A DNA stretch of 64,000 nucleotides from Synechococcus sp. 8F6 (lineage in GTDB: Bacteria > Cyanobacteriota > Cyanobacteriia > PCC-6307 > Cyanobiaceae): contig NZ_NQKZ01000004.1 of NCBI RefSeq assembly GCF_002252665.1, positions 62,001-126,000 of the forward strand, written 5' to 3'. The notes beneath the pieces were generated by a model that saw only the letters and a list, made by a program, of their open reading frames with translations, did no database searches and was not told the origin of the DNA. The first letter of the stretch is position 1. The number at the start of each line of letters is the position of its first letter. This document shows positions 1 through 64,000 of the stretch, one piece after another. A program made the position numbers and the translations under genes.

Positions 1-45
1 CCAACGCTGCCAGCGCTTGAACACCATCCCAGCGCCTGAAGACGA

Positions 46-672
46 TCAGAGCAGATAAAGAATCCCGTATAGCACTACCCAGATGCCGTCCACAAAGTGC
101 CAGTAGAGCTCGGCCGCTTCCAGGCCGAAGTGATCGCTGGCGGTGTTGCGGCCGCCCTGGCGGGTTTGCAGGGCCACGATGGCAATGCAGATCACGCCAA
201 GGGTGACGTGCAGGCCATGGAAGCCGGTGAGGGCATAGAAGGTGCTGGCGAACAGGTTGTCGGTGAGGCCGAAGGGCAGGTTGAAGTATTCGACCATCTG
301 CCCGGCCAGGAAGATTGCACCCAGCCCGCCGGTGATCGCCAGCCAGAGGCGGCTGGCAGCGAGGTTGCCACCGCGGCATTCCTTGCCGGCCCGGTGGAAG
401 GTGAAGCTGCTGATGATCAGGACAACGGTGTTGATTGTGGGGAGCAGTAGTTCGAGTTCGTAGGTGCTGCCCTCCTGGAGGGGATTGACGGCCCGGAAGG
501 TGAGGTAGGCGGCGAAGAAGCCCGCGAAGGTCATGCCGTCGGCCACCAGGAAGGTGGCCAGGCCAAACAGACGGAAGTCGCCATGGCCCTCAGTGGCGTG
601 ATCGGCTGCGTGGTCTGTGGCTTGGTCGGCTGCGAGGCTGCCGGGATCCTGCAGGGGGGCGGTGCTGGTCAT
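46..672 (-). CDS. ctaE: Cytochrome c oxidase subunit III
   Basis: Subunit III of the aa3-type cytochrome c oxidase, a membrane subunit that supports subunit I; it carries no redox metal. The 208-residue product is rich in membrane segments and has the family motifs FHGLHVTLG and, at the C-terminus, ELYWHFVDGIWVVLYGILYL. The ATG at 672 was chosen because it overlaps the ctaD stop (ATGA) and gives the start MTSTAPLQD; the frame stays open further upstream but only inside ctaD. It is the last gene of a leftward ctaC-ctaD-ctaE operon. The first 30 or so residues are polar and poorly conserved in type. Family assignment is secure. Confidence 0.96.
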   Translation of the reverse strand: MTSTAPLQDPGSLAADQATDHAADHATEGHGDFRLFGLATFLVADGMTFAGFFAAYLTFRAVNPLQEGSTYELELLLPTINTVVLIISSFTFHRAGKECRGGNLAASRLWLAITGGLGAIFLAGQMVEYFNLPFGLTDNLFASTFYALTGFHGLHVTLGVICIAIVALQTRQGGRNTASDHFGLEAAELYWHFVDGIWVVLYGILYLL

Positions 673-2303
673 GCCTGGACCTCCTGGGGTACTTCCTGAT
701 GCTGGCCGTAGCCGTAGGGCTCGGTGACCAGCGGCGCTTCGCCAATCCAGTTTTCCACTGGGGGCGGCGAGCTGGTCAGCCACTCGGGGGTGAGGGCGTT
801 CCAGGGGTTGTCACCGGCAACCTTGCCGTTGATGGCCGTCACCACCACGTTGATCAGCAGCGGCAGGGTGCTGATCGCCATCAGCAGGGCGCCGACGCTG
901 CTCACCTGGTTGAGGGTGGTGAAGGTGGGGTCGTATTCCGCCACCCGGCGGGGCATGCCGTTGAGACCCAGCCAGTGCTGGGGGGCGAAGCAGAGGTTGA
1001 AGCCGATGAAGGTGAGCAGGAAGTGCAGCCGGCCCAGGTCTTCATTGAGGAGTCGCCCGGTGAACTTCGGATACCAGTGATAGAGCGAGCCGAAGATCAC
1101 AAACACCGTGCCGCCGTAGACGATGTAGTGGAAATGGCCCACCACGAAGTAGGTGTCATGCACGTGGATGTCGAAGGGCACCTGGGCCAGGGCCACACCG
1201 GTGATGCCGCCGAACACGAAATTCACGATGAAGGCGCAGGAAAACAGCATCGCCGAGTTGAGCGCAATCTTGCCGCCCCAGAGGGTGGCCAGCCAGTTGA
1301 AGAATTTGATGCCGGTGGGCACGGCGATGAATGATGTGGCGATCGTGAAGAACAGGCGCATCCAGGGCGGCGTGCCACTGGTGAACATGTGGTGGGCCCA
1401 GACGATCAAGCCCAGAAACACAATCGCCATGATCGAGTACACCATCGTGGTGTAGCCAAACAGGGGCTTGCGGGCGTGCACCGGCAGGATCTCACTCACC
1501 AGGCCGAAGGCCGGCAGCACCATGATGTACACCGCCGGGTGGGAATAGAACCAGAAGAGGTGCTGATAAACCACCACATTGCCCCCCAGGGCAGGGTTGA
1601 AGAAGCCCGTGTGGGCAATGATGTCAAAGCTCAGCAGGATCAAGGTGCCGGCCAGCACTGGCGTGGAGAGCACCACCAGGATGCTGGTGCCGAGCATGGC
1701 CCAGCAGTACATCGGCAGCTGCATCAGCTTGAGGCCAGGCCGGCGCAGCTTGAGGATGGTGGCGATGAAGTTGATGCCGCCGAAGATCGAGCTACCGCCC
1801 AGCAGCAGCACACTCAGGATCCACACCACCTGACCTGCTGCCGGGGTGGTGAGGCTCAGCGGGGGATAGGCGGTCCAGCCGGATTGGGCCGCAGCTCCTG
1901 CGATGAAGTAGCTGCTGATCAGCAGGATGCCGGCGGGGGGAATCAGCCAGAAGGCCACGGCATTGAGCCGCGGGAAGGCCATGTCGCGGGCCCCCACATA
2001 GAAGGGAATCAGGTAGTTGCCGAAGGCGCCGTTCACCACCGGCACGATCCAGAGGAAAATCATCACCGTGCCGTGCAGGGTGAGCACCTCGTTGTAGGTG
2101 TCGCGCGGCATGAAATCGGAGAGCGGCGTGGCCAGCTCGGTGCGAATGGCGCCAGCCAGGGCTCCGCCGATCAGATAGAAGACAAAGCCGCACACCAGAT
2201 ATTGCAGCCCGATCACCTTGTGATCGAGGCTGAAGCTGAAGTACCGCAACCAGCCCTGGGGTTGCAGGCTGCCGTTGAAGTCGCTCGGATTGGCGAGGGT
2301 CAT
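669..2303 (-). CDS. ctaD: Cytochrome c oxidase subunit I
   Basis: Catalytic subunit of the terminal oxidase, holding heme a and the heme a3-CuB site where O2 is reduced to water. The 544 residues include the heme a ligand in LTLHGT (H77), the CuB histidine-tyrosine pair in SHPAVY (H255, Y259), the CuB pair H304-H305 in WAHHMF, and the heme a3 and heme a ligands in VVGHFHY (H390, H392). Twelve membrane segments are expected for the family and the hydrophobicity fits. It starts 6 bp after ctaC and its stop overlaps the ctaE start. Length and motifs are typical of a functional aa3 oxidase. Confidence 0.98.
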   Translation of the reverse strand: MTLANPSDFNGSLQPQGWLRYFSFSLDHKVIGLQYLVCGFVFYLIGGALAGAIRTELATPLSDFMPRDTYNEVLTLHGTVMIFLWIVPVVNGAFGNYLIPFYVGARDMAFPRLNAVAFWLIPPAGILLISSYFIAGAAAQSGWTAYPPLSLTTPAAGQVVWILSVLLLGGSSIFGGINFIATILKLRRPGLKLMQLPMYCWAMLGTSILVVLSTPVLAGTLILLSFDIIAHTGFFNPALGGNVVVYQHLFWFYSHPAVYIMVLPAFGLVSEILPVHARKPLFGYTTMVYSIMAIVFLGLIVWAHHMFTSGTPPWMRLFFTIATSFIAVPTGIKFFNWLATLWGGKIALNSAMLFSCAFIVNFVFGGITGVALAQVPFDIHVHDTYFVVGHFHYIVYGGTVFVIFGSLYHWYPKFTGRLLNEDLGRLHFLLTFIGFNLCFAPQHWLGLNGMPRRVAEYDPTFTTLNQVSSVGALLMAISTLPLLINVVVTAINGKVAGDNPWNALTPEWLTSSPPPVENWIGEAPLVTEPYGYGQHQEVPQEVQA

Positions 2304-2309
2304 GGCGTC

Positions 2310-3128
2310 TCAGGTGGTGGTGCTGGCGGGGCTGTTCTGCTGCAGCCAGGTGGCGTAGGCCTCGGGTTCGTGCACCACAACGGTGGAGCGCATGCCGCCG
2401 TGGTACGGGCCGCACAGTTCGGCGCACACGATCGGGTAGCTGCCGGCCTTGGTGGCGGTGAAGGAGAGCACGGTGGGCTGGCCGGGGATCACGTCCTGCT
2501 TGAGGCGGAACTGGGGCACCCAGAAGGCGTGGATCACGTCGCGGGCTTCCATATGCAGCTCCACGGGTTGGCCGGTCGGCACGTGCAGCTCGCCACTGGT
2601 GATGTTGGCGTCGGGGTAATGGAAGATGAACGCAAATTGCATCGCCGTCACCTCAACCGGCAGCACGGCGCCGGTGGGTGCGGCATCCATGCCGGCCCCA
2701 CCGATCCCCCCCCACACCCTGGCCTGGGGCTCCATCGCCGCGTGGGCCATGGCGGAGTGGTCGTTGAGGTTCACCATGCCGCCCATGCGCTCGTAGATGT
2801 CGTAGCTGTAGATCCCAACGAATAAAACCACGATCGCGGGAATGGCCGTCCAGACGATTTCCAGCGGCAAATTCCCCTCAATGGCGAGGCCATCGCTGAG
2901 GTCACCGCTGGGGCGGCGGAATCGAAACAAGCTGTAAACCAGCAGGATCACGATGCCGAGAAACAGCACCGTGCCAATGCTGAACAAAACCTTAAAGAGG
3001 GCGTCATAGGTGGGAGCGTTGCTGCTGGCATCCAGCGGCAATATGTTGACGTTGTTGCCCACCCAAAGGCCTGTCAGCACAAGCGCTGTGGTGGCCGCGA
3101 TAATAGTGAGGACGGTACGAATCGGCAC
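2310..3128 (-). CDS. ctaC: Cytochrome c oxidase subunit II
   Basis: Subunit II of the aa3 oxidase; takes electrons from cytochrome c or plastocyanin through its CuA centre on the lumenal or periplasmic side. The C-terminal cupredoxin domain holds the CuA set C-AEL-C-GPY-H-GG-M (about C235, C239, H243 and M246 of 272 residues), with the further ligand in VIHAFWVPQF. Two hydrophobic segments precede it. I chose the GTG at 3128 because the protein then begins MPIRTVLTII directly before the first membrane segment; a TTG at 3203 would add 25 residues without clear support. First gene of the ctaC-D-E operon, divergent from ctaA. Confidence 0.95.
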   Translation of the reverse strand: MPIRTVLTIIAATTALVLTGLWVGNNVNILPLDASSNAPTYDALFKVLFSIGTVLFLGIVILLVYSLFRFRRPSGDLSDGLAIEGNLPLEIVWTAIPAIVVLFVGIYSYDIYERMGGMVNLNDHSAMAHAAMEPQARVWGGIGGAGMDAAPTGAVLPVEVTAMQFAFIFHYPDANITSGELHVPTGQPVELHMEARDVIHAFWVPQFRLKQDVIPGQPTVLSFTATKAGSYPIVCAELCGPYHGGMRSTVVVHEPEAYATWLQQNSPASTTT

Positions 3129-3278
3129 GGTGCGCTTTGCCCCTGAAGCCAGCCTATGGGGCGCTGCCTTCGGCTGCGGGGACAACGTTGATTTGGTTGG
3201 CAAAACAACGCGATGGCAGTGGGTTTCTGGGGCAAGGTTTCAGTCTTGAGATGTGCGGGAACCCTGATCCCTGCTTCT

Positions 3279-3300
3279 GGTCAAGCTGGCTAACTTGACC
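3279..3300. promoter_or_regulatory. Inverted repeat in the ctaC/ctaA divergent spacer
   Basis: GGTCAAG, eight bases, then CTTGACC form a perfect 7-bp inverted repeat 24 bp before the ctaA start, inside the spacer that separates the two divergent oxidase clusters. Size and symmetry suit a dimeric regulator operator. It has no T-run, so it is not an intrinsic terminator. It does not match the NtcA consensus (GTA-N8-TAC). Regulatory role is inferred. Confidence 0.45.
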
Positions 3301-3323
3301 CCACTTCCGGGAATGGCCTGGCC

Positions 3324-4277
3324 ATGGCGGCGGATCTCCACTCCCAACCAGGTCCAGCTCCCGACCTGGCGCTGCGTCACCGCCTCGGCTTGCTGGCGTC
3401 CCACCTGGTGGTGGCCCTGGTGGCCCTGGTGGGCATCGGCGGTGCCACCCGGGTGATGGAGGCCGGCCTGGCTTGCCCGGATTGGCCGCTTTGTTACGGG
3501 CGCCTGCTGCCGGGGCGCCAGATGAACCTCCAGGTGTTCCTGGAGTGGTTCCATCGGCTCGATGCCTTCGTCGTGGGCGTAGCCCTGCTGGTGCTGACTG
3601 GCGCCAGCATTCTCTGGCGCCGCCGGCTGCCGGCGTGGCTCCCCTGGATAGCCGGCGCAGCCTTGTTGCTGGTGGCTGTGCAGGGTGGGCTGGGGGCCCT
3701 CACCGTCACCCAGCTGCTGGCGGCTCCCTTGGTGACGGCCCATCTCACCACCGCCCTGGTGTTGGTGGCCCTCACCAGTGCCCTCTACCAGCGCCTCGCC
3801 ATGGCTGGTCGTGGCCTCGTGGTGCCGCCGCTCTGGTGGGGGCTGCTGGCGTCGACGGCCCTGGTGCTGGTGCTGGCCCAGTGCTTGCTGGGCGGTTCCA
3901 TGGCCAGTCAATGGGCCGCCGACCAATGCTTCAGTTCAGGAGAGGGTTGCCGGTGGTTGCTGGCCCACCGCCAGGTGGCGATGCCCGCGGCCCTGGCCGT
4001 GCTGGCCCTGGCGGCATCAACCCCGCTGCTGCCGGCGGGGCTCGGACAATTGCCAGCGCTGGCTCTTGGCTCCGCAGCGTTGGTGGTGGCCCAGGTTGCC
4101 CTCGGGGTCTTGACCCTGCGTCTCCAGCTTGAGGCGCCCCTGGTGACGATTGCTCACCAGCTCACCGCTGCCCTGCTCGTGGGCTTGCTGGCCGCCGTGG
4201 TCGCCCGCTGTTTGGGGCGTCGCTCGGCCCGATCCCTGTTGACGTCTGAGGTCCCCTCCGAGGTGGTTCATGGTTAG
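3324..4277 (+). CDS. ctaA: Heme A synthase (Cox15/CtaA family)
   Basis: Membrane enzyme that oxidises heme O to heme A for the aa3 oxidase. The 317-residue protein is almost entirely hydrophobic helices. The expected histidines occur in [27 protein letters not shown] and IAHQLTAAL, and a cysteine pair of the family lies in CPDWPLCYG near the first loop. The ATG at 3324 gives the start MAADLHSQ. Its 3' end overlaps ctaB by 8 bp, which suggests coupled translation. It stands divergent to ctaC-D-E, so cofactor synthesis and the oxidase flank a common control region. Confidence 0.95.
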
Positions 4278-5277
4278 TGCAGCAGTGCCTGCAACGGCCG
4301 CTGCTTCGGTGGCGAATGCCCCAACTGCGGCCTCAGCGATCCGTCCTTCGGTGAAGCTGCCCGCCTGGTTGGAGGTGGCCAAGCCCCGCCTGATCCCCCT
4401 GCTGCTGGCTACCACCCTGGGCGGCATGGCCCTCAGTGCCGGTGGCCCCCCCAGCGGCGCCACCATCGCCTGCACCCTGGTGGGGGGCAGCCTGGCTTCG
4501 GCGGCGGCCGGGGTGCTCAATTGCCTGTGGGAGCAGGAGCTCGATGGGCGCATGCAACGCACCAGTCGCCGGGCCCTGCCCTCGGGGCGCCTCGCCCAGC
4601 GCCAGGCCTTCGCCCTGGCCATCGGCCTCACGGCCCTCTCGGTGGCGGTGTTGGTGATCGGTGTGAACCCGCTGGCCGCCAGCTTGTCGCTGCTGGGCCT
4701 GTGCAGCTATGTGCTGCTCTACACCGCCTTCCTCAAGCCTCGCACCACCCAGAACATCGTCATCGGCGGGGTGGCCGGTGCGATCCCGCCCCTGGTGGGG
4801 GCGGCGGCGGCCACCGGTGGCCTGGGTTGGTCGTCGTGGTGGCTGTTCTCGCTGGTGATGCTGTGGACGCCCGCCCACTTCTGGGCCCTGGCCCTGCTGC
4901 TCAAGGACGACTACCGATCGGTGGGGATTCCGATGCTGCCGGTGGTGAAGGGCGTGGTGGTCACCACCCGGGCGATCAGCCATTACGCCTGGGCCACGGT
5001 GGCCTTTAGCCTGCTCGGTGTGCTGGCCTTGCCCACTGGCGGCCTGCTCTACGGCCTGATGGTGCTGCCCTTCAACGCCCGTCTGCTCCAGCTCAGCGGC
5101 CGCTTGCGCGCCCAGCCCGATGATCCCCAGCGCGCCCGCGCCCTGTTCCGCTGGTCCATCTTTTACCTGTTTGGCATCTGCCTGCTGCTGCTGCTGGCCC
5201 GGCTGCCCCAGGCGGCGCTGATGGGCCCTGATCTGTTCAGCGTCTCGCTGTTTGCGCTGCCTACATTGGTCGGCTGA
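4270..5277 (+). CDS. ctaB: Protoheme IX farnesyltransferase (heme O synthase)
   Basis: UbiA-superfamily membrane prenyltransferase that adds a farnesyl group to protoheme IX to make heme O, the substrate of CtaA. The 335 residues contain the first acidic region [12 protein letters not shown] (about residue 80) and the second, [15 protein letters not shown] (about 215), with many membrane segments. The N-terminal 35 residues are alanine-rich and of low complexity. The ATG at 4270 lies inside the ctaA 3' end. Usual length and motifs; assignment firm. Confidence 0.96.
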
Positions 5278-5294
5278 TTGGGCGGTCTGAGTCG

Positions 5295-6332
5295 GTGATC
5301 GAACTGCAGCAGCTCCGAAAGTGCTACGGCGGTGGCAAAGCCAGAGGTGGCAACTTGGCCGGTGGCGTGCTGGCCCTCGATGGGCTGACGCTGCAGGTGC
5401 CGGCCGGCAGCCTTTACGGCCTGCTGGGGCCCAATGGCGCCGGCAAGACCACTGCCCTGCGCATCCTCTGCACTCTGCTGGCCCCCGACAGCGGCAGCGT
5501 GCGGGTGGGCGGGGTTGATGCCCTGTCCGAGCCGCGGGCGGTGCGGCGCCTGCTGGGCTACGTGGCCCAGGAGGTGGCGATCGACAAGATCCTCACGGGC
5601 CGCGAACTGCTGCAGCTCCAGGGCGATCTGTATCACCTGCAGACCTCCGCGCGGAACCAGCGGATCGGCGAGTTGATCGAGCTGCTGGGCATGGCCGACT
5701 GGATCGATCGCCGCTGCGGCGGCTATTCAGGCGGCATGCGGCGCCGGCTGGATCTGGCGGCGGGTCTACTGCATCGCCCCCAGGTGCTGGTGCTCGATGA
5801 GCCCACCGTCGGCCTCGACATCGAGAGCCGGGCGGCCATCTGGGGTGTGCTGCGCCAGCTGCGGGATGGCGGCACCACTGTGCTGCTCAGCAGCCACTAC
5901 CTCGAGGAGGTGGATGCCCTGGCCGACCACCTGGCCATCATCGAAGCCGGTCGGGTGATCGCCGAAGGGGCGCCCTCGGTGCTCAAGGCGGCCCTCGGCG
6001 GCGATCGGGTGACCCTGCGGGTGCGGGAATTCAGCGACGCCGACGAGGCTGAGCGGGTGCGCAGCCTGCTGCACGCTTGTGCCGGTGTGCGCCAGGTGGT
6101 GGTGAACCAGGCCCAGGGCTTCTCCCTCAACCTGGTGATCGAGCACGACGGCGTGATCGAGCAGCTGCGCCGTCAGCTGGCCGAGGCCGACCTGCCGGTG
6201 TTTGCCCTGGCCCAGAGCCGCCCCAGCCTCGATGATGTCTACCTCCAGGCCACGGGCCGCACCTTGATGGATGCGGAGCTGGCCGTGGCCGGCAGTCGCG
6301 ATCCCAAGGCCGAACGCAAAGCGAGCATGTGA
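5295..6332 (+). CDS. ABC transporter ATPase, DrrA/daunorubicin-resistance type
   Basis: ATP-binding subunit of an ABC-2 exporter. Walker A is GPNGAGKTT (about residues 45-53), the signature region YSGGMRRRLDLA and Walker B VLVLDEPTVGLD follow, and there is the extended C-terminal part typical of the DrrA subfamily (345 residues). The start is GTG at 5295, 17 bp after ctaB. Its stop overlaps the start of the permease gene (TGATG), so the two form a pair. Placement behind ctaB suggests co-transcription with heme A genes, but the substrate cannot be told from sequence. Confidence 0.9.
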   Translation: MIELQQLRKCYGGGKARGGNLAGGVLALDGLTLQVPAGSLYGLLGPNGAGKTTALRILCTLLAPDSGSVRVGGVDALSEPRAVRRLLGYVAQEVAIDKILTGRELLQLQGDLYHLQTSARNQRIGELIELLGMADWIDRRCGGYSGGMRRRLDLAAGLLHRPQVLVLDEPTVGLDIESRAAIWGVLRQLRDGGTTVLLSSHYLEEVDALADHLAIIEAGRVIAEGAPSVLKAALGGDRVTLRVREFSDADEAERVRSLLHACAGVRQVVVNQAQGFSLNLVIEHDGVIEQLRRQLAEADLPVFALAQSRPSLDDVYLQATGRTLMDAELAVAGSRDPKAERKASM

Positions 6333-7207
6333 TGACCACCACCCTTCCCGTTCCCGTCCCGACCCGCGATCCCGCCCCGGGTTCACAGCCCGAGGCTTCC
6401 GCCCTGGCTGAGATCAGCCAGGAAACCCTGGCCCTAACCCGGCGTTTGTTTGTGCAGCTGCAGCGGCGGCCTTCCACCCTGGTGGCGGGGGTTCTGCAAC
6501 CGCTGATCTGGCTGGTGCTGTTCGGCGCTCTGTTCGCCAAGGCCCCGGAGGGCCTGCTGCCCGGCGGCATCAGCTATGGCCGCTTTCTGGGTGCCGGCGT
6601 GATCGTGTTCACCGCCTTCAGTGCGGCCCTCAATGCCGGGTTGCCGGTGATGTTTGATCGGGAATTCGGCTTCCTCAACCGCCTGCTGGTGGCGCCCCTG
6701 CGCTCGCGCAGCTCGATTGTGTTGGCTTCGGTGCTCTACATCACCTCCCTGAGCCTGGTGCAGAGCCTGGCGATCATGGGCACCGCTGCCCTGCTCGGCT
6801 ACGGCTGGCCGGGGGGCGCCGGAGTGTTGTTGGTGCTAGTGACGCTGCTGCTTCTGGTGTTTGCCGTCACGGCCCTGAGTTTGGGCTTGGCCTTCGCCCT
6901 GCCGGGGCATATCGAGTTGATCGCGGTGATCTTCGTGGCCAACCTGCCGCTGCTGTTTGCCAGCACCGCTTTGGCACCGCTGTCCTTCATGCCGGCCTGG
7001 CTGGGCTGGCTAGCGGCCCTAAATCCCCTTACCTTCGCGATTGAACCGATCCGTGCCGCCTACGCAGGACAGGTCTCCCTCACCGCCGTGGTGCTGGAGG
7101 CCCCCTACGGCCAGCTCAGCAGCGCCACCTGCCTCGGGGTGCTCGCCGTGTTGGCCGCCGGGTTGTTCCTGCTGATTCGGCCGCTGCTGGATCGCAAGCT
7201 CACCTAG
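6332..7207 (+). CDS. ABC-2 type transporter permease
   Basis: Membrane partner of the preceding ATPase. The 291-residue protein has a polar N-terminus of about 45 residues and then about six hydrophobic segments, with the family-like stretch MFDREFGFLNRLLVAPLRSR. The ATG at 6332 overlaps the upstream stop codon; a GTG directly before it (6329) is also in frame. Together with the ATPase it should form an exporter of a lipid, drug or polysaccharide type compound. The substrate is unknown. Confidence 0.9.
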   Translation: MTTTLPVPVPTRDPAPGSQPEASALAEISQETLALTRRLFVQLQRRPSTLVAGVLQPLIWLVLFGALFAKAPEGLLPGGISYGRFLGAGVIVFTAFSAALNAGLPVMFDREFGFLNRLLVAPLRSRSSIVLASVLYITSLSLVQSLAIMGTAALLGYGWPGGAGVLLVLVTLLLLVFAVTALSLGLAFALPGHIELIAVIFVANLPLLFASTALAPLSFMPAWLGWLAALNPLTFAIEPIRAAYAGQVSLTAVVLEAPYGQLSSATCLGVLAVLAAGLFLLIRPLLDRKLT

Positions 7208-7218
7208 CCACCCCTCCC

Positions 7219-7671
7219 GTGACCCAGCCCCCCAGCTTTCCACCGCCAGCCCGCCCCGACCTGGCGGATCGTCTGCTGGCGGCGGTGGCCGAACGGGACC
7301 AGCCCATGGCCGAGCGCCTGCTGCAACAGTGGGTGCACCGCCGCGGCCTCGCGGCCCTGGACGCTTTGGTGGCGGGGCCGCTGCTGGCCAGTCAGGGGGC
7401 TGAAGCCGCCCAGTGGTTGCAGGAACGGGCTGGCGGCGGAGCTCCCCTTGGGTTGGTGCCTGCGGTGCTGCAGCCCGAGCCGGAATGGCTTTCAGAGTCT
7501 GTTGAACAGGTTGTTGAACCCGTTGTTGAACCCATCCCCGCGGCGGTTCTCTCCCGTTCCTGGTCCCAACTGGCCGTGGTGCCCGACGGGGAGCCGGCGC
7601 CCGCACCCCGTGCCCTGGCGCCCCTGCGGGCCTGGCTTCCCGATGCCGACTCCCTTCCCTTAGCCAGCTGA
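7219..7671 (+). CDS. Hypothetical protein carrying a VEQVVEP repeat
   Basis: A 150-residue protein I do not recognise. The first 75 residues look like a helical domain (ADRLLAAVAERDQPMAERLL, then WVHRRGLAALDAL). After that comes a proline/acid-rich region with SVEQVVEPVVEPIP, encoded by a GTTGAAC-based DNA repeat found elsewhere in the window. The start is GTG at 7219. The stop is directly followed by the GTG of the NanE-like gene, so both are probably translated from one message. No signal peptide or membrane segment is visible. The repeat region is likely an insertion tolerated in a linker. Confidence 0.7.
   Translation: MTQPPSFPPPARPDLADRLLAAVAERDQPMAERLLQQWVHRRGLAALDALVAGPLLASQGAEAAQWLQERAGGGAPLGLVPAVLQPEPEWLSESVEQVVEPVVEPIPAAVLSRSWSQLAVVPDGEPAPAPRALAPLRAWLPDADSLPLAS
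7501..7533 (+). repeat. GTTGAAC repeat, locus A
   Basis: GTTGAACAG is followed by two copies of the 12-mer GTTGTTGAACCC. Read in frame it encodes VEQVVEPVVEP. The first 19 bases, GTTGAACAGGTTGTTGAAC, recur exactly on the minus strand at 53100-53118; related copies lie at 27799 and 41711. Confidence 0.85.
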
Positions 7672-8337
7672 GTGAAAGCTTCTGGACTGATCGTGTCGGT
7701 GCAGGCCCCCGAGGGCTCACCCCTGCGCGATCCCGATGTGATCGCGGCGATGGCGGAGGCCAGCCTTCGCAATGGCGCCAGTGGCGTGCGGCTGGAGAGT
7801 CCGGAGCACATCGGAGCCGTGCGGAGCCGTTGCCCCGACGCCTTGATCGTGGGGCTGTGGAAGCGCACCTACCCCGACAGCTCCGTGTACATCACCCCGG
7901 GCTGGGAGGAGATCCGCGCCGTGTGGGGGGCGGGCGCCGACGTGGTGGCGATCGATGCCACCGAACGCCACCGGCCCGGTGGAGAGACTCTCGAGCAGCT
8001 GATCAGCCGCGCGCGGCGGGAGTTGGGTGCCCTGCTGATGGCCGATGTCGACTCGCTGGCCAACGGCTTGCGGGCCGCCGCCCTCGGCTGCGACTGGGTG
8101 GGCACCACCCTGTATGGCTACACCGAGGCCACGGCTGCTTGCCAGCCGCCTGCCTGGGAGCTCTTGCCCCAGCTGAAGCAGCAGCTGCCCGCAGCGGTGA
8201 GCTTGATCTGTGAGGGCGGCATCGCCAGCCCCCAGCAGGCCCGTGGTGCCCTCGATGCCGGCGCGGATGCGGTGGTGGTGGGCACGGCTATCACCGGGGT
8301 GGACCTGCAGGTGGCGGCCTACGTGAAGGCCTGCTGA
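7672..8337 (+). CDS. Putative N-acetylmannosamine-6-phosphate 2-epimerase (NanE-like)
   Basis: TIM-barrel protein of the NanE family, which interconverts ManNAc-6-P and GlcNAc-6-P. The 221 residues show GLIVSVQAPEGSPL at the N-terminus, VYITPGWEEI, DATERHRPGG, the DVDS segment, GTTLYGYT and CEGGIASPQQARGALDAGADAVVVG, all in family order. The start is GTG immediately after the preceding stop. No sialic acid lyase or ManNAc kinase is nearby, so the physiological role is unclear; a role in amino-sugar salvage or another sugar phosphate is possible. It converges with groEL with a 22-bp gap. Confidence 0.82.
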   Translation: MKASGLIVSVQAPEGSPLRDPDVIAAMAEASLRNGASGVRLESPEHIGAVRSRCPDALIVGLWKRTYPDSSVYITPGWEEIRAVWGAGADVVAIDATERHRPGGETLEQLISRARRELGALLMADVDSLANGLRAAALGCDWVGTTLYGYTEATAACQPPAWELLPQLKQQLPAAVSLICEGGIASPQQARGALDAGADAVVVGTAITGVDLQVAAYVKAC

Positions 8338-8359
8338 GGGGCTGCCGAGCGGCTGGGCC

Positions 8360-10045
<1,686 letters not shown>

Positions 10046-10164
10046 TCAATTGTGATCAGGGTCCCACAGCGGCTGGCCGACGTGGTAGCGGACCACGGTG
10101 GGGAAAGCCGAATCGCCCGCAGCCCCAGGCTGCTGAACGGCTCCAGGCTCGATAGGGTCGGGCG

Positions 10165-10404
10165 ATGGAAGATCTGCTCCAAACGGCCCTGGAGAGCGCC
10201 GACGAAGCGATTTCGCTGTCTCCGGCCTCCAGTGCCAACGCCATGATCTTCGTGCTGGTGGCGGCGTTTGGCGTCGTGATGGCGCTGGTGTACGTGCCGG
10301 TGCGGTTGTTTCTCACGATCACGGCCCGCAGCCGACGCCTGAGGCTGCTGCAGCGGATTCGCCGCCTGCGCGAGGAGCTGGGCCAGCCGATCACCAACCC
10401 CTGA
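10165..10404 (+). CDS. Small membrane protein, unknown function
   Basis: A 79-residue protein that I do not recognise. One membrane segment is visible at about residues 26-50 (ANAMIFVLVAAFGVVMALVY), followed by an arginine-rich, probably cytoplasmic tail (ARSRRLRLLQRIRRLREELG) that could form an amphipathic helix. ATG start at 10165. It sits divergent from groEL and convergent with fabG. The positive-inside rule places its C-terminus in the cytoplasm. Confidence 0.65.
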   Translation: MEDLLQTALESADEAISLSPASSANAMIFVLVAAFGVVMALVYVPVRLFLTITARSRRLRLLQRIRRLREELGQPITNP

Positions 10405-10422
10405 GGGCTCCTGCTTGGGGAA

Positions 10423-11175
10423 CTACCGCATCACCATGCCGCCATCCACCTGCAGCACCTGGCCGGTGATGTAGGCGGCGGCAGGATCGGCGGCCAGGAA
10501 GCGCACAGCGCCGGCCACCTCGGCGGCGCTGCCCATCCGGCTCATGGGAATGGCGGCCAGGATCGGCTCCTTGTCGAGCTCGGCGGTCATGTCGCTTTCG
10601 ATGAAGCCGGGGGCCACCGCATTGACGGTGACGCCACGGGCGGCGAATTCAGCGGCGTTGCTGCGGGTGAGGCCGATCACACCGGCCTTGGCGGCGCTGT
10701 AGTTGGCCTGGCCGGGGTTGCCCATTAGGGCCACCACCGAGGTGATGTTGATGATGCGGCCGGTGCGGGCCTTGAGCATCGCGCGGCTGACGGCGCGGGT
10801 GCAGAGGAACACGCCGGTGAGGTTGAGGTCGATGACGCTCTGCCAGTCGGCTGTTTTCATCCGCATCAGCAGGCCATCGCGGGTGATGCCGGCGTTGTTG
10901 ACCAGCACATCGAGCCGGCCGGCCTTCTCGAGCACGGCCTTGACCATGGCGTCAACCTGCTCTTCGTCGGCAACGTTGGCCCGGTGGCTCCAGGCCTGGC
11001 CCCCGGCCGCAATGATTTCGGCCACCACGGCTTCGGCAGCCTCCGGCGAGCTGGCGTAGTTGACCACCACCTGGGCGCCGGCGGCAGCCAGTTCGAGGGC
11101 GATGGCGCGGCCGATGCCCCGGCTGGCGCCGGTCACGAGGGCCACTTGCGCGGCCAGGGGGGCAGAGCTCGTCAT
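10423..11175 (-). CDS. fabG: 3-oxoacyl-[acyl-carrier-protein] reductase
   Basis: NADPH-dependent short-chain dehydrogenase that reduces beta-ketoacyl-ACP in fatty-acid elongation. The 250 residues include the cofactor motif [12 protein letters not shown], the structural NNAG motif ([12 protein letters not shown]), catalytic Ser in [19 protein letters not shown] with the catalytic Tyr and Lys, and the C-terminal [14 protein letters not shown] prefer the ATG at 11175 ([10 protein letters not shown]); an ATG 15 bp further upstream is possible. It stands 56 bp after a GT9-like gene on the same strand. Confidence 0.95.
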
Positions 11176-11231
11176 CACGGCGCAAGGCATCCAGTGGCGC
11201 CGATCGTATGGCCCGGCTACTCCAGCTCCGG

Positions 11232-12077
11232 CTACCCCAGCCCCAGGGCCGCCAGCACGTCGGCTGCGCTCAGTTGCTCCAGGGAGCCGCTGGCACCCAG
11301 CCCCTGCACGCCGCCACGGTTGGGCAGGCTGGAGGCCTCCCGGCCTAAGGCCACCAGAGGCAGGCCGAGCAACAGGGCCAGTTCGATGGCGACTGAATCA
11401 CTGGCCAGCACCACATCGGCGCTGGCGATCTGGGCGGCCCGCTGGCGCAAGGGCTTGGCCCCCTCGCCCCGCAGAGCGGGCACGGCCCGCAGGTTGGGCA
11501 GCTTGGCCTGGATGGCAGCGGGTAGGGCTTGCCATTGGGAGGAGGGCCAGTCGCCGGCGCTCCCGGAGGGGGCCAACAGCAGGGCCGGGCCGTCCCCGGC
11601 GGGCAGGGCGGCAGCAGCAGCCTCCAGATCGCTGGGGGCCACCGGCAATCGGAAGGCGTTGGCATCAAGCTCTACGCCGATCGGCCGCAGGAAGGCCTCC
11701 AGGGCCTGGTTGGGCCAGCCGCCCGCCCCAGGGCTGATCCGTTCGGTGGTGGAGAACCCGCCGGTAGCCACCCGGGTAGGGATGTGGCTCATCGACAGCA
11801 TCAGGTCCATCTGGCGGCTGGGCGCCAGGTTGAGGCACACCTGGAAATCGGGCTCCCGCACGGTGCCAAGCAGGTTGGCCCAGTCGGCCAGGGTGGCCTG
11901 GTCGTAGGCGAAGGGAAGGGCGCGGCTGACGGCGGGGTGCAGGCTCCAGAGGGGCACAGCAGCGACCGGACAAACCACCTGCACCTCAGCCTTGAGCTGC
12001 TCGGCCACCGCCGCCACGGCGGCAAAGCTCTGCAGCTGTTGGCTGCTGCCGCCCGGAATCAGAAACAGGGCGCGCAT
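11232..12077 (-). CDS. Glycosyltransferase family 9-like protein
   Basis: A 281-residue protein resembling ADP-heptose:LPS heptosyltransferases (GT9). It starts [17 protein letters not shown], has a central [20 protein letters not shown] segment like the nucleotide-sugar region, and a C-terminal [26 protein letters not shown] motif typical of the donor-binding domain. It would act at the cytoplasmic face in outer envelope glycan synthesis. It is divergent from ispD with a 71-bp spacer and precedes fabG. The acceptor is unknown, and some family members of this size are not proven enzymes. Confidence 0.75.
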
Positions 12078-12135
12078 CGAAAAGGCACGGTTCGGCGGCC
12101 TGATTGTATGGATCGGATTCGGATTGGCCTGATTC

Positions 12136-12142
12136 GAGGGAG
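12136..12142 (+). promoter_or_regulatory. Ribosome binding site deciding the ispD start
   Basis: GAGGGAG lies 6 bases before the GTG at 12149. It supports that GTG over the in-frame TTG at 12143 and over an ATG at 12104, which would add 15 residues of no recognisable type. Confidence 0.7.
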
Positions 12143-12148
12143 TTGCTT

Positions 12149-12829
12149 GTGCATTTGCTGATCGCCGCCGCCGGCAGTGGCCGCCGCATGGGGGCCGAGG
12201 GCAACAAGTTGTTGCTGCCGGTGGCCGGCCGGCCCGTGCTCGCCTGGACCCTGGAGGCGGCCCTGGCCTGTCCGGCGATCCACTGGATCGGCATCGTCGG
12301 CCAGCCGGTGGATGCGGAGGCGATCGCCGCGATCGTGGCGGGCGTGCGCCCCGACCGGCCGGTGGAGTGGATTCTTGGTGGCGAGACCCGTCAGGACTCG
12401 GTGCGCTGCGGGCTGGCCGCCCTGCCGACCGATGCCGAAGGGGTGCTGATCCACGACGGCGCCCGCTGCCTGGTGGAGCCCGACCTGCTGGCGCGCTGTG
12501 CCGCCGCCGTGCTCCAGGGCGCGGCTGTGATCGCGGCTACCCCCGTGACCGACACGATCAAGCAGGTGGATGGGGCGGGCACCATCACCGCCACCCCGGA
12601 TCGCCGTGCGCTCTGGGCCGCCCAGACCCCCCAGGGGTTTCCCGTGGCCCAGCTGCGGAATGCCCACGCCACCGCCATCGCCGAAGGCTGGAGCGTCACC
12701 GACGATGCGGCCCTGTTTGAACGGCTGGGCCTGCCGGTGCAGGTGCTGGAGGCGCCCCCCTCCAACATCAAGCTCACCACCCCTTTCGATCTCACCGTGG
12801 CGGCGGCCGTGCTGGCGGCTCGGTGCTGA
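12149..12829 (+). CDS. ispD: 2-C-methyl-D-erythritol 4-phosphate cytidylyltransferase
   Basis: Third enzyme of the MEP isoprenoid pathway; joins CTP and MEP to CDP-ME. The 226-residue product starts (GTG) [14 protein letters not shown], with the glycine-rich nucleotide-binding loop and the conserved Lys in [15 protein letters not shown]. Later motifs are [25 protein letters not shown] and TDDAALFE. The start is set by the upstream GAGGGAG. It supplies precursors for the carotenoid, chlorophyll-phytol and quinone side chains made by other genes of the window such as crtL and ubiA. It converges with the LD-carboxypeptidase gene. Confidence 0.96.
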
Positions 12830-12833
12830 AGGG

Positions 12834-13811
12834 CTAGGTCGGCGGAATGTGCAGCCGGCCGCTGCCAGCATCCAGCCGCGCCCAGGTCCCCAGGGGCAGG
12901 GCTGCATTGCCGACCCCATGACCCACGGGCAGGTTGCTCACCACGGGAATGCCGAGATCGGCGGTGCGCTCCCGCAGCACCTGCTCGAGGCTGAAGCGAT
13001 CCGGCTGTGTTTCACAGGCTGTTTCACAAACCGAATCCGGCGGTTGGGGACTGGTTTCGTCGGTGGGCCTCGCGTCAGCAGCCACCACGTCGTCGCAGTC
13101 GGTGAACTGGCCAAGGCCGATGCCGGCCAGCTGCTGCAGGGCGCCGCTGAGGCGCCAGTGGGTGAGCATCCGCTCGATGCGGTAGGGGGCTTCGCTCACG
13201 TCTTCGAGCACCAGGATCGCGCCGCGTAGATCGGGCAGGTGGGGGGTGCCGAGCAGGTGGGTGGCCACGGTGAGATTGCCGGCCAGCAGCGGGCCTTCGG
13301 CCTGGCCGCCACACCAGCCCTCGCCGTGGAGATCGGCCAGGGACTCGCCGAACAGCAGGGCCCGCAGCCGCTCCTGGCTCCAGGCCGGCTCGGCCGCCAG
13401 GGTGGTTACCAGGGGCCCGTGGATGGCGCCGCCCTGGCCCTGGGCCAGCTGGGCCCAGAGCAGGGAGGTGACGTCGGAGAAGCCCAGCAGCCAGCGGGGC
13501 GGTAGGTCCAGGGGCTGCTCCAGCAGTCGGGCCGCCCCCCAGCCGCCGCGCACGCAGGCCAGCAGCTCCGCCCCCCGCCGGGCCGCCGCCTCCAGGTCGC
13601 CGCGCCGTTCCGGGTCGCGGCCGGCCAGGTAGCCCCACTGGCGCCCGTGCAGCGGGTTCCGCTCCACCTGCAGCCCCCAGCCCTCGAGCACGGCAATGCC
13701 GGCCTGCAGCCGCGCCAGGGCGTCGTCGCCCAGCAGGGCTGAGCTGGCCGCCACCAGCTGCACCCGATCGCCGTGCTGGAGCGGCGCCGGCTGGTGCATG
13801 GCCACGCTCAT
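12834..13811 (-). CDS. Muramoyltetrapeptide LD-carboxypeptidase (peptidase S66)
   Basis: Cytoplasmic serine peptidase of the LdcA/S66 family that trims the terminal D-Ala of recycled murein tetrapeptides. The 325 residues carry the nucleophile in GFSDVTSLLW (S112), a conserved Glu in VLEDVSEAPY (E203) and the His in LPVGHGVGNAALPLG (H298). The ATG at 13811 overlaps the ubiA stop (ATGA). Residues about 245-270 form a polar insertion with CETACETQ, encoded by a near-duplicated 12-bp unit, between the last Glu and His motifs; it looks like a tolerated loop expansion. Confidence 0.9.
   Translation of the reverse strand: MSVAMHQPAPLQHGDRVQLVAASSALLGDDALARLQAGIAVLEGWGLQVERNPLHGRQWGYLAGRDPERRGDLEAAARRGAELLACVRGGWGAARLLEQPLDLPPRWLLGFSDVTSLLWAQLAQGQGGAIHGPLVTTLAAEPAWSQERLRALLFGESLADLHGEGWCGGQAEGPLLAGNLTVATHLLGTPHLPDLRGAILVLEDVSEAPYRIERMLTHWRLSGALQQLAGIGLGQFTDCDDVVAADARPTDETSPQPPDSVCETACETQPDRFSLEQVLRERTADLGIPVVSNLPVGHGVGNAALPLGTWARLDAGSGRLHIPPT
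13004..13029. repeat. 12-bp duplication with TGTTTCAC inside the S66 peptidase gene
   Basis: TGTTTCAC occurs twice, 12 bases apart, and encodes the CETACET stretch on the minus strand. The same octamer TGTTTCAC or its complement GTGAAACA also occurs near 44700 in the DUF3370 gene, and the near-match GTTTCACG/CGTGAAAC forms a hairpin at 25828. Confidence 0.5.
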
Positions 13812-14743
13812 GGCAGCTGCCCCAGCACCAGGGCCAGCAACAGCAGCCCGCCGAGCTGTACCTGGCGGCTGAAGTGACGGCCGTAGGCCGAGCGGGGCAA
13901 CGCGGGGCGACGCAGCAGGGCGGCTTCGCGCTGCATGCCGAAGGCCGCCAGCAGCCAGAGGGGCCAGACGATCCAGCCACTGCCCTGCAGCCCGATGCCC
14001 TGCAGCCCGACACCCTGCAGCCCAGCGGCCAGCGCCAGGGCGGCGGCGGCCAGGCCATAGCTCACCGCCACCGCCAGGGGAGCCTGCGGCCCGAGGCTGA
14101 GGGCGCTGCTGCGCACGCCGATGGCCCGGTCGTCGTCGCGGTCGGCCATGGCGTACACGGTGTCGAAGCCGAAGGTCCACAGCAGGGTGGCCAGCCACAC
14201 CAGGGCCAGAGGCCAACCGCCCGCTAGGGAACCCGTGCGGGCCGCCCAGGGGATCAGGACGGCAAAGCCCCAGCAGAGGGCAAGCACCAGCTGGGGATAC
14301 CCAAACCAGCGCTTGGCCGAGGGGTAGAGCAGCACCGGCGGCAGCGCCGCCAGCGCCAGCAGCAGGCAGAGGCTGCGGCCGCTAGCCGGCAGACCCAGCA
14401 TCAGCACCAGCAGCACCGTCAGGGCCACCACCAGGGCGAGCAGCAGCAGCGCCAAGGCCTCCCGCACCCCCACCCGGCCATCGGCCAGAGGGCGGTTGCG
14501 GGTGCGCTCCACCAGGGGGTCGATGCGGCGGTCCCAGAGGTCGTTGGCGATGCAGCCGGCGGCGCTCACCGCCAGCCCCCCCAGCACGATCAGCCCCACC
14601 AGCAGCGGCGCCGGTGGGGCGTTGGGGGTAAGCCAGAGGCTCCAGCCTGCGGGGATCAACAAAATCAGGCGGCCACTCGGCTTGTGCCAGCGCACCAGCT
14701 CCAGCCAGGCCCCCAGCCTGGTGCCGCTTGCGGAGTTGGCCAT
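13808..14743 (-). CDS. ubiA: 4-hydroxybenzoate polyprenyltransferase (UbiA type)
   Basis: Membrane prenyltransferase that attaches a polyprenyl tail to 4-hydroxybenzoate; in cyanobacteria this leads to plastoquinone. The 311 residues carry the first acidic motif NDLWDRRIDPLVERTRNRPL (about 65-85) and the second, DRDDDRAIGVRSSALSLG (about 190). ATG at 14743 gives MANSASGTRLG. Near the C-terminus a 15-bp DNA repeat encodes LQGVGLQGIGLQGSG between two membrane segments, an expansion I would not expect in the family. It is divergent from ppx, and its stop overlaps the LD-carboxypeptidase start. Confidence 0.93.
   Translation of the reverse strand: MANSASGTRLGAWLELVRWHKPSGRLILLIPAGWSLWLTPNAPPAPLLVGLIVLGGLAVSAAGCIANDLWDRRIDPLVERTRNRPLADGRVGVREALALLLLALVVALTVLLVLMLGLPASGRSLCLLLALAALPPVLLYPSAKRWFGYPQLVLALCWGFAVLIPWAARTGSLAGGWPLALVWLATLLWTFGFDTVYAMADRDDDRAIGVRSSALSLGPQAPLAVAVSYGLAAAALALAAGLQGVGLQGIGLQGSGWIVWPLWLLAAFGMQREAALLRRPALPRSAYGRHFSRQVQLGGLLLLALVLGQLP
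13983..14024 (-). repeat. Three-copy 15-bp tandem repeat in ubiA
   Basis: On the plus strand CCCTGCAGCCCGATG, CCCTGCAGCCCGACA and CCCTGCAGCCC follow one another without gaps. In the minus-strand gene they encode LQGxG units in a loop between membrane segments. The period is a multiple of three, so copy-number change keeps the frame. Confidence 0.8.
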
Positions 14744-14791
14744 GCCCCATTTCCGTTGCGAGGCACCCTAGTTGTGCCGGCAGAGGGGGCC

Positions 14792-16444
14792 ATGGGTGGC
14801 AAAGTGGCGCCCCTGCGGCTGCTGCCGAACCCCATGGTTCAGGCCCCCAACCTCAAGCAAGCCGGGCGTCGCCGGGTGGCCGCCATCGATATCGGCACCA
14901 ATTCGATCCACCTGCTCGTGGCGGAGGTGGATCCGGAGCTGTGCAGCTTCAGCGTGGTGCTGGCCGAAAAAGCCACCACCCGGCTCGGGGAGCGCGACCC
15001 CCACACCGGCGACCTCAGTGCCGAGTCGATCGAGCGCGCCTTTCGCACCTTGCGCCACGATCGCGACCTGGCCCTGAGCCATGGCGTCGAGCAGATCGTT
15101 ACGGCGGCCACCAGCGCCGTGCGGGAGGCCCCCAACGGCCGCGACTTCCTGCTGGCGCTTCAGGAGCAGCTGGGGCTGGAGGTGGATCTGGTCAGCGGCC
15201 CGGAGGAGGCTCGGCTGATCTACCTGGGGGTGCTCTCGGGCATGGCCTTCGGCAACCAGCCCCACCTGATCATCGACATCGGCGGCGGCTCCACCGAACT
15301 GGTCCTGGCCGACGGCCGGGATGCCCGCAGCCTCAGCAGCACCAGGATTGGGGCGGTGCGGCTGCAGCGGGAGTTCTGCCAACAAGACCCCCTATCAGCA
15401 GACCGACGCTCCTTTCTGCAGGCCTACATCCAGGGCGCTCTCGATCCGGCCGTGGCGGAGGTGAAGGCGGCCCTGCAGCGCGGTGAGCAACCGTTGATGG
15501 TGGGCACCAGTGGCACGGCCATGGCCCTGGCGGCTCTGGCGGCATCGGAGGATCCCAAGCCGCCGCTGAAGCTGCAGGGCTACCGGCTCAGCCGTGAGCG
15601 CATCGACCAGCTCACCGCTCGGTTGTTGGCGATGTCGCCGGAGCAACGCCGCGCCCTGCCCGCCATCAACGACCGGCGGGCCGAGATCATCGTGCCTGGA
15701 GCCATGATCCTGCAGACGGCGATGGCCATGCTCCAGGTGCGGGAGCTGGTGGTGTGTGATCGGGCCCTGCGGGAGGGTCTGATCGTCGACTGGATGCTGC
15801 GCAATGGGCTGCTGGGGGATCGCTTTTCATTCCAGAGCACGATCCGGGAGCGCACGGTGCTGCATCTGGCCCAGCGCTTCGGTGTGGACCGGGCCAGGGC
15901 CGATCGGGTGGCGGCCCATGCCCTCAGCCTTTACGACCAGTCCCGCGGCCTGTTGCACCACGACGACGGCCCGGGTCGGGAGTTGCTGTGGGCTGCCGCC
16001 CAGCTGCACACCTGCGGCAAAAGCATCAACATTTCCGCCTATCACAAGCACAGCTGGTATCTGATCCGCCACGGTGAGCTCCTTGGCTATTCCGAGGCGG
16101 AGCACCTGATGGTGGCGGCCATTGGTCGTTACCACCGCCGCAGCCTGCCGAAGAAGCGCCATGAGTCGTGGCAGCTGATCGAAGACCGCGACCAGCGCCG
16201 CACGGTGACGTCGATGGCGTTGCTGCTGCGCCTGGCTGCCGCTCTGGATCGTCGCCCTGCCGCGGTGATCGGAGCGCTGCAGGTGCTGCCCCTCGCTGGC
16301 GCCGTGAGCATCGGCCTCGAGCCACTGGTGGCAGCCCCGGGCGAGCAGCCGGTGGATCTGAGCCTGGAGCGCTGGAGCTTGCGCTCCTGCGTCGATGTGG
16401 TGCAGGAGGCCTGCGGGCTCGACCTCAGGGTGCCGGAGCCTTGA
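14792..16444 (+). CDS. ppx: Exopolyphosphatase / pppGpp phosphohydrolase (Ppx/GppA)
   Basis: Hydrolyses the terminal phosphate of polyphosphate and possibly pppGpp. An N-terminal ASKHA ATPase-fold domain has the phosphate loop DIGTNSIHLLVAEV (about 33) and IDIGGGSTELVLADG (about 165). The C-terminal half carries an HD-type helical domain (LHTCGKSINISAYHKHSWYL). Start choice: ATG 14792 has AGAGGGGG upstream and gives 550 residues; ATG 14834, without a visible ribosome site, would give 536. It is divergent from ubiA and overlaps the convergent RodZ-like gene by 20 bp. Confidence 0.93.
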   Translation: MGGKVAPLRLLPNPMVQAPNLKQAGRRRVAAIDIGTNSIHLLVAEVDPELCSFSVVLAEKATTRLGERDPHTGDLSAESIERAFRTLRHDRDLALSHGVEQIVTAATSAVREAPNGRDFLLALQEQLGLEVDLVSGPEEARLIYLGVLSGMAFGNQPHLIIDIGGGSTELVLADGRDARSLSSTRIGAVRLQREFCQQDPLSADRRSFLQAYIQGALDPAVAEVKAALQRGEQPLMVGTSGTAMALAALAASEDPKPPLKLQGYRLSRERIDQLTARLLAMSPEQRRALPAINDRRAEIIVPGAMILQTAMAMLQVRELVVCDRALREGLIVDWMLRNGLLGDRFSFQSTIRERTVLHLAQRFGVDRARADRVAAHALSLYDQSRGLLHHDDGPGRELLWAAAQLHTCGKSINISAYHKHSWYLIRHGELLGYSEAEHLMVAAIGRYHRRSLPKKRHESWQLIEDRDQRRTVTSMALLLRLAAALDRRPAAVIGALQVLPLAGAVSIGLEPLVAAPGEQPVDLSLERWSLRSCVDVVQEACGLDLRVPEP

Positions 16445-17225
16445 ACTGCTGCCAGCGCACCTGATCGATCCGGCCTAGGGGATTGGCCGGTCCGCTGCCC
16501 AGCTGGGCCTTCACCAGGTCGGGCCGTCCGGCCAGCACGCTCAGCCCGCCGCCGAGGGGGAAGCGCCGCTCGCCTTCGAAGGTGCCTCGGAACAGGCTCT
16601 CGCCACCCTGCTGCTTCACCTCCAGCCAGCTGGGCTGGCTGCTGATCAGCAGCAGCTCAGAGCTGCTTGGGGTTTCTGGAGCTGAGACTTGCGGTGCAGT
16701 GGCTTGCGGTGCAGTGGTTTGTGGTGGGGCTGATTGTGGTGCGTTGGCCGGTTCCGGTTCGGCTGGACGGGACGCCTGAAGGCGCTGCCACTGCTGCCAG
16801 CCCGCTGTGCCACCGGCGCCCAGGGCCGCCACAAGCCAAGCGGCCAGGGCCAGTCGACCGACGGCCTGGACGGGCGACGGCCGACCGGCTCCAGGGGCCT
16901 CTCCCCGAGGTGCGAGTTCGGCCACCTTCACCGGCCTGGGTTGGAACCCGCCGCTCTCCCGCAGGGTCTGCAGGGGGGCGTCAACGTTGATGGCCAGGGT
17001 GTTGGCCACCCGGCGGGCCTGGGCGATCACGAACACAGGCTCGGGGAGCCGGTCGGCATCGCCATCTTCCAGGGCTTGCAGCTGTTCTTGGCCCATGTTG
17101 AGCCGTTGGGCCAGCTCGGCGATCGCGAGCCCCTGCCCCTCACGGCCTTGGCGCAGTGCTTGGCCTAGGGCCTGCAGGGCAGCGATGGGCTCGTGGCGAG
17201 AGGAGTCAGACGCCAAATGGGTCAA
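16425..17225 (-). CDS. RodZ-like protein (helix-turn-helix, membrane segment, DUF4115)
   Basis: Likely homologue of RodZ, the membrane protein that links MreB to the cell-wall machinery. Residues 15-85 form a Cro/CI-like helix-turn-helix (LGQALRQGREGQGLAIAELA, then LNMGQEQLQALEDGD). A membrane segment follows at about 125-145, then a proline/alanine linker with QTTAPQATAPQVSAPE, then a periplasmic DUF4115-like domain (SQPSWLEVKQQGGESLFRG). The linker holds a duplicated 15-bp unit. The apparent start is TTG at 17225; another TTG lies 9 bp downstream and neither has a clear ribosome site. 266 residues. Confidence 0.82.
   Translation of the reverse strand: MTHLASDSSRHEPIAALQALGQALRQGREGQGLAIAELAQRLNMGQEQLQALEDGDADRLPEPVFVIAQARRVANTLAINVDAPLQTLRESGGFQPRPVKVAELAPRGEAPGAGRPSPVQAVGRLALAAWLVAALGAGGTAGWQQWQRLQASRPAEPEPANAPQSAPPQTTAPQATAPQVSAPETPSSSELLLISSQPSWLEVKQQGGESLFRGTFEGERRFPLGGGLSVLAGRPDLVKAQLGSGPANPLGRIDQVRWQQFKAPAP
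16688..16717 (-). repeat. Exact 15-bp tandem duplication in the RodZ-like linker
   Basis: CTTGCGGTGCAGTGG occurs twice back to back on the plus strand and encodes the ATAPQ-type units of the periplasmic linker. Identity between the copies suggests a recent event. Confidence 0.85.
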
Positions 17226-17349
17226 GCCGGATACAAATCTGAATTATTCTGCCGAGTCGAGCTGGGCGCGCAAGCAGTTGATGCGGGCGCGCCAGAGCTT
17301 GGTCGGGGGGCTTTGCCGGAGGGGCTTGGGCCCGAATTACCAGGTCAAA

Positions 17350-17421
<72 letters not shown>

Positions 17422-17490
17422 GCACACACAGAGCTTAAAACACCACCGGCACCTCATCGGCGAGCATGGGTTCAGAACCAGCCGTCTCGC

Positions 17491-18975
17491 GTGAGCGCCA
17501 CCCCCATCTCTACCCCGGCTCCTGCTGAACAGCCAGCCCCTGCGGCACAGGGGGAGGCAGACGTCGATGTGTTGATCGTGGGCGGTGGGGTGTGTGGCAC
17601 GGCCCTGCTGTTTGAGTTGGCTCGCTACACCGATGTGGAGCGGATCCTGCTGGTGGAGCGCTACGACCAACTGGCCCGGGTGAATTCCAAGGCCACCAAC
17701 AACAGCCAGACGATCCACTGCGGTGACATCGAGACCAACTACACCCTCGAGAAGGCGGTGAAGGTCAAGCGCACCGCCGAGATGATCGTGCACTACGCCG
17801 AGCTGCTCGATCCGGCCACCCGCGAGCGCTGTGTGTTTCGTACCCCGAAGATGGTGCTGGGCGTGGGCGAGACGGAATGCGCCTTCCTGCGGGAGCGCTT
17901 TGCGCGCTTTTCGCCCCACTTCCCGGCGATGGAATTGCTCGACAAGGAGCAGATTGCGGCGTGGGAGCCCCAGGTGGGTTTGGTGGACGGTGCGCTGCGG
18001 CCGGAGGAGCTTGTGGCGATCGGCATCCGTCGCACCTACACCGCCGTCGATTACGAGGAGCTCTCGGCCTCGTTTGTGGCCCAGGCCAAGAAGGGCGTGG
18101 CCGGCAGCTCGCGCCAGCTCACGGTGCAGCTCGGCACCAGCGTGGGCACGATCACCGCTGAGGGCGACGGCTATCGGGTGGAGCTGGCCCCCACCCCCGG
18201 CTGCGTCAGTGCCGCCGGGGAGGCTCCGCGCAGCCTGCGGGCCCGGCACGTGGTGGTGAATGCCGGCGCCCACAGCTTGCTGATGGCCCAGCGGATGGGC
18301 TACGGCCTGGAGTATTCCTGCCTGCCGGTGGCGGGCAGCTTCTACTTCACGCCCGACCTGCTTCAGGGCAAGGTGTACACGGTGCAGAACGACAAGCTGC
18401 CCTTCGCCGCCATCCACGGCGACCCCGACGTGCGAGCCCCCGGCAAGACCCGCTTCGGACCCACGGCCCTGCTGCTGCCGCTGCTGGAGCGCTACAAGCC
18501 GGCGTCGTTCTGGGAGTTTCTGCAGGTGCTGCGGCTGGATTGGGCCGTGCTGGCGGTGTTCTGGCAGCTGTTTCGCATCGCCGACATCCGCAACTACATC
18601 TTCAAGAATCTGCTGTTTGAGGTGCCCTGGCTGCGGCGGCGCCTGTTTCTGGCTGATGCCCGCAAGATCGTGCCCGGCATGCAGCTCAGTGATCTCACCT
18701 TTGCCGAGGGCTATGGCGGCGTGCGGCCTCAGTTGATCGACAAGATCAACCGCAAGCTGATGCTGGGTGAGGCCAGCATCCCCGCCCGGCCGGGCCTGGT
18801 GTTCAACGTCACCCCGTCACCAGGGGGCACCTGCTGCCTTGGCAATGCCGCCCGCGATGTGGAGGCGATCGCCGAGCGGCTGGGCTGCAGGTTTGATCGC
18901 GAGCGGTTGGCCCAGGAGCTCTATGGAGAGAACGCCTTAGGCGCCGCCGCGGAACAGGTGGTTGTGGCTGGCTGA
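17491..18975 (+). CDS. mqo: Malate:quinone oxidoreductase
   Basis: FAD-dependent membrane-associated enzyme that oxidises malate and passes electrons to the quinone pool. The 494 residues start (GTG) SATPISTPAP, and the FAD Rossmann motif VLIVGGGVCGTALLFELARY is near residue 28. The family hallmark after it, SKATNNSQTIHCGDIETNYT, is present, as is a C-terminal VTPSPGGTCCLGNA region. It can feed the same quinone pool as the oxidase genes at the left of the window. Its 3' end overlaps cobM (convergent) by 39 bp. Related FAD enzymes exist, but the motif set favours Mqo. Confidence 0.88.
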   Translation: MSATPISTPAPAEQPAPAAQGEADVDVLIVGGGVCGTALLFELARYTDVERILLVERYDQLARVNSKATNNSQTIHCGDIETNYTLEKAVKVKRTAEMIVHYAELLDPATRERCVFRTPKMVLGVGETECAFLRERFARFSPHFPAMELLDKEQIAAWEPQVGLVDGALRPEELVAIGIRRTYTAVDYEELSASFVAQAKKGVAGSSRQLTVQLGTSVGTITAEGDGYRVELAPTPGCVSAAGEAPRSLRARHVVVNAGAHSLLMAQRMGYGLEYSCLPVAGSFYFTPDLLQGKVYTVQNDKLPFAAIHGDPDVRAPGKTRFGPTALLLPLLERYKPASFWEFLQVLRLDWAVLAVFWQLFRIADIRNYIFKNLLFEVPWLRRRLFLADARKIVPGMQLSDLTFAEGYGGVRPQLIDKINRKLMLGEASIPARPGLVFNVTPSPGGTCCLGNAARDVEAIAERLGCRFDRERLAQELYGENALGAAAEQVVVAG

Positions 18976-19725
18976 GTAGAGCTTGGAGCGGGCTTCTGCC
19001 GGCCCCGCCAGGGCCGGACTCACCACATAGAGGGTGGTGCGGATCAGCTGACGCTCCTGGCTCACCCGGGCCATCTCAGCCAGGGGCACCACCTGGATCC
19101 ACTCGTCGGGCCAGCTCACCCGGTAGGCAATCGCCACGGGCGTGTCGGCGGGGTAGTGGCGCAGCAGCTCGCTCTGCACCTCCTCCACGTGGCGGGCGCT
19201 CAGGTAGAGGCACAGGGAAGCCCGCAGGGCCGCCAGCCGCTCCAGGCTCTCGCGCTCCGGCACGCCGGTGCGGCCGCCGGCGCGGCCGAGCACGATCGTC
19301 TGCACCAGGCCGGGGATGGTGAGTTCGCTCTGCAGCGCCGAGGCGGCGGCCTGGTAGGCACTGAGGCCCGGCACCACCTCCACACCGATGCCGGCATCGG
19401 CCAAACGGCAGATCTGCTCGGCGATGGCGCCGTAGAGGCAGGGATCGCCGTCGTGAAGTCGCACCACGGTTTTGCCGGCGCGGGCCCGATCCAGCACCAC
19501 CTCCATCACCTGCTCCAGGGTGAGGGTGCTGGTACGCACCTGCTCACAGCCCTCGGGCGCCAGGGCCGCAACCTGGGGATTGACGAGGGAGTCGGTCCAC
19601 ACCAGCACCTCGGCCTGCTCCAGAACCTTGGCGGCGCGCAGGGTGAGCAGGTCGGGGGCGCCGGGGCCAGCCCCCACGATCCAAACAGGTTTGGAGCTCA
19701 GCTCAGCTGCATCGGTTGGGGTCAA
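18937..19725 (-). CDS. cobM: Precorrin-4 C11-methyltransferase
   Basis: SAM-dependent methyltransferase of cobalamin (or pseudocobalamin) ring synthesis. Motifs are [15 protein letters not shown] at the N-terminus, [29 protein letters not shown] and a [13 protein letters not shown] segment, in the order of the CobM/CbiF family. Start choice: a TTG at 19725 overlaps the lgt stop (TTGA) and has GGAG 7 bases upstream; a GTG at 19776 would give 279 residues but overlap lgt by 55 bp without a ribosome site. Convergent overlap with mqo. It is last in a petC-petA-lgt-cobM series. Confidence 0.9.
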
Positions 19726-20573
19726 ACGGACACTCCACTGGGGTCGGGAAGGGGACGGCGGCGGCGGTAGAGCCACCAGAGGCCCACGCCACCCAGGGCG
19801 ATCAGCAGCAGGCTCACCACTTGGGCCATGCGCAGACCACCCTCACAGAAGGGGGGACTGGAGAGCAGGCAGAGCGGATCGAGCCGCAGGCCCTCAATCC
19901 ACGCCCGGCCGCTGCTGTAGGCCATCAAATAAACGCAGCTCAGGGCTCCCGGCAGCAGCTGGATGCGGCCGCGGCTGGCGACGCGGAACAGCCACAGCAG
20001 CAGGATGCAAACCCCCAGATTCCAGATGGATTCGTAGAGGAAGGTGGGGTGAAAGTAGAGCTGCTCGAGAAATTCGGCCGGGCGGCTGTCGGCCGGAATC
20101 TTCAGTTTCCAGGGCAGATCGGTGGGTAGCCCAAAGGCCTCGGAATTGAAGAAGTTGCCCCAGCGGCCGATCGCCTGGCCCAGGGCCACCGCCGGCACCA
20201 GCACATCGAGCAGCGACCAGAAGGGCTGCTTGCGCCAGCGGCAGTAGAGCACCGTGGCCAGGCTGCCCCCCAGCAGGGCGCCGTGGATGGCGATGCCGCC
20301 GCGCCAGATGGCGAAGGCATCCAGCCAGTTGCCCGAGTATTGGCGCCACTCCAGGGCGACGTAATAGAGACGGGCGCCGATCACCGCACCCAGCACCAGC
20401 ACGGGCAGCAGGTCGGCGATCAGGGCGGGTTCGATGCCCCGAGCCCGGCCCAGGCGAGTTGCCAGGCTAAGGCCGAGCAGCACGGCCACGGCGATCAGCA
20501 GGCCATACCAGCGCAAAGCAAAGGGGCCCAGCTGGAAAACCAGGGGCCCCGGTGAGGTGAAGGTGGCCAGCAC
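19722..20573 (-). CDS. lgt: Prolipoprotein diacylglyceryl transferase
   Basis: Membrane enzyme that transfers diacylglycerol to the lipobox cysteine of prolipoproteins. The 283 residues have about seven hydrophobic segments. The signature [13 protein letters not shown] is near residue 140, and [11 protein letters not shown]-like and [12 protein letters not shown] motifs follow. The start is GTG at 20573 ([10 protein letters not shown]), lying within 6 bp of the petA stop. It would process lipoproteins such as the binding protein at 36988. Co-transcription with petC-petA is likely from spacing. Confidence 0.96.
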
Positions 20574-20578
20574 GCTGC

Positions 20579-21526
20579 TCAGACGAGGCCTTCTGCTGCC
20601 TGAACTTTCTCCACCTGACGCTTCTTGAGCACCAGCATGATCTGGGCCAGGGCGATGGCGGCGAAGAAGGCCAGCAGGCCGTAGATCCGAACGGGGTTCT
20701 GCAGCACGATCTCGGCGTCGATCTGGCCAAAGCCGCCGACGTTGGGATCGTTGGTGAGAGCCGCACCAGCCACCACGGCATCGCCCACGGCAGCGGTGAG
20801 GGTGGGGCCGGCGGGCACGGTTTCCGTGGCCTTGCTGCCGTCTTCAGCGGTGATTTCCACCACCGTGGCGCCATTGTCGCCAGGGGTGATCGCGGAGATG
20901 GTGCCGGCGACCGGTGCGTTGAAGACGCCGTTGTTGCTCTTCTCACCGGTGGGATACACCTGGCCGCGACCGCGGTTGCCGCCCACGTGGATCTGGGTCT
21001 TGCCGAAGTGGATGCTGCTGTCGGTGGCGGGGTCGGGCGAGAGGATCGGGAAGACGATCTCCTGGTGCTGGTCACCGGGGAGAGGACCCACCAGCAGGAT
21101 GTTGGGCTGGTCGTCGGAGTACTGGGTGTAGTAGACGCCGGCGGTCTCTTCCTTGAGTTCGTCGCTGAGACGGTCCTGGGGAGCCAGGGTGAAGCCGTCG
21201 GGCAACATCACCACCGCACCCACGTTGAGGCCGGTGGGGCTGCCGTCGCCCGACACCTGCTGGACGCTGGTGTCGTAGGGGATTTCGACCACCGCCTTGA
21301 ACACCGTGTCGGGGAAGACGGCCTGGGGCACCTCCACCCGGGTGGCCTTCTTGGCCAGGTGGCAGTTGGCGCAGACGATCTTGCCGGTGGCTTCCCGGGG
21401 GCTGGCGTAGTTCTGCTGGGCCCAGAAGGGATAGGCCCAGCTGGGGCTGGCGCCGCTGAGCAGCACGGCCAGGCTCAGGGAGGTGCCGATCAGGGTGCCG
21501 AGCAGGAGGGAGAGGGAGCGACGCAT
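20579..21526 (-). CDS. petA: Cytochrome f (apocytochrome f)
   Basis: c-type heme subunit of cytochrome b6f that passes electrons to plastocyanin or cytochrome c6 in the lumen. The signal peptide ends in PSWA, so that the mature protein starts with Tyr32 ([13 protein letters not shown]), whose amino group is the sixth heme ligand. CANCH (52-56) binds the heme. The C-terminal membrane anchor [20 protein letters not shown] is present. ATG 21526 was chosen; a GTG directly upstream is also in frame. It follows petC by 52 bp, the usual petCA operon. Confidence 0.98.
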
Positions 21527-21578
21527 CACGGGATCAGGCGACAGACGGGGAGGGAAAACGCGGGGATCGGGCGGGGGA

Positions 21579-22127
21579 TCAGGCCCACCAGGGCTTGTCG
21601 CCGTTGCGGAAGTCCGTTTCGGTCCACTGGCTCAAGAACACGGTGTCGTTCTCAACCGACACGTGGGCCAGGGCCAGGGAGAGCGGGGCGGGGCCGCGCA
21701 CCACCTTGCCGGTGGCGTCGTACTGCGAGCCGTGGCAGGGGCACATGAACTTGTTGGCGCCGCTGTTCCAGGGCACCACGCAGCCCAGGTGGGTGCAGAT
21801 GGCGTTGATGCCGTAGCTGCCGATGGCGTCGCTGCCTTCGACGATCAGATAGGTGGGGTCGCCCTTGAGGCCCTGCACCAGGCTGCGATCGCCTTCCTTG
21901 TGGGTGCTGAGCCAGCCGCTGGCGGTGACGGTGTTGCCCAGTTCATCCTTGGCGGTGGTGCCACCGCCGCCGCCGGCTGCCTTGGGGGGGATGAAGTAGC
22001 GGGCCACGGGATAGAGGGCACCCAGGGCGACGCCAGTCACCGACCCGAAGGTCAGCAGGTTCATGAATTGCCGACGACCCATTCCGGGCACGTCTCCAGT
22101 GGAAGCGCTCGCTGGCATCTGGGTCAT
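21579..22127 (-). CDS. petC: Cytochrome b6f Rieske iron-sulfur protein
   Basis: 2Fe-2S subunit of cytochrome b6f. The 182-residue protein starts [20 protein letters not shown] with a twin-Arg-like RR before the single membrane helix ([20 protein letters not shown]). A flexible AAGGGGG hinge follows, then the cluster-binding boxes CTHLGC (111-116) and CPCHG (129-133). ATG 22127 was chosen; an ATG at 22157 would add 10 residues of no known type. First gene of the petC-petA series. Its arginine pair suggests Tat-type insertion, and tatC lies nearby. Confidence 0.98.
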
Positions 22128-22251
22128 GAAGACGCGCCGGGACAATGTGGCGCCCATTATGAACCTTGCCTGCGCGGCCCCGGGGCCCGCTCGCCAGGGT
22201 GCGCCTGGGCCTGCAACATGCTGTTGTGCAATCCGTCGTGTGCGCCCCGGC

Positions 22252-22614
22252 GTGTCCCTGCCCTCCAGCGCCCTGCCACCCTCCGCCGATGACGGCGCAC
22301 CCCTGTTGGCCCAGGAGCTCTGGGACCTGCTGCAGGAGCGCTGGCAGGCCTCCTACGACCTGCAACTGGTGCAGCGCCGCGGCCGGATGTATCTGCAGGT
22401 GATGTGGGCCTACCTGGAGCAGCAATCCTTTCCCCTCAGTGAGGAGGGCTACCGCAACAAGCTGGAGGAGCTGGTGGGGTTGCTCAACGGGCTGGGGGTG
22501 GCGGCCCAGGTGCGCAGCTGGCTCCGCACCACCAGCGACAAGCCGCGGCTGGGCAAGGCCATGGGGCTGGCCCTGGAGATTCCCGCTGGCCGGGCCAGTG
22601 AATTCCTGCTTTAG
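22252..22614 (+). CDS. DUF3067 family protein
   Basis: Small soluble protein of the DUF3067 family, conserved in cyanobacteria and plastids and of unproven function. The 120 residues run from (GTG) SLPSSALPP through [35 protein letters not shown] and [16 protein letters not shown] to a basic/hydrophobic end. The frame is open upstream, but the preceding residues are cysteine/proline rubbish, so I take the GTG at 22252; no ribosome site decides it. Divergent from petC and convergent with tatC. Confidence 0.8.
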
Positions 22615-22624
22615 GCGGGCCGCT

Positions 22625-23461
22625 TCAGGCTGGACGCAGCCGCTCGGTGAAGGCCACCAGCGCCACGCCCACCAGGTAGAGGGCCGTGATGGCCCCGGAG
22701 AGCAGCAGCATCGTCACCGGGTCGGTGGACGGGGTGAGCACGGCGCCGGCCAGGGCGCTGGCCAGCACCACCCAGCGCCAGCCGGCCAGCATCGGCTTGG
22801 CCTTCACCAGCCCAAGGGCGCCGAGCAGCAGCTGCAGCACCGGCAGCTGGAAGGCCAGGGCGGTGGCCACCATCAGCAGCAGCACGAAGTCGAGGTAGCG
22901 CTCGATCGACCAGCTCGGCTCCACCACATCGGCGCCGTAGCTGACCAGAAAGCGCAGGGCCGCTGGCACCAGGGCCCACCAGGCGAAGGCCAGCCCGGCG
23001 GCGAACAGCACCGCCGAGCCCGCCACCGCGGGAGCCACCAGGCGCCGTTCGCGGCGGGTGAGGCCCGGCAGCACGAAGCAGAGCCCTTCGTAGAGCACAT
23101 AGGGCAGGGCCAGGGTGAGGCCGGCGTAGCCCGCCACCTTCAGCGACACAAACAAAAACTCCCCGGGGGCCAGCTGCAGGAAGCGAATGCCCTCGGCCGG
23201 CATCTCCAGCAGGCGCACCAGCGGCTTCACCGCCGCCAGGCAGACCGCCGCCGCCACCACCACCGCCAGCAGGCTGCGCAGCACCCGCCGGCGCAGCTCC
23301 TCGAGGTGGTCCACCAGGCTCATCTCGACTTCGTCAGGGAAGTCGTTGTCGGGTTTGTCTCCAGCACCGGAGGGGGCAGGCACCCGGATCGGCGGTGGCG
23401 GCGCAAGGGGCGGTGGCGCCAGGGGTGGCTCGGTGGTGGTGGAGTCGGGTTCGGCGCTCAT
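22625..23461 (-). CDS. tatC: Sec-independent protein translocase TatC
   Basis: Core receptor of the twin-arginine pathway for folded proteins. The 278 residues have an unusually long polar, proline-rich N-terminus (about 50 residues), then MSLVDHLEELRRRVLRSL, the hallmark sequence before the first helix, and six membrane segments ending about residue 270. The ATG overlaps the stop of the NFACT gene (ATGA). It may serve the RR-bearing Rieske protein encoded 0.5 kb away. Length otherwise typical. Confidence 0.95.
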   Translation of the reverse strand: MSAEPDSTTTEPPLAPPPLAPPPPIRVPAPSGAGDKPDNDFPDEVEMSLVDHLEELRRRVLRSLLAVVVAAAVCLAAVKPLVRLLEMPAEGIRFLQLAPGEFLFVSLKVAGYAGLTLALPYVLYEGLCFVLPGLTRRERRLVAPAVAGSAVLFAAGLAFAWWALVPAALRFLVSYGADVVEPSWSIERYLDFVLLLMVATALAFQLPVLQLLLGALGLVKAKPMLAGWRWVVLASALAGAVLTPSTDPVTMLLLSGAITALYLVGVALVAFTERLRPA

Positions 23462-25155
23462 GGTCGCTGCTCTGGCAAAAGGCTAAGAGCGCGTTGCGGC
23501 TCGCCCCAGAGCACGGTGCCGCCGCGATGTCGCACCGTACCGGGAGCGGCGCCTGGAATGCGTTGCAGCTCCTCGATGGGCACCATCACCACCGGCACGC
23601 GCCGGTTGCCCCGGCCGCGGCTGAAGTGGGCCGCCAGATCGGCAGCCGCCTGCAGATCGCCCTCACTGGCCTCCTGCTGCGAGCTTTTCAGCACCACGTG
23701 GCTGCCCGGCAGTTCCTGGGCGTGGAACCAGAGATCGCCGCGGCGGGCCTGGCGAAAAGCGATCCACTCGTTCTGGCGGTGGTTGCGCCCCACGTGCAGC
23801 GGCAGGCCCGAGGCGGTGTGGAGCTCCAGGGGCTGGGGTACCCCTTCGGTTGCGGGGCTGCGCCGCGCCTGGCGGTTGCCTGTCTGGACTCCGCCCCCCT
23901 GGCTCCCCCGACTGCGCTCCGCCAGCAGGGCTTCGAGTTCACCGGCCAGCTGCTCCACCTGCTCGAGGCTATCGGCCTGCTCGAGGTAGGTGAGGCTCGC
24001 TTCCAGCCAGGTCAGCCGCTGCTGGTGCAGCTCGAGACGCGGGGTGATCGCCGCCACGGAGCGGCGGCGTTTGCGGGCGGTTTTGTACAGCTTCTGGGCC
24101 TCCTCGATGCACGCCCGGCCCGGCTGCCGTTGGCTGAGCAGGGCATCGGCACGCCGCTGCAGCGCCTCGCTTTCGGGCACGGCCGCCAGCAGGGCTTGCT
24201 GCTCCGCGGCCTGGCGGTGTTCTCGCTCGGCGGCGGCCTCGAGCCGGCGGCCCAGCTGCTGGCGCCGTTGCAGCAGCACCTGGGCCGTGAGGTGCTCGTC
24301 GATATAGGCCGCGAGGCCCTGGTTGACCGTCACCGTGGGCTCTATCGCGCCAGCTTTAGGTGCCCACCAGCAGCGGAAGCCCTCGGGCTCGAGCTGCCAG
24401 CCGAAGCGCTCGCTCTCGACGGCCTCCAGCCAGCCGCGCCAGGCCTGCCAGAGCTGCTGCCACTCGGGCGGGCTCAGCGTGTCCACGGGCCGCTCCCCCC
24501 AGCCGGCCGGCAGCAGTTGGCGCAGCAGGGCCGGGCTGATGCCCTGGTAGGCGCCGCGCAGGGCCTGGGCCAGGGGCACAGGCAGCAGCTTGAGCCGCCG
24601 CTGCCAGCTCTCGAAACCTTCCTCCAGCCGAGGCGGCTCGCCCGCCAGGGGCGGGGGCGGTTGGTAGGGGTCGCCGGTGCCGATCGGCCGCAGCCGCGAT
24701 TGCTGCGGCTTCACCTGGCGCGCCAGGGCCACCACCTGACGGTCGCCATCAAGCAGTAGCAGGTTGCTGTAGCGCCCCATCAGTTCGGCCACCAGCCAGC
24801 GCTGCACCGGGTCGCCAGGACGCCGGGCGAAGCCCAGCTCCACCACCCGCTCCCAGCCCTGCTGGTGGATCTCCACCAGGGCCAGGCCCCGCAGGCCGTG
24901 CTGGAGCTGTTGGGCCAGGGTGCTGCCATCGCCCTGGCGCGGCGGCGGCGGAATCGTGTGCAGCCGCGCTGCGTCCGCCTGCCAGCTGAGCTCGAGCCAG
25001 TGGATGCCGCTGAGGCTGCGCAGGCCGATCTGCAGGGCGTGGGGGCTGGCCTGCTGGGCCTTCTCGAAGCGGCTGGGCAGCAGCAAGGGCCGCCATTCAG
25101 CCAGCACCGCCCGCAGGGTCGTCACGTCTAGTGCCTGAAGGCGGGAGCAGGCCAT
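23458..25155 (-). CDS. NFACT / Rqc2-type RNA-binding protein
   Basis: Homologue of Rqc2/RqcH (formerly fibronectin-binding protein A), which binds stalled 60S/50S-tRNA complexes in ribosome quality control. The 565 residues show NFACT-N at the start ([20 protein letters not shown]), a central coiled-coil-like region rich in Gln/Arg/Glu (about 300-430), and the C-terminal NFACT-R domain ([15 protein letters not shown], then [19 protein letters not shown]). ATG at 25155, divergent from gmk by 48 bp. In the same message as tatC. RqcH-like alanine tailing is known in other bacteria; here it is inference. Confidence 0.9.
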
Positions 25156-25203
25156 GGGCTTCGAGGCTGGCTTCTACTCTGCAGGCCAGAGCTGACGCCC
25201 GCC

Positions 25204-25767
25204 ATGAGTGCCCCGCCCGGCCGCCTCACCCTGATCACCGGCCCCAGTGGCGTGGGCAAGGGCACCCTGGTGCAGCGGCTGCTGGCGCATCACCCGCAGA
25301 TCTGGTTGTCGATCTCGGCCACCACCCGCTCCTCCCGGGCGGGGGAAGTGGAAGGCGAGCACTATTTCTTCCTGAGCCGCGAGGCCTTCGAGCAGCAGGT
25401 GGCTGAGGAAGGCTTTCTGGAGTGGGCTGAATTTGCCGGCAACCTCTACGGCACCCCCCGTCAACCGGTGGAGGCCCAGCTCGCTGCTGGCCGGCCCGTG
25501 CTGCTGGAGATCGAGCTGGAGGGCGCCCGCCAGGTGCGGCGCAGCTTTGCGGCCGGCTTTCAGATCTTTGTGGAGCCCCCCAGCTTTGCGGAGTTGGAGC
25601 GGCGCATCCGCGGCCGCGGCACCGACAGCGAGGAGGCCATCGGCCGGCGGCTCGAGCGGGCCCGGGTGGAGCTGGCGGCGGCGCCGGAATTTGATGCCGT
25701 GCTGGTCAACGGCGATCTGGATGCGGCCCTGGCGGAGCTGGAGCGGTTGATGGGTCTGGCGAGCTAG
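25204..25767 (+). CDS. gmk: Guanylate kinase
   Basis: Phosphorylates GMP to GDP with ATP. The 187 residues contain the P-loop [11 protein letters not shown], the GMP-binding [16 protein letters not shown] and YFFLS region, and the [13 protein letters not shown] segment. ATG at 25204. The nucleotide supply links to guaB at 51.4-52.6 kb. The gene is followed within 30 bp by a strong hairpin region that can serve as its terminator. Confidence 0.97.
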
Positions 25768-25787
25768 CGCCCACAACAAGCGCCGAC

Positions 25788-25822
25788 AAAAAAGCGGCCC
25801 CTCAGGGCCGCTTGAGGGTTTT
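25788..25822. terminator. Bidirectional terminator with two overlapping hairpins (gmk / psaFJ)
   Basis: AAGCGGCCC-CTCA-GGGCCGCTT (25792-25813) is a perfect 9-bp stem; read leftward it is followed by six Ts (the A-run 25788-25793). Rightward, an alternative stem CCCTCA / TGAGGG (25799-25804 with 25813-25818) is followed at once by TTTT. The two stems share bases and exclude each other, so each direction has its own best terminator. Confidence 0.75.
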
Positions 25823-25827
25823 GCGGT

Positions 25828-25846
25828 GTTTCACGCCTCGTGAAAC
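25828..25846. other. Perfect hairpin between gmk and psaJ
   Basis: GTTTCACG-CCT-CGTGAAAC is a perfect 8-bp stem with a 3-base loop and no T-run. It sits between two intrinsic terminators. It may protect transcript ends or be a relic of a repeat; function unknown. Confidence 0.6.
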
Positions 25847-25859
25847 AAGCTGAGCGTTC

Positions 25860-25900
25860 AAAAACCAGAAGGTTCAAGACTCCCCAGGGTTGAACCTTCT
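25860..25900 (-). terminator. Intrinsic terminator directly after psaJ
   Basis: Read leftward, an 11-bp perfect stem (AGAAGGTTCAA with TTGAACCTTCT, 12-base loop) begins at the last base of the psaJ stop and is followed by GG and TTTTT. This is a classic rho-independent terminator for the psaF-psaJ message. Confidence 0.85.
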
Positions 25901-26016
25901 CAGAGCGGGTGGAACAGCAGGTCGGGGAAGAAGCGGTTGAACTCGATCACAATCCCAGCGGTGACGGTGAACCAGATGGCTGCGAACACCGGAGCGGTGG
26001 TGAGGAACTTTTTCAT
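25900..26016 (-). CDS. psaJ: Photosystem I subunit IX (PsaJ)
   Basis: A 38-residue single-helix subunit of photosystem I, beginning [20 protein letters not shown] and ending [10 protein letters not shown]. It stabilises PsaF and binds chlorophyll/carotenoid at the edge of the complex. The ATG at 26016 matches the family start; the frame is open further upstream but without coding character. It follows psaF by 70 bp, the conserved psaF-psaJ order, and is followed by its own terminator. Confidence 0.98.
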
Positions 26017-26086
26017 GGCTGGGCGTTGGGGAGGAAGGAAACCAGAGGAGGCGCTGTGGCTTGCTGCGTGCAGCGAGTGACGCCGT

Positions 26087-26581
26087 TCAGCGAGGCGAAA
26101 CCGTGACCTTGTCGTCGGATTCGAGCAGCTTGCCGCTGGTGAGCTCACCGAAGGCGGCCAGGGGCCAGGTGGCGGCGGCCAGGGTGCTCTTGAAGGCCAG
26201 GGGCAGATCGATCTGGATCTCCTTCATGGTGGCGTCCTTGTCGCCGCGGATGGCGCGCAGGTAGTTGCGACCCGCCCAGCCGATGCAACCGGCGATGTAG
26301 AGGAAGGCGATGCCGGGGATCATGAAGTCACCGGCGTGATCCCAGCGACCGTCCACGATCAGGTGGGGCAGGCCATCGGTGCCGCACACGGCCTGGCTGT
26401 ACATCGCAAATCGGGCCTTGGCCTGATCGGTTTTGGCTCCGGCGGCACGCTGCTGGAAGCGGGCGTTTTCGGAGCACGGGGTCAGGCCTGCCACATCGGC
26501 CTTGGCCGCGGGAGCGAAGCCGAGGAGCAGGAAGGCGGAGAGCAGAACTGCGAACAGTCGGCGGGAAAAAAGACGGCGCAT
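26087..26581 (-). CDS. psaF: Photosystem I subunit III (PsaF)
   Basis: Lumen-side docking subunit of photosystem I. The 164 residues begin [20 protein letters not shown], a signal peptide ending APAAKA before the mature [14 protein letters not shown]. The helix region [20 protein letters not shown] and the C-terminal [17 protein letters not shown] follow, as in the family. ATG 26581 fixes the signal peptide; upstream in-frame codons look random. Divergent from tsaD with 61 bp between them. I saw no HLR1 direct repeat in that spacer. Confidence 0.98.
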
Positions 26582-26642
26582 CAGACGCAAGGCCGCGGGG
26601 CAGGATGACACCACTGGACAGTACGGGAGCTGCTTAGGTCCA

Positions 26643-27722
26643 ATGCCCACGGTTCTTGCCCTCGAAACAAGTTGTGACGAGTCAGCGGCAGCGATTGTGC
26701 GCGATCAGACGGTGCTCGCCAGCGCCGTGGCCTCCCAGGTGGAGGAGCACGCCCGCTGGGGTGGCGTGGTGCCGGAAATCGCCTCGCGGCGCCATGTGGA
26801 GGCCCTGCCCCAGTTGATCGAGCAGGTGTGCCGGCAGAGCGGTGTGGCCCTCGCGGAGCTCGATGGCATCGCCGCCACCGCTGCGCCCGGGTTGGTGGGG
26901 GCCCTGTTGGTGGCCTCGGTGACCGGCCGCACCCTGGCCCGCCTCCACGCCAAGCCCTTTGTGGCGGTGCATCACCTCGAGGGTCACCTCTGCTCGGTGC
27001 AGCTGGGTGAGCCGCTGCCGCCAGGGCCCTACCTGGTGCTGCTGGTGAGCGGTGGTCACACCGAGCTGTTGCGGGTGGATGGGCCGGGCCGCTACCAGCG
27101 CCTGGGCCGCAGCCACGACGATGCGGCTGGGGAGGCCTTCGACAAGGTGGCGCGGCTGCTGGGGCTGGGCTATCCGGGCGGTCCTGCGATCGAGGCGGCC
27201 GGTCGTGACGGCGACGCCAACCGCTTCGCCCTGCCCAAGGGCCGGGTGTCGCGGCCGGAGGGGGGCTACTACCCCTACGACTTCAGCTTCAGCGGCCTCA
27301 AGACGGCGATGCTGCGCCAGGTGCGGGCGCTCGAGGGCGTTCGGGATGCCGCCCCGGACGCCGCGCCTGAGCCCCTGCCCCTGGCCGACCTGGTGGCCAG
27401 CTTTGAGCAGGTGGTGGCGGAGGTGCTGGTGGAGCGCAGTTGCCGCTGCGCCCGCGAGCAGGGGCTGGCCACCCTGGTGCTGGTGGGCGGGGTGGCCGCC
27501 AACCGGCGGCTGCGGGCCCTGCTTGAGGCGCGCTGCCAGCGGGATGGCCTGGCCTGGCGGGTGGCGCCGCTGGCTTACTGCACCGACAACGCCGCCATGA
27601 TCGGCGTGGCAGCGGCCCAGCGCCTGGCCGGCGGCCAGAGCAGCTGTCTCGACCTGGGTGTGGCGGCGCGGTTGCCGCTGGAGCAGGCGGATCGGCTGTA
27701 CGAACGGCAACCTTGCTTTTAA
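26643..27722 (+). CDS. tsaD: tRNA N6-adenosine threonylcarbamoyltransferase
   Basis: Kae1/TsaD subunit that transfers the threonylcarbamoyl group to A37 of ANN-decoding tRNAs (t6A). The 359 residues start [19 protein letters not shown], with the iron-binding histidines in [11 protein letters not shown], nucleotide motifs [11 protein letters not shown] and [13 protein letters not shown], and [13 protein letters not shown] near the C-terminus. ATG 26643; the frame extends upstream only as antisense of psaF. The partner enzyme TsaC appears only as a damaged fragment at 63225. Confidence 0.97.
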
Positions 27723-27762
27723 TGCCCGTAGGCTGGGAGCTCTGCGGGATTGGTGTGGCGCC

Positions 27763-27957
27763 ATGACCCCCCTCGACAGTGAGCGCGATCCCCACGCCGT
27801 TGTTGAACACGACGTTGAACGGGTGACGCCGACCGAGCTCAACGCCTGGCGGCGAGGCTTCACGCCCCAGGCGGAGATCTGGAATGGCCGACTGGCCATG
27901 CTGGGCCTGTCGGTGGGCCTGTCGGTGTTGCTGGTGGCCCGGCTGGCGAGCCACTGA
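27763..27957 (+). CDS. High-light-inducible protein (one-helix Hlip)
   Basis: A 64-residue single-helix chlorophyll-binding protein used in photoprotection and pigment-protein assembly. The Hlip core [20 protein letters not shown], with the Glu-Asn-Arg chlorophyll ligands, precedes the helix [11 protein letters not shown]. The N-terminal 25 residues are polar and contain VVEHDVER, encoded by a copy of the GTTGAAC repeat. ATG 27763, 40 bp after tsaD. Convergent with pilT with only 11 bp between. Confidence 0.93.
27799..27822 (+). repeat. GTTGAAC repeat, locus B
   Basis: GTTGTTGAACACGACGTTGAAC-type sequence, two GTTGAAC cores 15 bp apart, encoding VVEHDVER in the N-terminal region of the Hlip. 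Confidence 0.6.
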
Positions 27958-27968
27958 CCGCACCCCAT

Positions 27969-29117
27969 TTACGTGCGACCGCGCAGGGCCTGGGCCAGTT
28001 CATTGGGCTTGAGGCTTTGGGCGATGGCGTCTTCGGCGGTGACGCGGCCGTCTTCGACCAGTTGTTGCAGCGACTGATTGGCCGTCTGCATGCCATCGAA
28101 GCCGCTGCGCTTCATGATCTCCTCGATCTCGTCGAGCTCGCCTCGCTGGATGTAGTCCTTGCAGGCGTCGGTGTTGATCAGGATGTCGTGGAAGGCGGCC
28201 CGCTTGCCATCGGTGGTTTTCAGCAGCCCCTGGGCAATCACCCCCAGCAGCGATTCCGATACGGCCCGCCGCACGCTGTCCTGCTCATTGGGGGGAACCA
28301 TGCCGAGCACCCGTTCCACCGTCTTGACAGCGGAGTTGGTGTGCAGGGTGCCGAACACCAGGTGACCCGTCTGGGAGGCCTCGATGGCGGTTGCCAGGGT
28401 TTCCTGGTCGCGGATTTCTCCGATCAGGATCACGTCGGGGTCCTCGCGCAGGGCGGCGCGTAGAGCGTTCTGGAACACCTTGGTGTGTTGGCCCACCTCC
28501 CGGTGGCGGATCAGCGACTGGCGGCTCTCGTGCACAAACTCCACCGGGTCCTCAATCGTGAGGATGTGGCGGCTCATGTTGCGGTTGATCCAATCGATCA
28601 TCGCCGCGAGGGTGGTGCTCTTGCCGGAGCCGGTGGGGCCCGTCACCAGCACCATTCCCTTGGGCCGCGCTGCCAGCTCCTTGAGCACCGGCGGCAGGTT
28701 GAGATCTTCGAGGCTGGCGATCGTCTGGGGGATCAGCCGCAGCACCATCGCTGGGCCCCGCAGCGAATCCAGCAGGTTGATGCGCACCCGCACGAAGGGA
28801 AAGGCGTGGGAGCCGTCGAATTCCTTGTCGCATTGGAAGGCGTCGATCTCGGCGGGGCTGAGCATCTCCCGCATCCAGCCGTTGAAGGTGGCCGCATCGG
28901 TGATCGGCCAGCCGGTGCCCGCTATCTCGCCGCGGGCCCGGTAGCGGGGCTCCTCGCCCACGCCCAGGTGCACGTCGGAGTAGCCCTTCTCGTTGGCGAT
29001 CCGCACGATCTCTGCGAGGGCGCCGGGTTGGCTGCCGGTGTTGGCAGCAGCTGGGGTCGCGGCCGGGGGAAACGGAGAGGGAGGGAAGGGTGACGGGGGA
29101 AAGGGCGAAGTCGTCAT
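27969..29117 (-). CDS. pilT: Type IV pilus retraction ATPase (PilT family)
   Basis: Hexameric secretion ATPase that depolymerises type IV pili. The 382 residues carry Walker [15 protein letters not shown] (about 165), Walker [14 protein letters not shown] (about 230) and the His box [12 protein letters not shown]. The start [18 protein letters not shown] is a three-copy PPSPF extension ahead of the usual PilT N-domain (about residue 30). No other pil gene is adjacent. It is divergent from wecB by about 100 bp. PilT is preferred to PilB because of length and the AIRGLIR-like C-terminal region being replaced by [21 protein letters not shown]. Confidence 0.9.
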
Positions 29118-29221
29118 CGGCGGCCACCTGGATCGCCCCAGCTTCGCCGCTGCAGCGGTTTCTGTCAGTCCCTGATCCCTCCCAGCAGCGTTCGTAGGAT
29201 CCGCCTGTCTGCAGCGCTTTG

Positions 29222-30331
29222 GTGTCCAAGCCCCTTGTCACGATCGTGCTGGGCACCCGTCCGGAGGCCATCAAGCTGGCGCCGGTGATCCGGGCGTTTC
29301 AGCAGGCCGAGGATTTCCGCACCCGGGTGGTGCTCACCGGTCAGCACCGCGAGATGGTGAGCCAGGTGATGGGGCTGTTCGGCCTGACGGCCGACCACGA
29401 CCTGGCCCTGATGGCCCCCAAGCAGACCCTCACCCACATCACCTGCGGCGCCTTGCAGGGGTTGAAGGAGGAGTTCACCGCCCACCGGCCCGATCTGGTG
29501 CTGGTGCAGGGCGACACCACCACGGCTTTTGCCTCGGCCCTGGCGGCCTTCTACGAGCAGATCCCGGTGGGTCATGTGGAGGCTGGGCTGCGCACCGACA
29601 ACCTGCTCGACCCCTTCCCCGAGGAGGCCAACCGGCGGCTGATCTCCCAGCTCGCCCAGCTGCATTTCGCCCCCACGCCCCTGTCGGCGGCCAATTGCCG
29701 CGCCTCGGGCGTGGTGGGCACGGTGCTCACCACCGGCAACACGGTGATCGATGCCCTGCTGCTGATGGCGGAGCAGGCGCCGCCCTACGTGCTGCCCGGC
29801 CTCGATTTCGCCACCCAGCGGGTGATCCTGGCGACGGTGCACCGCCGCGAAAACTGGGGTGAGCGGCTGCAGCACATCGGCCAGGGCTTCCGCGAGTTGC
29901 TCGACCGTTACCCCGATACCGCCCTGCTGCTGCCGCTGCACCGCAATCCCACCGTGCGCGAGCCCCTGCAGGCCCTGCTGGGCGATCAACCGCGGGCATT
30001 CCTCACCGAACCGCTCGACTACGACCAGCTGGTGGCGGCGATGCGCGGCGCCACCCTGGTGTTGAGCGATTCGGGCGGGTTGCAGGAGGAGGCGCCGTCG
30101 CTGGGCAAGCCTGTGCTGGTGCTGCGCCGCACCACCGAGCGGCCGGAGGCGGTGGAGGCCGGCACGGCCCGGCTGATCGGCACCGACAGCGCCGACATCG
30201 TGGCGGAAGCCAGCCGGCTGCTCGATGATCCCGCCGCCTACGAGGCCATGGCCCGGGCCCACAACCCCTTCGGCGACGGCCAGGCGTCGGGGCGAATTCT
30301 GGAGGCCGCCCGCACCTTCCTGGCCGGCTAG
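29222..30331 (+). CDS. wecB: UDP-N-acetylglucosamine 2-epimerase (non-hydrolysing)
   Basis: Interconverts UDP-GlcNAc and UDP-ManNAc for surface polysaccharide. The 369 residues show GTRPEAIKLAPVIRAF at the start, VQGDTTTAFA, HVEAGLRTDNLLDPFPEE, EANRRLIS, ATVHRRENWG and SDSGGLQEEAP, all in family order. GTG at 29222 is preferred; a TTG directly before it is in frame. Together with the NanE-like gene at 7.7 kb this hints at ManNAc metabolism, but the two are far apart. The 3' end overlaps the convergent adaptor gene by 4 bp. Confidence 0.95.
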   Translation: MSKPLVTIVLGTRPEAIKLAPVIRAFQQAEDFRTRVVLTGQHREMVSQVMGLFGLTADHDLALMAPKQTLTHITCGALQGLKEEFTAHRPDLVLVQGDTTTAFASALAAFYEQIPVGHVEAGLRTDNLLDPFPEEANRRLISQLAQLHFAPTPLSAANCRASGVVGTVLTTGNTVIDALLLMAEQAPPYVLPGLDFATQRVILATVHRRENWGERLQHIGQGFRELLDRYPDTALLLPLHRNPTVREPLQALLGDQPRAFLTEPLDYDQLVAAMRGATLVLSDSGGLQEEAPSLGKPVLVLRRTTERPEAVEAGTARLIGTDSADIVAEASRLLDDPAAYEAMARAHNPFGDGQASGRILEAARTFLAG

Positions 30332-31488
30332 GGGCGCTTTTTGGCCCAGGGCGGCAGGTCGATGAACACCCGGGTGCCGCTCTTGAGGCCCGAGAGGATC
30401 TGGGTGTTCTTGCCGCTGCTGATGCCGAGCTCCACGGGCTGGAAGCTGGGCTGGTTGTTCTTGCCCACCAGCAACACCCCCGGCCGGCCCGACTCGGTCA
30501 CGATCGCCACGGTGGGCACGAGGGTGTCGGCCTGCACCTGGCCGGCCTGGAAGCCCACGTCGGCGGTCATGCCGATGCGCAGCTGGGCGGTGTCGCCCAC
30601 CAGGCGCAGCACCACATCGAAGGAGGTGACGTTGTTGAGCTTCACGGCCCGTGGTGTGATCCGCTTGACCCGCGCTTCAAAACGCTGGTCGGGAAAGGCA
30701 TCGACGCGCACCGTGGCGCTTTGGCCCAGCCGCACCCGGCCGATGTCGCTTTCGGGCACCTTGGCCACCACCTCGAGGCCCTGGGCCAGCTCGACGATCG
30801 AGGAGCTGGTGGCGCCGGCGGTGGCCGAGGCGGTGGTGGTGGGGGTCACAAACGCGCCGGGATCGGCGAAGCGCTGGGTCACCACCCCATCGAAGGGGGC
30901 GCGCACGATCAGGTCGGCCTGCTCCACCCGGCGGGCGGCCAGACGCTGGCGGGCGGCCTGTTCGGCCGCTTGCTCTACCAGGAAGGTGCTGCGCACGCTG
31001 TTGTAGTCGCTGAGGCTGATGGCGTTCTGGCGGTAGAGCCGCTCGTTGCGTTCCAGCTCGCTGCGGCTGCGCACCAGCTGGGCCTGGGCAGAGCGCAGCT
31101 GAGCCTGGAGCTCGGCCAGCCGCTCGCCCAGGTCGCCGCGATCCATGCGTGCCAGGGCCTGGCCGCGGCGCACCGGATCGCCCTCCTCCACAAACAACTC
31201 CTCGATCACCCCCTGGCGTTTGGGGCTCACATTCACCCGCTTTTCCGCCTCCAATTCACCGCTGGCACTCACCACGCCGGGCAGGTTGCCCGATTCGGCC
31301 AGCACGGTGTAAGGGGCAAGATTGGCGTTGCCGGCGCTGCGTTGGCGCTGCACCACGGCGAGGCCAGTGACCAGCACCAGCCCCGCGGCCGCAGCCGCCC
31401 AAACGCGCCGTCGCTGCCAGCGCGGTCGAGGCGGCGGATTGGGGCTGGGGCTGGTGGCTGCTCCTGGAACCACGGACTGGCTGGGCAC
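30328..31488 (-). CDS. Efflux RND/ABC periplasmic adaptor (HlyD/MFP family)
   Basis: Membrane fusion protein that links an inner-membrane pump to an outer-membrane channel. The 386 residues have an N-terminal anchor (about 30-48), a lipoyl-like half (GVIEELFVEEGDPVRRGQAL), a coiled hairpin rich in Gln/Arg/Ala (about 110-200), the second half-motif VRAPFDGVVTQRFADPGAFV and a beta-barrel region. The start is GTG at 31488. No pump or TolC gene is adjacent, so it is an orphan adaptor whose partner must lie elsewhere. MacA-like adaptors are the nearest class by general form. Confidence 0.85.
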   Translation of the reverse strand: MPSQSVVPGAATSPSPNPPPRPRWQRRRVWAAAAAGLVLVTGLAVVQRQRSAGNANLAPYTVLAESGNLPGVVSASGELEAEKRVNVSPKRQGVIEELFVEEGDPVRRGQALARMDRGDLGERLAELQAQLRSAQAQLVRSRSELERNERLYRQNAISLSDYNSVRSTFLVEQAAEQAARQRLAARRVEQADLIVRAPFDGVVTQRFADPGAFVTPTTTASATAGATSSSIVELAQGLEVVAKVPESDIGRVRLGQSATVRVDAFPDQRFEARVKRITPRAVKLNNVTSFDVVLRLVGDTAQLRIGMTADVGFQAGQVQADTLVPTVAIVTESGRPGVLLVGKNNQPSFQPVELGISSGKNTQILSGLKSGTRVFIDLPPWAKKRP

Positions 31489-31584
31489 GACCGGCGGTGG
31501 GATGAGGGTGGGAATCGGCCTGTGGGGCAGTGGCCTCCAGTTTCGCTGCTGGATGGCTTGACCTGCGGCCCGTAGATTTCAGCC

Positions 31585-32676
31585 ATGCTCAAAGCCGGAA
31601 TCGTCGGCCTGCCCAACGTGGGCAAGTCGACCCTATTCAACGCCCTGGTGGCCAACGCCCAGGCCGAAGCCGCCAACTATCCCTTCTGCACCATCGAGCC
31701 CAACTCGGGCATTGTGTCGGTGCCGGATCCGCGCCTGCAGCAGCTCTCGGATCTGAGCCGCAGCAAAGAGATCATCCCCACCAAGGTGGAGTTTGTGGAT
31801 ATCGCCGGCCTGGTGAAGGGGGCCAGCCAGGGCGAGGGCCTGGGCAACAAGTTTTTGGCCAACATCCGCGAGGTGGACGCGATTGTGCACGTGGTGCGTT
31901 GCTTCGACAACGACGACGTGATCCATGTGAGCGGCTCGGTGGGCCCGGCCCGTGATGCCGAAGTGATCAACCTGGAGCTGGGCCTGGCCGATCTCTCCCA
32001 GGTGGAGAAGCGGCGCGAGCGCCTCAAGAAGCAGGTGCGCACCAGCAAGGAGGCGCAGGCAGAAGACGCGGCCCTGGAGCGCATCCAGGCTGTACTCGAG
32101 GCCGGCGGTGCGGCCCGCAGCGTGGCGCTCAGCGCTGAAGAGGCCTTGATGGTGAAGCCCCTGGGCCTGCTCACCGCCAAGCCGATCATCTACGCCACCA
32201 ACGTGAGCGAAGACGATCTGGCCAGCGGCAATGCCTACTGCGAGGAGGTGGCGGCTCTGGCGGTGAAGGAGGGCGCCGGCACGGTGCGCATCTCGGCCCA
32301 GGTGGAAGCCGAGCTGATCGAGCTGCCGGAGGAGGATCGCGCTGAATTCCTCGCTGGCCTTGGGGTGGAGGAGGGCGGCCTGCAGAGCCTGATCCGCGCC
32401 ACCTACGACCTGCTGGGCCTGCGCACCTATTTCACAACCGGCGAGAAGGAAACCCGCGCCTGGACGATCCAGGCCGGCATGACTGCCCCCCAGGCCGCTG
32501 GTGTGATTCACACCGACTTTGAGCGCGGCTTCATCCGCGCGCAAACCATCGGCACCCAGCAGCTGCTGGAGGCCGGTTCGCTGGCCGAAGCCCGCAACAA
32601 GGGCTGGCTGCGGGCTGAGGGCAAGGAATATGTGGTAGCTGAGGGCGACGTGATGGAGTTTCTGTTCAACGTGTGA
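31585..32676 (+). CDS. ychF: Redox-regulated ATPase YchF (Obg-related)
   Basis: Obg-family P-loop protein that, unusually, prefers ATP and binds ribosomes. The 363 residues start [20 protein letters not shown]. Further motifs are [20 protein letters not shown] and [20 protein letters not shown], and a TGS domain at the C-terminus ([17 protein letters not shown], then [13 protein letters not shown]). Usual length; ATG at 31585. The following small gene begins 116 bp downstream. Confidence 0.97.
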
Positions 32677-32792
32677 GGTGCCTGGAGCTGGCGGGTTTTC
32701 TCACGTCGGAGATTCTGTACAGCTCCAGTCCCATCCCGTTCGGGTTCAGCCCTCCAGTCGCCGCCGCCGGGGTGCTCCAGAATGGGGGAAAA

Positions 32793-33017
32793 ATGTTCAG
32801 TGGTGCCATGACGGATCCGGCCCAGCAACCCGCCCCCCACCACGACACCTCCCCCGAGACGCCCCACGATTTCGACGTGCAGAAGGAGCTGCACCAGAAG
32901 ATCCGCAACGATCCCGACTACGACGACTGGGAGTACGGCACCGAGCCCCTACCCCACGAGGCCTGGGTGGCTAAGCAGACCCCCCAGGCGTCTCCTGAGC
33001 CGCCGGCCGCGGCCTGA
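32793..33017 (+). CDS. Small acidic protein, unknown function
   Basis: A 74-residue protein that I cannot assign. It begins MFSGAMTDPAQQPAP, has a central charged stretch DFDVQKELHQKIRNDPDYDD and WEYGTEPLPHEAWVAK, and a proline-rich end; no membrane segment or signal peptide. The ATG at 32793 is preferred over the ATG at 32808 because GGGGGA stands 4 bases before it. Its 3' end overlaps the convergent MFS gene by 47 bp. The aromatic/acidic centre looks conserved in type rather than random. Confidence 0.65.
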   Translation: MFSGAMTDPAQQPAPHHDTSPETPHDFDVQKELHQKIRNDPDYDDWEYGTEPLPHEAWVAKQTPQASPEPPAAA

Positions 33018-34233
33018 GCCGCTTCACCAGGTTGAGCGCCGCCAGGCAGAGCAGGGTCATCACGATCCAGAGGCCGCCGGCGTGGCGCTGGGCATCGAGG
33101 GCCAGGCCGGCCAGCAGCGGCGCTGCCAGGGCGCTGAGGGCAAAGCACTGGGAAAACAGGGCCATGGCTAACCCCTGGTGCTCGCGTGGGCTGAGCTCGA
33201 TCACCGCTTCGGTGGCAATCGGCAGGAAGGCTGCCGCCCCCAGGGCCAGCGGCAGCTGGGCCAGCAGCACCAGCCACAGGCCGAGGCTGCTCAGCGCCGA
33301 GAAGGCCAGCAGCACCGTGCCCGCCGCAAAGCAGGCCAGGCTGAGCCCCAGCCCATGGGCCACCGGCCGCTTCGCCAGGGCCTGACCCACCGGCCATTGG
33401 ATCAGCACCAGCAGCCCCAGCTGCAGGCCGACCAGCAGCGCCCCCAGGCTCTCGGGCATCGCCGCCCGCTCCAGCCCACCACGCACAAGATCCAGCGGCA
33501 GAGCGCTCTGCATCAGCGCCGGCAGGGAGGTGGCGAGCAGGCTGATCGCCAGAACCGGCAGCAGCGGCGGCAGCCACTGGCGCCAGGGTGTTTGGTCGGC
33601 GGGATCGCCGCTGGGGGGGGTAGGCCGCGGCAGGGGCTGGCGCAGCAGCAGCACCACCACCGCCACCAGGCAGGCGATGTCCACCAGATAGATGCCCCGC
33701 AGCCGCCCGCCCGCCGCCAGCAGGGCTCCCAGCAGCGCTCCAGCGGCGATGCCGGCCGCATCGGCGCTGCGCGCCAACGCGTAGCCCCGGGCCGACGGGA
33801 TTGGCCGGGGCCCCATATGGCAGCCCAGCGGCACCGCCAGCTCGATCGCTGGCCAGTAGAGCCCAGCGGCGATGCCCAGCAGCAGTTGGCCCTGCACATA
33901 ACCGCCAAAGGCGCTCGTGCCCAGCAGCCGAACGTCGCCCAGCAGCGCCGCGACGGCCGCCAGCAGCACCGGGACCGAGCAGGCCAGCCCCCGGTCCAGC
34001 AGCGCGCCGCTCAGAAACCGGCCCACCGTGCCCGCCAGGGCCGCCAGCGCCAGCCCCTGGGTTACCGCTTGGGCGCTGAAGGCCTCCTGGTGAAACACGA
34101 TCGGCGTGAGATACAGCACGCCACCGGCCCCCAGCGAGGCCACCAGCCGCACCAGAGCCACCTCCCGCAGGGCCTTTGGAAACTGGGCCAGCCAGGACCG
34201 AAGGCTTGGGCTCAGGCGGTGGGGTGGGCTCAA
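32971..34233 (-). CDS. MFS transporter
   Basis: Major facilitator superfamily carrier of 420 residues with about twelve hydrophobic segments and a central polar loop near residue 200-220 (PRPTPPSGDPADQTPWRQW). A motif-A-like loop occurs as GRFLSGALLDRGLACSV between helices 2 and 3. The only start codon before the first helix is TTG at 34233 (SPPHRLSPSLRSWL). Substrate unknown; the loop and general form resemble drug/sugar efflux carriers. It is divergent from the DUF1400 hydrolase gene by 66 bp. Confidence 0.82.
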   Translation of the reverse strand: MSPPHRLSPSLRSWLAQFPKALREVALVRLVASLGAGGVLYLTPIVFHQEAFSAQAVTQGLALAALAGTVGRFLSGALLDRGLACSVPVLLAAVAALLGDVRLLGTSAFGGYVQGQLLLGIAAGLYWPAIELAVPLGCHMGPRPIPSARGYALARSADAAGIAAGALLGALLAAGGRLRGIYLVDIACLVAVVVLLLRQPLPRPTPPSGDPADQTPWRQWLPPLLPVLAISLLATSLPALMQSALPLDLVRGGLERAAMPESLGALLVGLQLGLLVLIQWPVGQALAKRPVAHGLGLSLACFAAGTVLLAFSALSSLGLWLVLLAQLPLALGAAAFLPIATEAVIELSPREHQGLAMALFSQCFALSALAAPLLAGLALDAQRHAGGLWIVMTLLCLAALNLVKRLRPRPAAQETPGGSA

Positions 34234-34299
34234 GCAACAGGGCAGTCAGTTCGGGTGCAGTCTGCTGCCGCGGCCCGGAGGGAGGAGACTGGAGCACCC

Positions 34300-35955
34300 A
34301 TGCCGCTTGATTTGCTTCTCCCCCCGCCTTGCCGCCGGGCCGCCCTGGCCGGGTTGCCGGTCCTTCTGGCGGCGTGGGCCGTGTGGGCCCCGCTGCCGGT
34401 GCGGGCTGCCGAGGAGCTGAGGCTGCAACTCGATGGGCTGGAGGTGCCGATCGATCTCGTAGCGCTCGAGGCCTGGGCCCGCCAGCCCGACCAGGCCAGC
34501 CCGCCCGGAGCCGTGGGCGGCGATCTGGCCGTGTGGCTCAACCTGCTCGAGCCCACCAGCCGCCGCGACCTGATCCGCCTGCTGCAGGCGCCCTTGCTGC
34601 GCGATCGCAGCTTCGGCCTGGAGCTGCTCAACAGCTGGACCGGCGAGCAGATGCTCAAGGAGGCAGGCACCCTGCTGACCACTCCAAATAGCCGCAGCAC
34701 GGCGCCACTGCTGCTCAGCAGCCTGCGCCAGCTGCTGGAGCGTCAAAGCAGCGTGTCCAGCCTGGAGCTGTTGCGGGCCCTGCCGGTGCCCAGCGTCACC
34801 CTGCGCATCGACGGTCTGCTGGAGTTGGCCAGCCAGTGGCGCAGCCAGCTCCAGCGCCAGAACGGCGCCCTGGCCCAGTTGCGCCAGCTGCCCCTGCCCC
34901 GGCGCAGCTCCCGGGCCCTGGCTTTCACCAATGTGGTGCGGCGCCAGCCCCGGCGGCTGCAGTTGGCCGTGCCCCACCGGGTGACGCCCGTGCCGCTGGA
35001 ACTCTGGCCCGCCCAGCAGGCCCGCCAGGGCCCTTGGGTGCTGCTGATGCCTGGCCTCGGCGGAAGCCCCGACCAGCTCAGTTGGCTGGCGGCCGCCCTG
35101 GCTGATCGCGGCTGGCCCGTGCTGGTGGTGGATCATCCTGGCAGCGATCAGCAAGCCCTCCAGGCCTCCCTGCTCGGTGATGCGCCGCCCCCCGGTGCCG
35201 AAACCCTGCCCCAGCGCCTGGCTGATCTGCAGGCTGTGTTTGAGGCCCAGCGGGACGGCCGGCTGCCGCCGTTTGGTCCGGCGCCGGCGGGGGAGCAGGG
35301 GGTGGTGCTGATGGGCCATTCCCTCGGTGGGCTGGCGGCGTTAATGGGCGCAGGCCTGGTGCCGGAGCGGGGCCTGGGCCGCCGCTGCGAACTCGCCCTG
35401 GCGTCGCTGCCGCTCACCAACCTGTCGCGGCTGCTGCAGTGCCAGCTGCCCCAGGTCACCGGCGATGGGGCCGCGAGCTCCGGCCCGTTGCCGGTGGCGA
35501 TGTCCGCGTCGTCGCCCCTGTTGGGGGTGGTGGCCTTCAACGGCTTCGGCAGCCTGCTCTGGCCCTATCGGGGCCTGGAGGATCTCAAGGTGCCGGTGCT
35601 GCTGGTGGGTGGCGGGCTGGATCTGGTCACGCCGCCGGAGCAGGAGCAGTTGGCGGTGTTTGCCGGCGCACGCCACCCCCGCAGCCGCCTGGTGCTGGTG
35701 GAGGGCGCCAGCCACTTTTCTCCGGTTCGCATCGACAACCGAGGCGAAGTGTTGTTCCGCCTTGGCAATGAGCTGGTGGGCATCGAGCCCCTCAAGGTGC
35801 AAGCCCTGCTGCTCAACCTCACCACCGAATTCCTCCAGGGCCTCGAGCACCCCTTGCTGCTGTCCCCCCAGCGCCGCGACCAGGACGGCGTGCGCGCCTA
35901 CGTGCTCGACCACCACCAGGCCCGCCGCTGGCGCCAGCAGATTCCATTGCGTTGA
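34300..35955 (+). CDS. DUF1400 / alpha-beta hydrolase
   Basis: Probably exported hydrolase of a cyanobacterial type. The signal peptide spans residues 1-36 (RRAALAGLPVLLAAWAVWA then PVRAAEE). A DUF1400 domain follows (about 37-175), then an alpha/beta hydrolase fold with VLLMPGLGGSPDQLSWLA (oxyanion region), the nucleophile elbow LMGHSLGGLAAL, an acid in GGGLDLVTPPEQ and the His in VEGASHFSPV. ATG 34300 has GGAG repeats 5-20 bp upstream. 551 residues. Substrate unknown; related proteins are annotated as lipase-like or dienelactone-hydrolase-like. Confidence 0.88.
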   Translation: MPLDLLLPPPCRRAALAGLPVLLAAWAVWAPLPVRAAEELRLQLDGLEVPIDLVALEAWARQPDQASPPGAVGGDLAVWLNLLEPTSRRDLIRLLQAPLLRDRSFGLELLNSWTGEQMLKEAGTLLTTPNSRSTAPLLLSSLRQLLERQSSVSSLELLRALPVPSVTLRIDGLLELASQWRSQLQRQNGALAQLRQLPLPRRSSRALAFTNVVRRQPRRLQLAVPHRVTPVPLELWPAQQARQGPWVLLMPGLGGSPDQLSWLAAALADRGWPVLVVDHPGSDQQALQASLLGDAPPPGAETLPQRLADLQAVFEAQRDGRLPPFGPAPAGEQGVVLMGHSLGGLAALMGAGLVPERGLGRRCELALASLPLTNLSRLLQCQLPQVTGDGAASSGPLPVAMSASSPLLGVVAFNGFGSLLWPYRGLEDLKVPVLLVGGGLDLVTPPEQEQLAVFAGARHPRSRLVLVEGASHFSPVRIDNRGEVLFRLGNELVGIEPLKVQALLLNLTTEFLQGLEHPLLLSPQRRDQDGVRAYVLDHHQARRWRQQIPLR

Positions 35956-35959
35956 ACTT

Positions 35960-36991
35960 TCAGAAGCTGATGCGCGGGTCGAGCAGTGCCACTAGCGCAT
36001 CTACCGCCACAGTCACCAGCACCACCAGGCCCGCCACCACCACCACGATCCCCTGCACCAGCGGGTAGTCGCGCTGTGCGATCGCCTCCTGCAGCCGGAA
36101 GGCGATGCCGGGCCAGGAGTAGGTGACCTCGATCAGCAGGGCGCCGCCGATCAGCGACGCCACCGTGATGCCCGTGATCGTCAGCACCGGCAGCAGGGCG
36201 TTGGGCAGGGCGTGGCGCAGCACCACCCGGGCTTCGCCCAGGCCGCGGCTGCGGGCCGCTTCCACGTAGTCGGAGCCGAGGGCGCGGCGCAGGTTGAGCC
36301 GCAGCGCATTGGCGAAGATGCCGCTCAGCAGCACACCCAGGGTGGCCGCCGGCAGCACCAGATGGCGCACGCTGCCCACCAGCTGCTGCCACTGGCCGGT
36401 GGCCAGGCCGCTGCGCAGGCTGTCGAGCAGGTAGAAGCCGCTGCCCTCCGGCGGCAGCAACGTGGGCGGGAAGCGCCCCCCCACCGGCAGCCAGCCCAGC
36501 CACACCGCAAACACCAGTTGCACCACCATCGCCGCCCAGAAGGGCGGCAGGGCATAGGTGCCGATGCCGTAGAGCCGGCCGGCCAGGTCGAGCTTGCCTT
36601 CCGGGCGGGCGATGCCCGAGAAGCCCACCGCCAGCCCCACCACGGCTGCCAGCAGCAGGGCCACCACCCCCAGCTCCAGGGAGGCCGGCAGGCTTTGGCG
36701 GATCACGTCGGTCACCGGTTGCTGGTTGGTGAGCGAGGCGCCCAGATCGCCGTGCAGCAGCTTGCTCAGGAAGGTGCCGTATTGCTGCAGCAGCGGTTGA
36801 TCCAGCCCGAGCTGGGCCCGCAGGGCAGCCCGGGCACTCTCGGGGGCGCGGGTGCCGAGCAGGGCGTCGATCGGATCGCCCGGCGCCACCCGCAGCAGCA
36901 GGAACACCAGGCTGGCGATCAGCCACAGCATCACCGGCGCCAGGGCCAGCCGGGCCGCCAGATAACGCAGCAGGGTGCGTCGGCGGCTCAT
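35960..36991 (-). CDS. Peptide/oligopeptide ABC transporter permease (DppB/OppB family)
   Basis: Inner-membrane permease of a peptide-type ABC importer. The 343 residues begin MSRRRTLLRYLAARLALAPV, with the family N-terminal helix and FLLLRVAPGDPIDALLG, and the EAA loop EAARSRGLGEARVVLRHALP for ATPase contact. ATG 36991 overlaps the stop of the binding-protein gene (ATGA). No second permease or ATPase gene follows: the next gene is convergent. The complex would need partners encoded elsewhere. Confidence 0.9.
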   Translation of the reverse strand: MSRRRTLLRYLAARLALAPVMLWLIASLVFLLLRVAPGDPIDALLGTRAPESARAALRAQLGLDQPLLQQYGTFLSKLLHGDLGASLTNQQPVTDVIRQSLPASLELGVVALLLAAVVGLAVGFSGIARPEGKLDLAGRLYGIGTYALPPFWAAMVVQLVFAVWLGWLPVGGRFPPTLLPPEGSGFYLLDSLRSGLATGQWQQLVGSVRHLVLPAATLGVLLSGIFANALRLNLRRALGSDYVEAARSRGLGEARVVLRHALPNALLPVLTITGITVASLIGGALLIEVTYSWPGIAFRLQEAIAQRDYPLVQGIVVVVAGLVVLVTVAVDALVALLDPRISF

Positions 36992-38628
36992 CGCACGCCA
37001 CCTCCAGCCGTTGATGCGTGGGTGCGGTGCAGCTCCTGCAGCAGCAGCCGGCCGGAGCCATCGAAGCGGGGTTGGCTCACCTGGCGCTGGGCCCAGGCCC
37101 GCGGTGCCACCAGCCACACCGGCAGGTAGGGGTTGGCGGCAGCGGTCTGGTGCTGGATGCGGCGCAGCAGGGCTGTGCGCGCCGGACCCGCCAGGGCGGC
37201 GCTGCGCTCCAGCTCCTGCTGCAGGCCCGGCTGGCTCCAAAAGCTGCCGCTGGCGGCTGCGGCGCCCTTGCGGCAGCGCTCGCCTTCGGCCTGGTCGCAG
37301 CCCAGCAGCGGTACCAGGTAGTTGTCGGCGTCGGGGAAGTCGCCCATCCACTCCAGCAGGATCAGCGGGAAGGCGCCATCGCCCAGCTGGCGGTAGGCGG
37401 TGGTGGCCTCCATGCCAGTCACCTCCAGGGCGACGCAATCGCCAAGATCCTGCCTCAGCTGGGCCTGCCAGGTGAGGGCAAACAACTTGTCGGCGGGCAC
37501 GTTGGAGCGGAAGGTGAGCGGCAGGCTCAGCCGCTTGCCGTTGCAGTAGCCGGCCTGGCGGTAAAGCTGGCGCGCCTTGGCCGGGCTGTACCCCGGCCAG
37601 GCGGTGGGATCCGCGCCCTTGAGGCTGGGCGGCACCAGGTCGTGCAGGGGCGGCCGCAGCCCCAGGGTCACCCTGCGGCTGATCGTGCTGCGATCAAGGC
37701 TGTAGGCCACCGCCTGGCGCAGGCGCGGATCGTTGAGGGGTGGCTGGTCGGTGAGCAGGGTGAGGTAGCCGATCTCCAGGGCTGGTCCGCTGCCCTCCCG
37801 CAACGCCCCCGCCGCCGCCCGCCGCCGCAGGGCCGCCTGCTGGTCGATCTCCAGGCTGGTGGAGAGCAGCACATCCACCTCGCCGCTCTGCAGGGCGCCG
37901 AACAGGGCGGTGGAGTTGCTCAGGGCCACCAGATCGAGGCCGCCGTTGGCGGGCTTGGGCCCCCAGTAGCCGGCGAAGGGCTCCAGCCGCTGCTGCTGGT
38001 TGGCGAAGAAGCTGAGCCGGTAAGGCCCCGTGCCCACGAAGCGGTCGTTGAGGAAGCTGCGGCGGTGCTTGCGGTAGGCGCTGGGGGAGAGCGGCGTCAG
38101 GTTGACGGCGCTGAGCAGCTCGGCCAGGGCGCTGTAGGGCCGTTTGAGCTTCAGCTCGAGCGTGTAGGGCCCCACGGCCCGCACGGCGCTCACCCGATCG
38201 CCGAGCAGGTAGCTGAGCTTGCCGATCGCCAGGAAGCGCTCAAGCGTGAACACCATGGCTGCCGCGTCAAACGGCGTGCCGTCGTGGAAACGCACCCCCT
38301 GGCGTAGTTCCACCCGAGCGGTGAGGCCGTCTCCGCTGAGCTGGGGCAGGGCCACCGCGAGCCGCGGCTCCAGCTGGCCTCGGGCGTTGATCGCATACAG
38401 CGGATCGCCGATGGCGCTCAGCAGCTGCATGGCGCCAAAGGTGTAGGCGCCCGCGGGATCGACCGTGTCGATGCGGTTCTTGCTGGCCACCACCAGGCGG
38501 TTGTTGGCCGGGTGGGATGCGTTGGTGCCTTGGCGGGGTTGGCAGCCCCCGAGGGTGAGACCCATCCCCAGGCCGGCCATCAGCAGGGCTGCAGCCTGGA
38601 TGCGGTTCAGCCGCGGAGCGCGGGGCAA
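36988..38628 (-). CDS. Peptide ABC transporter substrate-binding lipoprotein (SBP family 5)
   Basis: Family 5 solute-binding protein that would deliver peptides or similar solutes to the permease encoded next to it. The family segment VRFHDGTPFDAAAMVFTLER is present. A lipoprotein signal peptide reads RLNRIQAAALLMAGLGMG up to the lipobox LGGC. Start is uncertain: TTG 38628 gives a clean basic n-region (MPRAPRLNRIQ); TTG 38703 would add 25 residues overlapping the preceding small gene, where GGAGGTG is present but is also coding for that gene. About 546 residues. Confidence 0.88.
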   Translation of the reverse strand: MPRAPRLNRIQAAALLMAGLGMGLTLGGCQPRQGTNASHPANNRLVVASKNRIDTVDPAGAYTFGAMQLLSAIGDPLYAINARGQLEPRLAVALPQLSGDGLTARVELRQGVRFHDGTPFDAAAMVFTLERFLAIGKLSYLLGDRVSAVRAVGPYTLELKLKRPYSALAELLSAVNLTPLSPSAYRKHRRSFLNDRFVGTGPYRLSFFANQQQRLEPFAGYWGPKPANGGLDLVALSNSTALFGALQSGEVDVLLSTSLEIDQQAALRRRAAAGALREGSGPALEIGYLTLLTDQPPLNDPRLRQAVAYSLDRSTISRRVTLGLRPPLHDLVPPSLKGADPTAWPGYSPAKARQLYRQAGYCNGKRLSLPLTFRSNVPADKLFALTWQAQLRQDLGDCVALEVTGMEATTAYRQLGDGAFPLILLEWMGDFPDADNYLVPLLGCDQAEGERCRKGAAAASGSFWSQPGLQQELERSAALAGPARTALLRRIQHQTAAANPYLPVWLVAPRAWAQRQVSQPRFDGSGRLLLQELHRTHASTAGGGVR

Positions 38629-38653
38629 GGGGCGTCCGTCAAAGCCTCGCCAT

Positions 38654-38866
38654 TCAAGACCGATGCGGCCGGGCCGGACGCACCTGCTGCAGGGAAATTT
38701 CAAACACCTCCGAACCCTGGCGGTCCAGGGGCCAGCGGCGCAGCCAGCAGCGGTCGTGATGGTCGTCGATGCCGATCACCTGGTAGAGCTGCTCATCGCT
38801 GCCGAGGTGCACGCAGGCGCCCTGGTGAAGGGCGGGTGCGGCGGTGGAGCAGGTGGGACCGGTCAT
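38654..38866 (-). CDS. Small conserved-type protein, unknown function
   Basis: A 70-residue protein starting MTGPTCSTAAPALHQG, with a central beta-rich patch (CVHLGSDEQLYQVIGIDDHH, then DRCWLRRWPLDRQGSEVFE) and ending in basic residues. The pattern of VxLGxDxxxYQVIG and DRCWxRRWPL looks like a small SH3-like or beta-barrel fold, and I recall similar small proteins in picocyanobacteria, but no function is known to me. ATG 38866. The binding-protein gene starts within or just after its 3' end. Confidence 0.7.
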   Translation of the reverse strand: MTGPTCSTAAPALHQGACVHLGSDEQLYQVIGIDDHHDRCWLRRWPLDRQGSEVFEISLQQVRPARPHRS

Positions 38867-39165
38867 AGGGGAAGGCGGCGATGGCTGCCGGATGGATGGA
38901 TGACGGGGCTGGAGGGTGGGAATCGGGACAGAGTGGTGAAGGGTTGCAAAGGGACCCTTTACACAACGCAATCCTGCAGGTCCTACGAGGGCTGAAACTG
39001 TTCGTGTCGTTACCGAGGCCGGCCTGGTGAGGGGATCGTCACAGTCACCGGGCGGAAGGCGTCTTAAGGATTGCTTCAGATTGATGCACCCACTGTGGCC
39101 TGTCGTGGGGCCCTCCGGCCAGCGGGTGGCGATTTGCAGACCTGATGGCCTTGATCAGTCGCGCT
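38867..39165. other. 299-bp region without a gene
   Basis: No convincing reading frame, RNA gene or repeat was found between the small gene at 38654 and the end of homoserine dehydrogenase. It contains AAAGGGACCCTTT (38947-38960 region) and AGGCCGGCCT, short palindromes without T-runs. It should hold the promoter of the leftward small gene and binding protein, and the end of the message to its left. Confidence 0.5.
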
Positions 39166-40482
39166 CTAGAGGGTGCGCAGGCAGGCGGCCACGGCCTGCA
39201 CGTCAGCCAGGGCTTCGATCGCGGCCAGGGCCTGGCGGAAGTTGGCTTCGCACACGTCGTGGGTGATCACCACGATTTCGGCGTCGCCGGCGCTCTGGGT
39301 TTCGAACTGCACGATCGACTGGATCGACACGCCCGCTTCGCCGAAGCAGGTGCCGATCTTGCCGATCACACCGGCCTCGTCGCTGGTGCGCAGCCGCACG
39401 TAGTTGCGGTGGGTCGTCTCGGCGCTGTCCACCAGGCGGCAGGCCCGCCAGCTGCCCGCGGCCAGCAGGGGATCGAGAGGGGGCTTGGCTGAGCCTGCGG
39501 TGGCCTGGCGGATGCCGGCGATGTTGAGGATGTCGGCCACCACGGCCGAGGCGGTGGGGCCAGCGCCAGCTCCCGGGCCGTAAAACATCACCTGGCCCAC
39601 CGGATCCCCCTCCACCAGGATCGCGTTGTTCACCCCGTTCACCCCGGCCAGCGGATGGGCTTTGGGCAGCAGGGTGGGATGCACGCGCACATCCAGCAGC
39701 TGCTCGGCGCCCTGATTCAGGTTGGGCATGGCCTGGGCCACCGCCAACAGCTTCACCACGTAGCCCAGCTGGGCGGCGTAGGCCACGTCGCGGGCCTCCA
39801 GCCTGTCGATGCCTTCGGTGGGGATGGCGGCCCGGGGCACGCTGCCGCCGTAGGCCAGGCCCGCCAGGATGGCGATCTTGTCGGCGGCGTCGCCGCCCTG
39901 CACGTCGGCGGCGGGATCGGCTTCGGCGTAGCCCAGCCGCTGGGCCTCGGCCAGCACGTCGGCGTAGGCGGCGCCCTCGGCCGCCATGCGGCTGAGGATG
40001 TAGTTGGTGGTGCCGTTGATGATCCCGCTCACCCGCTGGATGCGGTTGGCACCCAAGGACTGTTTGAGCGGCTCGATGATCGGAATGCCGCCACCCACGG
40101 CTGCTTCGATCAGCACATACACGCCCTGCTCGGCGGCGGCCGCAGCGATCTCCTCGCCGTAGCGGGCGATCACGGCCTTGTTGGCGGTCACCACCGGCTT
40201 GCCGGCGGCGATCGCCCGCAGGATCAGGGAGCGGGCCGGCTCCAGCCCACCCATCACCTCCACCACGATGTCCACGGCCGGGTCGTCCACCACCGCCTCC
40301 GGATTGGTGGTGAGCAGCTCAGCGGCCAGCTCCACGGGCCGCAGCCGGGTCAGGTCGCGCACCGCCACCCGACGCAGGTCCAGTTCAGCCACCAGCGGAT
40401 GGCGCCCGGAGGGGGTCGCCAGAATGCCGGCCACGCCTGCCCCCACCGTGCCGAGGCCGAGCAAGCCGATGCCGATGGTCAT
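39166..40482 (-). CDS. hom: Homoserine dehydrogenase
   Basis: NAD(P)H-dependent reduction of aspartate semialdehyde to homoserine, for Thr and Met. The 438 residues start MTIGIGLLGLGTVGAGVAGIL (Rossmann loop). They include VVTANKAVIARYG, GGIPIIEPLKQSLGANRI and GIINGTTNYILSRM, the homoserine site, and a C-terminal ACT domain (NYVRLRTSDEAGVIGKIG) for Thr feedback. ATG 40482, 54 bp downstream of sufE on the same strand. Typical length. Confidence 0.97.
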   Translation of the reverse strand: MTIGIGLLGLGTVGAGVAGILATPSGRHPLVAELDLRRVAVRDLTRLRPVELAAELLTTNPEAVVDDPAVDIVVEVMGGLEPARSLILRAIAAGKPVVTANKAVIARYGEEIAAAAAEQGVYVLIEAAVGGGIPIIEPLKQSLGANRIQRVSGIINGTTNYILSRMAAEGAAYADVLAEAQRLGYAEADPAADVQGGDAADKIAILAGLAYGGSVPRAAIPTEGIDRLEARDVAYAAQLGYVVKLLAVAQAMPNLNQGAEQLLDVRVHPTLLPKAHPLAGVNGVNNAILVEGDPVGQVMFYGPGAGAGPTASAVVADILNIAGIRQATAGSAKPPLDPLLAAGSWRACRLVDSAETTHRNYVRLRTSDEAGVIGKIGTCFGEAGVSIQSIVQFETQSAGDAEIVVITHDVCEANFRQALAAIEALADVQAVAACLRTL

Positions 40483-40536
40483 GCGCTGGGGGATTGCAGT
40501 GGGGCGATCCTAGAAATCAGCCCGCCTGTGCCGAAA

Positions 40537-40962
40537 TCAGCCCGCCAGCGCCTGGGCCTGGGCCTGCATCAGCCGCAGGATGTTGAGGAAGCCGTTGGCC
40601 CTCGACGGCGTGAGGCTGGCCTGCAGACCGGTGGCCGCGATGAAGCTCGGATCGATGGCGGTGGCCTGCGCGGGCGTCAGCCCCTCCAGTCCTTGGATCA
40701 GCAGGGCCAGCAGCCCCTTGGTGATCGCCGCATCGGAATCGCCGCGCCAGTGGAGCTTGCCGTCCACCAGTTCCCCCACCACAAACACCTGGGAGACGCA
40801 GCCCTTCACCTTGAAGGCGTCGTCGCGAAAATCTTCCGGAAGGGGCTCGAGCTTCTTGGCCAGCCACAGCACGTATTCGTAGCGCCGCCTGGGATCGGTC
40901 GTGCCGGCTAGACGCGCCACGATCTGGTCGAGGGCAGGGCTGCCGGTGGGGGCGGCTGCCAT
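40537..40962 (-). CDS. sufE: SufE family cysteine desulfurase activator
   Basis: Accepts sulfane sulfur from SufS for Fe-S cluster assembly. The 141 residues contain YEYVLWLAKKLEPLPEDF, the active-site cysteine in VKGCVSQVFV (about residue 55) and GDSDAAITKGLLALL, as in the family. The ATG shares its first base with the upstream stop (TGATG). The sufBCDS genes are not in this window. Confidence 0.95.
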   Translation of the reverse strand: MAAAPTGSPALDQIVARLAGTTDPRRRYEYVLWLAKKLEPLPEDFRDDAFKVKGCVSQVFVVGELVDGKLHWRGDSDAAITKGLLALLIQGLEGLTPAQATAIDPSFIAATGLQASLTPSRANGFLNILRLMQAQAQALAG

Positions 40963-41459
40963 CAGCGGCGTCCGGTGCGCCGGCCGCGGCGCCAGGTCAT
41001 GGTTATGCCCAGGGTCCCAACAATGGCTCCAACGTCCAAGACACCACCGCTGCCGCTGAAGGCCAGCGGCTGCCAGCCAGCGGCGCTTGAGCTGGAGGTG
41101 GTGGGGCTGGTGCCGGGCAGTTCCAGGTAGTCGCGATGCCCAGGCCCCTTGTCCACCTGCACTTCCCAGGCGGTGGTGGCCCCTGGGGGCAGGCGGAAGC
41201 GCAGCTGGCCGTTGGCGTCGGTGCGGCCCACGTCGATCGGGGTGCCGCCCGGTGGCACTAGCCGCACCACCGCATCATCGGCCGGTTCGCCGTTGCCGAA
41301 GCGGCTGTCGAGCACCACTTGGTTGGTGAGGCTGCTCAATCGCTCGAGGCTGCTTTCCAGGGCATGGCTGCGGGCCGGGGCTGGCCCAATCAGCAGGGCT
41401 GCAACCGCCGCGAGGCCGCTGGCGGCACTGAAGCGGACCACTGGATGGCGCAGGGTCAT
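40962..41459 (-). CDS. Exported carboxypeptidase-regulatory-like domain protein
   Basis: A 165-residue probably periplasmic protein. Signal peptide: RFSAASGLAAVAALLIGPAP then ARSHA. A beta-sandwich-like domain follows with GEPADDAVVRLVPPGGTPID and GRTDANGQLRFRLPPGATTA, the pattern of carboxypeptidase regulatory-like (TonB-type or DUF4198-type) folds. A hydrophobic segment near the C-terminus (VLDVGAIVGTLGITMTW) ends in RRGRRTGRR, so it may be membrane-anchored. Similar periplasmic pieces occur with nickel/cobalt uptake systems, but no such transporter is adjacent, so function is open. Confidence 0.75.
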   Translation of the reverse strand: MTLRHPVVRFSAASGLAAVAALLIGPAPARSHALESSLERLSSLTNQVVLDSRFGNGEPADDAVVRLVPPGGTPIDVGRTDANGQLRFRLPPGATTAWEVQVDKGPGHRDYLELPGTSPTTSSSSAAGWQPLAFSGSGGVLDVGAIVGTLGITMTWRRGRRTGRR

Positions 41460-41466
41460 GGCTGGA

Positions 41467-41766
41467 TCAGGACGCTTTCCAGCGACTATCGCTACTTTTG
41501 CCGGCCTGCACCATCCGCACCATCGAGCTCACCATCATCGAGAGGGCGTCGTGGCTCTGGCCCCGCTCCTGCAGTTCGGCGGCCAGCACCTGCTCAGGGG
41601 CTGAGGCGTGGCTGCTGGGGGTGCTCGACGCAGACAGGTCCAAGGCGGTGCAGGTGGAATGAAGATGATCCTGGCAAACGAGGGCAGCTACTGCGCTGCT
41701 TGTGAAGCCTTTGTTGAACAAGTTGTTCAACAAGTTGTTCAACAAGTTGTCCGACCGGTTCAACAC
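41467..41766 (-). CDS. Small protein, unknown; 5' end formed by repeat DNA
   Basis: A 99-residue reading frame lying exactly between fthC and the exported-domain gene (7-bp gap). The C-terminal half, APEQVLAAELQERGQSHDAL then SMMVSSMVRMVQAG, looks like a real helical protein. The N-terminal [20 protein letters not shown] is a translation of the GTTGAAC repeat. The true start may be later, for instance TTG at 41643 giving LDLSASSTPSSHAS. I do not recognise the family. Confidence 0.5.
   Translation of the reverse strand: MLNRSDNLLNNLLNNLFNKGFTSSAVAALVCQDHLHSTCTALDLSASSTPSSHASAPEQVLAAELQERGQSHDALSMMVSSMVRMVQAGKSSDSRWKAS
41711..41764. repeat. GTTGAAC repeat, locus C (longest array)
   Basis: Plus strand TTGTTGAACAAG, then two copies of the 12-mer TTGTTCAACAAG, then a diverged TTGTCCGACCGG and GTTCAAC. 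Because TTGTTGAACAA and TTGTTCAACAA are near-complements, the array can also fold into hairpins. The fthC stop codon (TGA at 41760-41762 on the minus strand) lies inside the last GTTGAAC copy. Confidence 0.85.
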
Positions 41767-42383
41767 CGAGGCGCGGGATCCAGCCAGCCGGGCCCGTTTT
41801 CATCCAGCCAGCCGTGGAGTGGCACGTCCCAGGGGTCGCGGGGCAGTTGCTCCAGCCGGCAGCCCTGGGGCAGCACCGCCAGCGCCGGCACCCGCGCCCA
41901 GGCCGGATCGGCCCGCAGCCGGTCGTACCAGCCGCCGCCATAACCGAGCCGAATCCCGGCGGCGTCGCAGGCCAGGGCCGGAATCAGCAGCAGGCCCAGC
42001 ATCTCCGGGTCCAGCCCGCCCCCTCCTAGCTCGTCATTGTGATCCGCTGGGGCGGGGATACCGCAGCCATCAGGCGCCAAGGCCTCTGCGTTGTGCCAGG
42101 GCCGGTACACCAGTCGGGCATCACCATCCTCTGCGGCGTGGGTGATGGCCGGCAGGGCGACCCGGCCGGGCAGCAGGGTCCGCAGGGCCCGTAGATCCAC
42201 CTCGCTGGGCAGGGGCCAGTAGAGCCCCAGGAGCTGATCCGGGGCCAGCAGCCCGGGCACGTGCCGCAGCGCCTGGGCCTCAATCGCGGGCTGGGCCGCC
42301 GGCAGCAGGGCCTGGCGCTGGGCGCGGAATTGCCGCCTCAGCGCGGCTTTGGTGCTGGCGGTGGCCTCATCCGCGGCGCTCAT
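41760..42383 (-). CDS. 5-formyltetrahydrofolate cyclo-ligase
   Basis: Converts 5-formyl-THF to 5,10-methenyl-THF with ATP. The 207 residues begin [20 protein letters not shown] (basic start helix), then [22 protein letters not shown] and the C-terminal hallmark [19 protein letters not shown] 42383 overlaps the ruvC stop (ATGA). The last codons and stop run into the GTTGAAC repeat array, so the exact C-terminus (WLDPAPRC) may have been changed by repeat insertion. Confidence 0.93.
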
Positions 42384-42859
42384 CGCTGGAACCAACCCGT
42401 CAGGGCGGCGGCCAAAGCATCGGCGGCGTCATCGGGCCGGGGTGGGGTGTCGAGGTTGAGCTCGCGCATCACCGCTTCGAGCACCTCGTCTTTCTGGGCA
42501 TGGCCGTGGCCGGTGAGGGCCTGCTTGATCTGCATCGGCGGAAACTCCACCACCGGCACCTTGAAGCGCGCCAGGGTCATCATCAGCACACCGCGGGCCT
42601 GCACCACGGCAATGGTGGTGCTGGAGCGGTAGAAGAAAAACTTCTCCACCACCGCCAGCTCGGGTCGCCAGGTGCGGATCAGCACCCGCAGGTCGCGGGC
42701 GATCTCCACCATCCGCTCCCCCTCGCTGCGGCCGGGCTCGGTGCGCAGGATGCCGCAGTCGAGCAGCGCCTGGCGGCCGCTGCGGCCCCGCTCGCTCTCC
42801 ACCTCGATCACCCCGTAGCCCACGCGGGCCAGGCCGGGATCGATGCCGAGGATGCGCAT
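42380..42859 (-). CDS. ruvC: Holliday junction resolvase RuvC
   Basis: Endonuclease that resolves Holliday junctions with RuvAB. The 159 residues begin [20 protein letters not shown], with the first catalytic Asp. The second acidic site is in [12 protein letters not shown], then [14 protein letters not shown] and the Asp pair [15 protein letters not shown] 42859 is 3 bp after the vapC stop. In the leftward gene run from chlI it is separated from chlI by the vapBC module. Confidence 0.97.
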
Positions 42860-42862
42860 GGC

Positions 42863-43261
42863 TCAGTCCTCGGGGCTGAGTCGGTACGGAACCCGCACAC
42901 CGCCGAGGGACTCCGGGAAATCGCGGGTGTTGCGGGTCACCAGCTGCAGGCGATGGCAGCGCGCCGTAGCGAGGATGATGGCATCCGGGATTTTCAGGCC
43001 CAGGCTGCGGCGGCAGGCCACCGCCTCCCGGGCGATGGCCTGGGTCAGCTCCAGGCGCGGAAAGCTGCTCAGCCAGGGTTCCACGGCGCCCAATTCGTCA
43101 TCGCGGCAGCCCACCAGGATTTCCATCCAGCTGATCACGCTGATCGAGGCAGCCCCGGCGTGGGTTTCGATCCAGGCGAGGGCCTGGGCTTCCCCGCGTA
43201 AGAGATCGATCAGGATGTTGGAGTCGAGCAGCAGCCCTGCAGCTGCAATCCCAGCGGCCAC
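42863..43261 (-). CDS. vapC: VapC-like PIN-domain toxin (ribonuclease)
   Basis: PIN-domain ribonuclease, toxin of a type II toxin-antitoxin pair. The 132 residues carry the conserved acids in LLLDSNILIDLLRG, SWMEILVGCRDDE (second acid) and IPDAIILATA (third), with TRNTRDFP near the end. The start is GTG at 43261, one base after the antitoxin stop. Length fits VapC. Target RNA unknown. It sits with vapB between chlI and ruvC, a spot where an intact housekeeping order would leave no room, which suggests acquisition. Confidence 0.9.
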   Translation of the reverse strand: MAAGIAAAGLLLDSNILIDLLRGEAQALAWIETHAGAASISVISWMEILVGCRDDELGAVEPWLSSFPRLELTQAIAREAVACRRSLGLKIPDAIILATARCHRLQLVTRNTRDFPESLGGVRVPYRLSPED

Positions 43262-43262
43262 G

Positions 43263-43481
43263 TCAGTGCTCCCATTCGCTGCGCAGCGCCCGCTCCAGGC
43301 TCAGGGAATCTTCCGGGCGGTTGCGCCACAGGCCAAAGACGCTCTGGTGCTGAACGCCCTGGTGGTCTAGCCAGCTGCGCAGGGCCTGGCGCAGGCCTTC
43401 GGCGCGGGACAGACCACGCTGGTGGCAGAGGCTGTCGAGCCGTTCCCGATCGGCATCGGGCAGATCGATGATCGTGCGCAT
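43263..43481 (-). CDS. vapB: VapB-like ribbon-helix-helix antitoxin
   Basis: A 72-residue protein beginning MRTIIDLPDADRERLDSLCH, the beta-strand plus two helices of a ribbon-helix-helix DNA-binding domain. The C-terminal HQSVFGLWRNRPEDSLSLER is of the type that docks into the PIN active site. ATG 43481 gives the canonical start; 14 extra in-frame residues upstream are possible but cover an AT-rich operator-like region. Such antitoxins normally repress their own promoter with VapC. Confidence 0.87.
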   Translation of the reverse strand: MRTIIDLPDADRERLDSLCHQRGLSRAEGLRQALRSWLDHQGVQHQSVFGLWRNRPEDSLSLERALRSEWEH

Positions 43482-43507
43482 CGGGCCCGCACCCCCCGCG
43501 GTCAAGA

Positions 43508-43536
43508 TTGATATCGACATCATATGCCGTTATCAA
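43508..43536 (-). promoter_or_regulatory. Candidate vapBC operator/promoter
   Basis: An AT-rich island in a GC-rich genome, with TTGATA and TATCAA as inverted half-sites 17 bases apart, and GATATC and CATATG between them. It lies 27-55 bp upstream of the vapB ATG, where VapBC autoregulatory operators usually are. A -10-like TATCAATG/CATATG core is plausible. No experiment can be read from sequence. Confidence 0.5.
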
Positions 43537-43579
43537 TGCCGGTTTCGGTCGTCCTTCCAGCGCTGTGATGGGCGGCCGC

Positions 43580-44671
43580 TCAGGCCGCCAGGGCCAGCTC
43601 GAAGGCGCTGCGGTCGCCGCTGTCTGAGCGGTTGAACACCTTGCAGAACATCTTCACCACCCGGTCGCCCGAGTCGATCTGCTCGAGCGGATCCTTGCGC
43701 AGGCGGTGGCGCAGGCAGCAGGCCACCACGCGGGATACGTCGTCTTCGGTGACCTCGGTGCGCCCCTCGAAGGCCGCCAGGGCGCGGGCCGCCCGGTTGG
43801 TGACGATGTCGCCCCGCAGGCCATCCACATCCAGCTCGCCGCAGATGCCGGAGATGCGAATGCGCAGGTCGTCGTCGATCTGCACCTGGCCCAGCAGCCG
43901 TTGGGCCGCCACCACCCGCGCCTGCAGGGCGTCCTGGGTGGTTTGCACAGCGTTGTTGAAGCTGTCGGGATCGCTGTCGAAGTTGGTGCGCTGGTCCACC
44001 ACCTGCACCCGCAGTTCGGGATCGCGCACGGTGCGCACCTCCACGCTCATGCCGAAGCGATCGAGCAGCTGGGGCCGCAGCTCGCCCTCCTCCGGGTTGC
44101 CGGAGCCGATCAGCACGAAGCGGGCCGGGTGGCGCACGCTGACGCCCTCGCGCTCCACGGTGTTCCAGCCCGACGCAGCCGAGTCGAGCAGCACGTCCAC
44201 CAGGTGGTCGTCCAGCAGGTTCACCTCGTCCACGTAGAGCAGGCCGCGGTTGGCCTTGGCCAGCAGGCCGGGCTCAAAGGCCCGCACGCCCTCGCTCAGG
44301 GCTTTTTCGATGTCGATGGTGCCGCAGAGGCGGTCTTCGGTGGCGCCCAGGGGCAGGTCCACCATCGGCACCTGGCGGGGCTCCACCGGCAGCTCCTCGC
44401 CCTGCTCGGCCCGGGCGCGCACCTCGGCGCTTTGCAGGTCGGGGTCGTCCGGGGAGCTGTTGTAAGGGTCGCCCGCCACCACGTCGATCTCGGGCAGCAG
44501 GTCGGCCAGGGCCCGGATCGTGGTCGATTTGCCCGTGCCGCGGTCGCCCATGATCATCACGCCGCCGATGCGCGGATCGATCACGTTGAGCAGCAGGGCC
44601 AGCTTCATCTCCTCCTGCCCGACGATCGCGGTGAAGGGGAAAACCCTGCGCTTGCGGGGGGCTGGCGTCAC
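43580..44671 (-). CDS. chlI: Magnesium chelatase subunit ChlI
   Basis: AAA+ ATPase subunit of Mg-chelatase, first step of the chlorophyll branch. The 363 residues carry the ChlI/BchI start FPFTAIVGQEEMKLALLLNV, Walker A GDRGTGKSTTIRAL, Walker B NRGLLYVDEVNLLDDHLVD, sensor region RFVLIGSGNPEEGELRPQL and the C-terminal helical lid. GTG start at 44671 overlaps the DUF3370 stop (GTGA). Confidence 0.97.
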   Translation of the reverse strand: MTPAPRKRRVFPFTAIVGQEEMKLALLLNVIDPRIGGVMIMGDRGTGKSTTIRALADLLPEIDVVAGDPYNSSPDDPDLQSAEVRARAEQGEELPVEPRQVPMVDLPLGATEDRLCGTIDIEKALSEGVRAFEPGLLAKANRGLLYVDEVNLLDDHLVDVLLDSAASGWNTVEREGVSVRHPARFVLIGSGNPEEGELRPQLLDRFGMSVEVRTVRDPELRVQVVDQRTNFDSDPDSFNNAVQTTQDALQARVVAAQRLLGQVQIDDDLRIRISGICGELDVDGLRGDIVTNRAARALAAFEGRTEVTEDDVSRVVACCLRHRLRKDPLEQIDSGDRVVKMFCKVFNRSDSGDRSAFELALAA

Positions 44672-46122
44672 GGATGGCTGGCTGGAGTGGTTTTGGATTG
44701 TTTCACAGCTGGCTCTGGCACGGGCAGCAGGCTGAGCACCTGGGGCGGGGTGGCATCGGCCGGATAGATCAGCCGCACCTGCAGCTGGCGGCTTGCCCCT
44801 GGCGCCAGGCTCACCGTGCCCAGGGGAGGGGAGGGCTCGCCGGCCCGCTGCACCAAGTGGAAGCTGCGCCGACCCGCCGGCCGGCCCGGGGCGCCCGAGG
44901 GGGAGGGCGTGCCATCCAGCCCCGTCACCTCCACCGTGCCGCGGAACATCACCGGTCGGCTGCCACTAGTGATGCCGCCAATGCTGTGGAAGCGCAGGCC
45001 CCCGGCGGCAGCATCGCCCTTGATCGGCGATTCCAGCGCCAGCAGCAGCGCCACTGGCTGGGTCGTGTCGTTTCGCAGGGGGATGCTCAGGTCGTATTCG
45101 ACGCCGTAGTTGCCGTGGGCGGCCCAGGCGGTGCCGGGGTAAAAGGCCTGGAGCTCGGCGGTTTGCACCTGGCCGGTGCCCAGGGTGCCGCGCTCCAGGC
45201 TGCTGATCGGCCAGGAGATCGGCGCCCGGCGCACGCTCAGCCAATTCTGGCCCGGATCGGTGAGGCGGCTGCGCCAGACGCTGCCCACCTGCACCCCACT
45301 CACCCGCGAATACACCATCCCCCCCTTGCTGCCCCGGGGGGTGGGGGCGTGCTCCCGCGGGCTCAGGCCCCCCTCCAGCAGCGCGGCCCAGGTGCTCGCC
45401 GGCGGCGGCTGGTTGCCGCTGCCGAAGGCGGCCAGGGTGGCGAGGCTCACGGGGCCGGAGCTCTCCAGGCGCATCTGCAGGTTGAGGCCATTAAGCAGGG
45501 GGTCGAGGCCTCGCACCGGCAGGGGTAGCACCACCAGGGTGCGGGGGGCGCCGGGCGGCAGGGTCCAGCTGGCGGGCAGTTGGGGGCTGCGCTGGCGGGC
45601 CAGCAGTTCGGTGGCCACCCGGCTGCCGGGTCCGGCCCACACCGGCGTGCTGCCCTGGGCCATCAGGGCCGGCAGTGGCAGGAAGGGGGCGCCGGCCTGG
45701 CCGGGCTCCACCGCCTGGGACAGCGCCGTGGAGCCGCTCAGCAGCTTCAACATCACCGGCTCCGGCCCGCGGGGAGCCGCCAGCACCGCCAGCCACAGGG
45801 TGGAATCGAGGCTCTCCGGCTTGCCGGCGTACACGTGGTGGCTGAACAGATCGAAGCGGCCGTTGAGGACCACATCCAGGTGGGCCGACGGCACGCCGCG
45901 GCCGCTGCCGGGGAAGGTGGACAGCAGGATTCCCGGCTCGCGAATCAGCTCAGGGTTGTTGTCGTTCACCAGCAGCACCCGGTCGAGGCCGCCGCTGAGG
46001 GGCGCCACGGTTTGAGGGCGCAGCACGGGAGCTGGTTGGGCGAGCGACGGGGTCGGAGCGACCAGGACGGCCAGCAGCAGCAGGGGTAGGCGGGCGCGCC
46101 GCCGTCCGGAGGTGGAGTTCAT
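44668..46122 (-). CDS. DUF3370 family exported protein
   Basis: Cyanobacterial exported protein of unknown function. A signal peptide is clear (LPLLLLAVLVAPTPSLAQPA). The 484-residue protein has DUF3370 hallmarks such as LDRVLLVNDNNPELIREPGI, FSHHVYAGKPESLDSTLWLA, GNYGVEYDLSIPLRNDT and a C-terminal RQLQVRLIYPADATPPQVL. The C-terminus is a short Lys/Ser tail containing AVKQS. ATG 46122 overlaps the stop of the serine hydrolase gene, so they are co-translated, but a joint function is not known. Confidence 0.88.
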   Translation of the reverse strand: MNSTSGRRRARLPLLLLAVLVAPTPSLAQPAPVLRPQTVAPLSGGLDRVLLVNDNNPELIREPGILLSTFPGSGRGVPSAHLDVVLNGRFDLFSHHVYAGKPESLDSTLWLAVLAAPRGPEPVMLKLLSGSTALSQAVEPGQAGAPFLPLPALMAQGSTPVWAGPGSRVATELLARQRSPQLPASWTLPPGAPRTLVVLPLPVRGLDPLLNGLNLQMRLESSGPVSLATLAAFGSGNQPPPASTWAALLEGGLSPREHAPTPRGSKGGMVYSRVSGVQVGSVWRSRLTDPGQNWLSVRRAPISWPISSLERGTLGTGQVQTAELQAFYPGTAWAAHGNYGVEYDLSIPLRNDTTQPVALLLALESPIKGDAAAGGLRFHSIGGITSGSRPVMFRGTVEVTGLDGTPSPSGAPGRPAGRRSFHLVQRAGEPSPPLGTVSLAPGASRQLQVRLIYPADATPPQVLSLLPVPEPAVKQSKTTPASHP

Positions 46123-47177
46123 TTACGGCCTACCAGGGTTTTGGACACTTCGCCGGCCATGGCACGGATCAGATCGGCGGAACGGGGGTCGTTGAACGGG
46201 CCCTTGACCATGAACGCCGCCACGGCCCGCTGGCCATTGGGCAGTTGGATCAGGGCCGCATCGGAATAGGCGATGCCGATGTCGCCGGTTTTGTTGTAGG
46301 CGGTGATCCCGAAGCTCAGCAGCTCGCTGTCGGGGTCGGCGGAATCCTTGCCGAGCCCCAGCAGCAGCCCCAGGGGAATCAGGGTGTTGGTGCGGGAGGT
46401 GCCCATGATTTCCCGAAACAGATCGCGGGCCCGGGGACTGAGTTTCTCGCCGGTGTCCACCAGAGCGATCGAGCGGGCCAGGTCGCGGCTGCTGGTGGTG
46501 TTGGTGCCTTCAAGGTCGGGCAGCCAGTTGTTCACCGCTGTGGAAGGCAGGCCGATGGCGGTGAAGCGCTCGTTGAGGGCGGTTTTGCCGCCCAGGCGCT
46601 TGATCAGCAGGTTGGTGGCGCTGTTGTCGCTCACCCGGATCATCTCGGTGGCCGCCTCGAAAAATGGGAAGCGGGTGCCGACTGGTTTGCTGGCCATCCA
46701 GCCGGCACCTCCACCCACCACCTCCTTGGTGAGGGGCAGCGGCTCGTTCCAGCGCAGTTTGCCGTTGTCGAAGTCTTCCAGACCCGCCAGCAGGATCGGC
46801 GTTTTGATCGAGCTGGCGGCCGGCAGGGCCAGGTCGGGCTGCAGTTGGGCGAAGCGACCGTCGTCGAGCACCAGCAGGAAGGCCGAGCTCTGCAGGCCTT
46901 TCTGGGCGGCGGCGAGCTGGGCCCAGCGCTGGCTCAGGGCTGTCAGCTCGGTGCGGGGTTCGAACTGGCCGGGGTCGAGCCCCTTGCCGGTGTTGGCGGC
47001 CCCGAGGTCGAGGCTGGGTGCCTCCATGGCGCCCTGGGCCAGGCGGGGGGCCAGCAGCTTGAGGCTGGTGCCGGTGATCACCCCCAGACCGATGCCCATC
47101 ACCATCAAGCGCAACACCAGCCGCAGGGGCTGGCCCCAGCGGCTTTTGGGGCTGCGGGGCGAACGGCCAGCAGTCAC
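46119..47177 (-). CDS. Class A beta-lactamase-like serine hydrolase
   Basis: Penicillin-recognising serine hydrolase. The 352 residues have an N-terminal membrane anchor or signal (PLRLVLRLMVMGIGLGVITG) and the complete active-site set: SSIK (S122-K125), SDN (183-185) and KTG (296-298). The loop between has PDLEGTNTTSSRDLARSI, which may supply the general base Glu. Cyanobacteria encode such proteins widely; role may be beta-lactamase or cell-wall DD-peptidase. GTG 47177 was chosen because it clears the trmJ stop and starts just before the anchor. Confidence 0.87.
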   Translation of the reverse strand: MTAGRSPRSPKSRWGQPLRLVLRLMVMGIGLGVITGTSLKLLAPRLAQGAMEAPSLDLGAANTGKGLDPGQFEPRTELTALSQRWAQLAAAQKGLQSSAFLLVLDDGRFAQLQPDLALPAASSIKTPILLAGLEDFDNGKLRWNEPLPLTKEVVGGGAGWMASKPVGTRFPFFEAATEMIRVSDNSATNLLIKRLGGKTALNERFTAIGLPSTAVNNWLPDLEGTNTTSSRDLARSIALVDTGEKLSPRARDLFREIMGTSRTNTLIPLGLLLGLGKDSADPDSELLSFGITAYNKTGDIGIAYSDAALIQLPNGQRAVAAFMVKGPFNDPRSADLIRAMAGEVSKTLVGRK

Positions 47178-47205
47178 AGGGCCATGCAGTCGAAGTGGTC
47201 CGACG

Positions 47206-47976
47206 CTAAGGGGTCTGGCCAGGCTTGCTGCCTCGCTGGCTGGCCCAGCGCAGCTGACGCACCATGCCGCGCACCAGGGCCACCTCCTCGGCCGAGATCT
47301 GGGCCCGTTGCAGCAGGGCCCGCAGTTTGGCCATGCGGGCGTGGGCGGTGTGGGCATAGAGGAAGCCCACGTCGAGCAGCAGGGCTTCGGCGTCGCCGAG
47401 CATGGACTCGAGGGCCCGGCGGTCGCCGGGGTTGGGGGCCAGGCTTGGGGCTGGGGCCGGCGCAGAGGCGCCAGCAGCTCCGAGGCCGTGCCAGCTGTGC
47501 AGCACCAGGGCGGCAGCGTGGGAGAGGTTGAGGGAGCTGTAGGCCTTACCGCTGCCCAGGGTCAGCAGCCGACCCGCCTGGAGCAGCTCGTCGTTGCTGA
47601 GGCCCCGGTCTTCCCGCCCGAACACCAGGGCCCGGGGGCTTGGTGGCCCCTCGGCCAGCCAGTGCAGGGCCGGCTCCGGGGCCAGCAGGGGCAGGGGTTC
47701 ACCGGCGCGCCGGCCGCTGGTGGCCACCACCCGGTGGCAGTCGGCCAGGGCGGCGCTGAGGCTGGGGAACAGGCGGGCCTGGTCCAGCACCCAGGCCCCA
47801 TGCACGGCCATGCGGCGGGCCTCCTCGCCCAGGTGGTCGCAGCGGGGGGCCACCAGGCGCAGCTCCGCCACCCCGAAATTGGCGCAGAGCCGGGCGACGC
47901 TGCCGACGTTCAGGGGCCCGGCGGGCTCCACCAGCACCACGGCGAGCGGGGGAGGCGGTTGGGGTGTGGCGCTCAC
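47206..47976 (-). CDS. TrmJ/TrmH-family RNA methyltransferase (SPOUT)
   Basis: SAM-dependent RNA 2'-O-methyltransferase with the SPOUT knot. The 256 residues carry LAVVLVEPAGPLNVGSVARL, HGAWVLDQARLFPSL, the SAM site ALVFGREDRGLSNDEL and SSLNLSHAAALVLHSWH. The C-terminal extension (LYAHTAHARMAKLRALLQRA) resembles TrmJ. GTG 47976 overlaps the cytM stop (GTGA); longer upstream frame is antisense noise. tRNA position 32 is the TrmJ target in other bacteria; here it is inferred. Confidence 0.9.
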   Translation of the reverse strand: MSATPQPPPPLAVVLVEPAGPLNVGSVARLCANFGVAELRLVAPRCDHLGEEARRMAVHGAWVLDQARLFPSLSAALADCHRVVATSGRRAGEPLPLLAPEPALHWLAEGPPSPRALVFGREDRGLSNDELLQAGRLLTLGSGKAYSSLNLSHAAALVLHSWHGLGAAGASAPAPAPSLAPNPGDRRALESMLGDAEALLLDVGFLYAHTAHARMAKLRALLQRAQISAEEVALVRGMVRQLRWASQRGSKPGQTP

Positions 47977-48407
47977 ACCAGGCCGTTGAGATAGGCCAGC
48001 AGGTCGGCCATGGCCTGGGGCTCGGGTTGAAAGCGCGGCATCGGCGGGGTGCGGCCGCTCACAACTTGTTGGATCAGTTGGCGTGGGGCCTTGCGTTCCG
48101 CCACCCCGTGCAGGTTGGGACCCACCAGGCCCTGGCCGGCAATGCCGTGGCAACCGGCGCAGTTGAGCCGGAACAGCCGGCCGCCGTTTTCACTAGAGCC
48201 GCTGAGCTCGAGGGTCTGGCGCGTGTAAGGGTCGGCCTGGGCTGCTGGCAGCACCAGCAGCACCGCCACGATGCAGGCGGCCGCCGCCATCCCCACCAGG
48301 GCGGCGATCAGGCCGCGGCGGCCGGTGGCGGCAACGGCTGCCGGGGCGACGGGTGCCGGGGAGGCAGGAGCTGGGGAGACCGTGGGGGTCAGGGGTGGGC
48401 CGGTCAC
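47973..48407 (-). CDS. cytM: Cytochrome cM
   Basis: Small membrane-anchored c-type cytochrome found in nearly all cyanobacteria, thought to interact with respiratory or photosynthetic electron transfer. The 144-residue protein has a proline/alanine-rich start, one hydrophobic segment (about 32-55), the heme motif CAGCH (83-87) and the axial Met in PPMPRF (M123). The start is uncertain: GTG 48407 is chosen, TTG 48452 would add 15 residues. Divergent from petG. First in the long leftward run that includes chlI. Confidence 0.85.
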   Translation of the reverse strand: MTGPPLTPTVSPAPASPAPVAPAAVAATGRRGLIAALVGMAAAACIVAVLLVLPAAQADPYTRQTLELSGSSENGGRLFRLNCAGCHGIAGQGLVGPNLHGVAERKAPRQLIQQVVSGRTPPMPRFQPEPQAMADLLAYLNGLV

Positions 48408-48482
48408 AGTTGGTGCAGCAGGCTCGCGGTGAGAGCCATGGACGTGGAACAATTGTGCCCAGAATGATGCCGTAACCGCCCC

Positions 48483-48593
48483 ATGATCGAACCCCTGCTC
48501 TGTGGCATCGTGCTCGGTCTGATTCCTGTGACCCTGGCCGGCCTGTTTGTGGCGGCCTGGAATCAGTATCGCCGCGGCACCCTGCTCGACTGA
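48483..48593 (+). CDS. petG: Cytochrome b6f subunit V (PetG)
   Basis: A 36-residue single-helix subunit needed for b6f stability. It reads [20 protein letters not shown] and then [16 protein letters not shown], the typical PetG pattern. It is divergent from cytM and ends 24 bp before the rsmD stop (convergent). Confidence 0.97.
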
Positions 48594-48617
48594 GGCTTGC
48601 TTGTCGTTTTGCGGCGA

Positions 48618-49190
48618 TCAGGCCTGTTGCAGCACCACCAGGCTTGTGCTGCCATAGCGCCGTTCGTCCCGCTGCTGCCACCCCTTGGGCTTGGGTGGCA
48701 CCGCTGAGCTGGCGCATTCCCACACCAAAGTGCCGCCGGGCTTAAGCCAGTCGCCTGCGGCCACGCCAGCGGCGATCGCAACGTAGAGCCCGGCGGCATA
48801 GGGCGGATCGGCGTAGATCAGATCAAAGCCTTCGCTGTCAGGCTGGGCCAGCCAGCGGCTCACTTCGCGGCAGTGCACCTCCCAGTGGGGAGATGCCCCA
48901 GCGGCCCGCGCCAGCCCCTGATCAAGCCCCTGGCCCACCGCATCCAGGTTGGCCCTGGCCACGGCGGCGATCCGCCGGTCCTGCTCCACCGCCACGACGC
49001 GTCGGGCGCCCCGCTGCAGCGCCTCGCAGGCCATCACGCCGCTGCCGCTGCACAGATCCAGCCAGGCGCAGCCCGGCAGCTCCGGCGCCAGCAGGTTCAT
49101 CACCGCCAGCCGCACCCGGGAGCTGGTGGGGCGGGCCGTGTTGCCAGGCGGGCTCTGCAGGCGCCGGCCACCGCTCAGCCGCAGGCTCAT
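48618..49190 (-). CDS. rsmD: 16S rRNA (guanine966-N2)-methyltransferase RsmD
   Basis: Methylates G966 of 16S rRNA. The 190 residues begin MSLRLSGGRRLQSPPGNTAR, with the PT-SRVR segment before the SAM-binding WLDLCSGSGVMACEALQRGA and the catalytic DLIYADPPYAAG (DPPY). ATG 49190 overlaps the hisH stop (ATGA). Confidence 0.93.
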   Translation of the reverse strand: MSLRLSGGRRLQSPPGNTARPTSSRVRLAVMNLLAPELPGCAWLDLCSGSGVMACEALQRGARRVVAVEQDRRIAAVARANLDAVGQGLDQGLARAAGASPHWEVHCREVSRWLAQPDSEGFDLIYADPPYAAGLYVAIAAGVAAGDWLKPGGTLVWECASSAVPPKPKGWQQRDERRYGSTSLVVLQQA

Positions 49191-49810
49191 TGGGCGGCGA
49201 GCCAGGCAAGCCAGCGGCGCAGGATCACCTCCCCGTGGGGGCCGGATTTCTCCGGGTGAAACTGGCACGCCCCGATGGCGCCCTGCCACACCGCGGCCGT
49301 GACGGCGGTGTCGCCGAAGCGCACCAGGGCGGTGTTGCAGGCCGGATCGTTGGGTTCGGCGGCGTAGGAGTGCACGAAATACACCCAGGTGTCTGGGCCG
49401 CCGGCGGGTAGCAGCGGGCTGGGGGTGGCGGCGATCAGCGGCTCCCAGCCCATGTGGGGAATCGGCTGGCCCGGGCAGCGCGGCAGGGCCCGCACCCGGC
49501 CTTTGAGCAGGCCGAGGCCTGCCGCCGTGCCCTCGTCGCTGGCCTCAAACAACAGCTGCAGGCCCAGACAGATGCCCAGCAGGGGCTTGCCCGCGGCACA
49601 CCAGCGGGTGATCGCCTCGGCCAGGCCGCCCTGGCGCAAGCGTTGCATCGCCGGATCAAAGGCGCCCACCCCCGGCAGCACCAGGGCCGTGCAGCCATCC
49701 ATCTCGGCGGCGTTGGACACCGGCTGCACCACGGCGCCAAGCCGCTCAAAGGCCCGCTGCACCGAGTGCAAATTGCCCATGCCGTAGTCGATCAGGCCAA
49801 GGCGCGTCAT
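49187..49810 (-). CDS. hisH: Imidazole glycerol phosphate synthase subunit HisH
   Basis: Glutamine amidotransferase that feeds ammonia to HisF in histidine synthesis. The 207 residues contain LIDYGMGNLHSVQRAFERLG, the oxyanion/nucleophile region LLGICLGLQLLFEAS (Cys at about 81) and the His-Glu pair ACQFHPEKSGPHG. The ATG overlaps the stop of the LOG gene. hisF is not adjacent. Confidence 0.97.
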   Translation of the reverse strand: MTRLGLIDYGMGNLHSVQRAFERLGAVVQPVSNAAEMDGCTALVLPGVGAFDPAMQRLRQGGLAEAITRWCAAGKPLLGICLGLQLLFEASDEGTAAGLGLLKGRVRALPRCPGQPIPHMGWEPLIAATPSPLLPAGGPDTWVYFVHSYAAEPNDPACNTALVRFGDTAVTAAVWQGAIGACQFHPEKSGPHGEVILRRWLAWLAAQ

Positions 49811-50775
49811 GGGGGCGTGATGGGTTGGCGCCGCCCAGGCTGCTCCAGCACCTGGTCGGGCGGAACGGGCAGGCTGTTGAGGACATCGAGCAGCTGGTAG
49901 AGGCGGCCGATGCGGCGGCGGTCGAAGTGGAAGTGCAGGCAGGGGCGCAGCAGGCCGTGGTCGTCGACGGTGTCGCGGGCCTGGATCACGCCCTCATCCA
50001 CCAGATCGTCGAACTGGAGATTCAGGGCCTTGAGCTGCTCGCTCTGGAGGGCGGCGTTGAGCAGTAGCTCGATGCGATCGTCGCCGAGCCGCGCCGAGTG
50101 AAACAACCGGTAGAAGTGGCTGATGCGGGCCACCGCCTCCTCGCCCGTGTGGGCTTCGCTCAGCAGGTCGCCGTCTTCTGGGGAGATCACGCCGCGGGCG
50201 GCCAGCCCTTCGTTGAGATCCCGCTGCCAGCCGCTCCAGAAGCTGTCGTCTTCGGGGGCGAGCAGCACCAGGGGGATCGGTGGGGTGCGGCCGGTCTGAA
50301 TCAGGGTGAGCGATTCGAACAGCTCATCGAGGGTGCCGAAGCCCCCCGGCAACACCACCAGGGCATCGCTCTCCCGCAGGAAGAACAGCTTGCGGGTGAA
50401 GAAATAGCGAAAGTGCAGCAGCCGGCCATCGCAGCTGCTCACAAAGCGATTGGCGTGCTGCTCGAACGGCAGATCGACGTTGAGGCCGATGCTGGCTTCG
50501 CAGCCGGCACCGCTGTTGGCGGCCTCCATGATGCCGCCGCCGGCTCCGGTCATCACCTCGAAGCCGGCTTCAACAGCACAGCGGGCCAGCTGCTCGGCCA
50601 GGCCGTAGCAGGGGTCGCTGGCGACGGTGCGGGCCGAGCCGAAGACGGTGATCTTGCGGGTGTCGCGATGGGGGTGAAACACCTCCAGCGCTTCGCTGAT
50701 ATCGGCCAGGGCACCGCTGATCAGGCGCCACTCATCTTGGCCGCGTTCGTGGCGACTCACCTGCAACAGCGACAC
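49807..50775 (-). CDS. LOG family protein (lysine-decarboxylase-like / cytokinin-type phosphoribohydrolase fold)
   Basis: Rossmann-fold protein of the LOG family. The 322 residues from GTG 50775 include KITVFGSARTVASDPCYGLA, VMTGAGGGIMEAANSGA and the family hallmark VVLPGGFGTLDELFESLTL. A C-terminal region rich in His/Phe (LLRPCLHFHFDRRRIGRLYQ) is outside the core. The frame is open upstream to the trxA stop, with no ATG/GTG/TTG but coding-like residues, and a CTG at 50871 has GAGGG 7 bases before it, so the true protein may be about 354 residues. The substrate is unknown. Confidence 0.85.
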   Translation of the reverse strand: MSLLQVSRHERGQDEWRLISGALADISEALEVFHPHRDTRKITVFGSARTVASDPCYGLAEQLARCAVEAGFEVMTGAGGGIMEAANSGAGCEASIGLNVDLPFEQHANRFVSSCDGRLLHFRYFFTRKLFFLRESDALVVLPGGFGTLDELFESLTLIQTGRTPPIPLVLLAPEDDSFWSGWQRDLNEGLAARGVISPEDGDLLSEAHTGEEAVARISHFYRLFHSARLGDDRIELLLNAALQSEQLKALNLQFDDLVDEGVIQARDTVDDHGLLRPCLHFHFDRRRIGRLYQLLDVLNSLPVPPDQVLEQPGRRQPITPP

Positions 50776-50898
50776 CAGCGATCGCTCGATTAGGTGCCGC
50801 TGGGGGTGGTTTTCGAGCTCCTGGGCCAGAACCTGCAGCGGACTCTGGCCGAAACGGGATGGGTCGCTCAGCTGTCTGCCCTCAACCAGCAGGGATGC

Positions 50899-51222
50899 TT
50901 AGAGGTACTTGGAGATCGTGCCTGAGAGGGTGGTCTTGGGTACGGCACCCACCACGGTGTCGACCTTCTGGCCGCCCTTGAAGATCATCAGGGTGGGGAT
51001 GCTGCGGATCCCGTACTGGCTGGCGACGTTGGGGTTTTCGTCGGTGTTGAGCTTGAACACCTTGATCTTGCCCTCGAATTCGGCGGCGATCTCGTCCACG
51101 ATCGGCGCAACCATGCGGCAGGGGCCGCACCAGGGGGCCCAGAAGTCGATCAGCACGGGCAGATCACTCTTGAGCACATCTTGCTCAAAGGAAGCGTCAG
51201 TGACAGCGGCAGCGCTGGACAT
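50899..51222 (-). CDS. trxA: Thioredoxin
   Basis: m-type thioredoxin, 107 residues, with [20 protein letters not shown] (WCGPC at 31-35), the cis-Pro region [13 protein letters not shown] and the final GTISKYL. ATG 51222. It follows guaB on the same strand, with the Yfr1 small RNA in the 197-bp spacer. Confidence 0.97.
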
Positions 51223-51338
51223 CCTTGCTGGATCAGGGTTTCAAGGAATCTAGCAAGGTTATTTCGAGGCAACCATGGACCGTTGCAGGACGTGATCAGC
51301 CTGGCTGGGTGGCTGCTGACTGGGTGCCGGGGGAAGAC

Positions 51339-51400
51339 AAAAGGCCCGGACGCGCCGGGCCGGAGGGTGTGAGGAGTGTGTGAGCCGAAGCCCCCACGCC
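51339..51400 (-). ncRNA. yfr1: Small regulatory RNA Yfr1
   Basis: On the minus strand, a UUCG-loop hairpin (51380-51397) is followed by the unpaired ACACACTCCTCACACCC, which contains the ultra-conserved ACTCCTCACAC core. A terminator follows: GGCCCGG-CGCGT-CCGGGCC and then TTTTGT (51339-51361). Core motif, two-hairpin layout, size of about 60 nt and position between guaB and trxA all match Yfr1, an sRNA known to pair with porin-type mRNAs. Exact 5' end not determined. Confidence 0.9.
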
Positions 51401-51419
51401 TTCACGCTAACGCCGCGAT

Positions 51420-52583
51420 CTATTTGCCCATGCCCAGCTGCTGGGCCTTTTGATACACCTTGCCCTCGGTGAGCAGGGAGGGGGCCACCACCACCTCCAC
51501 CTGCTGCATCTCTTTAATAGTGCGGGCGCCCAGGGTGCCCATGGAGGTGCGGATGCAGCCGAGCAGGTTCTGGGTGCCGTCGTCGAGGGAGGCGGGTCCG
51601 CGCAGGATTTTTTCAAGGCTGCCGGTGGTGCCCACTTTGATGCGGGTGCCGCGGGGCAGCACCGGGCTGGGGGTGGCCATGCCCCAGTGGAAGCCGCGGC
51701 CAGGGGCCTCGGCGGCGCGGGCGATGGGTGAGCCGATCATCACGGCGTCGGCGCCGCAGGCCAGGCATTTGCAAATGTCGCCGCCGGTGACGATGCCGCC
51801 GTCGGCCACGATCGGCACGTAGCGGCCGCTTTCGTTGAAGTAGTCGTCGCGGGCGGCAGCGCAGTCGGCCACCGAAGTGGCCTGGGGGATGCCGATGCCG
51901 AGCACGCCGCGGCTGGTGCAGGCGGCACCGGGGCCGATGCCCACCATCACGCCGGCGGCGCCGGCCCGCATCAGCTTGAGGGCCACGTCGTAGGTGACGC
52001 AGTTGCCGATCACCACGGGCACGCCGAAGTCGCGGCAGAGGGCCTCAAGATCGAGGGTTTCCTGGCCCTCAGGGCCGATGTGCTCAGTGCTGACCACCGT
52101 GGCCTGCACAAAAAACAGATCGGCGCCCGCTTCAGCAATGGCACGGCCGAATTTCAGGGCCGCCACCGGGGTGGCGCTCACCGCGGCGATGCCGCCCTGC
52201 TGCTTGATTTCAGCGATGCGCTGGCGGATCAGGTCTTCCCGCACCGGCTGGCTGTAGAGCTCCTGCATCAGCGGCACGAAGCTGTCGCGGTCGACGGCGG
52301 CGATGCGATCGAGGGCAGGGTTGGGGTCGTCGTAGCGGCACTGGACGCCCTCCAGGTTGAGCACACCCAAGGCGCCCTGCTTGGCGAGTGCCACACACAT
52401 GCCCACATCCACCACGCCGTCCATGGCGCTGGCGATGATCGGGATCTCGCGGCTGATGCCGCCCAGGCTCCAGCTGCTGTCGGTGACGGCGGGGTCGACG
52501 GTACGGCCGCCCGGAACCAGGGCGATCTCGTCGATGCCGTAGGCGCGGCGGACGACGCGATTGCGACCGAGCTGGATGTTCAC
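51420..52583 (-). CDS. guaB: IMP dehydrogenase (GuaB, short form without CBS domains)
   Basis: Oxidises IMP to XMP in GTP synthesis. The 387 residues start (GTG 52583) NIQLGRNRVVRRAYGIDEIA and include the active-site loop GIGPGAACTSRGVLGIGIPQ, the phosphate region VADGGIVTGGDICKCLACGA and GADAVMIGSPIARA. It lacks the regulatory CBS pair of long GuaB, as is usual in picocyanobacteria. A TTG at 52607 would add 8 residues. Products of guaB and gmk meet in GDP synthesis. Confidence 0.93.
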   Translation of the reverse strand: MNIQLGRNRVVRRAYGIDEIALVPGGRTVDPAVTDSSWSLGGISREIPIIASAMDGVVDVGMCVALAKQGALGVLNLEGVQCRYDDPNPALDRIAAVDRDSFVPLMQELYSQPVREDLIRQRIAEIKQQGGIAAVSATPVAALKFGRAIAEAGADLFFVQATVVSTEHIGPEGQETLDLEALCRDFGVPVVIGNCVTYDVALKLMRAGAAGVMVGIGPGAACTSRGVLGIGIPQATSVADCAAARDDYFNESGRYVPIVADGGIVTGGDICKCLACGADAVMIGSPIARAAEAPGRGFHWGMATPSPVLPRGTRIKVGTTGSLEKILRGPASLDDGTQNLLGCIRTSMGTLGARTIKEMQQVEVVVAPSLLTEGKVYQKAQQLGMGK

Positions 52584-52650
52584 CGGAACTGTGCGTATTC
52601 GGGCCAAGCTATCAACCGGTGCGCCCCGATTCCTTTGGAGCGATGTCGGC

Positions 52651-53250
52651 TCAGCCTTTGCCGCGGAAGGACTTCCAGCGATTGCCCAGGCCGCTCAACA
52701 GCCGTTCCCGCTCGCTGCTGCGCAGCAGCTTGGGCACGCCGTAGCGCACCGACCACACCACGCCAGCCAGCTCCAGGAGCCCGGGCACCAGCGGCAGGCT
52801 GTCGAGGGCACCGAGCACGGCGTTGTAGACGCGCAGCACCAGCAGCAGGCCCACCAGGGCTGCCAAGAACGTGACGGGTTTGCGGGCCTGGCTCCAGAGG
52901 CTCTGCAGTTCACCCTGGTTGAGCCACTGGCCCAGCTTCTGCAGCAGCAGCTCCCACTCACCGCCCTCCCCCTCGCCTGTGCCCTCGCCGCCGGCTGATG
53001 GGCCCGGCTGGGTTGCGAGGGGAGCTGGTGAGGGCTCCACCACCAACGTGGTGGCAACGCTGGGCTCGGGGGGGGCGCTCACCGCTGCTTCAGCGGTTTG
53101 TTCAACAACCTGTTCAACAAGTCCAATCGGCTCAATCTGCTCAACCAGCTCCACCGACTGCTCCACCGATTCGACTGCTTGCTCAGCAGGCTCGGGAGTG
53201 TTCGGGTTGGTAGCGCTCTGGTCGGGGCTGCTGGTGGTGTCGTCGGCCAT
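52651..53250 (-). CDS. CAAD-domain membrane protein
   Basis: Protein with a CAAD domain, the module first seen appended to cyanobacterial aminoacyl-tRNA synthetases and thylakoid proteins. The 199 residues have a long acidic, low-complexity N-terminus (1-105) with VEQSVELVEQIEPIGLVEQV, encoded by GTTGAAC repeat DNA. The CAAD core follows with two hydrophobic segments (FLAALVGLLLVLRVYNAVLG, then GLLELAGVVWSVRYGVPKLL) and a basic tail. ATG 53250. Thylakoid location is expected for the family. Confidence 0.85.
   Translation of the reverse strand: MADDTTSSPDQSATNPNTPEPAEQAVESVEQSVELVEQIEPIGLVEQVVEQTAEAAVSAPPEPSVATTLVVEPSPAPLATQPGPSAGGEGTGEGEGGEWELLLQKLGQWLNQGELQSLWSQARKPVTFLAALVGLLLVLRVYNAVLGALDSLPLVPGLLELAGVVWSVRYGVPKLLRSSERERLLSGLGNRWKSFRGKG
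53100..53145 (-). repeat. GTTGAAC repeat, locus D
   Basis: Minus strand: the 19-mer GTTGAACAGGTTGTTGAAC (53100-53118), identical to locus A, preceded by diverged copies GTTGAGCAGATTGAG. In frame it gives VEQIEPIGLVEQVVEQ in the acidic N-terminus of the CAAD protein. Confidence 0.85.
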
Positions 53251-53333
53251 GGCAGGCGGCGCCGCGGGTGCACAGGTGTGGCGGGAGCTTACGTGTGGTT
53301 GGCAGCCAGACCAACACCCGGCCGACCAACAGC

Positions 53334-54491
53334 TCAGGCCTCGATCGGCAGCAGGCTGGGGCGCGCGCTCAGCGGCACCAGGGGCAGCCGCAGCGGGAAG
53401 GCGCCGCTGCGCAAGGCTTCCGCCAGGGCGGCGGCGGCGGCGGCGGCCAGCCGCGGGCTGTGGGAGGGGGCGCAGGCCACCGGGCGGCCCCGCACCGTGA
53501 TCGTGCCGCTGAGCAGCTCCGCATAGGTGGCCGCCCCCAGGCTGGGCTTGACCCGCCGCGGCACCGACAGGTCGAGCACGGGTGCCTCCAACGCCTCTGG
53601 ACCGGCGGCGGCCTGGCGCGCCACCGTGCCATTGATCAGCGGCACCGGCGCCGCGATCGCCACCAGCAGGGCGCTGCCGTGGCCCTCGAAGAAGCAGGGG
53701 CGCACCCACTCGGGCCGCATGTCGTGCAGATCCACGCTCACCGCAGCGGAGGCCCCCGGGGTGCGGGCATGGCCGCTGGCCTGGCGGCGGCAGCCGGGCT
53801 GGTGACCGCTGCCGGCCCCCACCACCCAGCCGAGGGCGCCGCCCACCAGCACCGGTGAGCCCGGGCCCAGCAGCGACAGCCCCGGCATGGTGAGGCCGAT
53901 GCTGCCGGCGCCGCCACAGGAATAGAGGGCGTTGGCGGCTGGCCCCAGCAGGGTGCCGTAGGGGCTGGGGCAGGGGCCTTCGGCCTGGCTGAGGGCCACC
54001 ACCCCGTTTTCACTGATGGCCCGGTGCAGCAGCAGGCGGCCGGTGCCGATCTGCTCCAGGCCCAGCTCGGTGTGCAGCTCGCGGCGGGGGTGCAGGGCGG
54101 TGGCCTCGCCACTGGCGTCGAACGGCAGCGCCCGGCCCTGCAGCAGGGCGGCCAGCAGCTCAGCGCCCCCAGGGGCATCGCCAAGCCCGCCGCCAATCGG
54201 CAGCACCAGCTCGCCGCTGCCGCAGCCCGCCAGCCCCTGCACGCCGGCCAGCTGTCCAGCGCGCAGGCGGATCGGTGGATCCGTGGGCCCGAGGCTTAGG
54301 AGCAGGCTGGCCTGGTCGGTGAAGCCCGCATCGGCCGCCACCACCACATCGGTGGCGGCATAGGCCTTGGCCAGCCCGGCTTGCTGCACCAGGCTCCGAA
54401 ACTCGGCGGCGGCGCGCACCTGCAGCTGGCCCTGCTCCTGTTTGCGGCGCAGCTCCGCCTCCTGGCGTGGCGGCAGTTCACGGCTATTCAT
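53334..54491 (-). CDS. DUF39 / HcyBio family protein (homocysteine-biosynthesis-like), divergent
   Basis: Resembles the COG1900/DUF39 family, some members of which convert aspartate semialdehyde to homocysteine in archaea. Matching parts in the 385 residues: AYAATDVVVAADAGFTDQAS, PVLVGGALGWVVGAGSGHQP, SVDLHDMRPEWVRPCFFEGH, APVPLINGTVARQAAAG and TYAELLSGTITVRGRPV. The N-terminal Cys-Ser-Ser motif I associate with the family's active site is not visible at the equivalent place. ATG 54491, divergent from gyrA by 73 bp. Family likely; activity doubtful. Confidence 0.65.
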   Translation of the reverse strand: MNSRELPPRQEAELRRKQEQGQLQVRAAAEFRSLVQQAGLAKAYAATDVVVAADAGFTDQASLLLSLGPTDPPIRLRAGQLAGVQGLAGCGSGELVLPIGGGLGDAPGGAELLAALLQGRALPFDASGEATALHPRRELHTELGLEQIGTGRLLLHRAISENGVVALSQAEGPCPSPYGTLLGPAANALYSCGGAGSIGLTMPGLSLLGPGSPVLVGGALGWVVGAGSGHQPGCRRQASGHARTPGASAAVSVDLHDMRPEWVRPCFFEGHGSALLVAIAAPVPLINGTVARQAAAGPEALEAPVLDLSVPRRVKPSLGAATYAELLSGTITVRGRPVACAPSHSPRLAAAAAAALAEALRSGAFPLRLPLVPLSARPSLLPIEA

Positions 54492-54564
54492 CGCGAGCTT
54501 GGCGCTGATTTGGGCATTTCCCGAGGGGCTTCGATAAACTGACCCTTGCTCAAGACGGTCATCC

Positions 54565-57231
54565 ATGGCGGACCCCAGCGGACCCGGTGCTGGCTCACCG
54601 GGGGAGTCCGGCGGCAACGGCGATTCGCGGATCATCCAGACCGATCTGCGCAACGAGATGTCGCGCTCCTATCTGGAGTATGCGATGAGCGTGATCGTGG
54701 GTCGGGCCCTGCCCGATGCCCGCGACGGCCTCAAGCCGGTGCACCGGCGCATCCTTTATGCGATGTACGAGCTGGGCCTGACCAGCGACCGGCCTTACCG
54801 CAAATGCGCCCGTGTGGTGGGTGAGGTGCTCGGTAAGTACCACCCTCACGGCGACACGGCGGTGTACGACGCCCTGGTGCGGATGGCCCAGGACTTCAAC
54901 ATGCGCATGCCCCTGGTGAACGGGCATGGCAACTTCGGCTCGGTGGACGGCGACCCCCCGGCCGCCATGCGCTACACCGAGTCGCGGCTGCAGGCGCTCA
55001 CCACCGACAGCCTGCTCGAAGACATCGAAGCCGAGACGGTCGACTTCGCCGACAACTTCGACGGCTCCCAGCAGGAGCCGACCGTGATGCCAGCGCGGAT
55101 TCCGCAGCTGCTGCTCAACGGCTCCACCGGCATCGCCGTGGGGATGGCGACCAACATCCCGCCCCACAACCTCACCGAGCTGATCGACGGGATGCTGGCG
55201 CTGATCGCCAACCCCGAGATCGACGATCTCCAATTGATGGCGATCATCCCGGGGCCCGACTTCCCCACGGGGGGCCAGATCCTGGGCCGCCGCGGCATCC
55301 GCGAGACCTACACCACCGGTCGTGGTTCGGTGACGATGCGTGGCGTGGCCTCGATCGAAACGGTGGAGGTGAAGGGCCGCCCCGATCGCGATGCGGTGAT
55401 CATCACCGAGCTGCCGTTCCAGACCAACAAGGCCTCGCTGATTGAGCGGATCGCTGAGTTGGTGAACGACAAGAAGCTCGAGGGCATCGCCGACATCCGC
55501 GACGAATCCGACCGCGACGGCATGCGGATCGTGATCGAGCTGCGCCGCGACGCCTACCCCCAGGTGGTGCTGAACAACCTGTTCAAGCTCACCCCGCTGC
55601 AGAACAACTTCAGCGCCTACATGCTGGCGTTGGTGAAGTCGGAGCCGGTGCTGCTCACCCTGCGCAAAATGCTGCAGGTGTTTCTCGACTTCCGCGTCGA
55701 GACGATCGAGCGCCGCACCCGCTACTTCCTGCGCAAGGCGGAAGAGCGTGACCACATTCTGCTGGGTCTGCTGCTGGCCCTCGACCAGCTCGATCCGATC
55801 ATCGCCCTGATCCGGGCCGCCTCGGATGCGGCCACGGCCCGCCAGCAGTTGCAGGAGCGCCACGGCCTCAGCGAGATCCAGGCCGACGCCATCCTGCAGA
55901 TGCAGCTGCGCCGCCTCACCGCCCTGGAGGCCGACAAGATCCGGCTCGAGCACGAAGACCTCGTGGTCAAGATCGCCGACTACAAGGACATCCTGGCCAA
56001 CCGCGAGCGGGTGCTCACGATCATCACCGAGGAGCTCGGTGTGATTCGCAGCCGCTACCTCTCGCCCCGCCGCACCGAGATCCTGGATCTGGAGGGCGGC
56101 CTTGAAGACATCGACCTGATCGCCAACGAGCGCTCGGTGGTGCTGCTCACCGAGAACGGCTACCTCAAGCGGATGCCGGTGAGCGAATTCGAGGCCACCA
56201 GCCGCGGCACCCGCGGCAAGGCCGGCACCAAGAGCCAGGGTGAGGAGGCCGTGAAGCTGTTCATCAGCTGCAACGACCACGACAACCTGCTGCTCTTCTC
56301 GGATCGGGGTGTGGTGTACACCGTGCCGGCCTACCGGGTGCCGATCTGCAGCCGGGCCGCCAAGGGCACGCCGATCGTGCAGATGCTGCCGATTCCCCGC
56401 GAGGAGCAGATCACCTCGCTGCTGGCGGTGAGCGAATTCGCCGAAGATGCCGTGCTGGTGATGCTCACCAGTGGTGGCTATGTGAAGCGCACCAGGCTCT
56501 CGGCCTTCGCCAACATCCGCTCCAACGGCCTGATCGCCATCTCCCTGGAGGACGGCGACGCCCTCACCTGGGTGCGGCTGGCCCAGCCCGGCGACAGCGT
56601 GCTGATCGGCTCGCGCAACGCCATGACCATCCACTTCCGCCTCAGCGATGAGGAGTTGCGCCCCCTGGGCCGCACCGCCCGCGGGGTGCGCGCTATGAAC
56701 CTGCGTGCCGGCGATCAGCTGGTGAGCATGGATGTGATCCCGGCCGAGCTCGCCGACCAGGTGGCCAGCAGCGCCAGCGACGACGCTGACGCAGACGAGG
56801 GCGACGAAGTGGCGCCGAGCGAGGGTCCGTGGGTGCTGGTGGCCAGCGCCAGCGGCCTGGGCAAGCGGGTGCCGGTGAATCAGTTCCGGCTGCAGAAGCG
56901 GGCCGGCATGGGCCTGCGTTGCATGAAGTTCCGCCGCGCCGGCGACGTGCTGGTGGGCCTCAAGGTGCTCGGCGCCGGCGAGGAGCTGCTGCTGGTGAGC
57001 GAGAAGGGGGTGATCGTGCGCACCCAGGCCGATGCCATTCCCCAGCAGTCCCGCGCTGCCACCGGTGTGCGCCTGCAGAAGCTCGACTCCGGCGACCGCC
57101 TCACCGAAGTGGTGCTGGTGCCGCCCGCGCCGGAAGAGGAGGATGCTCCCACCCTTGAGGTGCCCGCTCTGGAGGGGGCCGAGGACCCGATTGATGCCGC
57201 GGTCAGCCCCGATACCGCCCCAGACGCCTGA
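54565..57231 (+). CDS. gyrA: DNA gyrase subunit A (type IIA topoisomerase)
   Basis: Breakage-reunion subunit of gyrase. The 888 residues contain [20 protein letters not shown], the quinolone region [20 protein letters not shown], and [10 protein letters not shown] with the catalytic Tyr137. The C-terminal beta-pinwheel has a GyrA-box variant SRGTRGKAG in place of the usual QRRGGKG, plus blade repeats to about 870, then an acidic tail. ATG 54565. If a second homologue exists elsewhere, this could be ParC, but length and the DNA-wrapping domain favour GyrA. The neighbour CARDB gene starts 17 bp later. Confidence 0.92.
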
Positions 57232-57248
57232 GTCCCAGGCCTATCCCC

Positions 57249-58382
57249 ATGGCCGACTTCTGGATCGCTAACACCGTCCGCGATCTGATTCAGGGTGATG
57301 TGAATGAGCACCTGCCCCTGGAGCGCATTCCTCTCCAGGGTGACGTGCTCGGCCTGGGCACCACCACCAGCATCGACAACGGCGAGCTCACCTTCCTGCA
57401 GGATGCCGATGGCGCGGCAACCACGATCTGGAAATGCCAGGCCAGCGATGGCGGCATTCGGCCCTTGCGGCCTGGGGATGGCAGCAGCCACTTCCCCTAC
57501 GTGTGCTTCAGCGGTGATGCCACCGCCGTGCGCACGCCGGTGGATCTGGCCAGCCTGTGCGAGGTGCGGGGCCGGCCGTTGCAGGAGCTGGTGGCCGAGG
57601 CGATTGCCCAGCTGCGGCACCAGGGTCGGTTAGCGGAGGCGCCGATTTATGGCCTGCGCCTGGTGTCGCAGTGGGAGTCGCTGGTGATCACGGTGGCCTC
57701 GAAGCTGTGCATGGGGCAGCAGCGGCGCAACACCGCCATCGCCAGCAGTGCGGCCAGCGACGGCACCGCAGCGCGCAGCATCTACCAGCTGCTGCAGCAC
57801 TACCGGTTGGCTCCGGAGGATCCTGGGGATCCCAGCGATCCGATCCGCTTTCTGGGCCGCTCCCTGGAGTGGGATTGCTGCGGCTTCTTCGATACCGATC
57901 CGGCCTTGGGCCGGGTCACCATCCCCGACCCCCATGCCCATCTGCATCTGCACGGCTGCAGCACCGATCTGCGCTACGGCGGCCACCTGCACCACGAACA
58001 TCCCGGCACGCGGCTGGCCTCCCTGCAGCGGCTGGTGCTCTATCCCCTGCAGCACCTCCACCAGCTGGTGAGTGATCTGGCCATTGAGGCGCTGCACTTC
58101 CGCGATGGCAGCGCCCACTTCACCGTGGCCAACCGTGGTGCCATGGATGTGAGCGATGTGGGCGTTGCCGTGGTGGTCAACGACCGCTACAGCGGCCATC
58201 GCTATCTGCGGCTCCCCTGGCTGGCGGCCGGTGCCAGCGAAACCTTCAGCGTGCCCCTGCAGCTGCCCGCTGGGACCCATCGCCTCGTGGTGATCGCCGA
58301 TCCCGAGGGTCAGATCCTGGAGGAGGCCGCTCTCCAGCTCAACAATCGCGCCAGCCTCGACATCCACCTGCCCGATGTCTGA
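57249..58382 (+). CDS. Acetolactate-decarboxylase-like (BudA fold) protein fused to a CARDB-like domain
   Basis: I read two parts in the 377 residues. Residues about 25-265 match the alpha-acetolactate decarboxylase fold: GLGTTTSIDNGELTFLQDA (as in the DGEL motif), IYGLRLVSQWESLV, and HLHLHGCSTDLRYGGH, in which H233, H235 and H246 keep the exact HxH-x10-H spacing of the BudA zinc ligands. Residues about 280-377 form a CARDB-like Ig domain (FTVANRGAMDVSDVGVAVVV, then LPAGTHRLVVIADPEGQIL). No signal peptide. The 3' end overlaps crtL by 8 bp. Substrate unknown; it may not be acetolactate. Confidence 0.6.
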   Translation: MADFWIANTVRDLIQGDVNEHLPLERIPLQGDVLGLGTTTSIDNGELTFLQDADGAATTIWKCQASDGGIRPLRPGDGSSHFPYVCFSGDATAVRTPVDLASLCEVRGRPLQELVAEAIAQLRHQGRLAEAPIYGLRLVSQWESLVITVASKLCMGQQRRNTAIASSAASDGTAARSIYQLLQHYRLAPEDPGDPSDPIRFLGRSLEWDCCGFFDTDPALGRVTIPDPHAHLHLHGCSTDLRYGGHLHHEHPGTRLASLQRLVLYPLQHLHQLVSDLAIEALHFRDGSAHFTVANRGAMDVSDVGVAVVVNDRYSGHRYLRLPWLAAGASETFSVPLQLPAGTHRLVVIADPEGQILEEAALQLNNRASLDIHLPDV

Positions 58383-59661
58383 CGTGCCGGTTTCTGACGT
58401 GCTGGTGGTGGGTGGCGGCCCGGCGGCCCTGGCCATCGCCGCTGAGCTGGCGGAGCGCCAGCTGCAGGTGGCCGTGCTGGCCGCGGCTGATCCCCGCGAT
58501 CCCTGGCCCAACACCTACGGCATCTGGGGCGATGAGGTGGATGCCCTCGGCCTGGGCCATCTGCTGGAGCACCGCTGGAGCCACACCTGCAGCTACTTCG
58601 GCTCCGGCAGCAGTGATCCTGCCGATCCAGCCAACAGCCCCACCCGCCACGGCCGCGACTACGGCCTGTTCGACAAAACTCGGCTGCAGCAGTTCTGGCT
58701 GGGGCGCTGCGAGGCGGCTGGCGTGCAGTGGCTGCGGGGGTTGGCGCAGGAGCTGAGCCATGGGGGTGGCCGCAGTCGGCTCACCTGCACGGATGGCGCC
58801 GTGCTTGAGGCGCGGCTGGTGGTGGATGCCAGCGGCCACCAGGCGGTGTTTGTGCAGCGGCCCGACCGGGGGCCGGTGGCGGGGCAGGCGGCCTATGGCG
58901 TGGTGGGGCGCTTCTCGGCGCCGCCGGTGGAGCCGGGGCAATTCGTGCTGATGGATTACCGCGCCGATCACCTCAGCGCAGCGGAGCGGCAGGAGCCCCC
59001 CACCTTTCTCTATGCAATGGACCTGGGGGAGGGCCGCTTCTTCGTGGAGGAAACCTCGCTGGCCCTGGCGCCGCCCGTGCCCTACGACACGCTGCGCTCC
59101 CGGCTGCAGCGGAGGCTGGCCCATCGCGGCGTGGCGATCGAGCAGGTGGAGCACGAAGAGTTCTGCCTGTTTCCGATGAACCTGCCCCTGCCGGATCTCG
59201 ATCAACCGGTGTTGGGCTTCGGTGGGGCCGCGGCGATGGTGCATCCGGCCTCGGGCTACATGGTGGGGTCGCTGCTGCGCCGGGCTCCTGGGGTGGCGGA
59301 TGCGGTGGCGGCGGCGCTGGAGGCGGATCCCGCGGCTTCACCAGCCCAATTGGCCCAGGCGGGCTGGCAGGCGTTGTGGTCGTTGGAGCTGCGCCGCAAG
59401 CATGCGCTCTACCAATTCGGACTGGAGAAGCTGATGCGTTTCTCCGAGTCCCAGCTGCGGGCCCACTTCGCCACCTTCTTCGCCCTGCCCGATGCCCAGT
59501 GGTATGGCTTCCTGGCCAACACCGCCAGCGTTCCCGAATTGGTGGCGGCCATGGTGCGGTTGTTTGCCACCGCCCCCTGGAGCGTGAAGGCCGGCCTGAT
59601 GGCCATGCAGGGGCGGGAGCTGGCGCTGGGCCTGCGGCTGGCCTGGCCGGTGGGCAGCTGA
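58375..59661 (+). CDS. crtL: Lycopene beta-cyclase (CrtL type)
   Basis: FAD-dependent enzyme that forms the beta rings of beta-carotene. The 428 residues have DVLVVGGGPAALAIAAELAE (dinucleotide site), NTYGIWGDEVDALGLGHLLE, YAMDLGEGRFFVEETSLA and the C-terminal FGGAAAMVHPASGYMVGSLL, all of the CrtL/LcyB class. ATG 58375 overlaps the CARDB gene; its own stop shares its last base with the next start (TGATG). Confidence 0.94.
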   Translation: MSDVPVSDVLVVGGGPAALAIAAELAERQLQVAVLAAADPRDPWPNTYGIWGDEVDALGLGHLLEHRWSHTCSYFGSGSSDPADPANSPTRHGRDYGLFDKTRLQQFWLGRCEAAGVQWLRGLAQELSHGGGRSRLTCTDGAVLEARLVVDASGHQAVFVQRPDRGPVAGQAAYGVVGRFSAPPVEPGQFVLMDYRADHLSAAERQEPPTFLYAMDLGEGRFFVEETSLALAPPVPYDTLRSRLQRRLAHRGVAIEQVEHEEFCLFPMNLPLPDLDQPVLGFGGAAAMVHPASGYMVGSLLRRAPGVADAVAAALEADPAASPAQLAQAGWQALWSLELRRKHALYQFGLEKLMRFSESQLRAHFATFFALPDAQWYGFLANTASVPELVAAMVRLFATAPWSVKAGLMAMQGRELALGLRLAWPVGS

Positions 59662-61822
59662 TGGCTGCGCGCCGCACCCTGGGATCGCTCTGGCCGCGTT
59701 CAATCGGCAACCAGTGCCTGTTGATGCTGCCGCTGGGCGTGCTGGTGGGCCTGCTCTGGCCCCAGGCTGCCGAGGCGCTCGAGCCCCTCGGTCGGCTGTT
59801 TCTGCAGGCCTCCCAGATCGTTGTGATGCCGTTTTTGATCTGCGAGCTGGTGGTGGGCTTCGGCTCGTTGCAGCCGGGCATGCTGCGCAGCTTCGTGCGC
59901 TCCGGGCTGGTGGTGCTGCTGGGCCTGTGGTTCGCGGCGGGGGCAGTGGTGCTGCTGCTGCCGTGCTTCCTGCCGCCCCTGGTCACCTCCCAGTTTTTTC
60001 ACGCCGGGCTATTCGAGCGACCGCAGCCGGTCGATCTGCTGGGGGTGTATTTGCCCGACAACATCTTCAGCGGCCTAGCCGCAGACAATTTTCCCGCCGT
60101 GGTGCTGTTCAGCTCGGTGCTGGGGATGGTGCTCCAGAGCCTGGAGACCAAGGCCCGGCTGCTGGAGCCCCTGGAGGTGATCCGGCAGCTGTTTTCGGGG
60201 CTCAACCGCCTGGTGGCGCGGATCGTTCCCTTCGGCATCTTCGCGCTCACGGCCCTCAACACTGCTCGGCTCGACTGGCCGCAGCTGCTGCGCATCCAGG
60301 GTTTCTTCCAGCTCTCGATGCTCGGCTTCCTGCTGCTCACGATCCTGTGCGCCGGCATGCTGCTGGCCCTGGTGCCTCTGCCGGCGGGTCTGCTCTGGCG
60401 CGCGATCCGGGGGCCGCTGGTGCTCACCGCCAGCAGCGCCAACCTTCTGATTACGCTGCCGATGCTGGTGGAGAACCTGCGCCACGAACTGCCCGCCAGC
60501 CTCGATCCAGGCGGGCGCCAGCCCCAGGCCGCCGATGAACTGGCCCCGCTGGTGTCACTCGGCTATGCCCTGCCCACCCTGGGGCAGGTGGCGGCGCTCT
60601 GGTTCATCCCCTTCGCCGGCTGGTATGTGGATCAGCCGTTGAGCCCCGCCCAGAGCGCCAGGATGCTGCTCACGGCCATCCCGGCCGCCGTTTCCGGGCT
60701 GAAGGCGGTGATCCGCGAGGAGCTGCAGGCCCGCGGTCTGCCGCTTGATCTGCTCCAGCTGATCTACATCAACGGCGAGTGGCTCTACCGCTTTGAGAAG
60801 GTGCTGTCCCTCGAGGGGTTGGTGGTGCTGGCGGTGCTCGTCTATGCCCGGGCTGTGGGCCGCTGCCGCCTGCGGCCGCTGCCTCTGCTGGCGGCGCCTC
60901 TGCTGGCTGCTCTGTTTGCCTTGGGCGGCGGCCGCTTGGCCCGGGCCCAGCTGGCGCAGGCGCTCGAGGGCACCTACCGCAACGATCAGAAGCTGCTGGC
61001 CCTCGGATCTATCGACCAGCTCAAGCCGCCGCCTGCGCTGCAGCAGCTGCAGCCGGGGCCGGTGAGCCTGGCGGCGATCCTGCAGCGGCGGGTGCTGCGG
61101 GTGGGGGTTCGCTCTGACGGCATGCCCTGGGCGTATCGCAACGGCCGCGGAGAGCTGGTGGGCTACGACCTTGATCTGGTGTCAGCCCTGGCGCGTAGCC
61201 TCGGCGTGCGCCTGGAGGTGCGCGAGGCCGATCTGGAGAGCCTGGAACGCTGGCTGGATTCGGCCTGGATTGATCTGGCGGTGGGCGGCATCCAGACCAG
61301 CCCTCAGCGGGCCGTGCGCACCAGCTCAGCCAGGGCTACCAGCGGGTGCATCTGGCCCTGGTGGTGCCCGATGCCAAGGTGGCCCTGCTCCAGAACCTGC
61401 GCCAGCAGCGGTTGATGCGGCCGCTGCTGATTGCCGTTACCGATCCGCAGCTGCTCACCCCGGAGCTGCGCGATCAGCAGCGCCAGGAGCTGGCGGGCAC
61501 CCAGGGGCGCCTCAGCCTGCAGCTGCAGCCCCTGGTCAGCAAGGATTTGTTTTTCGGCGCTGATGGTCAGAGCCGTTTCGATGGCCTGCTCACCACCGCC
61601 GAGGGTGGCTCCTCCTGGGCGGTGCTGCACCCCCGCACCACCTTGATTGCCCCGTTCGAGGATCGCCTGGCCGGCGAGCTGGTCTGGGCGATCGCAGGTG
61701 ATGACGCTGCCCTGCGCCGCTACATCAACGCCTGGCTGGCGCGCGAGCAGGCCCGCGGACAGATGGAGGCGCTCTTCGATTACTGGGTGCGGCTCAGCCC
61801 GTCGGAGCGGACAGGGCGCTGA
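59661..61822 (+). pseudogene. Dicarboxylate/amino-acid:cation symporter fused to a family-3 solute-binding domain, frameshifted
   Basis: The first part (to about residue 430) is an SDF/GltP-type sodium:dicarboxylate symporter with eight or so membrane segments and the conserved serine-rich hairpin VLTASSANLLITLPM. After a further membrane helix a periplasmic binding domain begins: RRVLRVGVRSDGMPWAYRNG, then LVGYDLDLVSALARSLGVRL. In the frame of the start, coding sense is lost after RAVRTSS near 61321 and a stop comes at 61413-61415. The binding domain continues in another frame from SQGYQRVHLALVVPD to 61822. One missing C in the CC at 61321-61322 explains it (RTQLSQGYQRV if restored). Real mutation or sequencing error. 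Confidence 0.75.
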
Positions 61823-62015
61823 TGGCGTGCTGGCGGCACCGGGGTTGTCTATCCCAGCCATCACCCACCAGGTGATGCAGCAGCAGGCGTCTGCCCGCAG
61901 CCCAGGCAGTCCTGAGGCCCCGGCGGTGGGTTGGGTTGGCAGGCGTTGCAGCGCAGCCTGGCGGCGCTCGCATGTCTTTGCCAGCGCCAGGGCGCCGCTG
62001 TGATGCCGGCAAGTT

Positions 62016-62074
62016 GCGACTTTTTGCCAGCTTGTGATCAAAAAGTCGCGACTTTTTGCCACTAGCCACTAGTT
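62016..62074. promoter_or_regulatory. Palindrome and direct repeats before the DUF4143 ATPase gene
   Basis: AAAAAGTCGCGACTTTTT (62040-62057) is a perfect 18-bp palindrome. GCGACTTTTTGCCA occurs at 62016-62029 and again at 62048-62061, and CCACTAG follows twice (62059 and 62066). The cluster ends 7 bp before the ATG at 62082. Symmetry and position suggest an operator for autoregulation; the T-run also allows terminator activity for the gene upstream. Confidence 0.6.
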
Positions 62075-62081
62075 TGGTCGC

Positions 62082-63215
62082 ATGCAACGCTATCTCGAGG
62101 CCCAGCTTCGCCGTGATCTGGCCCGCAAGGCTGTTGTGCTGACGGGTGCCCGTCAGGTTGGCAAGACGACACTGGCCCGGCAGCTCATCGGGCAGGTCAG
62201 CTCGGCGAGCTACCTCAACTGGGACGTCCCCGCCGATCGTGCTGTGCTACTGCGGCAGTCATGGGATCCGCGGGCAGCTTTGGTGGTTCTCGACGAGATC
62301 CACAAGATGCCTGCGTGGAAGCCATGGCTCAAGGGGGTTATCGATGCCAAGCCTGCAGAGCAAGCGCTGCTGGTCACCGGCAGTGCCCGCATGGACACCT
62401 TTCGGCAATCGGGCGAGTCATTGGCCGGCCGTTATCTGCATCTGCACCTCGATCCCATTTCGGTGCGCGAATGGTGCACGCAGACCGGAGCTGGGCCCGA
62501 GCGGGCGCTGCTGCATCTGATCGAGCGCGGTGGCTTCCCCGAGCCTGCACTGGCTGAAAGTGCCGATGAAGCCAGGCGTTGGCGCCGTCAGTACGCCACT
62601 GACCTGATTCGTGAAGACGTGCTCGAGTTTTCACGCCTGCAGGAGATCAATGCGATGCGGGTGTTTGTGGAGCTGCTGCGCGAACGCGTGGGCTCGCCCC
62701 TGTCGCTGGCTTCCGTGGCCCGAGACCTGGCGGTGTCGCCCACCACCTTGAAGCGTTATCTGCAGATCCTGCAGGCGCTCCACGTGGTGATTCTGGTACA
62801 GCCCTGGCACCGCAACATTGCCCGCTCACTGCTGCAGGCCCCAAAGGTGTATTTCATCGATACCGGCATGGTGAAGGGTGATGAGGGCGTGCGTTTTGAG
62901 AATGCGGTCGCCGTCATGCTCTGCAAGCAGGTGCACTACCGCGGCGACACCACCGGCCGCGACGTCGGCCTTCACTACATCCGCACCAAGGATGGTGCCG
63001 AGGTTGATTTCTGCCTGAGTTGTGATGGTGCCCTCTACCAGCTGCTGGAGTGCAAGTTGTCAGACACCAGGCCCCATCGGGCCTTGGCACGCTTTGCAAC
63101 ACAATGCGTTGATGCCGAAGCGGTGCAATTGGTGCGCGATGCCAGACAGGTCGAACGGCGCGGAGTCATTGCGATCGAACCTGCTGCAGCCTGGTTGGCC
63201 CGCCTTGATGCCTGA
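62082..63215 (+). CDS. AAA ATPase with DUF4143 domain
   Basis: P-loop ATPase of the AAA_14/DUF4143 family, frequent in bacterial accessory regions and of unproven role. The 377 residues contain Walker A TGARQVGKTTLARQL (about 21-35), Walker B LVVLDEIHKM, sensor LVTGSARMD, a winged-helix-like middle (SLASVARDLAVSPTTLKRYL) and the DUF4143 part with FENAVAVML, YIRTKDGAEVDF and LLECKL, a nuclease-like core (E...D...ExK). ATG 62082. Preceded by a strong palindrome. Patchy distribution suggests horizontal acquisition. Confidence 0.88.
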   Translation: MQRYLEAQLRRDLARKAVVLTGARQVGKTTLARQLIGQVSSASYLNWDVPADRAVLLRQSWDPRAALVVLDEIHKMPAWKPWLKGVIDAKPAEQALLVTGSARMDTFRQSGESLAGRYLHLHLDPISVREWCTQTGAGPERALLHLIERGGFPEPALAESADEARRWRRQYATDLIREDVLEFSRLQEINAMRVFVELLRERVGSPLSLASVARDLAVSPTTLKRYLQILQALHVVILVQPWHRNIARSLLQAPKVYFIDTGMVKGDEGVRFENAVAVMLCKQVHYRGDTTGRDVGLHYIRTKDGAEVDFCLSCDGALYQLLECKLSDTRPHRALARFATQCVDAEAVQLVRDARQVERRGVIAIEPAAAWLARLDA

Positions 63216-63224
63216 TCGGAGCGC

Positions 63225-63380
63225 ATGACCGCCTTGCTCGGGCCCGCCGCCCTGGTTGCCCGCCTGCAGGCCGGCGAAGCGGTGCTGCTCCCGCCCGACA
63301 AGCCCCTATTCTTGATGGGGGCCGACCTGGCCCAGCTGCAGCAGCCTCGGGCTGCGGCTGCCCGCCTGCTCGATGGCCCA
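63225..63380 (+). pseudogene. Remnant of tsaC/sua5 (threonylcarbamoyl-AMP synthase)
   Basis: LVARLQAGEAVLLP is followed directly by PDKPLFLMGADLAQL. In TsaC/Sua5 proteins the first is the start of the fold before the PTDT motif and the second is the KxRPxDKPLxLMG motif, normally about 25 residues later. The piece between seems deleted, and everything after about residue 50 is replaced by the low-GC GNAT region. It stays in frame with the GNAT. Confidence 0.5.
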
Positions 63381-63995
63381 CTAGTTGCTGGCCAAAAACA
63401 ACTTACTGAAATCCAATTAAGCTCAGGGAATCGCATCGCCAACATCATGAATCGAGCTGAAAGTAGTCCCGTTGAGCTGATGCTCGCTGATTTTGATAAG
63501 CCTGAGCATCGGCATATCGTCTTGGTTTTAACCAGTGACTACTTTGCGTGGATGAACGGTGAGATTCAGCAGGCGATGGGCTGTTCCATCCCAGAGCTAG
63601 TTGGCATGGAGCTGGAGCCGTATATCGACTCAGTCATGGTGAGCGTCTGCCGCAGCACCCCTCCTGAAAGTGTGTTCTATTTCGCCACAATCCACGGTCG
63701 GTCCGTTGGCATGGGTGGATTGCGCCGTCTACCCGACGGCAGTGCCGAAGTGGTTCGAATTTATACGAGACCCGAATATCGTGGATGTGGCATCGGCACA
63801 ATGGTGTTGCAGCAGCTGATCAGCGAGGCGCGCCGCTTTGGCTACGCCATGCTCAAGTTGGATACCGGTGTGTTCATGAAGGCGGCCCAGTCCATCTACA
63901 AGGCAGCAGGCTTCGTGGAGATTGAGCCTTATCAGGGGGCAGAGCCTCCAGCAACAGTTCACGCTATCTGGCTGTTCATGCAGAAAACGCTCTGA
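63225..63995 (+). CDS. GNAT acetyltransferase with a foreign N-terminal segment
   Basis: The C-terminal part is a GNAT N-acetyltransferase: motif A is VRIYTRPEYRGCGIGTMVLQ, preceded by FYFATIHGRSVGMGGLRRL and followed by FMKAAQSIYKAAGFVEIEPY. Residues 1-60 read instead like a piece of TsaC/Sua5. A start at ATG 63447 (MNRAESSPVELM) would give a complete 182-residue GNAT alone; no ribosome site is visible for it. From about 63380 the DNA is much less GC-rich than elsewhere in the window, a sign of transfer. 256 residues from ATG 63225. Confidence 0.75.
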   Translation: MTALLGPAALVARLQAGEAVLLPPDKPLFLMGADLAQLQQPRAAAARLLDGPLVAGQKQLTEIQLSSGNRIANIMNRAESSPVELMLADFDKPEHRHIVLVLTSDYFAWMNGEIQQAMGCSIPELVGMELEPYIDSVMVSVCRSTPPESVFYFATIHGRSVGMGGLRRLPDGSAEVVRIYTRPEYRGCGIGTMVLQQLISEARRFGYAMLKLDTGVFMKAAQSIYKAAGFVEIEPYQGAEPPATVHAIWLFMQKTL

Positions 63996-64000
63996 TTCGA

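Follow-up and report, generated by a model that had tools for sequence, protein, structure and literature searches.

Acetolactate decarboxylase (ALDC, also BudA or AlsD; PF03306, TIGR01252; PDB entries 4bt2 and 6j92) decarboxylates a 2-hydroxy-3-oxo acid. The residues E65, R145, H194, H196, H207 and E253 of 4bt2 (numbers taken from HMMER alignments) are presumably its catalytic residues. The CARDB domain (PF07705; 3idu, 2kl6, 2l0d) is usually met in cell-surface proteins. The human protein C11orf54, also named PTD012 (DUF1907, PF08925; 1xcr), has been assigned a function only in 2025; it is reported to be a Zn-containing 3-dehydro-L-gulonate decarboxylase, structurally related to ALDC, in which Zn is bound by three histidines and the substrate is a 2-hydroxy-3-oxo acid (Galperin commentary, PMC12435205). 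ALDC and C11orf54 have both the fold and the metal site in common. In Black Sea Synechococcus, acetolactate decarboxylase is reported under that name in passages of PMC6776005 and PMC8955281. Keyword searches of the literature, partly with weak matching that probably caught “cardboard” and partly on whole words, gave among the papers listed none that seems, from its listing, to describe a cyanobacterial protein with ALDC-like and CARDB domains, and at the same keyword level nothing was found that pairs ALDC with Arg145.

Such a fusion protein is encoded in the window, the whole 64,000-nucleotide stretch of Synechococcus sp. 8F6 DNA analysed here, which comes from an assembly of 2.5 Mb in 84 contigs. 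The gene and its features are listed in Table 1. Its ATG follows the end of gyrA after a gap of 17 bp, and the original prediction, which placed it between gyrA and crtL with an overlap of 8 bp to the latter, agrees with the coordinates and the Pfam matches. The dN/dS ratio against two homologues (L036 and L037) is about 0.13 (0.030/0.219 and 0.045/0.357), and of the base differences, third codon positions take 53 of 79 and 83 of 118, respectively; the gene is therefore conserved and under purifying selection.

Table 1. Coordinates of the fusion gene, its domains and motifs, and the adjacent genes in the window.
Feature	Position	Strand	Basis
gyrA, upstream neighbour	54565..57231	+	Pfam
ALDC-like/CARDB fusion gene	57249..58382	+	ATG start, 377 aa; homologues, dN/dS
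ALDC-fold domain (predicted), residues 1-274, boundary approximate	57249..58070	+	AlphaFold model, Z 19.9 to 6j92_A, profile match
GLGTTTSIDNGEL, residues 35-47, E46 = E65 of ALDC 4bt2	57351..57389	+	alignments
Thr148 codon, invariant, at the place of ALDC Arg145	57690..57692	+	profile alignments, invariance
Low-confidence segment, residues 153-178, with invariant C154 and R160	57705..57782	+	pLDDT, invariance
HxH-x10-H, residues 233-246, putative metal ligands	57945..57986	+	invariant in 64/64 loci; spacing as 4bt2 H194/H196/H207
HHEH, residues 248-251, family-specific	57990..58001	+	H249, H251 invariant; H248 59/64, E250 57/64
CARDB domain, residues 275-377	58071..58379	+	Pfam; Z 14.7 to 3idu_B, 102 residues, 1.8 Å
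Lycopene cyclase gene crtL, downstream	58375..59661	+	Pfam; 8-bp overlap with fusion gene

The predicted structure is the strongest evidence for a link to ALDC. The AlphaFold model of the fusion protein (mean pLDDT 87.8, pTM 0.84) was computed from alignment A1, which contains no ALDC sequence, and without a template. Searched with this model, Foldseek placed ALDC chains at ranks 1-7 in the PDB (4bt2, E 9.6e-9), and VIA-align found nine entries whose titles name ALDC or a protein similar to it at Z 18.5-19.9, the best being 6j92. The human PTD012 structure (1xcr) came below the ALDCs, with Z 14.4 over 220 residues at 4.1 Å. The model falls under pLDDT 50 at residues 153-158 and 164-178, and the segment comprising them is a possible active-site lid. 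The C-terminal CARDB domain is recognised by Pfam (PF07705 at residues 290-360, E 1.1e-6, 29.3 bits, cut-off 22.7), and residues 270-377 superpose on the CARDB structure 3idu_B (VIA-align). Here the domain ends a protein whose N-terminus, read by eye, shows no evident signal peptide, a setting unlike its usual one.

At the sequence level the relationship is distant. The window protein alone matches PF03306 at residues 7-51 with E 0.014 and 15.2 bits, under the cut-off of 25, and TIGR01252 with 14.1 bits, under the cut-off of 180.65; a relative in genome G406 reaches 24.1 bits for PF03306, against the same cut-off of 25. Among PDB sequences, phmmer gave no ALDC match and a profile search listed 4bt2 at a non-significant E 1.9. 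At E <= 1, all 32 members of A1 match both PF03306 and CARDB (best ALDC E 1.9e-5), and the profile of the fusion family, compared with that of 29 picocyanobacterial ALDCs, aligned over 185 columns with a probability of 32.7% and E 4.6e-4, a value that holds for one pairwise profile comparison. The link to ALDC is drawn from these matches, the pairwise comparison and the predicted fold. The predicted fusion of an ALDC-like domain to a CARDB domain is thus borne out by fold and profile searches, and the model superposes on ALDC structures. The likeness to C11orf54 is one of fold. None of the 32 A1 members matches PF08925 at E <= 1, the Z score is lower than for the ALDCs, and the comparison concerns one human structure that has no CARDB domain. 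A DUF1907 search of the genomes matched none, controls included, and so is no measure of absence.

The analysis of the active-site residues indicates what the fusion family has kept and what it has lost. In the non-significant profile match to 4bt2 (E 1.9), GLGTTTSIDNGEL aligns with GLGTINDLDGEM, and hhalign likewise sets E46 on the equivalent of ALDC E65, so that the GLGT...GE segment does lie where it had been predicted, at the place of the DGEL motif of BudA. The positions given earlier for H233, H235 and H246 are right as well, with ten residues between H235 and H246 as in the HxH-x10-H spacing of ALDC. No variation is seen at E46, T148, H233, H235, H246, H249 and H251 across the 64 loci (L001-L064, counting that of the window), across the 51 distinct sequences among them, or across the 7 sequences of alignment A2, which brings in two distant members. 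Such invariance of E46 and the three histidines shows that the motif is not due to chance. K152, C154, R160, H184 and D240 are invariant in the 64 loci too. In the hhalign alignment the first two ALDC histidines fall on H231/H233, two residues off H233/H235; the latter pair are preferred here as the better candidates for metal ligands, since H231 varies in 8 of the 51 distinct sequences and the spacing is then gap-free.

Two further ALDC residues have no counterpart. E65, R145, H194, H196, H207 and E253 are invariant in the 29 aligned picocyanobacterial ALDCs; these are the 29 of 30 ALDC loci kept by a sequence pattern that requires the histidine spacing, so the conservation of the histidines is by construction. 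The thirtieth locus (L084), missed by the pattern for one residue before the motif, keeps R145 and E253 as judged by eye. At the position of R145, arginine in 29/29 aligned ALDCs, all 64 fusion loci have Thr148. E253, glutamate in 29/29, aligns only loosely into the CARDB domain, to D286; the tail of ALDC that bears it appears from the alignment to be replaced by CARDB, and a residue located elsewhere in space could stand in for it. With R145 and E253 both absent, the fusion protein is not to be filed as an ALDC, and judged by its aligned catalytic set the family is a separate subfamily. It differs from ALDC further in the added HHEH motif and CARDB domain, in its location outside AlsS operons and in scores under the PF03306 and TIGR01252 cut-offs.

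With a candidate metal site and the E65 equivalent kept and R145 and E253 lost, the economical reading is a third branch of the superfamily, with like chemistry and another substrate. The fusion protein would belong to the ALDC/DUF1907 (C11orf54) fold superfamily as a decarboxylase that depends on a metal, perhaps Zn, and probably works in the cytosol; H233, H235 and H246 would hold the metal and E46 would play the part of ALDC E65. A 2-hydroxy-3-oxo acid would bind the metal through its oxygens and lose CO2. Thr148, the 153-178 segment and HHEH would reshape the pocket, and these changes, together with the absence of R145 and E253, suggest that the preferred substrate is probably not acetolactate; it would be a related acid, for instance one that a thiamine-diphosphate enzyme forms by carboligation, as product or by-product. 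The natural substrate is probably a small hydroxy-keto acid. The probably new substrate of the original prediction is strengthened by the replacement of R145 by Thr148 and by the loss of the E253 tail. CARDB would probably take the place of the ALDC C-terminal tail, with a structural role or one in oligomerisation. That the fusion protein is a metal-dependent 2-hydroxy-3-oxo-acid decarboxylase of the ALDC/C11orf54 superfamily with an altered pocket is favoured, with modest confidence. The ALDC fold, the invariant E46 and three histidines, the chemistry of C11orf54, and the gene linkage and co-occurrence described below argue for it, and the two-residue offset of the histidines in hhalign argues against it.

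The two lost catalytic residues could also mean other chemistry. The loss of R145/E253, and the invariance of H249 and H251 next to the third ligand, would agree with a metal enzyme that catalyses a different reaction on a hydroxy-carbonyl compound, as an isomerase, hydrolase or retro-aldol lyase, and that may bind a second metal at HHEH. Such an enzyme is improbable, both fold relatives with a known physiological reaction, ALDC and C11orf54, being 2-hydroxy-3-oxo-acid decarboxylases and E46 being kept. CARDB is typically a non-catalytic module, and with two catalytic residues gone a sensor or structural protein that keeps the metal site only for folding may be imagined; the invariance of E46, T148, K152, C154, R160, H249 and H251 in 64/64 loci probably exceeds what a structural metal site needs and makes such a protein very improbable. 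In favour of a reaction other than decarboxylation, it may be added that PTD012 carried for a long time the annotation of an ester hydrolase (PMC12435205).

The favoured decarboxylase reading has a wider form: the family would be a third branch of enzymes in the ALDC/C11orf54 superfamily, with a substrate new for the fold, a family-specific HHEH site and CARDB in a cytosolic enzyme that, in cyanobacteria, decarboxylates for house-cleaning or overflow alongside a thiamine-diphosphate ketoacid decarboxylase. The chances of this form are rated at slightly less than even. The family would extend the superfamily of the human protein C11orf54, and what replaces the chemistry of R145 and E253 can be tested in it directly. 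An ALDC label given by homology could misstate picocyanobacterial fermentation.

The fusion protein is common in picocyanobacteria. Over the curated cut-offs of Pfam and NCBIfam only its CARDB domain is recognised. Of 200 genomes from the order (taken to be G000-G199), 42 match at E <= 0.001, the window's own among them, a count that also takes in fragmentary (G064, G112), split (G022, G190) and stop-interrupted copies (G062, G093, G185). In a draw from the phylum, 14 of 386 genomes match; those outside the family (G334, G406, G415) are cyanobacteria, and the fusion is also present in G636, of the same order as G334. Named homologues belong mostly to Vulcanococcus, Cyanobium and Synechococcus. 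Two contigs binned as Haliea carry the gene as well (L032, 55% identity; L034, 52%), which, taking the binning as given, suggests transfer between phyla; near the L032 copy lie genes for a 3-hydroxyacyl-CoA dehydrogenase and an FMN oxidoreductase. Carriage as phage or plasmid cargo has been rejected, the phages, plasmids and viral_contigs sets giving no match at the sensitivity of those searches.

Co-occurrence of the fusion protein with other enzymes has been tested within eight genera covering 102 of the 200 genomes, small genera being left out; related species count as independent in these statistics, in which genus g5 (8/8) weighs heavily, and the counts are supportive only. Fusion and true ALDC avoid each other, with 2 genomes observed against 8.6 expected (P 0.0002); the values are 4 against 9.1 (P 0.0056) with ALDC fragments counted, and 2 against 7.9 (P 0.0007) with damaged copies of both left out. 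The 25 genomes of the ALDC set do not include G059 and G073 (matches to the fusion itself), G295 (weak, and beyond the first 200) or those with fragments, G030 and G055; they do include G012 (two pieces) and G071 (with stops). This avoidance would suit a working ALDC that replaces the canonical enzyme and turns acetolactate from IlvB into acetoin, other residues serving for R145 and E253, as would the two fusion genomes that hold ALDC fragments only (G030, G055) and the strongest of three PF02775 matches in the window's genome, which is taken to be IlvB. Set against it are the missing R145 and E253, the two genomes that carry both proteins (G045, G097) and the distribution of AlsS, which occurs in 10 of the 200 genomes and adjoins ALDC in 7/7 genomes having both, yet is found in just 1 of 40 fusion genomes outside the ALDC set (G062). 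AlsS has accordingly been rejected as a partner of the fusion, and a working ALDC is considered unlikely, if a shade less so than the enzyme of another reaction discussed above. Three canonical picocyanobacterial ALDCs (L172:5339-6193, L184:6521-7375, L185:6082-7020) show an N-terminal stretch resembling a ribbon-helix-helix, matched by PF01402 at E 0.0003-0.006, over the cut-off in one of the three.

A partner of another kind is seen in one distant genus. In G406 (genus g66), an MFS transporter gene, a gene for an indolepyruvate-decarboxylase-like (IPDC-like) thiamine-diphosphate enzyme (TIGR03393, 414 bits, cut-off 946) and the fusion gene follow each other on one strand. In G415 the three genes are arranged alike, the fusion gene being damaged; belonging to the same genus, the two genomes count as one independent case. 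The fusion gene is absent from 13 of 15 genomes of their family, and no IPDC-like neighbour was seen in the other fusion loci that were mapped. The original prediction saw no partner of an acetolactate or acetoin pathway; this holds for the window proteins run through Pfam (51-64 kb), among which there are no acetoin-pathway proteins, and is qualified by the thiamine-diphosphate partner of g66. IPDC-like enzymes occur in 24 of the 200 genomes of the order at E <= 1e-60, 14 of these having the fusion; within genera 14 are observed together against 8.5 expected (P 0.0012), and the same test with ALDC gives 8 against 7.6 (P 0.53). These data favour the decarboxylase reading. Against it stand the limitation of the linkage to a single genus, the 28 of 42 fusion genomes in which no IPDC-like enzyme is found at E <= 1e-60, the window's own genome, which has neither an IPDC-like enzyme at that threshold nor an AlsS at E <= 1e-120, and the two genomes, G045 and G134, that have an IPDC-like gene close to an AlsS-ALDC pair.

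The surroundings of the gene vary. The gyrA-crtL setting of the window is real and is one among several: the fusion lies between the two genes in 19 of 34 loci of the genome_contigs set (in 3 of these with about 1 kb more before crtL), the order is gyrA, crtL, fusion in 1 of 34, and in 14 of 34 neither neighbour is seen in the available flank, some flanks being short. Taken with the 22 of 30 crtL loci that have gyrA no more than 1.5 kb from crtL and lack the fusion (tblastn, E <= 1e-12), this has led to the rejection of a tie to gyrase or carotenoids based on gene location. Some of these 22 loci have other genes in between, and the gyrA-crtL gap seems open to accessory genes. An antisense gene encoding about 370 aa occupies it in some genomes, both where the fusion is present (L013, L015) and where it is absent (L156:448-1515, L153, L167); Pfam recognises nothing in the L156 copy at E <= 0.001. 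In G111 (L149:684-1452) the gap contains genes for a TacA1 antitoxin and a GNAT protein, which resemble a toxin-antitoxin pair, and similar ORFs lie in the gap of G198 (L147). Downstream of crtL, the window encodes at 59664-61822 a dicarboxylate symporter (SDF) fused to a SBP_bac_3 solute-binding domain; the SBP_bac_3 match ends at profile position 74 of 132 and an overlapping ORF continues in another frame, possibly as a result of a frameshift. A gene that by eye looks like a class II fructose-bisphosphate aldolase is convergent with the fusion gene in G636 and in two contigs of marine Synechococcus (L174:10509-11651, L030:9212-10285, L031:9187-10260).
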